A stretch of 37,459 bases of DNA, taken from contig JAOPWP010000186.1 of NCBI GenBank assembly GCA_025965615.1, positions 1 through 37,459 on the forward strand, in the 5' to 3' direction. The DNA is from Frankiales bacterium. Its GTDB lineage: Bacteria > Actinomycetota > Actinomycetes > Mycobacteriales > SCTD01. Positions within the stretch are counted from its first letter, which is position 1. Each line of letters opens with the position of its first letter. The notes below the pieces were generated by a model, which did no database searches, was not told where the DNA came from, and saw nothing but the letters and a program-made list of their open reading frames with translations. Made by a program: the position numbers and the translations under genes. Positions 1 through 37,459 of this stretch are shown here, one piece after another.

Positions 1-2
1 TG

Positions 3-458
3 AAGGTCAACCGGGTCGAGATCCGCGGCATCGAGCCGCCTCCGACCATCCGCGACGCGATGGAGCAGGCGATGCGGGCCGACCGTGGCAAGCGGGCGGC
101 GATCCTCACCGCCGAGGGCCAGCAGCAGTCCGTGGTCCTGTCGGCCCAGGGCCAGAAGCAGTCCATCGTGCTCAACGCCGAGGCGGACCGGACGGCGACG
201 ATCCTGCGTGCCGAGGCCGACAAGGAGTCGGCCCTGCTGCGGGCCGAGGGCGAGGCCAAGGCGATCGCGATGGTCGTCGAGGCGATCCGGGCGGCCGGGG
301 TCGACGAGACCGTGCTCGCCTACCAGCGCCAGATGCTGCTCCCGCGCATCGCCGAGGGCGGCGCCAACAAGGTGTGGTTCGTGCCCACCGACATCGCCGG
401 CGCCATCGGTGCGACCGCAGCGACCCTCGGACTGCGCCCCGAGGCGCCACCGCGCTGA
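3..458 (+). CDS. SPFH/band-7 family protein, C-terminal part (5' truncated by window edge)
   Basis: Open frame runs to the window edge (KVNRVEIRGIEPPPTIRDAMEQAMRADRGKRAAILTAEG...), with the Ala/Glu-rich coiled region typical of stomatin/prohibitin-like proteins. Confidence 0.85.
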   Translation, partial: KVNRVEIRGIEPPPTIRDAMEQAMRADRGKRAAILTAEGQQQSVVLSAQGQKQSIVLNAEADRTATILRAEADKESALLRAEGEAKAIAMVVEAIRAAGVDETVLAYQRQMLLPRIAEGGANKVWFVPTDIAGAIGATAATLGLRPEAPPR

Positions 459-494
459 GGTGCCGACCGCCGCGTTCGGGGAAGGGCGCAGGCG

Positions 495-2075
495 ATGCAG
501 ACCTTCCTGCCCTACCCCGACCTCCGGGCCAGCTGCGTGGTGCTCGACGACAAGCGTCTGGGCAAGCAGCGGGTCGAGACCTTCCAGATCCTGCGCGCCC
601 TCACCTGGCCCCGCTACGCCTGGAAGAACCACCCGGCTGTGCGCATGTGGCGCGGCTTCGTGCCGGGACTGGTCGCGTACGGCCTCGAGAACTGCCGCGA
701 GTGGACCCGCCGGGGCTACGCCGACACGGTGGCGCCGCAGCTGCTCGCGTGGTCCGGAGGAGTGGAGCCCGTCGCACCGGTGCTGCCCCCGTGGTTCGGG
801 CTCGAGCCGCTGCACCTGTCACACCGGTCGGCGCTGCTGCGCAAGGACCCGCAGTGGTACGGACCCCTGTTCGCGTCCCTGGGCGAGCCGGACCTGCCGG
901 ACGACCTGCCCTACCTGTGGCCCCCCGACCACTTCCCACGTTGGCCGGTGCGGGCGGGCCTGCGGGCACAGCCCGTCCCGGTCGCGGCCGAGCTGCTCGG
1001 CCTGTCCACGCTGCGCCCGTGGCAGGAGCGGGCCGCTGCCTCGGTCGCTGACGGGCGGGACACCCTGCTCGTCGCGCGCCCCGGTGCCGGAGGCTCGACC
1101 GCAGGCTTGCTGGCCGGCCTCGCGACGGACGGCCGGACCCTGTGGGTGAGCCCTGCCCCGGGAGTGCGGTCGCCCCCGGTGCCTGCAGCGCTGCTGGACC
1201 CCGACAGGGTGCGTCCGGCCGCGCGCGCTGCCGCTGAGCGGGTGCCCGGGGGCGACGCGACGGGACCGGCCGTGGCACCGATCGCCCGGCCGCCGGCGCC
1301 GGAGGACCTGCTGGCCATGCAGGCGGAGTCGGCACCGGCCGAGTTCGTGTTCCGGTCGCCGGACGACCTGGCGGCAGAGGACCTGCGGCCCGTCGGACCG
1401 GCGCAGCCCGGATGGGGACTGGTCGTCGTGGACCGGGCCGGTGAGCTTCCCGAAGAGCAGGAGGCCGCCGTACGGTCCGCGCGGGGGTCCGGCGGTCCGC
1501 CGCTCCTGGTCGTGGTCGACCGGGCCGACGAGGAACGGCGGGCGGCCCTCGTGCGGCGCTACGGCCTCGTCGACCCCTCCTGGGTCGGCGGCGGGTGGGA
1601 CCCCGGCAGCGAGCTCGGGGCCCGGGTCGTCTCGACCCAGCAGGCGGCGCGGTCGTCGGTCGAGGAGCTGGTCCGGTCCGGCGGCCCGGCGGTCGTCGTC
1701 GCGCCCTCGCGGGAGCGGGCGGAGCGCCTGGTCGCCGGGCTGGGCCGGGCAGGGCTGAGGGCTGCCCTGTGGGCTCCTCCGCCCCTGCGGGCGAACCGAG
1801 CCACCGCGGCCCTCGCCGCCTGGAGGGCACGCCGGCTCGACGCCCTCGTCGTCGGCGCCGGGGCGCTGCCGCCACTCGGCCGTGCCCGCGTGCCCCTGCT
1901 GGTGGCGGTCGACCCCGACTCGCTCGACGGCTGGCGGGACCTCGTGGAGCGGGTCTCCGCCGACCGCTCCGTCGTCGTCGCCGGGCCCGGTGCCAGCGGT
2001 CAGGTGCGGCAGTGGGCGGCGGGGAACCGGCTCCGCGAGACGTTGCTGGACGGCTTCGGCGAACCGGCCTCGTAG
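495..2075 (+). CDS. MSMEG_6728-like (pyrimidine dimer DNA glycosylase-like) N-terminal domain fused to a degenerate RecQ-like SF2 helicase region
   Basis: N-term MQTFLPYPDLRASCVVLDDKRLGKQRVETFQILRALTW...NHPAVRMWRGF. C-term LRPWQERAAASVADGRDTLLVARPGAGGST...LVVVDRAG...VVVAPSRERAERLVAGLGRAGLRAALW follows RecQ order with catalytic motifs lost. Confidence 0.75.
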   Translation: MQTFLPYPDLRASCVVLDDKRLGKQRVETFQILRALTWPRYAWKNHPAVRMWRGFVPGLVAYGLENCREWTRRGYADTVAPQLLAWSGGVEPVAPVLPPWFGLEPLHLSHRSALLRKDPQWYGPLFASLGEPDLPDDLPYLWPPDHFPRWPVRAGLRAQPVPVAAELLGLSTLRPWQERAAASVADGRDTLLVARPGAGGSTAGLLAGLATDGRTLWVSPAPGVRSPPVPAALLDPDRVRPAARAAAERVPGGDATGPAVAPIARPPAPEDLLAMQAESAPAEFVFRSPDDLAAEDLRPVGPAQPGWGLVVVDRAGELPEEQEAAVRSARGSGGPPLLVVVDRADEERRAALVRRYGLVDPSWVGGGWDPGSELGARVVSTQQAARSSVEELVRSGGPAVVVAPSRERAERLVAGLGRAGLRAALWAPPPLRANRATAALAAWRARRLDALVVGAGALPPLGRARVPLLVAVDPDSLDGWRDLVERVSADRSVVVAGPGASGQVRQWAAGNRLRETLLDGFGEPAS

Positions 2076-2253
2076 CCCCTGCCTTCCCAGACGGGACAGC
2101 AGGCCGAGCTCGCGGTGGCCTCCGTGTCACCTCGGCGGCGGCCGGGCCCTGCCTGCAGCTCCGCGGCCGCTGCTCCAGGGCGGCCCGCTCCTGCTCCGAA
2201 GAGCCACCTGCCTCGTCAGGCTGCCGGGCACGGGTACCTGGAAGACTGTGGCG

Positions 2254-3351
2254 ATGCCGAGCGCCAGCCCTCGCCCGTACGCGTCCTGGAACGCGGTCCT
2301 GCCGCCAGCAGCCTTGGTCGCTCTGGCCGGCGTGTGGGGGCGTGACCTGCCCACAGCCCTCGTCGCTGCGGTAGCCGTCGTGCTGGGCGGTGCGGTCCTG
2401 GCAGCGGTGCACCACGCCGAGGTGGTCTCCCACCGGGTGGGTGAGCCGTTCGGCAGCCTGGTGCTGGCGGTGGCGGTGACCGTCATCGAGGTGGCGCTGA
2501 TCGTGACGCTGATCGTCTCCGGAGGGCCGGAGACGGCCTCGCTCGCGCGCGACACCGTCTTCGCCGCGGTCATGATCACGTGCAACGGCATCCTCGGCCT
2601 GTCGCTGTTCGTCACGGCCCGACGCGAGCACGTCGCGGTGTTCAACGCCGAAGGCACGGGGGCGGCGCTCGCGACGGTCGCGACTCTGGCCACGCTGACG
2701 CTGGTCCTGCCGACCTTCACGACCAGCGAGCCAGGGCCCGAGTTCTCCCCGGCGCAGCTGGCGTTCGCTGCGGTGGCGTCGCTCGTCCTGTACGGCTCCT
2801 TCGTCGCGACGCAGACGGTCCGGCACCGGGACTTCTTCCTGCCCGTGCGCCAAGGCGAGGTGTCCGCCGAGGACGAGCACGCAGACCCGCCGACGGCCCG
2901 CGCGGCCGCGGGAAGCCTCGGCCTGCTGGTCGTGGCGCTCGTCGCCGTGGTCGGCCTGGCCAAGGTCTTGTCGCCGGCGATCGAGAGCGGCGTGGCGGCA
3001 GCGGGCTTCCCGGCGTCCTTCGTCGGCGTCGTCATCGCCCTTCTCGTGCTGCTGCCCGAGACGCTCGCGGCCGTGCGCGCGGCTCGGCGTGGGCTCGTCC
3101 AGACCAGCCTCAACCTGGCACTCGGATCTGCGATGGCCTCGATCGGTCTGACCATCCCCGTCATCGCCCTGGCTTCGGTCTGGCTCGAGGGGCCGCTGGT
3201 GCTCGGCCTGGAAGCCACGCAGATGGTCCTGCTGGCGCTCACGGTCGTCGTCGGCGTGCTCACCGTCGTGCCGGGACGGGCCACCCGGCTGCAGGGCGCC
3301 ACGCACCTCGTCCTGATGGCGGCCTTCATGTTCCTCGCAGTCAGCCCCTGA
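2254..3351 (+). CDS. Calcium/proton (cation) antiporter, ChaA-like
   Basis: HHAEVVSHRVGEPFGSLVLAVAVTVIEVALI and multiple TM helices; ATG at 2254 in the frame of the longer ORF. Confidence 0.88.
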   Translation: MPSASPRPYASWNAVLPPAALVALAGVWGRDLPTALVAAVAVVLGGAVLAAVHHAEVVSHRVGEPFGSLVLAVAVTVIEVALIVTLIVSGGPETASLARDTVFAAVMITCNGILGLSLFVTARREHVAVFNAEGTGAALATVATLATLTLVLPTFTTSEPGPEFSPAQLAFAAVASLVLYGSFVATQTVRHRDFFLPVRQGEVSAEDEHADPPTARAAAGSLGLLVVALVAVVGLAKVLSPAIESGVAAAGFPASFVGVVIALLVLLPETLAAVRAARRGLVQTSLNLALGSAMASIGLTIPVIALASVWLEGPLVLGLEATQMVLLALTVVVGVLTVVPGRATRLQGATHLVLMAAFMFLAVSP

Positions 3352-3407
3352 GGGCCGAGCTGAGGAGATGGCCTGCCCGGGACGGTGACCGGGGGAGGTG
3401 CCCGGAG

Positions 3408-3869
3408 TCAGTCCTCGATGATGTCGCGGCCCTGCTCACGCAGCAGCCGCAGCGAGCCGAGCATGCGCTCGAGCGTCTCGCGGTCGTGCCCCGGCCAGTC
3501 AGAGACCTGCCGCGTGATCCGCAGCGGGTGGCGGGACCGGTAGGACTGCGTGAGGTTGCCTGGGAACCGCTTGTCGGTGACGTTCGGGTCGTCCTCGAAC
3601 GGCCCCGTGGGCTCGACCTCGTAGACGAATCCGGTCTGGTCCTCCCCTCCCAGTGCGGCAGCGAGCTCAGCCCCCCAGGCCGCGGTGTCCAGGAGCGCGG
3701 TGAAGTAGATGTGGTTCATCACGCGGCCGTGCTGGAAGTTCGACACCCTGCCGGGCACCAGGTGGTCACCGACCTGCAGCCGGACCCGCGTGCCGTGGAA
3801 GAACGGACCGCTCACGTGGGCGCACGCGTCCAGGGTCACGGGGATGCGGCTGCCGTCGACGTCGCTCAT
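3408..3869 (-). CDS. arr: NAD(+)--rifampin ADP-ribosyltransferase (Arr family)
   Basis: GPFFHGTRVRLQVGDHLVPGRVSNF...VMNHIYFTALLD...VYEVEPTGPFEDDPNVTDKRFPGNLTQSYRSRHPLRI; RBS-like GGAGGAG upstream of the ATG. Confidence 0.92.
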   Translation of the reverse strand: MSDVDGSRIPVTLDACAHVSGPFFHGTRVRLQVGDHLVPGRVSNFQHGRVMNHIYFTALLDTAAWGAELAAALGGEDQTGFVYEVEPTGPFEDDPNVTDKRFPGNLTQSYRSRHPLRITRQVSDWPGHDRETLERMLGSLRLLREQGRDIIED

Positions 3870-3979
3870 CAGCCCTTGCTCCTCCGGGGTCCGCAGCACC
3901 CGCGCCGATGCGCCCCGCCAGGGCGCTGCACGAGGCAGTCTGCGACGCCCCCCCCGGAAGGTAGACGGGTGGCTCCCGG

Positions 3980-4900
3980 TCACCCGCCGCCGGCTGGCAG
4001 GAGCAGCCGCACCGCTGCGGGCCGCACGGTGACGGTGCACGGCAGCACCCCTGCCGGGTCGCCGTCCGCGAACACCCGGAACGGGCGGTCCGCCGAGAGC
4101 TCCACCTTCCGGGCCGGCCGCACGGAGACCGAGGCGTCGGACACGTGCGTACCCCGGAAGACCTTCGGCAGGGTGCGCAGGAAGTGGGTCCGGCTGCTCG
4201 TGGCGATGGCGACGACGTCGAGGACGCCGTCCTCGGTGCTCGCGTCCGGGGCCAGTCGCATGCCCCCGCCGTACCTCCCGGAGTTGCAGACCGCGACGGT
4301 CCACCCCTCGACGTCGAACGGCGAGCCGTCCACCCGGCAGGCGAACCGCGCGGGGCGCCAGCGCGCGACGGTGGCCAGGGCGCCGTACAGGTAGACGGCC
4401 TGGCCGAGGCGGAGGCGGCTGGTCAGGACCCGCTCCTGCACCTCGCTGTCGAAGCCGATGCCGGCGATGCCGAGGAAGGGCACGTCGCCGGTGGCCGAGC
4501 TGACCACTCCGAGGTCGAGCGCACGGGGGACGCCGCTGCCGAGCACGGCGCAGGCCGCGACCGGGTCCCGCGGGAGCCCCACGGCACGGCACAGGTCGTT
4601 GCCGCGGCCGCCTGGCAGGACCCCCATCAGACCGGGCTGCGCGACGTGGGGCGTGAGCAGGCTCAGGGCGCCGGCCACCCGTCCGGCGATGCCGTCGCCA
4701 CCCATGGCCACCGGGACGCGCTCGTCGTAGAGCGCCTGCTCGGTGAGCTCGTCGGCGTGGCGGAGCGAGGTGGTCAGCGTGGTCCGCAGGTCGTGCCCGG
4801 CCTCGCGCAGAGCCCGCTCCACCCCGGGCAGCGCCCGGGCCGACCGCCCGCCGCCCGCCGAGGGGTTCACGATGAGCTGGAGACGCCGTTGGACGATCAC
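3980..4900 (-). CDS. Diacylglycerol/lipid kinase family protein
   Basis: LIVNPSAGGGRS, AMGGDGIAGRVAGAL, LGVLPGGRGNDLCRAVGLP, IGFDSEV. Confidence 0.9.
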   Translation of the reverse strand: MIVQRRLQLIVNPSAGGGRSARALPGVERALREAGHDLRTTLTTSLRHADELTEQALYDERVPVAMGGDGIAGRVAGALSLLTPHVAQPGLMGVLPGGRGNDLCRAVGLPRDPVAACAVLGSGVPRALDLGVVSSATGDVPFLGIAGIGFDSEVQERVLTSRLRLGQAVYLYGALATVARWRPARFACRVDGSPFDVEGWTVAVCNSGRYGGGMRLAPDASTEDGVLDVVAIATSSRTHFLRTLPKVFRGTHVSDASVSVRPARKVELSADRPFRVFADGDPAGVLPCTVTVRPAAVRLLLPAGGG

Positions 4901-4927
4901 CGGCCCAGCGAAGCAGATCTCGAGCGC

Positions 4928-5545
4928 TCAGGCGCCGGTCGGGTGCGCCGGATCGGACAGCGGCGTGATGAACAGGTGCAGGAAGGGGACGCGCTCCAGC
5001 ACGGCCGTCCCGGCGCGGTGCACCGCCACGCTGTCCCGCGTGGACAGCCAGAGCCAGGAACCGCTCCCGAGGCGGTCCTCGTGCGCGAGCAGGGCCGCCC
5101 GGCGGGTCGGCCCGCAGGCGATCACGCCCCACTCCGACGACAGCGAGTCGTCTGCGCGCAGGGGGACGGTCAGGACCTTCGAGCGGTCGGTCACGGCGCG
5201 AGGGAGGTCGGGGCCGAGGACGACCACGACCGCGCCCCGGTCGACGAGCCGGCTGCCGTGCCCGACCGCCTCGGCCGCAGCCCGCCTGTGGGGGACGACC
5301 ATCAGCACCAGCGCCGTCCCGGGGAGCAGGAGCTGCGTCACCAGGCTCTCGATCCGCTGCCCGACCACCTCGCCGCCCACCGCCGGGTGGGCGTCGTCGG
5401 GGACGGCGGCCGCAGCCCGGCCGAAGACCGAGGAGACCGGGGCCGCCGAGCGGGAGAACGGCACCGGCGGCTTCAGCGCGGACAGGGCAGCCCGCATCCG
5501 CTCCCCGGCATCGCTGGGCAGCGGGATGTCCGTCCGTTCGACCAT
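4928..5545 (-). CDS. Conserved hypothetical, possible DICT-like sensory domain
   Basis: 205-aa ORF with good codon bias; C-terminal pattern (EWGVIACGPTRRAALLAHED...) resembles DICT/effector-like domains only weakly. Confidence 0.6.
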   Translation of the reverse strand: MVERTDIPLPSDAGERMRAALSALKPPVPFSRSAAPVSSVFGRAAAAVPDDAHPAVGGEVVGQRIESLVTQLLLPGTALVLMVVPHRRAAAEAVGHGSRLVDRGAVVVVLGPDLPRAVTDRSKVLTVPLRADDSLSSEWGVIACGPTRRAALLAHEDRLGSGSWLWLSTRDSVAVHRAGTAVLERVPFLHLFITPLSDPAHPTGA

Positions 5546-5598
5546 GCTGTCTCCTCGACGCGTCGATGCGTGTCCTGAAGATCGAGGAGGGGCCGGTC

Positions 5599-5991
5599 AT
5601 GTCACAGGGTCCGGGAGGCGTCCGACGCGACCTGGTCCCGCCGGGCTGGCCGGCGCAGGTCCTGCCCCCGCAGGCACCGGACTGGGAGCGCAGTGCGGTG
5701 GCCTGGCTGTTCGACCTGTGCCCACCGGACTACCGGGCGCACGAGGTGCTGCGCCGTCACCCGGTGGTCCTGGCCCGCTTCGCGGCAGGGCACGTGTCCT
5801 CGGCCGTCGAGGCGGCCCGGCAGGGGATCCGCACCAGCCGCGCCGACCTGTCCGGACTGGTCCCCCCCGACGTCGTCGAGGCGGTGATCGCGGCGTACGA
5901 CAGGGAGGGCCGCCGGCTCGTCGCGGCGGGCCGTGAGGTGGCGCTGGTCGACGCGGCGCTGCGCGGCGAGCGACACGTACCGCGGCTGTGA
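5599..5991 (+). CDS. Conserved hypothetical actinobacterial protein
   Basis: ORF with ATG at 5599 after GGAGGGG; WLFDLCPPDYRAHEVLRRHPVVLARFAAGHV. Confidence 0.7.
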   Translation: MSQGPGGVRRDLVPPGWPAQVLPPQAPDWERSAVAWLFDLCPPDYRAHEVLRRHPVVLARFAAGHVSSAVEAARQGIRTSRADLSGLVPPDVVEAVIAAYDREGRRLVAAGREVALVDAALRGERHVPRL

Positions 5992-6115
5992 CGCACCGTG
6001 TCCGGGACGTGTGAGCGTCCGGTCCGGATGAACCGGACGGGCGTCGGCTGCGGATGTCTGGGAAACTAGAGTCGGACGCACCTCAAGCGCACCGACACGA
6101 CTGGACGGAGGGCCC

Positions 6116-8077
6116 GTGAGCCTGCTCGACCTCGTGCAGGGGCCCGACGACCTCAAACAGTTGCGCGCCGAGCAGCTGCCCGTGCTGGCGGCCGAGCTGC
6201 GCGACGTGATGGTCGACACCGTCTCGCGGACCGGCGGGCACCTCGGGCCGAGCCTGGGCGTCGTCGAGTTGACGCTGGCGATCCACCGCGTCTTCGACTC
6301 ACCTCGCGACAAGGTGCTGTGGGACACCGGCCACCAGTCCTACGTCCACAAGCTCGTCACCGGCCGCCGGGACGACTTCGACACCCTGCGCAAGCAGGGC
6401 GGCCTGTCGGGCTACCCGAGCCGCAGCGAGTCCGAGCACGACCTGGTCGAGAACAGCCACGCCTCCACGGCGCTGTCCTACGCCGACGGACTGGCCAAGG
6501 CCTACCGGCTGCGTGGGGAGCGCCGGCACGTCGTGGCGGTCGTCGGCGACGGCGCGCTCACCGGCGGCATGTGCTGGGAGGCGCTGAACAACATCGCGGC
6601 GACCGACAACCCGGTGGTCATCGTCGTCAACGACAACGGCCGGTCCTACTCCCCGACGATCGGCGGACTGGCCGACCGCCTCGCGACGCTGCGCATGCTC
6701 CAGGGCTACGAGCGGGCGCTCGACACCGTCCGCACGACGCTGGCCCGGACGCCTGTGGTCGGGAGCCCGCTCTACACGGCCCTGCACGGGTTGAAGCGCG
6801 GGATCAAGGACCTCCTGCAGCCCCAGGTGCTCTTCGAGGACCTCGGCATCAAGTACGTCGGGCCGATCGACGGGCACGACATCGGCGCCATGGAGGGCGC
6901 TCTGCAGCGGGCCAAGGACTTCGGCGGGCCGGTGATCGTCCATGCCGTGACCGTCAAGGGGTTCGGCTACCAGCCGGCCGTCGACGACGAGGCCGACTGC
7001 CTGCACAGCGTCGCCCCGGTGACCGACCCGCTGACCGGCAAGCCGCTCAACGTCAGTGCACGCGGCTGGACGGGGGTGCTGGCCGAGGAGATGGTCGCCC
7101 TCGGGGCCGAACGGCCGGACCTCGTCGCGATCACCGCCGCGATGCTGCAGCCCGTGGGGCTCCGCGCGTTCTCCGAGGCCTACCCCGAGCGCACCTTCGA
7201 CGTCGGGATCGCCGAGCAGCACGCGGTGACGAGCGCCGCAGGGCTGGCCATGGGTGGCCTCCACCCGGTCGTCTGCCTCTACGCCACGTTCCTCAACCGC
7301 GCCTTCGACCAGGCCCTCATGGACGTCGCGCTCCACCGGCTCCCCGTGACGTTCGTGCTGGACCGGGCCGGGGTGACCGGCGACGACGGGGCCAGCCACA
7401 ACGGCATGTGGGACATGTCCCTGCTCCAGCTGGTGCCGGGCCTGCGGCTCGCTGCCCCACGAGACGCGGCGAGCCTGCGCGAGCAGCTGAGGGAGGCCGT
7501 GGCCGTCGACGGCCCGACGGCGGTCCGCTTCGCCAAGGGGGCCGTGGGTGAGGACATCCCCGCGCTCGAGCGGCTGGGGGTGGTCGACGTGCTGCGCCGG
7601 GCGCCGGGTGACTCCGTGCTGCTCGTCGCCGTCGGTGCGTTCGCCCGCCTCGGCCTCGAGGTGGCGGACCGCGCGGCGGCGCAGGGGATCGGCGTCACCG
7701 TGGTCGACCCCCGCTGGGTCAGTCCGGTGGCGCCCGAGCTCGTCGAGCTGGCCAAGGGCTACCGGCTCGTCATGACGGTCGAGGACAACGGCACGGTCGG
7801 GGGCGTGGCCTCGCTGGTGAGCCAGGCGCTGCGTGCCGCAGAGGTCGACGTCCCGGCACGCGACCTCGGCATCCCGCAGCGCTTCCTCGACCACGCGACC
7901 CGGGCGCAGACGCTGTCCGACATCGGCCTGACGGCCCAGGAGGTCGCGCGCCGTCTGGTCGAGACCGTGGCCCGGATCGACGGCGCCCTCGAGACCGCAG
8001 CGACGGCCGAGCCTGACCAGGGTGACCCGCAGCCCGACACGTCGCCCAGCGAGGACCACACCCGCCGGCAGCACTGA
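6116..8077 (+). CDS. dxs: 1-deoxy-D-xylulose-5-phosphate synthase
   Basis: Full-length [81 protein letters not shown] start. Confidence 0.98.
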
Positions 8078-8090
8078 GCCGGTGGCTCAG
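8074..8090. terminator. Hairpin at the dxs / hypothetical convergent junction
   Basis: CTGAGCC-GGT-GGCTCAG, perfect 7-bp arms, containing the dxs TGA and the opposing gene's stop. Confidence 0.5.
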
Positions 8091-8932
8091 CGGTAGAGCA
8101 CGTCCTTGACCCATGAGGTGTCCGCGACGGCGTCCAGCAGGACGATCTCGGCGGGACGCCCGCCCTCCGCGACGACCGTGAGCTCGTCGGCGGTCATGAG
8201 CAGGGGCCGGTCGAACCCGCGGTCCTCGGCGGCGGTCGCCGCGGCGGCCGACGGCCCGAAGGCGGGGTCGATCAGGGCCAGCCGGGTCCAGCCCCTCGTG
8301 CGCATCGGCACGACGGCAGCGCCGAGCCCGCCGTACTCGGCGGCCAGGGCCGTGCGCAGGCTCCGGGCCCCGAGCAGGGTCACGGCGTCGCAGTCGCCGA
8401 ACGGGCGCAGCACGCCCCTGGGGTCGCGCAGGCAGCGCTCCACGGCAAGGGCCCCGAGCCGCTCGAGCCGCTCCTGCGCCTCGGTCCAGGCGAGGTCGTG
8501 GTCGATCCCGAGGGCGTCGACCACGGTCGCCGGCAGGAGGACGACCCGGTCCGGCTCGTCGGGGTCGAGCCCCACCGCACCGAGCCCGAGGTCCAGCGCA
8601 CCCCCGAGGACCCGCTCGCGCACCCAGTCCAGGCCGGGGTGCAGCGCGTGGTCGACGGGCAGCCCGACCGGTCGCAGCGACGACTCGACGCGGCTTCGAC
8701 CGGTGTCGGCGCACCACCGCCGGGTCAGCAGCCAGTCGGTCAGCCGGTAGCGGCCGGCGGCGGTCCGGGGGTCGTGCCCGGCCAGTGCCCGCCGGCACTC
8801 GGTCCATGAGACCCACACCTCCGGGGACCCGGTGAGCAGCACCCCCTCGTCGGCCGGGACGAGGTCGAGGTCGTGCAGCACGCACACGGCGAGGACGCCC
8901 TGGCGGAGCTCGGTGAGGGTGGGGGGGCGCAC
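8087..8932 (-). CDS. Conserved hypothetical protein
   Basis: GTG start; MRPPTLTELRQGVLAVCVLHDLDLVPADEGVLLTGSPEVWVSW...; preceded by TACCGT-N6-GTG. Confidence 0.75.
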   Translation of the reverse strand: MRPPTLTELRQGVLAVCVLHDLDLVPADEGVLLTGSPEVWVSWTECRRALAGHDPRTAAGRYRLTDWLLTRRWCADTGRSRVESSLRPVGLPVDHALHPGLDWVRERVLGGALDLGLGAVGLDPDEPDRVVLLPATVVDALGIDHDLAWTEAQERLERLGALAVERCLRDPRGVLRPFGDCDAVTLLGARSLRTALAAEYGGLGAAVVPMRTRGWTRLALIDPAFGPSAAAATAAEDRGFDRPLLMTADELTVVAEGGRPAEIVLLDAVADTSWVKDVLYR

Positions 8933-9056
8933 ACCGGCACGGTACCCAGCGGTCCTCCTTCTGGGACGGGGCCGAACAGGTGACGCCCGCGCGCAGATGA
9001 CCACGCCGGGAGGACCTCACAGCGGGCCCACACCGGGTCGTCTAGCGTCGCGAGAC

Positions 9057-9743
9057 GTGCGGGTACTCGTGGTGGAGGACGAGGTGCCGCTCGCTGACGC
9101 GATCGCGAGGGGACTGCGGCGCGAGGGCATGGCCGTCGACACCGCGTACGACGGCGACTCCGGCCTCGAGAAGGCGATGATCACGAGGTACGACGTGCTC
9201 GTGCTCGACCGTGACCTGCCCGGCCGTTCGGGCGACGACATCTGCCAGCGCCTCGCGGCCGACGGGTCGCTCACCCGGGTCCTGATGCTGACCGCCGCCG
9301 GCACCCTCGAGGACCGGGTGGCGGGGCTGGAGCTCGGAGCCGACGACTACCTCGGGAAGCCCTTCGCCTTCACCGAGCTGGTGGCCCGGGTGCGCGCCCT
9401 CGGTCGTCGCGCGACCCCGGCCGCACCGCCCCTGCTGCACGGACCGGACGGGCTGCTCGTGGACCCGGCGCGACGCACGGCGACCCGGGGCGGGAGGGAC
9501 CTGGGCCTCGCCCGCAAGGAGCTCGGGGTGCTCGAGGTGCTCCTGCGCGCCGGCGGCGCCGTCGTGTCGGGGGAGGAGCTGCTCGAGCGCGTCTGGGACG
9601 AGTACGCCGATCCCTTCACGACGACCGTGCGGGTCACGGTCATGACGCTGCGCAAGAAGCTCGGGGAGCCGCAGATCATCCACACGGTCGTCGGCTCCGG
9701 CTACCGGCTCGCCGACCCCGTCGCCCGTACGGACGGGTCGTGA
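9057..9743 (+). CDS. OmpR-family two-component response regulator
   Basis: VRVLVVEDEVPLADAIARGLRREG...VLDRDLPGRSGDD...LELGADDYLGKPF...winged helix with VGSGYRL. Confidence 0.95.
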   Translation: MRVLVVEDEVPLADAIARGLRREGMAVDTAYDGDSGLEKAMITRYDVLVLDRDLPGRSGDDICQRLAADGSLTRVLMLTAAGTLEDRVAGLELGADDYLGKPFAFTELVARVRALGRRATPAAPPLLHGPDGLLVDPARRTATRGGRDLGLARKELGVLEVLLRAGGAVVSGEELLERVWDEYADPFTTTVRVTVMTLRKKLGEPQIIHTVVGSGYRLADPVARTDGS

Positions 9744-10885
9744 CGGCCAGTCCCCGGACGACGCTGCGCTGGCGGCTGACGCTCGTCTACGGCGCCGTGG
9801 CCGTCGCCGTGGGTCTGTTGCTGCTCATGCTGTCGCTGCTCCTGGTCGACCGGGCTGTCCGGTTGGGCTCGTTGCCGCCCGAGACGCCGATCCTGGTGCC
9901 ACGGCAGGGGCCGGACCTGATCACGACGCTGGGGGCGTTCCAGGAAGGTCTGCGCAGGGACGCCCTCGGCTCGCTCCTGCGTCAGGGGCTGCTCGCGCTG
10001 CTGCTCCTCGGCGCCCTCGGCGTGGGTGTCAGCTACCTGCTCGCCGGACGGGTCCTGCGGCCCCTGCAGAACATCACCGACGCGGCGCAGCGGCTGTCGG
10101 TGGAGCGGCTGGACGCCCGGATCGACCTGCCCGGGCCGCAGGACGAGCTGAAGCGGCTGGCCGACACCTTCGACGACATGCTCGGACGGTTGCAGGCCTC
10201 CTTCGAGGCGCAACGGCGCTTCGTGGCCGATGCCAGCCACGAGCTGCGCACCCCGCTCGCCGTCATGCGCACCGAGGTGGACGTGGCCCTGGCCGACCCC
10301 GACGCCGGTGTGGAGGAGCTGCGCGCGGCGGCCGGCGTGGTGCGGGACGCCAGCATCCGGGCCGATCGGCTGGTCGACAGTCTCCTGCTCCTGGCGCGCA
10401 GCGACCGGCTGCAGGTCGACGGCCTGCCCCTGCGAGAGCGGGTGGAGCTCCCGGAAGTCGTCCGCACCGCCCTGGACGCCGTGGCCGCGGAGGTCGCCGA
10501 CCGCGGGCTCCGGGTCGAGGCGACGTGCTCCCCGGCGGCCGTCCTCGGCGACCTCGGCCTGCTCGAGCGGCTCGCCGGGAACCTGGTCGAGAACGCGGTG
10601 CGCCACAACGTGCCGGGCGGTTGGGTGCGCGTGTCCACCGGGATCGTGCAGGGGCGAGCGCTGCTCGAGGTCGCCAGCTCGGGGGATGTGGTGCCGCCCT
10701 CGGACGTCGCAGACCTCTTCCTGCCCTTCCGCCGGCACGGCACGGCGCGCACGGCCCGCCGCGGGGCGGGGCTCGGGCTCGCCATCGTCCGGGCGGTCGC
10801 CTCGGCCCACGGCGGTACGGCCACCGCGGTAGCCCTGCCTCAGGGCGGGCTCGCCGTGACGGTCGACCTCCCGCGCGGCGTCTGA
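9740..10885 (+). CDS. Sensor histidine kinase (HAMP, HisKA, HATPase)
   Basis: Two TM segments, FVADASHELRTPLAVMRTEVDVAL, N-box NLVENAVRHN, GAGLGLAIVRAVASAHGG; 4-nt overlap with the response regulator. Confidence 0.95.
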   Translation: MTASPRTTLRWRLTLVYGAVAVAVGLLLLMLSLLLVDRAVRLGSLPPETPILVPRQGPDLITTLGAFQEGLRRDALGSLLRQGLLALLLLGALGVGVSYLLAGRVLRPLQNITDAAQRLSVERLDARIDLPGPQDELKRLADTFDDMLGRLQASFEAQRRFVADASHELRTPLAVMRTEVDVALADPDAGVEELRAAAGVVRDASIRADRLVDSLLLLARSDRLQVDGLPLRERVELPEVVRTALDAVAAEVADRGLRVEATCSPAAVLGDLGLLERLAGNLVENAVRHNVPGGWVRVSTGIVQGRALLEVASSGDVVPPSDVADLFLPFRRHGTARTARRGAGLGLAIVRAVASAHGGTATAVALPQGGLAVTVDLPRGV

Positions 10886-11032
10886 CGCGGACCGGTCAGC
10901 CGGCAGGGGACCGGCGGCGTGGGCCGAGGCCGGTGGAGATGGGCAGCAGCAGCCCTGTGGTCACCAGGCCGAGGCGGGTGCGGGCAGTCGGCACGGGAGC
11001 TCCCGCGTGCGGTGGCGGGCGGAGCAGCAGTG

Positions 11033-11545
11033 TCAGCAGACGTGCTTGCCCACGATCCTGCGGGTCAGCGACCCCGAGCCTGCGGGGGTACGGGCGAGCA
11101 GCTGATGGCCCGTCGAGCCCCCGTCGTCCTCCACGAACCCCAGCCGGTGCAGCAGCCGCACGGACGCCTCGTTGCCGGGCCGCACCTCGGCCGTGAGACG
11201 ACGCACCCCGGGACGACGCTCCAGCACGGCGCAGAGAGCGCCGACCGCCTCGGTGCCGAGGCCCCGTCCGCGGGCTGACGGGACCAGCGCGTAACCCAGC
11301 TCCTGGTCGCCGTCCGGCGAGAGCTGACCCGATACGCCCAGGGTGCCGACCGGCTCCCCCGCGAGCTCGACGACGTAGGTGCCCTCGACCTCGTCGTCTG
11401 CCCGGGCCGCGACGGCCTCGAGCAGCTGCCTGTCCTCGGCGCCCGGGAAGCCGTCCGGCGTCGAGCTGACGAGCAGCCGGCGTGCTGCGAGCGGGGTCAG
11501 GGGGCGCAGGACCAGCCGCTCGGTGTGCAGCACGCGGTCAGCCAC
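11033..11545 (-). CDS. GNAT family N-acetyltransferase
   Basis: RLVLRPLTPLAARRL...ELGYALVPSARGRGLGTEAVGALCA...NEASVRLLHRLGF; likely GTG start overlapping the 3' end of the RNase D gene. Confidence 0.88.
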   Translation of the reverse strand: MADRVLHTERLVLRPLTPLAARRLLVSSTPDGFPGAEDRQLLEAVAARADDEVEGTYVVELAGEPVGTLGVSGQLSPDGDQELGYALVPSARGRGLGTEAVGALCAVLERRPGVRRLTAEVRPGNEASVRLLHRLGFVEDDGGSTGHQLLARTPAGSGSLTRRIVGKHVC

Positions 11546-12989
11546 CGTCGGAGGGGGCGGAGACGAAGACGAGGGGCGCGACCTCTGACCTGGCGGCCGG
11601 GGCATCAGCCACGGCTGGCGGCGCCGGCTGCTCGACCGGCTGGTCGGGGGCGACCGGCGCCTCAGCGGTGCGTGCGACGGGCGGGGGGTCGGGCAGCACC
11701 GCGGCCAGGGGAGCGGCGACCGCTCGGACCTGCCACTCGCGGGCGCCGTGACGTCGGAGCGCGTCGGCGACGGACTCAGGCGTGGGGTCGCCGCCGTCCG
11801 GAGCGGGAGGGGTCCACGCCAGCCGTCGGAGAGCCTCGGGCTGGACGAGGTTCTCCTGGGGGAGGCGCAGCTCGGCCGCGAGGTCGATGACCACGGCGCG
11901 GACCCGGGCCAGGCGCTTGGCCGCGACCGGGTCGCGCTCGGCCCAGCGGTTCGCCGCCGGGGGACCGTCGCCCTGCGGGAGGGGCAGCGGGAGGCGGTCC
12001 TCGGGCAGTGCGCTGGCGGCCTGGAGCGCCCCGAACCACACGTCCACGTGCCGACGGGTCGAGCGTCCGCCGAAGACGGGAAGCTCCAGCAGAGCCCCGG
12101 CGCTGGTCGGCGCCGCGGTGACGGCAGCGACGATCGCGGCGTCGGGCAGGATGCGACCGGGTGCGATGTCGCGCCGCCGGGCCATGGCGTCGCGGGCCTC
12201 CCACATGGCCTGCACCGCAGCGAGCTGTCGGCGCGAGCGCAGCCGGTGCATCCCGGACGTGCGGCGCCACGGGTCGACGCGAGGCGCGGGCGGCAGCGCC
12301 CGGCGGACGGCCTCGAACTCCTCGTGGGCCAGCTCGAGCTTGCCCTGGTCGCGCAGCTCCGCCTCGAGGGCGTCTCGCAGCTCGAGCAGCACCTCCACGT
12401 CCAGCGCCGCGTAGACCAGCCAGGAGTCCGGCAGCGGCCGGGTGGACCAGTCGGCGGCCGAGTGGCCCTTCTCCAACCGGAGCCCGAGCACCTTCTCGAC
12501 CATCGCGCCGAGGCCGACCCGTTCGAACCCGGCCAGCCGCCCGGCCAACTCGGTGTCGAAGACCCGGCTGGGCACGAACCCGACCTCGGCGAGGCAGGCG
12601 AGGTCCTGGCTGGCGGCGTGCAGGACCCACTCGTCGTCCTGGAGCGCGGTGGACAGTTCGGACAGGTCGGGGCAGCCGATCGGGTCGATCAGGGCCGATC
12701 CTGCGCCGCGCCGGCGGAGCTGGACCAGGTAGGCCCGCTGGGAGTAGCGGTAGCCCGAGGCCCGCTCGGCGTCGACGGCGACCGGTCCCGTCCCGGCGGC
12801 GAAGCGCTCGACCAGCTCGCGCAGGCCGGCAGCCGTGGTCGTGACGGGCGGGACACCCTCGCGCGGGGCCAGCAGGAGCTCCACGCCGTCGGAAGCGGCA
12901 GCTCCGCCGGCAGGGGCAGCGCTGTCACCGGAGGCAGCATCGGCGCCGGCCACGCCCCCCTGGTCGTGACCCGGCAGGGTCGTCGTCAC
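11538..12989 (-). CDS. Ribonuclease D / HRDC domain protein
   Basis: VAVDAERASGYRYSQRAYLVQLRR, HAASQDLACL, FDTELAGRLAG, DWSTRPLPDSWLVYAALDVEVLLELRDAL. Confidence 0.93.
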   Translation of the reverse strand: MTTTLPGHDQGGVAGADAASGDSAAPAGGAAASDGVELLLAPREGVPPVTTTAAGLRELVERFAAGTGPVAVDAERASGYRYSQRAYLVQLRRRGAGSALIDPIGCPDLSELSTALQDDEWVLHAASQDLACLAEVGFVPSRVFDTELAGRLAGFERVGLGAMVEKVLGLRLEKGHSAADWSTRPLPDSWLVYAALDVEVLLELRDALEAELRDQGKLELAHEEFEAVRRALPPAPRVDPWRRTSGMHRLRSRRQLAAVQAMWEARDAMARRRDIAPGRILPDAAIVAAVTAAPTSAGALLELPVFGGRSTRRHVDVWFGALQAASALPEDRLPLPLPQGDGPPAANRWAERDPVAAKRLARVRAVVIDLAAELRLPQENLVQPEALRRLAWTPPAPDGGDPTPESVADALRRHGAREWQVRAVAAPLAAVLPDPPPVARTAEAPVAPDQPVEQPAPPAVADAPAARSEVAPLVFVSAPSDGG

Positions 12990-13250
12990 GCGGTCGAGGT
13001 TACGCGTCGTTGCGGACACGTGCGCCTGAAGCGGGACATCCCGCGTGTCGGCTCCGCACCGGTAGCCGGCGCTCACTGTGCGTCGCGACGAGAAGGCCGA
13101 GGACGCTCAGTGGCCGTCGTGCCGCGCTGCCCTCGCCCCGGGCCGGGCCCCACGAGCTCGACCCCGGCGGTGTCGGAGCCGCTCCTGCGTCGCGTCGATC
13201 TCGCTCTGCTGTCCGGCCCGGCCACGCCCGGCCCCGTGACGTCAGAGCTG

Positions 13251-14009
13251 TCAGCCTCGCGCGCTCCTGGCAGCGACGGGCGGATGTGGTTGCTGGCCCC
13301 CGCAGGCCGTCGCCCCGGGCGTGTCGTGCTCGGTCGCGTCGTGGGCGGTGGCTCCGCAGCAGCCCTTCCCGCGCCACGCGTCTCGACCCTCCTTGAGCGC
13401 GACCGCGGCGATGACGAGCCCGGCGACGGGGTCCGCCCAGCCCCAGCCGAGGCTCGCGTTGAGCAGGAGTCCGCCGAGCAGGACCGCGCTCAGGTAGGTG
13501 CAGAGCAGCGTCTGGCTGCTGTCGGCGACGACGGCGTTGGAGTGCAGGGCCCGCCCGGTCCGGCGCTGCGCCCAGGACAGCCAGGGCATGACGACCAGGC
13601 TCGTGGCGGCCAGGGCGATGCCGACGGGCGAGGCGTCGGGGTCAGCTCCGGTGACCAGGGAGCGCACGCTGTCCTGGGCCACGTACGCGGCGAGCGCGAA
13701 GAACGACAGGGCGATGAGGCGGAGGGCCTGCTCCTCGCGGGACTCGGGCATCCGGTGCCGGAACTGCCACAGGATCACCAGGCCGCTGCTGACCTCCACG
13801 ACGGAGTCCAGGCCGAAGCCGATCAGCGCTGCCGATCCGGCTGCCGCCCCGGCGGCGATGGCGATCACGGCCTCGGCGCCGTTGTAGGTGACGCTGGCGG
13901 CGGCCAGCAGCTGGGCCCGCCGTCCGAGCCGGGCCCGGTCGGCGGGGGGAAGGGCGGCGGAGAGGCTGTCGTGGCTGTGCCGCGCGGTGTCGTGGCTGCT
14001 GGTGCTCAT
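13251..14009 (-). CDS. Cation diffusion facilitator-type metal transporter with Cys/His-rich tail
   Basis: Multiple TM helices, GFGLDSVVEVSSG, ADSSQTLLCTYLSAVLLGGLLLN, WADPVAGLVIA, tail GKGCCGATAHDATEHDTPGATACGG; directly follows an ArsR gene. Confidence 0.9.
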   Translation of the reverse strand: MSTSSHDTARHSHDSLSAALPPADRARLGRRAQLLAAASVTYNGAEAVIAIAAGAAAGSAALIGFGLDSVVEVSSGLVILWQFRHRMPESREEQALRLIALSFFALAAYVAQDSVRSLVTGADPDASPVGIALAATSLVVMPWLSWAQRRTGRALHSNAVVADSSQTLLCTYLSAVLLGGLLLNASLGWGWADPVAGLVIAAVALKEGRDAWRGKGCCGATAHDATEHDTPGATACGGQQPHPPVAARSARG

Positions 14010-14350
14010 GCGCCGGTGTCCTGACCGGACACCGGGCACAGCGTCACGCTGTCGCCGGTGGCGGCGAGCAGCCGCTCGGCGGTGGTCAGCAGGTCGAGCA
14101 GCTCGGGACGGGCGAGGGCGTACAGGGAGGCGCGGCCCTCCGCCCGGGCTGTCACGAGGCCGCAGTCCTTCAAGCAGGCCAGGTGGCCCGAGACGGTCGA
14201 CTGGGCCAGCCCGAGGTGGGCGGTGAGGTCCACCACGCGGTGCTCGCCGAGGGCCAGGTGGCGGACGATCGCCAGCCGGGCCGGGTCGGCGAGGCCGCGG
14301 AACAGCGCGGCTCCTGCTGTCATGTCGGGCTGGACCGCTGTCATCGGCAT
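14006..14350 (-). CDS. ArsR/SmtB metalloregulator, CmtR-like
   Basis: LADPARLAIVRHLALGEHRVVDLTAHLGLAQSTVSGHLACLKDCGLVTARAEGRASLYALA...TLCPVSG; Cys spacing (CLKDC plus C-terminal Cys) like Cd/Pb sensor CmtR. Confidence 0.9.
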   Translation of the reverse strand: MPMTAVQPDMTAGAALFRGLADPARLAIVRHLALGEHRVVDLTAHLGLAQSTVSGHLACLKDCGLVTARAEGRASLYALARPELLDLLTTAERLLAATGDSVTLCPVSGQDTGA

Positions 14351-14362
14351 ATACCGATGCTA
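14342..14362 (-). promoter_or_regulatory. Putative CmtR-like operator overlapping a leaderless promoter
   Basis: Inverted repeat CATCGG-catata-CCGATG (14342-14359); minus strand TAGCAT (14362-14357), 6 nt, then ATG at 14350. Confidence 0.6.
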
Positions 14363-14396
14363 GCGGGTGGCGGACCCGGTCGCAACCCCCGTCGGA

Positions 14397-14639
14397 CTAC
14401 CGCCCCGCGCAGGACTGCTCGAGGTCGAAGACCCGCCGATCGAGGGCGTGCAGGTCCTCGTCCGCCTTGGCGGTGAGCTCGGACGCAGCGCTGCCCGGCT
14501 CGACGAGGCGGGCGTACGCCGCCCGCGCCTCGTCGCGCTCGGCTCGCAGACCGGCAAGGTCGCCGCAGGGCTGGCCCGCGCACCCGCCGAGCAGCACGGC
14601 GACGAGGAGGACGGGAAGGGAGGCTGCCTGGATCTGCAC
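14397..14639 (-). CDS. Small secreted lipoprotein
   Basis: MQIQAASLPVLLVAVLLGGCAGQPC...: signal peptide with LGGC lipobox, then a coiled region. Confidence 0.75.
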   Translation of the reverse strand: MQIQAASLPVLLVAVLLGGCAGQPCGDLAGLRAERDEARAAYARLVEPGSAASELTAKADEDLHALDRRVFDLEQSCAGR

Positions 14640-14698
14640 CTGCCGACGCTACGTCCTGGGCCCGGCCGCTCCGGGGTGCACGGCCTCGGGCAGGACAG

Positions 14699-15421
14699 TT
14701 AGCGGACCACGCCCGCACGCATGGCCATGGCGACCATCTCGGCCCTGTCGCCGGTGCCGAGCTTGCGCGCGATCCGGGCCAGGTGGCTCTTGACCGTGAG
14801 CGCTGACAGGCCGAGCTGCTCACCGATCATCTTGTTGGACTGACCGTCCGCGACCAGGCGCAGGACCTCGACCTCACGCCCCGAGAGGTCGCTGACCCCG
14901 GAGTCGACGGGGCCGCCGCGCAGACCGGCGGCGAGCAGTGAGGCGACGGAGGGGTCGGCGTAGACGCCGCCCTCGAGCACCCGGCGCACGCCGTCTGCCA
15001 CGACCAGGGGGGACGCCGACTTCAGCAGGTAGCCCTGCGCACCCGCCACGAAGGCCGCGCGCACGGAGTAGGGGTCGTCTGCTGCGGACAGCACGACGAG
15101 CCGCTGCCATCCGGCGGAGCGCAGCTCGGCCAGGAGCTCCAGGCCGGAGCCGTCAGGCAGGCCGAGGTCGAGGATGCACAGCTCGCGGGGGCCGGAGGCG
15201 TTCGCGCGGGCCCGTGCCTCCCCTGCGGTCGCGGCCTCTGCCACCTCGGTGGCACCCATGAGGCGCAGCCGGGCCGCCATCGACTCGCGGATGAGGGGGT
15301 GGTCGTCGACGACCATGGCGGTGAAGCCGGGAGGCGGCGCCCCTCCGCCCTGGGTGGGGATGGCGCTGAGGGCACTGCTGCCAAGGGCACTGTGCAGACC
15401 GGCTGTCACCGTGTATCCCAC
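14699..15421 (-). CDS. NarL/LuxR-family response regulator (true start may be internal)
   Basis: MVVDDHPLIRESMAARL...LCILDLGLPDGSGLELL...LSGREVEVLRLVADGQSNKMIGEQLGLSALTVKSHLARIARKLG. Confidence 0.94.
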   Translation of the reverse strand: MGYTVTAGLHSALGSSALSAIPTQGGGAPPPGFTAMVVDDHPLIRESMAARLRLMGATEVAEAATAGEARARANASGPRELCILDLGLPDGSGLELLAELRSAGWQRLVVLSAADDPYSVRAAFVAGAQGYLLKSASPLVVADGVRRVLEGGVYADPSVASLLAAGLRGGPVDSGVSDLSGREVEVLRLVADGQSNKMIGEQLGLSALTVKSHLARIARKLGTGDRAEMVAMAMRAGVVR

Positions 15422-15660
15422 CTGTCGAGTCGCTGAGGAGAGGGCGGCGGACAGTGATGGGCCCGCCGTTCCCCTGCTTCTTCGGTCCGGAACGACGGGT
15501 CCTGAAGCCGCCGGGTCGCACGGGGCGAGGGGGCCGTCCGGCCCAGTCCAGGCGCGCCGGGCGGGCTAGCCCGAACGGGCGACAGGCCGCGCCAGCACTC
15601 CACTTGCGCCCGCCCGGTGCCGAGGAAGGCGTGACACCGCCTCAGAGCAGGAGCCCTTCC

Positions 15661-17088
15661 GTGCCTCGCACCGCCGACCGCATCAGCCCCCGGGCCCGAC
15701 CCGTCACGGCTGTGCGGATGGTGGCCGTGCTCAGCCTGTGCCTCGGCACCGCCCTCGCCGCGCTCAGCGGCTGGGGGGAGGTGCCGCTGTGGTCGGTGCC
15801 GGCGCTGGTGCTCGCCGTCACCGCGGCCGAGCCTGCTGCGGTCCACCTGCAGCTCGGGCGCCAGCGCTGGACCTTCTGCCTCCTGGAGGGCGCCCTCGGC
15901 GTCGCCCTGGTGGCCGGTGCCGGCGCATGGACCGTCCTCGGAGTGGGGCTCGGGGTCCTCGTGTCCCAGGCGCTGCGGTCCCAGCCCCGCCGCAAGCGCG
16001 AGTTCGACGTCGCCCGCACCGTCCTCGCGACCGCGGCCGCCCAGGCTGTGGCGGGGGCCCTGGGTGGAGGCATCGCCGCTGCTGCCGCCGGCATGCTGGT
16101 GTTCTGGCTGCTCACCCATCTGCTCATGGCCCTGGCGGTCCGGCTCACCTCGCGGCGCCCGTTCGGCTCCCTGGTGCTGTCCGGGGTGCTCCGCTCGGCC
16201 GGTCAGTCCGCCGCCAACACCTCTCTGGGCCTGGTGGCTGCCGTCCTGTGGGTGGAGGCTCCCTGGGGGCTGGGCGCGCTGATCGCACTGGTCGCCCTGC
16301 TGTGCGCGTCGTACGACCAGCAGACCAGCCGCAGCGCCGAGGCCCTGCTGTACGCAGAGCTCGCCCGCGGGCAGGAGCGCGAGACCGGACGGTCCAGCGA
16401 CCGCTCGGCCCAGGTCGTGCTGACGGCAGCGGCGCGCCTGCTCGGTGGGGCCGATGTCGAGCTGGTCCTGCTGTCACCGGCCGGCCCGGTCCGCTACGCC
16501 GGGAACGAGGCGGGCGTGCCGACCCGGCAGCGGGTCTCGTCCGACGTCTTCGACGAGCCGTGGGTCATGCGAGCCCTGGGCGCGCGCTGCGTGTCGGTGG
16601 GGCGGCACGAGGGCCGGCCCTACCTGAGTGCGATCCTCGGCGATCCCGACAGCCCGCTCGCCGTCCTGCGGGCACAGCGGGGTCCGGGATCGAGCGCCTT
16701 CGACCGCAACGAGGTGCGGCTCACCCGGGTCCTGGTCGGGCAGGCCGAGTCCTGGCTGTCCGTCGCAGATCTCGCCGCCCGGTCGCGTGCTGCCGTCCAA
16801 CGTGCCGACGCCGCCGACGAAGCGGCCAAGGCGCTGTCCCACCTCGGGTCGGCCACGGCGCCGGCGCTGTTGGTCCTGCGCGAGTCCGCAGACCGCCTGG
16901 CTCGCCTCGCCGGATCGGACGGGGCCATCGACGACATCGTCGAGGAGCTGCAGCTGGTCGAGCGGGCTGTCGCCTCGCTGCTCGGAGCGATCGCGCTCGC
17001 GGCTGAGCCGGACCTCGTGCAGCATCCCGGGGCCGCAGCACCCGTGCGAGCGACTACCGACTGGACCACGACCGGGGTGCTGCGGTGA
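15661..17088 (+). CDS. Membrane protein with a cytoplasmic GAF-like/sensory region
   Basis: About six hydrophobic helices, then a soluble region (SSDRSAQVVLTAAARLLGGADVELVLLSPAGPVRYAGNEAG...) and a coiled helical end; GTG start with AGGAG upstream. Confidence 0.75.
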   Translation: MPRTADRISPRARPVTAVRMVAVLSLCLGTALAALSGWGEVPLWSVPALVLAVTAAEPAAVHLQLGRQRWTFCLLEGALGVALVAGAGAWTVLGVGLGVLVSQALRSQPRRKREFDVARTVLATAAAQAVAGALGGGIAAAAAGMLVFWLLTHLLMALAVRLTSRRPFGSLVLSGVLRSAGQSAANTSLGLVAAVLWVEAPWGLGALIALVALLCASYDQQTSRSAEALLYAELARGQERETGRSSDRSAQVVLTAAARLLGGADVELVLLSPAGPVRYAGNEAGVPTRQRVSSDVFDEPWVMRALGARCVSVGRHEGRPYLSAILGDPDSPLAVLRAQRGPGSSAFDRNEVRLTRVLVGQAESWLSVADLAARSRAAVQRADAADEAAKALSHLGSATAPALLVLRESADRLARLAGSDGAIDDIVEELQLVERAVASLLGAIALAAEPDLVQHPGAAAPVRATTDWTTTGVLR

Positions 17089-18239
17089 CGCGGCACCGGG
17101 CGACGGGGGTCGAGCGGGCTCCCCGGTGGGGCCACGCCGCCCTGCCGCTGGCCGTGTGGGCCGGTCTGCTCGGCTTCGGGAGCGTGCTCGGCACGGTCGC
17201 CGCGATGGGTCTCGCGTTGCTGCTGACCGACCGGCTGGACGGTCCTGCGCTCGAGGTGCTCGCGCTCGGGACGACGGTCGGTCTGGTGCTCAGCCTCGCG
17301 CTCGTCACGGCGGCCAGTCGCCTCGCGGCGGCGCTGCGCGTGCTCCAGAGCGACGCGCTGCGCCGCCTGACCGAGCCCGCCGCCCCCCTGGCCAGCACCG
17401 TGAGCCCGACCACGATGGTCAGGGTGACCAGCGAGCTGGCCGAGCTGGCTCGGGTGCTGGACGCGCTGCACCTGCGCGTACGCGTGGCTGACGACCTGGG
17501 GGAGCGGCACCGGCTCGAGGCCCAGAACGCCGGCGCCGGGGTGTTCGAGCTGCTCTCGGGCCTGGTCGCCGCTGAGGAGGGCGCCCGCGGGCAGCTCGCC
17601 GCCGAGCTGCACGACACGGTGGCCCAGTCGCTGATGATCGCGCGGGGGCTGCTCCTCGAGGCCCCGACCACGCCGGAGGCGCTCGCGCGGCTCGCGGACC
17701 ACGTGGAGGACGCGGAGGAGCAGGTCCGGGCCGTGATGGCACGGACCCGCCCGCCGGCTCTGCGCGAGGGGAACCTGGCGTCGGCCGTGGGGGGGCTGCG
17801 TCTGGACATGCAGGCCCGCTACGGGCTCGAGGTGCAGGTGGAGTGGCCGGCCTCGCCCCACCCGCTCCCGCTCGCCGGTGCGGTGACCGTCTACCGGTTC
17901 TTCCAGGAGGCGCTGCTCAACGTGGTCAAGCACGCCGACGTCGACCTCGCTGCGCTGTCCCTGCGGGTCACCGAGACGGAGGTGCTCGCCAGCGTGCGCG
18001 ATGCGGGTCCCGGCTTCGACCCCGACCAGGTGCGCCCGGACCGCGGGCGTCACGTGGGCCTCGACCTGCTCCGCGAGCGGGCCCGGTTGTCGGGGGGACG
18101 CCTCGACGTGCAGACGCAGTCAGGAGTCGGGACGGTTCTCGAGCTGCGGCTCCCTCGCGTCTCCGCGCCCCCGGAGGCCGCCCTCGGCAGCCACGGAGCC
18201 GACTGGCGCACCCCGGACCGGGTGGACGCCCCGGTCTAG
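17085..18239 (+). CDS. NarL-type sensor histidine kinase (HisKA_3)
   Basis: AAELHDTVAQSLMIARGLLLEAP, FFQEALLNVVKHADV, VRDAGPGFDPDQ, GLDLLRERARLSGGRLDV; 4-nt overlap with upstream gene. Confidence 0.93.
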   Translation: MTRHRATGVERAPRWGHAALPLAVWAGLLGFGSVLGTVAAMGLALLLTDRLDGPALEVLALGTTVGLVLSLALVTAASRLAAALRVLQSDALRRLTEPAAPLASTVSPTTMVRVTSELAELARVLDALHLRVRVADDLGERHRLEAQNAGAGVFELLSGLVAAEEGARGQLAAELHDTVAQSLMIARGLLLEAPTTPEALARLADHVEDAEEQVRAVMARTRPPALREGNLASAVGGLRLDMQARYGLEVQVEWPASPHPLPLAGAVTVYRFFQEALLNVVKHADVDLAALSLRVTETEVLASVRDAGPGFDPDQVRPDRGRHVGLDLLRERARLSGGRLDVQTQSGVGTVLELRLPRVSAPPEAALGSHGADWRTPDRVDAPV

Positions 18240-18245
18240 CTCCGG

Positions 18246-18863
18246 CTAGCGGGCCCGGAGCGCCAGGACGCCGGGGGGCGGGAGTCCCGCCGTCGCGCAG
18301 AGCAGGTCGCACCAGGCGAGCAGGTGCACCCCGAGGTCCAGCGAGCCGTCAGCCGCAGCGAGGGGGGTCCACGACGCGCGCACCTCGACCTCGCTCGCCT
18401 CGTCGGCGTCCTCGATCTGGCCGAAGCGGCAGGACACGGTGCGGGTGACGGTCCCTCCTGCGGCCGTGTGCCCGGCGCCGCGGTCGTGCAGGGACTCGGT
18501 CAACCAGCTCCACCCGACCTGGGCGAGGGCCGGGTCCGCGGCCATCTCGGCCTCGACGTCCGCCGAGACGAAGGCGACGACGCGGGTGTCGCCGCGCCAG
18601 CCCTCCTGCCCGTCCGGGTCGTGCAGGACGACGAAGCGCCCGCTGGCCACCTGGTCGTCATCCCGCTTGATCTCAGCGGCCACGGCGACGGCGTACGGAG
18701 CGAGCCGCTTGGGTGCCGGGACCTCCTGGAGCTCGAGGCCCGGCCGGTCGGGACGCGCGAGGGCTTCGCGGAGCCCGACCAGCGCGGCGGCGAACGGCTC
18801 GGGGACGAGCGTCGGTCCCACTGGCAGGGTCACCGCCGGACCGTACGTCCCCGGCCCCCTCAT
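18246..18863 (-). CDS. DUF3000 family protein
   Basis: FAAALVGLREALARPDRPGLELQEVPAPKRLAPYAVAVAAEI...GRFVVLHDPDGQEGWRGDTRVVAFVSADVE. Confidence 0.85.
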   Translation of the reverse strand: MRGPGTYGPAVTLPVGPTLVPEPFAAALVGLREALARPDRPGLELQEVPAPKRLAPYAVAVAAEIKRDDDQVASGRFVVLHDPDGQEGWRGDTRVVAFVSADVEAEMAADPALAQVGWSWLTESLHDRGAGHTAAGGTVTRTVSCRFGQIEDADEASEVEVRASWTPLAAADGSLDLGVHLLAWCDLLCATAGLPPPGVLALRAR

Positions 18864-18898
18864 CGGAGCAGGACGCGCCGGGCCTAGCCTGAAGCCCC

Positions 18899-19762
18899 GT
18901 GGCCGCCCTCCTCGCCCTGCTCGCCAGTGCCCTCTGGGGAACGGCTGACTTCCTGGGCGGCACGGCGGCCCGGCGGCTGCCGGTCGCCAGCGTCGTCGGC
19001 GTCAGCCAGCTCGTGGCCCTGCTGGGTCTGGTCCCGCTGGCTGCTGCGATCGGCGCTCTCGACGATCCACGGGGCTACCTGCTGCCCGGCCTGCTCGCCG
19101 GCTGCACCGGAGCGGCGGCGCTCGCGTGCTTCTACCGCGCGCTGGCCCTGGGGACCATGGGTGTGGTCGCGCCTATCGCCTCGCTGGGTGTGGTCGTCCC
19201 GGTGGTCCTCGGTCTGCTGGACGGGGAGCGCCCCGGCGCCGTCCAGCTCGCCGGCATGGCCGTCGCGGTCGTCGGCGTGGTGCTGGCCAGCGGGCCCGAG
19301 CTGTCGGGGACGGGGCGAGGCGGCGCCGCGCCGCTCCTGCTCGCAGCAGCAGCCGCCCTCGGCTTCGGTGCCGTGCTCTCACTGATCGCAGCCGGGAGCG
19401 GAGGCGAGAACGGGACGATGGGTGCCGTCGTGATGACGCTGCTGGTCATGCGCCTGGTCAGCGTCCTGGCCCTGACCGCGCTGCTCCTCGCGTTCCTCCG
19501 CACGCGCGGTCCCGAGATCGGCGTACGACGCGCTGACCTGCCCCTGCTCGTGACGATCGGTGTCTTCGACGTGGGGGCCAACGCGAGCTTCGCGCTCGCC
19601 TCGCAGAGCGACCTCGTCAGCGTCACGGCCGTGCTGGCCTCGCTCTACCCGGTCATCACGGTCCTGCTGGCCCGGCGCTTCCACGCCGAGCGGCTGGCGA
19701 GGGTCCAGCAGGTCGGGGTCGTGCTGGCCCTGGGCGGGGTCGTCGCCCTCGCTGCGGGGTGA
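18899..19762 (+). CDS. EamA/DMT family transporter
   Basis: ALLASALWGTADFLGGTAARR...; ten-TM pattern; EamA repeat features; GTG start. Confidence 0.9.
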   Translation: MAALLALLASALWGTADFLGGTAARRLPVASVVGVSQLVALLGLVPLAAAIGALDDPRGYLLPGLLAGCTGAAALACFYRALALGTMGVVAPIASLGVVVPVVLGLLDGERPGAVQLAGMAVAVVGVVLASGPELSGTGRGGAAPLLLAAAAALGFGAVLSLIAAGSGGENGTMGAVVMTLLVMRLVSVLALTALLLAFLRTRGPEIGVRRADLPLLVTIGVFDVGANASFALASQSDLVSVTAVLASLYPVITVLLARRFHAERLARVQQVGVVLALGGVVALAAG

Positions 19763-19785
19763 CCGGCAGGCGCAACCGGAGCGGG

Positions 19786-19807
19786 GGTGACGAGCATCCC
19801 TGTCACC
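19786..19807 (+). terminator. Hairpin downstream of the EamA gene
   Basis: GGTGAC-(10 nt)-GTCACC perfect 6-bp arms, ~24 nt after the stop codon; no U-tract. Confidence 0.35.
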
Positions 19808-19860
19808 ACGCAGAACATTCGCGCGTCGATCGGCTGGTCGGGCAGACGCGGGGGGCCGGG

Positions 19861-20535
19861 GTGAGGATCATCAAGGGGGTGAAGCCTTCCGTGATCCCCC
19901 CTCTCGTCCTCGTCCTGCTGCTCGTCACCGCCGGCTGCGGCGAAGCTGAGGACGACGCCGCGGGCGGGGGGGTGCCCTCTCCCTCGGCGGGCGTCGCGCT
20001 GCCGACCCCCGCCGCCACCGCTGTGCCGTCTGCGACCTCCTCGACAGGGCCCTCCGGTGGCCCGACCGGAGCTGCGAGTGCTGAGCCGGACGTGTTCCCG
20101 GCCGACACGGACGTCGACAGCGAGCAGGAGTCGGGGGGGCCGCTCAGCGTCGTCGCCGTTCGGGTCGCACGGCAGGAGGGGTTCGACCGCGTCGTGTTCG
20201 AGCTCAAGGGCAAGGTGGCCGGCCGGCCGGGCTGGCGCGTCGAGTACACGGACGACCCCCGACAGGACGGCTCGGGCGACCCGGTGTCGGTCGAGGGAGC
20301 CGAGGCGCTGTCCGTGGTGATCACCGGGGTCGGCCTGCCCTTCGACACGGGAGTGCCCGAGACGACGGCTGACCCGGCCTTGCCGGCGGGTCTGGGCGTG
20401 GTCCAGGACGTCCAGTGGTCATCGAACTACGAGGGGCAGTACACCGTGTTCGTCGGCACCCGGGCCAAGACGCCCTTCCGGGTCTTCCGGCTCAGCGATC
20501 CTGCCCGGGTCGTTCTCGACATCCGTCAGAGCTAG
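19861..20535 (+). CDS. Lipoprotein with AMIN-like C-terminal domain
   Basis: LVLVLLLVTAGCGEAEDD lipobox, Pro/Thr/Ser-rich linker, then VARQEGFDRVVFELKG...FRVFRLSDPARVVLDIRQ. Confidence 0.85.
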   Translation: MRIIKGVKPSVIPPLVLVLLLVTAGCGEAEDDAAGGGVPSPSAGVALPTPAATAVPSATSSTGPSGGPTGAASAEPDVFPADTDVDSEQESGGPLSVVAVRVARQEGFDRVVFELKGKVAGRPGWRVEYTDDPRQDGSGDPVSVEGAEALSVVITGVGLPFDTGVPETTADPALPAGLGVVQDVQWSSNYEGQYTVFVGTRAKTPFRVFRLSDPARVVLDIRQS

Positions 20536-20553
20536 GGCACCCGGAGGACGACG

Positions 20554-20569
20554 CAGTCCGCGCGGACTG
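20554..20569. terminator. Bidirectional hairpin between convergent genes
   Basis: CAGTCC-GCGC-GGACTG located between stops at 20535 (+) and 20572 (-). Confidence 0.5.
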
Positions 20570-20571
20570 GT

Positions 20572-20757
20572 CTAGGCCGCGACCAGCTCGACGGTGAGGG
20601 CGGTTGCGTCGGCGACGAGGACCCCCACGACGATCGCGTGCCCGCACTCGACGCAGGCCAGGTCGAGGCAGTCGAGTCCGTGGTCGTCCTGGCAGGGGGG
20701 CATCTCGAACGCCCGGTCGCCTGAACAACCCGCGCACCAGCGCATCTCTGACGACAT
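20572..20757 (-). CDS. Small zinc-ribbon-like protein (61 aa)
   Basis: [61 protein letters not shown]; two CxxC knuckles. Confidence 0.7.
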
Positions 20758-20865
20758 CTGCGCCACCTCCTCCAGCTCGACGCCCCCCGACTGCTCCGAA
20801 CGGTGCCACGCGCCTCCGACAGAACCCGGGAGGCGCGCCAGAGCGAGCGTGGGACGATCGCGGGG

Positions 20866-21960
20866 ATGACTCCCGTAGACGCCCGTCCCGCAGGCCCCAC
20901 CTCCGCCGCCGCGCGCGGTCCCGCTCACGACTCCGCGTTCCTGCGGGCCTGCCGCCGGGAGGCCGTGCCGCACACGCCGGTCTGGTTCATGCGCCAGGCA
21001 GGGCGGGCGCTGCCCGAGTACCGCAAGCTGCGCGAGGGCAACGAGATGCTCGACGCCTGCGCCACTCCCGACCTCGTCACCGAGATCACCCTGCAGCCGG
21101 TCCGTCGCTACGGCGTCGATGCAGCGATCTTCTTCTCCGACATCGTCGTGCCGCTCAAGGCGGTCGGTGTCGACCTCGACATCGTCCCGGGGGTGGGCCC
21201 GGTGGTCGCGCAGCCCTTCCGGAGCGCTGCAGACCTCGACCGGCTCCCCGCGCTGACTCCGGCTGACGTGCCGTACATCACCGAGGCCGTCCGCAACCTC
21301 GTGGCAGAGCTCGGGAGCACTCCGCTCATCGGTTTCGCGGGGGCGCCGTTCACCCTCGCCAGCTACCTCGTCGAGGGAGGGCCGAGCAAGAACCACGCGG
21401 CGACCAAGGCCCTGATGTACGGCGACCCGGCCCTCTGGCAGTCACTGCTCGACCGGCTCGCGACGATCACCCTGGCCTTCCTGCGGGTCCAGGTCGACGC
21501 CGGTGCCAGCGCGGTCCAGCTGTTCGACTCGTGGGTGGGTGCGCTGCCGGCGGCTGACTACCGCGAGCTGGTGTCGCCCCACTCGGCGCGCGTGCTCGCA
21601 GGGGTCTCCGACGTGCCGAGGATCCACTTCGGGGTCGGCACCGGCGAGCTGCTGCACGACATGGGCCAGGCCGGGGCCGACGTCGTCGGCGTCGACTGGC
21701 GGGTGCCGCTGAGCGACGCCGTCCGCCGGATCGGACCGGGGCGCGCGGTGCAGGGCAACCTCGACCCGACCCTCGTCTTCGCGCCGCGCGAGGTCGTGGC
21801 CCGCAAGGTGCGAGAGACCCTGATCGAGGGTCAGGCCGCCGAGGGCCACGTGTTCAACCTGGGGCACGGGGTGCTCCCGGACACCGACCCCGACGCGCTA
21901 CTGCACGTCGTCGAGCTGGTGCACGCGGGCCTCGAGGGTCCGGCTGCAGAAGGCGGCTGA
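20866..21960 (+). CDS. hemE: Uroporphyrinogen decarboxylase
   Basis: [89 protein letters not shown]. Confidence 0.98.
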
Positions 21961-23436
21961 CGTGACGAGCACGACGGCTGCGCCGACGAGTGCGAGCTGC
22001 ACGGACGTGACGTAGGACGCCTGCGCTGCGCCCCGCAGCTGCAGCAGCGCCTCGAACGGGACCTGGCCACCTGACAGCCGGAGCACCTCGCTCGGCGAGG
22101 CACCTCGGAGCAGAGCCTCGACGAGGGCGTCGGCCCGTGCGTCCGGGACGCCCACCCGCAGGAGGCGCTCCAGCAGGTCCGCCCCCAGCCTGGCGACGAC
22201 GAGCGCGCCGAGCCCGGCCACGGCGACGACGCCCCCGAGCTCGCGCGCCACGTTGACGGTGGCGGCGGCGAGCCCGGAGCGGTCGGACGAGACGGCGTCC
22301 AGGGTGGCCGCCACGACGGGAGCCGTCGCCAGCCCGATGCCGGTGCCGCACACGGCCAGCAGGACGAGCAGCTCCCGGTCAGCCAGGTCCGGTGACAGGC
22401 GGGCCCCGGTCAGGGCCAGCCCGACGGCCGTCAGCAGCAGCCCGGCGACGACGGGCAGACGAGCGCCTCGTGCGGCGGCGAGGCGTCCGGCCAGGGGGGC
22501 CGTCACGACGAGCGCGACCGTCAGCGGGAGCAGCCGCAGCGCTGCCGGGAGGGCCTCCCTCTGCTGGACGAGCTGGAGGAACAGCGACAGGAAGACCAGG
22601 AGGACGAACACCGCGAGGCTCGCCGCGAAGGCCCCGACCGTGGCGCCGAGCAGGTTCCGGGACCGGAGCAGCGTCAGGGGCAGCAGGGGGTCCGGGGAGC
22701 GGCGCGCGACCAGGACGAAGGCTCCTGCGGCGACGACAGCCAGGCCGCCGCTCAGCACGGCCGCGCGGGTGAGGCCGTCCCGCCCGCCGAGCACCACGGC
22801 GTACGTGCCGGCCGCGAGGGCTGCGGCGGCGAGCGCCTGGCCGGGGAGGTCCAGCCTCCGGCGGGACCCCTGCTGCGGTGGCCCGGGCGGCGCGAACGCG
22901 ACCACGGCCGCGACCGCCGCGCACAGGGGGATGTTGACCCAGAAGACCGAGGGCCAGCCGGAGCTCGCGACGAGCAGCCCTCCGACGATCGGACCGGCGA
23001 CCAGAGCCGTCGCTCCCGTCGCTGCCCACACGCCGATCGCGCGGGCCCGGGGCCCGGGTTCCGGGTAGGCCGCGGCCAGCACGGCCAGACCGCCCGGCAG
23101 GACCAGTGCCGCGCCGACCCCCTGCACCGCACGAGCCGTGATGAGGGCCGTGGACGTGTCGGCGAGGGCGCACGCCGCCGAGGCTGCGGCGAAGACCGCG
23201 AGGCCGGCCAGCAGGACCCGACGGCGGCCGAGGACGTCGGCCAGGGTGCCGCCCGTCAGCAGCAGCGCGGCCAGGGCGTCGGTGTAAGCGGTGACGATGC
23301 CCTGCAGCTCCGCCACCCCCGACCCGAGGTCGCGCTGGATGTCGCGCAGTGCGACGGCGACGACCGTGTTGTCGAGGGTCGCCGTGAAGGCGGCGAGCGA
23401 GGTGGCGACCAGGACGAGGACCCGGCGCAGGGCCAC
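21898..23436 (-). CDS. MFS drug-efflux-type transporter (EmrB/QacA-like)
   Basis: [62 protein letters not shown]; ~14 TM segments. Confidence 0.93.
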
Positions 23437-23437
23437 C

Positions 23438-24067
23438 TCAGGCGAGCCGGATCGTGACCGCGTCGATCATCGCCTGCTCGGCGGCCTCGAGGGTGAGGGC
23501 CGGGTCGCCGACGTGGTCGCGGAGCATGGCGGCAGGCGAGGGCTGCTCGTCCTTGCCGGGCCAGCTGGACGGGTCCCACAGCCCGCTGCGGACGAACGCC
23601 TTGGGGCAGTGGGTGAAGACCTCTTCGACGGCCAGGAGCAGGGCCGCCCGCGGAGGCTTCCCGACTGCCTGCAGCTGCTCCAGGAGCGCAGGATCCCTGC
23701 TCACGCAGGCCCTCCCGTTGATGCGTAGGGTCTGGCCACGACCGGGGAGGACCGCCAGCAGACCGAGCCGTCCGGTCGAGATGACGTTGCGCATCGTGTC
23801 GAGGCGACGGTTGCCGGTCGCGTCCGGGATCGCCAGGAGCCTGTCGTCGAGGACCTCGACGAACCCGGCGGGGCCACCGCGCGGCGTCGCGTCGCACCGG
23901 CCGTCGGCGTCCGCGCTGGACAGCACCACGAAGCGGCAGACCGCCAGGTAGGCCCGGCAGTGGTCGTCGAGGTGGTCGATCTCCTTCTGCTGGACGAGCG
24001 CGCTGGACGGTTCGTAGACCTCCGCCAGGTCCGAGGGGTCGCGGATCGCGGTGTCGAACCAGTCCAT
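23438..24067 (-). CDS. Pyridoxamine 5'-phosphate oxidase-type flavoprotein (MSMEG_1061-like)
   Basis: FVVLSSADADGRCDATPRGGPAGFVEVLDDRLLAIPDATGNRRLDTMRNVISTGRLGLLAVLPGRGQTLRINGRA. Confidence 0.88.
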   Translation of the reverse strand: MDWFDTAIRDPSDLAEVYEPSSALVQQKEIDHLDDHCRAYLAVCRFVVLSSADADGRCDATPRGGPAGFVEVLDDRLLAIPDATGNRRLDTMRNVISTGRLGLLAVLPGRGQTLRINGRACVSRDPALLEQLQAVGKPPRAALLLAVEEVFTHCPKAFVRSGLWDPSSWPGKDEQPSPAAMLRDHVGDPALTLEAAEQAMIDAVTIRLA

Positions 24068-24079
24068 GCGCGCACCCTA
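24068..24079 (-). promoter_or_regulatory. Putative leaderless promoter -10 of the PPOX gene
   Basis: Minus strand TAGGGT-GCGCGC-ATG. Confidence 0.5.
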
Positions 24080-24177
24080 ATGGGCGGGTAGCCAGCCGTG
24101 AGGTCTTAGTGATCTTGCGGTTGTCTGCGGCTCGAGCCGCCGGCGGGGACACCACTGCCGCAGCAGCGACAGCTTCG

Positions 24178-24465
24178 TGCCGATCGACATCGCGATCGAG
24201 ACCGACCGGGGACTGCTCGTGGCAGCGCTACGAGCAGCGGGCCACCGGGTGTTCTCGATCGATCCGAAGGCGGTCAGTCGCTACCGCGACCGACGGGCCG
24301 TGTCGGGGGCGAAGTCCGACCCCGGTGATGCGCTCGTGCTGGCCGACCTGCTCCGGACCGACCGGCACGCCCCGGCCGCTGCTGCCGCGCTGACCCGGGC
24401 GAACCTCGTCGACCTGCTCCAGGCCGCTGGCCGTGGGACTCGCCCGGCCGACGCAGGGCGGCTCG
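24178..24465 (+). pseudogene. IS110-family transposase remnant with internal deletion
   Basis: IAIETDRGLLVAALRAAGHRVFSIDPKAVSRYRDRRAVSGAKSDPGDALVLADLLRTDRHAP matches the IS110 N-terminal DEDD domain, then abruptly AAAALTRANLVDLLQAAGRG from further along; C-term absent. Confidence 0.8.
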
Positions 24466-24490
24466 TCGAGGGCCTCCCGCTCGGGCTTCC

Positions 24491-24502
24491 TAGGCTGCGG
24501 CC
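24491..24502 (+). promoter_or_regulatory. Putative leaderless promoter -10 of cgoX
   Basis: TAGGCT-GCGGCC-ATG at 24503. Confidence 0.5.
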
Positions 24503-25882
24503 ATGCGCATCGCGATCGTGGGGGGAGGCATCGCCGGGCTGTCCGCAGCGCTGGAGGCCCGAGCGCTCCGGCCGTCTGCCGAGATCATCGTCCTCGAGGC
24601 GTCCGCGCGCCTCGGCGGCAAGGTCGCGGTCAGCGACGTCGGAGGCCTCGCGGTCGACGAGGGTGCCGACTCGATGCTGACCCGGGTGCCCGACGGGCTC
24701 GCGCTGGTGCGTGCTGCGGGTCTGGAGGGCGAGCTGGTCTCGCCAGCCGCTGCGCAGGCCTGCCTGTGGAGCCGAGGCGAGCTGCGGCCCCTTCCGGCCG
24801 GGACGCTGCTCGGCCTGCCGACGGACCTCGCGGCCCTGGCCAGGTCCGGCCTGCTGTCGCGCAGCGGCCTGGCCCGCGTCCCGATGGACCTCGTGCTCCG
24901 TGGGCGACCGGTCGAGGACGACATCAGCGTGGGCGAGCTGGTGACCCGCCGGTTCGGCCGCGAGGTCGTCGACCGGCTCGTCGACCCTCTCCTCGGGGGG
25001 GTCTACGCGGGCAGGGCCGACCGGCTCTCCTTGCGCGCGACCCTGCCGCAGCTCGTGCCGCACGCGGCCCGGCACCGCAGCCTGCTCAAGGCCGCCAGCC
25101 AGGCGCGGGCAGCCACGCCCCCGACGGACGGCCCGCTGTTCGCCTCCCTGCCGCGCGGCCTCGGCCGGCTCCCGGAGCGGCTCGCACAGGTGGCGGGGGC
25201 GGATGTGCGTCTGGGCACGACGGTCCGCGGCCTCACCCGTACGACCTCGGGTTGGTCGCTCACCACGGGGTCCGCGGCCGCTCCCGCGCGCCTGGAGGCC
25301 GACGTCGTGGTGATCGCGGTGCCGGCCGCGCCTGCAGCCCGGCTGCTGGGCTCGGTGATCGACACGACCGAGCTGGCTGCCCTCGACTACGCCAGCGTGG
25401 CGATCGTCACCCTCGTTCTCGACGGGCCGACGCCCGGGCGGGGGAGCGGCTACCTGGTGCCCGCCGTGGAGGGGCGCGCCACCAAGGCGGTCACGTTCTC
25501 CTCACGCAAGTGGGCCCACCTCGCCGGGAGCCGCTCGGTCGTCCGGGCGAGTGTGGGCAGGCACGGTGACGTGCGCGACCTCCAGCGCGACGACGCCGAG
25601 CTGGTGGAGGCCGTCCGCGCCGAGCTCGCCCTCGCGGTCGGCCCGCTCCCGCGCCTGGTCGACAGCAGGGTCACCCGGTGGGGGGGCGGCCTCCCGCAGT
25701 ACGCCGTCGGCCATCTCGACCGGGTCCGCCGTACGCGCGAGGCCGTTGCCCGGCACCCGGGGCTCGCCGTGGCCGGTGCGGCGTACGACGGGGTGGGGGT
25801 GCCGGCGTGCGCGCGCAGCGGACGCGAGGCGGCCCGCAGCGCGGTGCGGCACGATGAGGGGCATGACCGAGACCCGTCCTGA
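24503..25882 (+). CDS. hemY: Protoporphyrinogen/coproporphyrinogen III oxidase (HemY/CgoX type)
   Basis: IAIVGGGIAGLSAALEARAL...IIVLEASARLGGKVAV...VDEGADSMLTRVPDGLALVRAAGLEGELV...VDPLLGGVYAGRADRLSLRATLPQL. Confidence 0.93.
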   Translation: MRIAIVGGGIAGLSAALEARALRPSAEIIVLEASARLGGKVAVSDVGGLAVDEGADSMLTRVPDGLALVRAAGLEGELVSPAAAQACLWSRGELRPLPAGTLLGLPTDLAALARSGLLSRSGLARVPMDLVLRGRPVEDDISVGELVTRRFGREVVDRLVDPLLGGVYAGRADRLSLRATLPQLVPHAARHRSLLKAASQARAATPPTDGPLFASLPRGLGRLPERLAQVAGADVRLGTTVRGLTRTTSGWSLTTGSAAAPARLEADVVVIAVPAAPAARLLGSVIDTTELAALDYASVAIVTLVLDGPTPGRGSGYLVPAVEGRATKAVTFSSRKWAHLAGSRSVVRASVGRHGDVRDLQRDDAELVEAVRAELALAVGPLPRLVDSRVTRWGGGLPQYAVGHLDRVRRTREAVARHPGLAVAGAAYDGVGVPACARSGREAARSAVRHDEGHDRDPS

Positions 25883-26567
25883 GGCCGCCAAGGCGCGCGA
25901 GCTGAACGATCAGATGCTCTACACGATGTACGCCGTCTTCTCCGCGACGACGCCGCTGCCCGAGGACCGTTCGGCTCTCGCGGCCGATGCGCAGCAGTTC
26001 CTCGACGCCGCGCTGCAGAAGGAGGTCTACACGCGGGGCACCTATGACGTCGCCGGGTTCAAGGCCGACGCCGAGCTCCTGGTGTGGTGGACCTGCCCGG
26101 ACGTCGACGTCCTGCAGGACACCTACAACCGGTTCCGGCAGAGCTCGCTGGGTCGCCACCTCACGCCGGTGTGGTCGAGCATCGGTCTGCACCGTCCGGC
26201 CGAGTTCAACCGGAACCACATCCCGGCCTACGTCCGCCGCGAGGACCCGAAGAAGTACGTCTGCGTCTACCCCTTCAACCGTTCGCTCGAGTGGTACCTG
26301 CTGCCCGACTACGAGCGCAAGGGCATGCTCTCCGAGCACGGGATCATGGGCCGCGAGTTCGAGGACGTGCGGGCCAACACGGTGGCCGCGTTCGGCCTGG
26401 GGGACTACGAGTGGCTGCTGGCCTTCGAGGCCGACGAGATGCACCGCATCACCGACTGCCTGCGCGCCCTGCGCACGTCACGGGCGCGGCTGCACACCAA
26501 GCTGGAGATCCCCTTCTACAGCGGCGTCCGCAAGACCATCACGGACGTCGTCGCCGGCCTGCCGTAG
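25863..26567 (+). CDS. hemQ: Coproheme decarboxylase / chlorite-dismutase-like HemQ
   Basis: LNDQMLYTMYAVFSAT...AELLVWWTCPDVDVLQDTYNRFRQSSLGRHLTPVWSSIGLHRPAEFNRNHIPAY...YPFNRSLEWYLLPDYERKGMLSEHG; 20-nt overlap with cgoX. Confidence 0.96.
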   Translation: MTETRPEAAKARELNDQMLYTMYAVFSATTPLPEDRSALAADAQQFLDAALQKEVYTRGTYDVAGFKADAELLVWWTCPDVDVLQDTYNRFRQSSLGRHLTPVWSSIGLHRPAEFNRNHIPAYVRREDPKKYVCVYPFNRSLEWYLLPDYERKGMLSEHGIMGREFEDVRANTVAAFGLGDYEWLLAFEADEMHRITDCLRALRTSRARLHTKLEIPFYSGVRKTITDVVAGLP

Positions 26568-26594
26568 CACGGCACCCGGCTCGTCCGACGGCAC

Positions 26595-28346
26595 TCAGAA
26601 CGGCGGCGCGTCCGGCTCGGCCCGGACCCCTCTCGCGGCGGCTGCGTCCAGGGCCGTGTCGTCGAGCCAGGTCCAGGTGGTGGCCGGGGTGCGCTCGCCG
26701 TCGGGGAGCCAGGGTGGGAGGTCGTCCTGGTCGGTCGGGGTGAGCTGGTGCTGGTCGGTCCGCGCCAGCAGATGCGGGTCGGGGAGCACGTCGTCGGGAC
26801 GGCCGGTGGGGTCGCGGTCGATGCCAGGAGGTGCCTGGTCGTGGCGCGGGGTGTGGATGATCTGGCCAGCGGGGCTGACCCAGGTGGTGCCGGTGGGGGT
26901 GCGCAGCGGCGTCCAGCCGTAGTGCTTGAGCTGGTGGGTACGGCTGGCTCGGGCGGTGAGGTTCCAGGCGGCGGTCGGCCCTTCGGGGTGGGGGGTGTCG
27001 TGGTCGAGCTCGCACCGGCGGGCTGGGGTGCGGGTGCCGGTGGGTCCGTCGCAGGCCCGGTCCCGCAGGGCGACGTAGTCGCGGAGCGGCTGGGACGGGT
27101 CGTGATCGTTCTCGGTGCGCCAGCTGAGGTCGCTGAGCTCGATGTCGTGCAGGACCATGTCGAGCAACGCGTCGCGGATCCCCTCGGGGGTGGGTGGTGG
27201 TCGTCGGTGGCGGTCGTCGAGGTCGACCAGGGCGCCGGTGCCCGTCTGGGCGCAGGCGCGGCGCAGCTCGGCGTCGACGAGCAGCTGTCGGCTGGTCGGG
27301 GCGCTGAGCCAGCCGTAGCCGTCGAGCCAGCCGGGTTGGTTGCTGAGCCCGAGGGCGGTCTCGACGGGGACCGTGACAGTTGCCTGGACCGGTCGGGCCC
27401 GTCGGCAGTCGGTCGGGGCGGGTTCGATCCCGCTGGGCCGGAGCCCCACCGCGGCTCGTGCTGCCAGCTCGGCGAGCTCGGTCCGGCCGGCGCGTTCGGC
27501 GAGCCCGAGGAGCTCGGCCGGTCCGGCGGGGGAGCCGGGCAGTCCGGCGGGGGAGCCGGTCAGTCCGTTCTGGCCTGCCGACGCGGGTTGCTGGCTGGGA
27601 CGGGCGCCTGGTGGCGGGCTGGCTGGGGCGTGGCTGGTGCACGGGAAGGTGCTGGTCGCCAGGTCGAACCGCAGGTTGTCCAGGGTCCGGGGGTCACCGG
27701 CGGCGCGGAGCGCCCGGGCCTGGGTGTCGAGCGTGGCGTGCCAGCGGGTGAGCGGGACGGCCGGGCCGAACAGCACGACGCTGGCCTGGTCGTCCGTGTC
27801 GGGGTGCAGCTGCACACCGCGGCTGGCCGTCTTGTCGGCGGTGCGCAGAGCGGCGGCGTCGGGATCGGCGGCCAGCGCGGCTCGGCGGACGTCCTGGGCG
27901 ATCCGCCAGGGCGGCACCGTCGCGGCCCGGTCGGCGAGCTCGGTGTCGAGCTGGCTGGCGAGGTCGTCGTCGTAGCTCTCGAGCTCGTGGATGAACGCGC
28001 GGGCCCTGGGCTGGCTGAGCGTCCCGGCTTCGAGGAGCTCCAGGGCCCGTGGCAGGCACGTGGTCAGCCGCACCGCTGCGCGGATCTCAGCAGCGGCGGC
28101 GGCGTCGGACAGCGTCCGGGCGACCGCGACCTCCCGCCGGAAGGAGGTCCACGGGGTGGCGCCGCGCTCGTCGCCGGAGCAGCGGGGGACCAGCGCGGTC
28201 AGCTGCGCGAGGACCCGCATGTCGGCGGCGAACCGGCGGGCCTGCTCGGCGGTCGAGGTCTTGAGCGCGGCGAGGCCGGCCTGGAAGTCGGGCCGCAGCC
28301 AGGGCGTCAACGCCTCCAGTGCCCGCAGCTCTTCGCTCCTCGACAT
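26595..28346 (-). CDS. DUF222 / 13E12-repeat-type HNH endonuclease family protein
   Basis: DUF222-like helical N-term, C-term ALRDRACDGPTGTRTPARRCELDHDTPHPEGPTAAWNLTARASRTHQLKHYGW. Confidence 0.88.
   Translation of the reverse strand: MSRSEELRALEALTPWLRPDFQAGLAALKTSTAEQARRFAADMRVLAQLTALVPRCSGDERGATPWTSFRREVAVARTLSDAAAAAEIRAAVRLTTCLPRALELLEAGTLSQPRARAFIHELESYDDDLASQLDTELADRAATVPPWRIAQDVRRAALAADPDAAALRTADKTASRGVQLHPDTDDQASVVLFGPAVPLTRWHATLDTQARALRAAGDPRTLDNLRFDLATSTFPCTSHAPASPPPGARPSQQPASAGQNGLTGSPAGLPGSPAGPAELLGLAERAGRTELAELAARAAVGLRPSGIEPAPTDCRRARPVQATVTVPVETALGLSNQPGWLDGYGWLSAPTSRQLLVDAELRRACAQTGTGALVDLDDRHRRPPPTPEGIRDALLDMVLHDIELSDLSWRTENDHDPSQPLRDYVALRDRACDGPTGTRTPARRCELDHDTPHPEGPTAAWNLTARASRTHQLKHYGWTPLRTPTGTTWVSPAGQIIHTPRHDQAPPGIDRDPTGRPDDVLPDPHLLARTDQHQLTPTDQDDLPPWLPDGERTPATTWTWLDDTALDAAAARGVRAEPDAPPF
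27521..27562. repeat. Two tandem 21-bp units inside the DUF222/HNH gene
   Basis: gtccggcgggggagccgggca followed by gtccggcgggggagccggtca (1 mismatch); encodes the repeated GSPAG-containing linker. Confidence 0.7.
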
Positions 28347-28352
28347 GGTCGA

Positions 28353-28376
28353 ATACTATTCGAACACACGTTCGAA
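28353..28376 (-). promoter_or_regulatory. LexA/SOS-box-like palindrome abutting a leaderless -10
   Basis: TTCGAAC-ACAC-GTTCGAA (28359-28376) next to minus-strand TAGTAT (28358-28353), 6 nt, ATG at 28346. Confidence 0.75.
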
Positions 28377-28399
28377 CGCAAGCACCACACTGCGGGGGA

Positions 28400-28819
28400 T
28401 CAGGACGGGTCGGGACTCTCTCCCGACGGCTCCAGTCGCAGGCTCACGCTGTTCATGCAGTAGCGGTCGCCGGTCGGTGTCTGCGGCGCGTCGTCGAACA
28501 GGTGCCCCAGGTGCGAGCCGCACTTGGCGCAGAGGGCCTCGATGCGCATCATGCCGAGGCTGCGGTCCTTGCGGAGCTCGACAGCGTCCTCGCGGGTCGG
28601 CGCGTAGAAGCTGGGCCAGCCGCAGTGCGAGTCGAACTTGGTCTCGCTCCGGAACAGCTCGTTGCCGCAGGCGCGGCAGGAGTAGATCCCGGGCGTGGTC
28701 GTGGCGTCGTACTCGCCGGTGAACGGCCGCTCGGTGCCGGCCTGCCGCAGGACGGCGTACTCCTCCGGCGTCAGCTCTGCGCGCCACTGGTCCTCTGTCT
28801 TGTCCACCTCGTAGGTCAT
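28400..28819 (-). CDS. msrB: Peptide-methionine (R)-S-oxide reductase
   Basis: GIYSCRACGNELFRSETKFDSHCGWPSFYAP...LCAKCGSHLGHLFDDAPQTPTGDRYCMNSVSLR. Confidence 0.95.
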   Translation of the reverse strand: MTYEVDKTEDQWRAELTPEEYAVLRQAGTERPFTGEYDATTTPGIYSCRACGNELFRSETKFDSHCGWPSFYAPTREDAVELRKDRSLGMMRIEALCAKCGSHLGHLFDDAPQTPTGDRYCMNSVSLRLEPSGESPDPS

Positions 28820-28972
28820 GCCACCGTCAGCGCTCCGCGCCGCCGGCGTGTTCCGCTTCCAGGGCCTCATGTGGGCATCGTGACCCACCGCAGCAGCCGG
28901 AGCGCCGTAGCCGGTCCGCCAGAGGCCGGCTGCCCACCGGAGCACGCCGTGGCCCGGCGTAGGGTCCGGCGC

Positions 28973-30100
28973 ATGGCCAGCCCCTTCGTCGAGCTCGAGG
29001 TCGACACGCCGGGCGGGGAGCGGACCGTCAAGGTCACCAACCCCGAGAAGACCTACTTCGCAGGCCTGCCCGAGGGGCGCGGCCGCAAGATCGACCTCGT
29101 CGAGTACTACCTGTCGGTCGCCGACGGGGTCGTACGCGGGCTGCGCGAGCGGCCGACCGTCCTGAAGCGCCACCCCGGGGGGGCCGAGACGCCCCCGATC
29201 TACCAGAAGCGGGTGCCCGACAACCGGCCGCCGTGGATGGAGACGGTGACGGTGGCCTTCCCCAGCGGGCGAAGCGCCACGGAGATGTGCCCGGTCGACG
29301 TCGCCCACGTCGCCTGGGCGGCCAACAGCGGGTGCCTGGACTTCCACCCGTGGCCCTCCCGCCGGGCCGACGTCGAGAGCCCTGATGAGCTGCGGATCGA
29401 CCTCGACCCGATGCCCGGCACCGGATGGGCCGAGGTGCAGGAGACGGCACTCGAGGTGCGGGCGGTCTTCGACGAGATGGGCATGACGGCCTACCCGAAG
29501 ACCAGCGGCAGCAAGGGAATCCACGTCTACGTCCGGGTCGACCCGGTCCACACGTTCACAGAGGTGCGCCATGCGGCGCTCGCGGTCGCCCGAGAGGTCG
29601 AGCGCCGCCGGCCCGAGCTCGCCACCGCCAAGTGGTGGAAGGAGGAGCGGGGGGAGCGGGTGTTCCTCGACTACAACCGGATGGCGCGCGACCAGACGAT
29701 CGCGAGCGCGTACAGCGTCCGCGCCCGTCGCGAGGCCACCGTGAGCGCCCCGGTCACCTGGGACGAGGTGCCGGACTGCGAGATCGAGGACTTCGACATC
29801 TGGACGATGCGTGACCGGTTCGCCGTCCTCGGCGACGTGCACGCCGCGATCGACGACGTGCACCACGACCTGGCCCCGCTGCTCGAGCTGTACGAGCGCC
29901 AGGGTGAGGGCGAAGCGCCCTACCCGCCGCAGTTCCCGAAGATGGAGGGGGAGCCGCTGCGCAGCCGTCCGTCGGTGGCCGGACCGGCGGCGCAGAAGCG
30001 GGCGGAGCTGGACGCGAAGCGGCGGGCCGGGGCCGACGCCGACCGCGACCGGACCCCTGCACGCCCTCGCCGGCCGCCCGCCGGCACGACGGGCGACTAG
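28973..30100 (+). CDS. LigD-type polymerase/primase domain protein (stand-alone)
   Basis: VKVTNPEKTYF...VLKRHPGGAETPPIYQKRVPDNRPPW...ELRIDLDPMPGTGWAEVQETAL...PKTSGSKGIHVYVRVDP...DYNRMARDQTIASAYSVRAR. Confidence 0.92.
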   Translation: MASPFVELEVDTPGGERTVKVTNPEKTYFAGLPEGRGRKIDLVEYYLSVADGVVRGLRERPTVLKRHPGGAETPPIYQKRVPDNRPPWMETVTVAFPSGRSATEMCPVDVAHVAWAANSGCLDFHPWPSRRADVESPDELRIDLDPMPGTGWAEVQETALEVRAVFDEMGMTAYPKTSGSKGIHVYVRVDPVHTFTEVRHAALAVAREVERRRPELATAKWWKEERGERVFLDYNRMARDQTIASAYSVRARREATVSAPVTWDEVPDCEIEDFDIWTMRDRFAVLGDVHAAIDDVHHDLAPLLELYERQGEGEAPYPPQFPKMEGEPLRSRPSVAGPAAQKRAELDAKRRAGADADRDRTPARPRRPPAGTTGD

Positions 30101-30969
30101 CGCGTCGGCCTGCGGATCAGGCCCTCCTGGACCACGCTGACCGCGAGCTCACCGTCCCGCGTGTAGATCGCGCCGCGGGCGAGCCCTCTCGAGGCGCCGG
30201 CCCAGGGTGACTCCTGGTCGTACAGCCACCACTCGTCGGCGCGGAACGGCTTGTGGAACCACATGGCGTGGTCGAGGCTGGCGCCGATGACGTCGCCGGT
30301 GCCCCAGGACATCCCGTGGGCCATCAGGGGCGAGTCGAGCAGTGTCATGTCGCTGGCGAACGTGACGGCGCAGACGTGGAGCAGGGGGTCGTCGGGGAGG
30401 GCGCCGTCGGCCCGCATCCAGACCCGGGAGGACAGGGCCCGCTCGCCGATCTCCTTGGCGATCCGCGGCGGGTGGTCCACGTAGCGGACGTCGATGGGGC
30501 GGGGCCGGGTGTACCAGCCGTCGTTCTCGTGCGCGAAGGGGACCATGCGCTCCGACAGGGTCGTCAGCGACTCCGGGTCGGGCACGTCCGGCATCGTCGA
30601 CTGGTGCTCGACGCCTTCCTCGACGGCCTGGAAGCTGGCCGAGAGGTTGAAGATCGGCTTGCCGTGCTGCACGGCCACGACGCGGCGGGTGGTGAAGCTG
30701 CGCCCGTCACGGATCCGGTCCACCTCGTAGACGATGGGGATGCTCGGGTCGCCGGGGCGCAGGAAGTAGGCGTGCAGGCTGTGCACCGGGCGCTCGGCGG
30801 GCACGGTCCGCCCGGCGGCGACGAGCGCCTGCCCCGCCACCTGGCCGCCGAACACGCGCTGCACCGGGTCGTTCGGCTGGCGACCCCGGAAGATGTCGAC
30901 CTCGATCGGCTCGAGGTCGAGCAGGTGGACCAGTCTCTCGAGCGGGGTCTCCCCGGCGGCCGTCGTCAC
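30097..30969 (-). CDS. tesB: Acyl-CoA thioesterase II
   Basis: DIFRGRQPNDPVQRVFGGQVAGQALVAAGRTVP...VHSLHAYFLRPGDPSIPIVYEVDRIRDGRSFTTRRVVAVQHG...ASLDHAMWFHKPFRADEWWLYDQESPWAGASRGLARG. Confidence 0.95.
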   Translation of the reverse strand: MTTAAGETPLERLVHLLDLEPIEVDIFRGRQPNDPVQRVFGGQVAGQALVAAGRTVPAERPVHSLHAYFLRPGDPSIPIVYEVDRIRDGRSFTTRRVVAVQHGKPIFNLSASFQAVEEGVEHQSTMPDVPDPESLTTLSERMVPFAHENDGWYTRPRPIDVRYVDHPPRIAKEIGERALSSRVWMRADGALPDDPLLHVCAVTFASDMTLLDSPLMAHGMSWGTGDVIGASLDHAMWFHKPFRADEWWLYDQESPWAGASRGLARGAIYTRDGELAVSVVQEGLIRRPTR

Positions 30970-31014
30970 GGGCGCATCCTCCCAGGAGCCTCGCGGGGTG
31001 GGGTCACAGGGCCT

Positions 31015-32652
31015 TCACGACTCGACGAGGAGCCCGGCGTCCAGGCTGAGCCGGCGGCCCAGCTGGACCGCGTCGAGCAGCCGGCGGTCGTGGGTGACGA
31101 GCAGCAGGGTCCCGTCGTAGTCGGCGAGCGCCTGCTCCAGCTGCTCGATCGCGGGCTGGTCGTGGTGGTTGGTCGGCTCGTCGTGCACGAGGCAGTTGAC
31201 GCCGACGGCCTGCAGCAGGGCGAGGCCGGCGCGGGTGCGTTCCCCCGGCGAGAGCGAGCGGGCGGGACGGCTGACGTGGTCGGCGCGCATGCCGAACTTC
31301 GCGAGCAGGGTGCGGACCTCGGAGGCGGGCCACTGGGTGATGCCCTCGAGGACCTCGACGACCGTGGCGGACCCCCGGAACGCCGAACGGCCCTGGTCGA
31401 GCTCGCCGATGCGCACCCCCGGGCCGAGTGACTGCCGGCCGGCGGTGAGCGGGAGGCGACCGAGCAGCGCCTCCAGCAGGGTCGTCTTGCCGGAGCCGTT
31501 GGGTCCGACCAGGGCGATCCGCTCGCCGTACGACACCTGCAGGTCGACCGGCCCGAGGGTGAACGTGCCCCTGCGCACGACGGCCTCGGACAGGACGGCC
31601 ACCACCTCGCCGGAACGCGGGGCGGCGGCGATCGACAGCTGCAGGGACCACTCCTTGCGGGGTTCCTCGACCTCGTCGAGGTGGCGCAGCTGCGACTCGA
31701 TCGTCTTGACCCGGCCAGCCGAGTGGGTGGCCGCTTCGATCCGCGCCCCCTTGGCAGCCCGGTCGTTGTCCGGCGCGCGGTACTTCGCCCGGGCCGCCCC
31801 ACGGACGGACTGCTCCCGCTGCCGCTGGGCCTGCTCCACCAGACCCGAGCGCTTGTCCTCGAACTGTTCGTAGGACTCCCGCGCCTGCTGGCGGGCGAGC
31901 GCCCTGGACGCGAGGTAGGCGTCGTAGCCGCCGCCGTACAGCGTCGCCGTCCGGCTCGGCTCGTCGAGGTCGACGACCGTCGTGACCGTGCGGGCGAGGA
32001 ACTCGCGGTCGTGCGACACGACGACGAGCCCGGCTGCCAGCCCGAGGACGAAGCGCTCGAGCCGTTCGAGCCCGGCGAAGTCGAGGTCGTTGGTCGGCTC
32101 GTCGAGCAGGAAGACGTCGTAGCGGGAGAGCAGCACCGAGGCCAGCGAGGCGCGGGCGGCCTGGCCGCCGGAGAGCGCCGCCGTCGGGACGCCCAGCAGG
32201 TCGAGCGGCAGCCCCAGGTCGACGCACACCTGCTCGGCGCGGACGTCGAGGTCTGCGCCGCCGAGGTCGAGCCACCGCTCCAGGGCTGCCGCGTAGAGGT
32301 CGTCGGACCCGGGCGCCGACTCGGTGAGGGCGAGAGTGGCTGCATCGAGGGCAATCTGGGCGTCAGCGACTCCCGTACGCCGTTCCAGGAAGGCGGTGAG
32401 GGTCTCGTCCGGCCGTCGGTCGGGTTCCTGGGGGAGGAGACCGACCGTGGCCGTGCGCGGCGACAGGGTGATGGAGCCCTGCTCCGGCTCGAGGGCTCCG
32501 GCGAGCGCGGCGAGCAGCGTCGACTTCCCGACGCCGTTCGGCCCGACCACGCCGATCCGTGACCCCGGCGCGATCGTCAGCGAGACGTCGGAGAGCACGA
32601 GGGCCGGACCGCGCACGACGGTGACGCCTGCGGCGACGAGGGTGGCGGACAC
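31015..32652 (-). CDS. ABC-F family ATP-binding protein
   Basis: Two NBDs: GVVGPNGVGKSTLL / ALSGGQAARASLA / VFLLDEPTNDLD and ALVGPNGSGKTTLLEALLG / SLSPGERTRAGLALL / CLVHDEPTNHHD. Confidence 0.95.
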   Translation of the reverse strand: MSATLVAAGVTVVRGPALVLSDVSLTIAPGSRIGVVGPNGVGKSTLLAALAGALEPEQGSITLSPRTATVGLLPQEPDRRPDETLTAFLERRTGVADAQIALDAATLALTESAPGSDDLYAAALERWLDLGGADLDVRAEQVCVDLGLPLDLLGVPTAALSGGQAARASLASVLLSRYDVFLLDEPTNDLDFAGLERLERFVLGLAAGLVVVSHDREFLARTVTTVVDLDEPSRTATLYGGGYDAYLASRALARQQARESYEQFEDKRSGLVEQAQRQREQSVRGAARAKYRAPDNDRAAKGARIEAATHSAGRVKTIESQLRHLDEVEEPRKEWSLQLSIAAAPRSGEVVAVLSEAVVRRGTFTLGPVDLQVSYGERIALVGPNGSGKTTLLEALLGRLPLTAGRQSLGPGVRIGELDQGRSAFRGSATVVEVLEGITQWPASEVRTLLAKFGMRADHVSRPARSLSPGERTRAGLALLQAVGVNCLVHDEPTNHHDQPAIEQLEQALADYDGTLLLVTHDRRLLDAVQLGRRLSLDAGLLVES

Positions 32653-32733
32653 GAGCAGTCACTCCACCCGACGGCGGCCCGTCTGTCGAACGGCCTGTCC
32701 TACGAGGTCGGCCGCGCCGTGTCCCCCCAGCCG

Positions 32734-33090
32734 TCAGGGCTGCTCGCGCGTCAGGTGCAGCAGCCAGTCGCGACCCGTGTCGATCAGGGCGTAGCGCCGG
32801 CTGTCCGACTGGCCGTGCAGCACGAACACGAAGCGGCGGTCGTTGCGGTCCTCGAGCTCCCACCACCCGTCGTCGGCGATCCGCTTCGTCGCGTCGGTGT
32901 ACGACGCGTGGCCCAGGTCGTGGTCGGCGACGGCCACCGCGAGCCGGTCCTGAGCAGAGCTGGTGGGCAGGCCCTTCGGCACGGCCCACGAGCGGAGGAC
33001 GCCTGCCTGCTCGAGCCGGAGGTCGAAGTGGTGTGTCGGCCGGTCGTGCTCGTGGAGCACGAAGACCGGCCGTCGGCCGCTTCCGCCCAC
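32734..33090 (-). CDS. Stand-alone LigD-type 3'-phosphoesterase domain protein
   Basis: FVLHEHDRPTHHFDLRLEQAGVLRSWAVPKGLPTSSAQDRLAVAVADHDL...FVFVLHGQSDSRRYALIDTGRDWLLHL; GTG start 5 nt after the upstream gene's stop. Confidence 0.8.
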   Translation of the reverse strand: MGGSGRRPVFVLHEHDRPTHHFDLRLEQAGVLRSWAVPKGLPTSSAQDRLAVAVADHDLGHASYTDATKRIADDGWWELEDRNDRRFVFVLHGQSDSRRYALIDTGRDWLLHLTREQP

Positions 33091-33095
33091 CCCCG

Positions 33096-33446
33096 TCAGT
33101 CCTCGTCCAAGCCCAGCACGTTGTCGCCGACCCAGGTGACAGCGCTGATGACGAGTGAGGCGAGGACGGCGGGAACGAACCCGTCCAGCGACAACCGCTC
33201 GGTGAGCGCCGCGGTCAGCCCCAGCATCGCTGCGTTGATGACGATCAGGAACAGCCCGAGGGTGAGCAGCAGCAGGGGAAGCGCCAGCAGCTTGAGGACC
33301 GGCTTCACGAACGCGTTGACCAGCGCGAAGATGACGGCGATCAGCAGGTAGCTGGTCCATCCCTGCTGCACCTGCACACCGGGCACGTAGGCGGCGACCA
33401 GCCAGACCGCGGCCGCGATGACGGCGAGCTTGGAGATCAGGCGCAC
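33096..33446 (-). CDS. Phage holin 4 superfamily-like small membrane protein
   Basis: MRLISKLAVIAAAVWLVAAYVPGVQVQ...LIAVIFALVNAFVKPVLKLLALPLLLLTLGLFLIVINAAML; four TM helices. Confidence 0.85.
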   Translation of the reverse strand: MRLISKLAVIAAAVWLVAAYVPGVQVQQGWTSYLLIAVIFALVNAFVKPVLKLLALPLLLLTLGLFLIVINAAMLGLTAALTERLSLDGFVPAVLASLVISAVTWVGDNVLGLDED

Positions 33447-33470
33447 CCCGGCATCCTGCCAGCAACCGGC

Positions 33471-34523
33471 TCAGGCGCCGAGGACCTCAGCCAGGTCGAA
33501 GCGGACCGGGCGGTCGAGCTGGGCGTAGGTGCAGGAGGCCGCGTCGCGGTCCGGCCGGAAGTGCCGGAACTGGGCGGTGTGCCGGAACCGCGCGCCCTCC
33601 ATGTGGTCGTAGGCGACCTCGACGACGAGCTCGGGGCGCAGCGGCACGAAGCTGGTGTCCTTGTCGCGGTTCCACCGGGACGGCTCACCCCCGGGCCGGC
33701 GCTCGGACCCGATCTCCCCGACCCACGGGTGCTCCTGGCCCTCCTCGAGCAGGTACGGGCGCAGCTCCTCGACCAGCTCGGCCCGACGCGCCATCGGGAA
33801 CGAGGCCGACACCCCCACGTGCTGGAGCGCGCCGTTGTCGTCGTGGAGCCCGAGCACGAGGGACCCGACCACGGGCCCGCTCTTGTGCCAGCGGAACGCG
33901 CCGACCACGCAATCGGCCGTGCGGGCGTGCTTGATCTTCAGCATGGTGCGCTTGTCAGGGGCGTAGACGCCGGACAGCGGCTTGGCGATCACGCCGTCCA
34001 GACCGGCGCCCTCGAACACGGTGAACCACTCGCGCGCCAGGGCCGGGTCGCTCGTGGCCGGTGTCAGGTGCACGGGCGGGTGCGCTCCGGACAGCGCCTG
34101 CTCGAGCAGGGCCCGCCGCTCCGACTGGGGCCGGTCGAGCAGGGAGTCGGCCTCGAGGGCCAGCAGGTCGAACGCCACGAACGAGGCGGGTGTCGTCTCG
34201 GCCAGCATGCGCACCCGCGAGTCGGCCGGGTGCACCCGCTGGAGCAGGGCCTCGAAGTCGAGACCCCGTTCCGCCGCGATGACGATCTCGCCGTCGACGA
34301 CGCACCGCTCCGGGAGCTGCGCGCGCACGGCTGCCACGACCTCGGGGAAGTAGCGGGTCAGCGGCTTCTCGTTGCGACTGCCGAGCTCGACCTCGTCGCC
34401 GTCCCGGAACACGATGCAGCGGAAGCCGTCCCACTTGGGCTCGTAGAGGTAGGGACCGTCCGGCACGTCCGGCACCGACTTGGCGAGCATCGGCTTCACG
34501 GGGGGCATGATCGGAAGGTCCAT
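33471..34523 (-). CDS. ATP-dependent DNA ligase (LigC/LigD ligase-domain type)
   Basis: PVKPMLAKSVPDVPDGPYLYEPKWDGFRCIVFRDGDEVELGSRNEKPLTRYFPEV...VVDGEIVI...GLDGVIAKPLSGVYAPDKRTMLKIKHARTADCVVGAFRWHK. Confidence 0.96.
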   Translation of the reverse strand: MDLPIMPPVKPMLAKSVPDVPDGPYLYEPKWDGFRCIVFRDGDEVELGSRNEKPLTRYFPEVVAAVRAQLPERCVVDGEIVIAAERGLDFEALLQRVHPADSRVRMLAETTPASFVAFDLLALEADSLLDRPQSERRALLEQALSGAHPPVHLTPATSDPALAREWFTVFEGAGLDGVIAKPLSGVYAPDKRTMLKIKHARTADCVVGAFRWHKSGPVVGSLVLGLHDDNGALQHVGVSASFPMARRAELVEELRPYLLEEGQEHPWVGEIGSERRPGGEPSRWNRDKDTSFVPLRPELVVEVAYDHMEGARFRHTAQFRHFRPDRDAASCTYAQLDRPVRFDLAEVLGA

Positions 34524-34547
34524 CGGCCCATCCTGTCAGCGGCGAGC

Positions 34548-34676
34548 TCAGGTGCCCGTCGGAGCGCTCAGGATCTCGATGAGGTCCTCGTCGAGCCGCT
34601 CGGCGCACGCGAGGCACAGGCGCCGGTCGGGCACGACGGTGGACCGTTCGCACTCGGAGCACATGCGGTAGAGCAC
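34548..34676 (-). CDS. Small zinc-knuckle protein (42 aa)
   Basis: VLYRMCSECERSTVVPDRRLCLACAERLDEDLIEILSAPTGT, CxxC...CxxC; AGGAGGT upstream of the GTG. Confidence 0.6.
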   Translation of the reverse strand: MLYRMCSECERSTVVPDRRLCLACAERLDEDLIEILSAPTGT

Positions 34677-34876
34677 GAGAACCACCTCCTGCGGCGCCAC
34701 AGGCGAGCCAGCACCACGCGCGCCGCCGGCGTCGGCTGCCGGCGATCGCCCTCTGAGCATCGACCGTAGGCCGGATCTCTTGAGTTCCCCTGCAGACACG
34801 CACATGCTCCACCCGGGAGCGGGTAGCGGTGTCACTCGTCCGGCGCGGACCGGCCCCGGTCAGACAGACTGCCGGC

Positions 34877-35263
34877 ATGGACCGCCTGCGCACCGCGTCG
34901 CCGTACCTGCTGGCGGCGGTGCTCGGCGGGGCCGGAGTCACGCACTTCGTCTCGCCCGGGTTCTACGACGCGCTGATCCCTTCCTTCCTGCCGGCTCCGC
35001 GGGCGTGGATCTACGCGAGCGGCGTCGTCGAGCTGGCCTGCGCGGCAGCCGTGGCCGTGCCCGCGACCCGGCGCAGGGGCGGGCTTGCCTCGGCCGTGCT
35101 GCTCGTCGCGGTCTTCCCCGGGAACCTCTCCATGGCGGTCGAGCCGGGCGACGTGCCGCGCTGGGTCGCCCTCGCGCGGCTCCCCCTGCAGGTCCCGCTG
35201 GTGCTCTGGGCGCTGTCCGTGGCCGAGAAGTTGCCGTCCACAGTCTGGGGACGCCGGCGGTGA
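34877..35263 (+). CDS. DoxX-like membrane protein
   Basis: YLLAAVLGGAGVTHFVSPGFYDALIPSFLPAPRAWIYASGVVELACAAAVAVPATRRRGG. Confidence 0.88.
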   Translation: MDRLRTASPYLLAAVLGGAGVTHFVSPGFYDALIPSFLPAPRAWIYASGVVELACAAAVAVPATRRRGGLASAVLLVAVFPGNLSMAVEPGDVPRWVALARLPLQVPLVLWALSVAEKLPSTVWGRRR

Positions 35264-36258
35264 GCCGGGACCGGGCACGGTCGACCGCGGTCGACGCGGC
35301 CCCCGCGGTCTTCGTCCTGCTGTGGAGCACCGGCTTCGTGGGGGCGAAGTACGGCCTGCCCTACGCGGAGCCGTTCACCTTCCTGGGCCTGCGCCTGGTC
35401 GTCGCCGCAGCGCTGCTGGGCCTGGCCGCCGTCGTGGTCAGCCGGGGTGTCCCGCGCGGCATGACCGCCGCTCAGGCGCGTGCGGCCGCGGTCTCCGGGC
35501 TGCTGCTGCACGGCGCCTACCTCGGGGGCGTCTTCTGGGCCATCGCGTCCGGGACCTCCGCGGGCGTCTCGGCGGTGATCGTGGGCCTGCAGCCGGTGCT
35601 GGTCGCGGCGCTGGCCGTACGCCTGCTCGGCGAGCAGCTCGTCCGCCGCCAGTGGCTCGGGCTCGGTCTCGGCCTCCTGGGCGTGGGACTCGTCGTGGGG
35701 CCGAGCCTCGCCGACTCGTCGGGCCCGACCGGTCCGGGAGTCCTCGCCTGCCTGCTGGCCCTGCTGGGCGGCACCGCCGGGACCCTGTGGCAGAAGCGCC
35801 ACGGGGACGGCACCCCCCTGCTCCAGGGCACAGCCGTCCAGTACGCCGCAGCGGCGGCGGCTCTCGGCGTGCTCTCGCTCGCCACCGAGTCCCGGGAGAT
35901 CTCGTGGACGGGGGAGTTCGTCGGCGCGTTCGTCTGGCTCGTCCTGGTCCTGTCGATCGGTGCCGTGCTGCTGCTGCTGGCCCTGCTGCGCCGGGGGACG
36001 GCCTCGCGCGTGTCGAGCCTGTTCTTCCTCGTCCCCCCGGTCACCGCGGTCCAGGCCTACCTGCTGTTCGACGAGCGGCTCGCGGCCGTCTCCGTGATCG
36101 GGGTGGTCGTCACGGCGCTCGGGGTGGCGCTGGTCGTGCGCGGCGGGAGATCCACAGGTACGTCCCCACCCGCTGCACAGCCGGCGCCCGGCGCCGTCCA
36201 CACCGGGCCCACAGCCGGCCCCACAGGCCCGCTTGGCGGACGTGCCGAGGATCCGTAG
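35260..36258 (+). CDS. EamA/DMT family transporter
   Basis: VFVLLWSTGFVGAKYGLPYAEPFTFLGLRLVVAAALL...; ten TM; 4-nt GTGA overlap with the DoxX gene. Confidence 0.92.
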   Translation: MSRDRARSTAVDAAPAVFVLLWSTGFVGAKYGLPYAEPFTFLGLRLVVAAALLGLAAVVVSRGVPRGMTAAQARAAAVSGLLLHGAYLGGVFWAIASGTSAGVSAVIVGLQPVLVAALAVRLLGEQLVRRQWLGLGLGLLGVGLVVGPSLADSSGPTGPGVLACLLALLGGTAGTLWQKRHGDGTPLLQGTAVQYAAAAAALGVLSLATESREISWTGEFVGAFVWLVLVLSIGAVLLLLALLRRGTASRVSSLFFLVPPVTAVQAYLLFDERLAAVSVIGVVVTALGVALVVRGGRSTGTSPPAAQPAPGAVHTGPTAGPTGPLGGRAEDP

Positions 36259-36282
36259 CGTCGGCGACCGACGCACCCGGAG

Positions 36283-36489
36283 GTGGCCGTGACCGTGCAG
36301 ATCGACATCGCCCGGAAGACCGAGGACCCGGCCCTCGACGAGGCCGTCGCCCGGATCCGGGACCTGGCTGGTCGGCTGTGGGCGGTGAGGTCTGCCCACC
36401 GGCCCTCCGGCCCTGGGCGGCGTGCCCGCAACCGGTGCGCAGGCTGCGGTCAGCAGCTGCCCTGCGCGACGCTGCTCGCAGCGGGGTGA
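36283..36489 (+). CDS. Small hypothetical protein with C-terminal Cys motif
   Basis: GTG start after GGAGGTG; ...NRCAGCGQQLPCATLLAAG. Confidence 0.5.
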   Translation: MAVTVQIDIARKTEDPALDEAVARIRDLAGRLWAVRSAHRPSGPGRRARNRCAGCGQQLPCATLLAAG

Positions 36490-36516
36490 GCCGCCGGTCC
36501 AGCCAGGGTCCTGCGG

Positions 36517-37459
36517 TCAGACCGCCTGGTCGGCCAGGGTCGAACGGCCGATCTCGACCAGCGGGCCGATTCGCTGCTCGATCCCGTCGAAGCCCGAACC
36601 GATCATCGCGCCGCCACGCACCCTGGCGACGATGCCGGCGCAGACGACGGCCAGCTTGAAGGCGGCGAAGGCTGCGTACCAGGGGAGCGGGGTGAGGTCG
36701 AGCCCCGTGCGCTGCGCGTAGAGCGAGGCCACCTCGGCGCGGGTCGGGAAGCCCGGCAGCACCGTGGCAGCGGGCACGACCAGCGCCGAGGTCCGGGCGC
36801 CGGCGTCGTCGGCTTGCGACCAGTAGCCGAGGAGCACCCCCAGGTCGGCGAGAGGGTCCCCGAGAGTGGACATCTCCCAGTCGAGCACCGCGGCGATCCT
36901 GCCCGGGGCCGACGGATCGAGGATGGTGTTGTCGAGCCGGTAGTCGCCGTGGACGATCGTGTTGCGCTGCGTGACCGGCACCTGCGAGGTCAGGTCGGCG
37001 GCGAGCGCGTCCAGGTCGTCGTGGCCCTCGATGCGGGTGGCGTCCCACTGCTTGCCCCAGCGGCGGACCTGGCGCTCCATGTACCCGTCCGGCCGCCCGA
37101 ACTCGCCGAGCCCCACCTGCGCGGGGTCGACCTCGTGCAGCGCGGCCAGCACCTCGACCAGGCCCTCGCCGACGGCTCGCCGCTGCTCCGGCCGGTCGGC
37201 GTAGCCGGCGGGCAGGGCGTCACGGCAGATGTGCCCCTCGACGAGCTCCATGACGTAGAACGGCTGGCCGAGCACGGCGGCGTCGGTGCACAGGTGGAGC
37301 ATGCGCGGGACCGGGACCGGCGTGCCGGCCAGCGCCGACATCACCGTGTGCTCGCGCACCATGTCGTGCGCGGTGGGCAGGACGTGCCCCAGCGGGGGGC
37401 GGCGCAGCACGACCGCTCCGGCCTCGCTGGAGACCCGGTAGGTGAGGTTGCTCTTGCCC
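36517..37459 (-). CDS. Phosphotransferase family (APH/ACAD10-like kinase) protein, 5' truncated
   Basis: GKSNLTYRV... at the window edge, NTIVHGDYRLDNTILDPSAPGRIAAVLDWEMSTLGDPLADLGVLLGYW. Confidence 0.93.
   Translation of the reverse strand, partial: GKSNLTYRVSSEAGAVVLRRPPLGHVLPTAHDMVREHTVMSALAGTPVPVPRMLHLCTDAAVLGQPFYVMELVEGHICRDALPAGYADRPEQRRAVGEGLVEVLAALHEVDPAQVGLGEFGRPDGYMERQVRRWGKQWDATRIEGHDDLDALAADLTSQVPVTQRNTIVHGDYRLDNTILDPSAPGRIAAVLDWEMSTLGDPLADLGVLLGYWSQADDAGARTSALVVPAATVLPGFPTRAEVASLYAQRTGLDLTPLPWYAAFAAFKLAVVCAGIVARVRGGAMIGSGFDGIEQRIGPLVEIGRSTLADQAV

Follow-up and report, generated by a model that had tools for sequence, protein, structure and literature searches.

A catalytically dead RecQ core, conserved under purifying selection, is fused to an MSMEG_6728-family domain in Actinomycetota

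What can a helicase fold that has lost its motor do for the domain to which it is attached? This question is raised by a gene near the start of the window, by which we mean the whole 37,459-nucleotide stretch of Frankiales bacterium DNA (contig JAOPWP010000186.1) analysed here. A preliminary description, made from the letters alone, had claimed a continuous 526-aa open reading frame at 495-2075 joining an MSMEG_6728-like region to a dead RecQ-type helicase. The frame is real, running on the forward strand (as do all features of the gene given below) from the ATG at 495 to the TAG at 2073-2075, and encodes a fusion of an MSMEG_6728/Pyr_excise domain with a catalytically dead RecQ core. An SPFH/band-7-like gene, named by reading its sequence, lies upstream at window positions 3-458. 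Such a gene precedes the fusion in the window's genus, including locus L223 (7596-8528) and locus L222 (6655-8041), where it lies 4 bp from the fusion and is itself preceded by an NfeD-like ORF (both named by reading). Upstream genes differ in other genera, and the neighbourhood comparison gave no conserved operon partner of the fusion across genera.

The N-terminal region was found as aa 1-143 (495..923), above the cut-offs of both family models that describe it. It matched the NCBIfam model MSMEG_6728_fam (NF038085) over profile positions 1-148 of 149 with 181 bits and E=1e-53 (curated cut-off, 100 bits), and the Pfam model Pyr_excise (PF03013) with 74.9 bits and E=7e-21 (cut-off, 23 bits), a model that T4 DenV also matches from its residue 1 with 53.3 bits. 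T4 endonuclease V (DenV) works through the amine of its processed N-terminal Thr together with a Glu, namely Glu23, which is Glu22 in the processed protein (PMC3285167). Glu28 of the N-domain (576..578), invariant in 24/24 sequences, can be matched to DenV Glu23 only in a hand-made ungapped alignment, the direct hhalign comparison of N-domain and DenV giving nothing significant; in contrast to the Thr2 nucleophile of DenV, position 2 of the N-domain is Gln in all 24. Methionine aminopeptidase is not expected to remove Met1 before Gln2, so the invariant Gln2 implies that Met1 is probably retained. Of the "glycosylase-like" label given earlier, the shared Pyr_excise model thus stands, whereas the T4-type nucleophile is replaced; the domain is at most a putative glycosylase. 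Its AF2 model is all-helical (pLDDT 90), and searches of the PDB with the sequence and with the model gave no match to a solved structure or fold. The namesake, MSMEG_6728 of M. smegmatis, is listed merely as a SigF-dependent conserved hypothetical protein (PMC4694148).

The C-terminal region (aa ~163-526) is a RecQ core by ancestry and fold. With the window sequence alone, RecQ models were the only helicase models matched in NCBIfam, weakly (E=0.004-0.08), and the best PDB chain in phmmer was E. coli RecQ, again weakly (0.012). With the whole protein as query, tblastn aligned aa ~163-492 with the intact RecQs of many relatives (E from 1e-10 to 1e-4) and with that of the same genome (32% identity across aa 163-492, E=1e-10). 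A profile built from ten C-domains reached RecQ in the PDB at E=8e-19, RecQ-family chains outranking other SF2 helicases, and when nine full-length C-domains were compared with 18 intact actinobacterial RecQs in hhalign, E was 1e-34. Three column-shuffled versions gave E values of 0.3-0.65, which rules out chance similarity arising from the Ala/Gly/Arg-rich composition. The AF2 model of the region (pLDDT 81, pTM 0.70) had RecQ-family proteins as all 50 of its 50 best PDB matches in Foldseek (top E=1.5e-13, prob 1.00). TM-scores were 0.35-0.62 and rmsd was high, and how the two halves are positioned relative to each other is therefore unreliable. One homologue (G010) matched the NCBIfam RecQ model at 8e-13 and, with 28.0 bits, also exceeded the cut-off of 25 bits for Pfam RecQ_Zn_bind. 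The RecQ motif order recognised by eye in the preliminary description was therefore borne out by profile, alignment and structural comparison alike. A PADLOC match to "DpdF", considered as a sign of a Dpd system, was read as a match to the RecQ region and not as a trace of such a system; we take the DpdF model to be one of a RecQ-type helicase.

Fold and block order follow those of RecQ-family SF2 helicases such as E. coli RecQ and RECQL5, beginning with motif 0 and continuing up to where the zinc domain starts. Behind the linker FPRWPVR (aa 147-153, 933..953), which is conserved among RecQ-fused forms, lies the RecA1-like half (aa ~163-345, 981..1529), delimited by profile, AF2, Foldseek and alignment, followed by the RecA2-like half (aa ~380-500, 1632..1994) and by a vestige of the RecQ zinc-binding domain, NRLRETLLDGFGEPAS (2025..2072). 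Unlike these helicases, the fusion has neither winged-helix nor HRDC domain, and the window copy has lost the zinc cysteines of the C4 domain, which three homologues (G010, G013 and BP180) still carry as CGRCDxC.

The catalytic residues are gone. In alignment with intact RecQs, Walker A PTGSGKS has become ARPGAGGS (remnant RPGAGGS, aa 195-201, 1077..1097), with Gly200 (1092-1094) at the Lys position, and VVDEAH of motif II has become VVDRAG (remnant LVVVDRAG, aa 309-316, 1419..1442), which keeps the Asp and loses the catalytic Glu. The QEVGRAGRDG region is replaced by WRDLVERVSADRS, the motif VI position DSLDGWRDLVERVSADRS (aa 475-492, 1917..1970) has lost its arginine fingers, motifs III, V and VI can no longer be recognised, and the aromatic-rich loop is deleted; all of these elements are present in RecQ-family helicases. 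Motif 0 persists as RPWQ (1014..1025), its Gln177 invariant in 10/10 fused C-domains aligned. The substitutions reported earlier at Walker A, the DExH box and motif VI were thus correctly read, and they are not peculiar to this copy: the P-loop Lys and the DExH box occur in no fused copy examined, long or short, the sole GKS among them (L068) being located in the linker, outside the P-loop. A search of 1826 genomes for a fusion with an intact helicase, and hence for an intact GKS/DExH intermediate, yielded none. Because these residues are lost, ATP-driven unwinding by the fusion protein is almost certainly gone.

The dead region is under purifying selection. Full-length fusions occur in three GTDB families, f1 (that of the window, Frankiales/Frankiaceae MAGs), f100, of which one member (G888) is a single-contig genome, and f105. 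Pairwise maximum-likelihood omega (GY94, F3x4) for the C region of the unsaturated pair G888/G907 was 0.065 (dN 0.056, dS 0.86; LRT 181 against omega=1), with 0.051 for RecA1, 0.070 for RecA2 and 0.034 for the N-domain. Within the window's genus, omega in the pair G003/G008 was 0.037 for the intact RecQ, 0.055 for the N-domain and 0.084 for the C region; these values are rough as dS exceeds 1, and so are those of other pairs, in which dS is saturated. The short forms described below gave 0.08-0.11 in their two least saturated pairs. Conservation across families together with these values rules out a decayed single copy, and the C-terminal conservation on which the preliminary description depended was found.

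Related proteins form a series of reductions. In those of ~300-345 aa nothing but the RecA1 half is left, and these short forms matched the full form in hhalign at 8e-33 and RecQ at 2e-7. The proteins of G002, of the window's genus, and of G011, of the window's family, both end where RecA1 meets RecA2; any RecA2 remnant is at best weak and 32 residues long in G002, and G011 has none. In one Pseudonocardiaceae genus the proteins have shrunk to ~230-255 aa, with essentially the segment SxARxPTxADLAAMRAEAxDPxxVRFFRRGQ left (3e-12 vs short, 3e-6 vs full, nil vs RecQ). The stages thus comprise loss of the zinc cysteines, of RecA2 and of most of RecA1, and only a RecA1 helix-strand segment with the motif ARxPxxxDxxAMxxE survives every one of them; in the window copy it is ARPPAPEDLLAMQAESAPAEFVF (aa 264-286, 1284..1352). 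We infer that the series runs from long to short, with the full form as the ancestor, since its colinearity with RecQ extends as far as the zinc domain.

In the N-domain tree (149 columns) the RecQ-fused forms make up one side of a branch whose SH-aLRT of 90 falls below the mark of 95, a topology compatible with a single origin. A complete core (RecA1-RecA2-zinc domain) may accordingly have been captured once in Actinomycetota by a nucleic-acid enzyme of the MSMEG_6728 family. Many carriers also possess a separate intact RecQ, and therefore the fusion does not replace RecQ. A RecQ gene lies nearby in 3/192 loci, not all distinct, too few for an operon origin. In G888 (L220; 9339 and 11594-13288) the dead-RecQ fusion is followed after ~2.3 kb by an intact RecQ gene on the opposite strand, and in two Streptomyces (L101, L127) an intact RecQ gene is found ~2 kb downstream of the standalone MSMEG_6728 gene.

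As to function, we lean towards reading the dead core as a scaffold or targeting arm without catalysis, in the course of reductive evolution, which would position the N-domain on a nucleic-acid substrate or a partner without hydrolysing ATP. The essential contact would most likely lie in the RecA1 helix-strand segment, because that segment survives every reduction, and RecA2 and the zinc tail would be accessory to it. Of the "non-hydrolysing DNA-binding or targeting module" first proposed, the conserved, catalytically dead RecQ holds, while the binding or targeting part is what we infer. A simple carry-over of RecQ DNA binding is argued against by the loss of the usual RecQ DNA contacts; with the aromatic-rich loop and motifs V and VI erased, RecQ's ordinary path for ssDNA has probably not stayed intact, and the net charge of the C region, which spreads from -16 to +8 across homologues, suggests no uniform basic DNA-binding surface. 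The dispensability of RecA2, lost in several lineages, counts against a targeting arm.

The main rival is that the dead core is no DNA-binding arm but a platform for protein-protein docking or for regulation, which might receive a repair partner or clamp the N-domain of its own protein. It accords with the lost DNA contacts and the droppable RecA2 just mentioned, and the one element kept throughout is of a size typical for a docking surface; however, the gene neighbourhood, which differs between genera, suggests no partner, and we regard this reading as possible, though on the unlikely side. Binding of nucleotide or phosphate without hydrolysis, as a sensor or clamp, would suit the invariant Gln177 and a glycine loop that is among the most conserved stretches even without its Lys, but no copy examined has the Walker A Lys and the loop is lost altogether from short forms, which makes such binding improbable. 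The reduction trend could be a drift of the C region towards dispensability; yet a decaying passenger without function, for which the repeated truncation and a C-region dN ~2.5-6 times that of the N-domain would speak, is very hard to reconcile with an omega of 0.05-0.11 (LRT 52-181 against neutrality) in the unsaturated pairs, a frame intact over ~370 codons in three families, truncations that coincide with a domain boundary and a confidently folded AF2 model.

For the scaffold or targeting arm there is a precedent in AddB and RecC, whose inactivated SF1 helicase domains read Chi DNA (PMC4824097), that is, dead helicases kept as DNA readers. Both there and here a helicase fold without a motor is retained inside a DNA-processing protein (PMC4824097). 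Theirs, however, is SF1 (UvrD-like) and belongs to large Chi-recognising resection complexes, whereas that of the fusion is an SF2 RecQ in a single polypeptide with putative recognition. By analogy, a base-excision-type enzyme might use its converted RecQ to read lesions or structures without hydrolysis, which would make this module the SF2 equivalent of these readers, with natural intermediates from the whole core to one 25-residue element; we regard this extension as doubtful. A text search of the open-access literature found no description of a RecQ pseudo-enzyme. The family reported here provides such a pseudo-enzyme, conserved and with its intermediates preserved in nature (the full core with and without zinc cysteines, RecA1 only, one segment), which allow direct testing of which part of a dead helicase stays useful.

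The fusion also offers a way into the MSMEG_6728 family, an uncharacterised family widespread in actinobacteria, some of whose members carry other C-terminal extensions. In family f20 (L178, L180, L181, L182, L183), a basic and probably helical tail (RRRSAAAKKAWQTRR) takes the place of a folded C-domain in some standalone MSMEG_6728 proteins. Other members (L022, at aa 165-281, and L019, L020, L024, L025, L027, L028, L095, L096, L114 and L151) share an unrelated C-terminal domain of ~150 aa with the pattern GVVGLGTxSGIDVDATG..GDLVGLP..PHRRPARW..LQDPRxLF. This domain had no Pfam match and resembled the PADLOC defence-candidate domain PDC-S02 (E=7.5e-9), which would fit an N-domain that pairs with targeting modules, and it may be a PUA/EVE-like reader domain.
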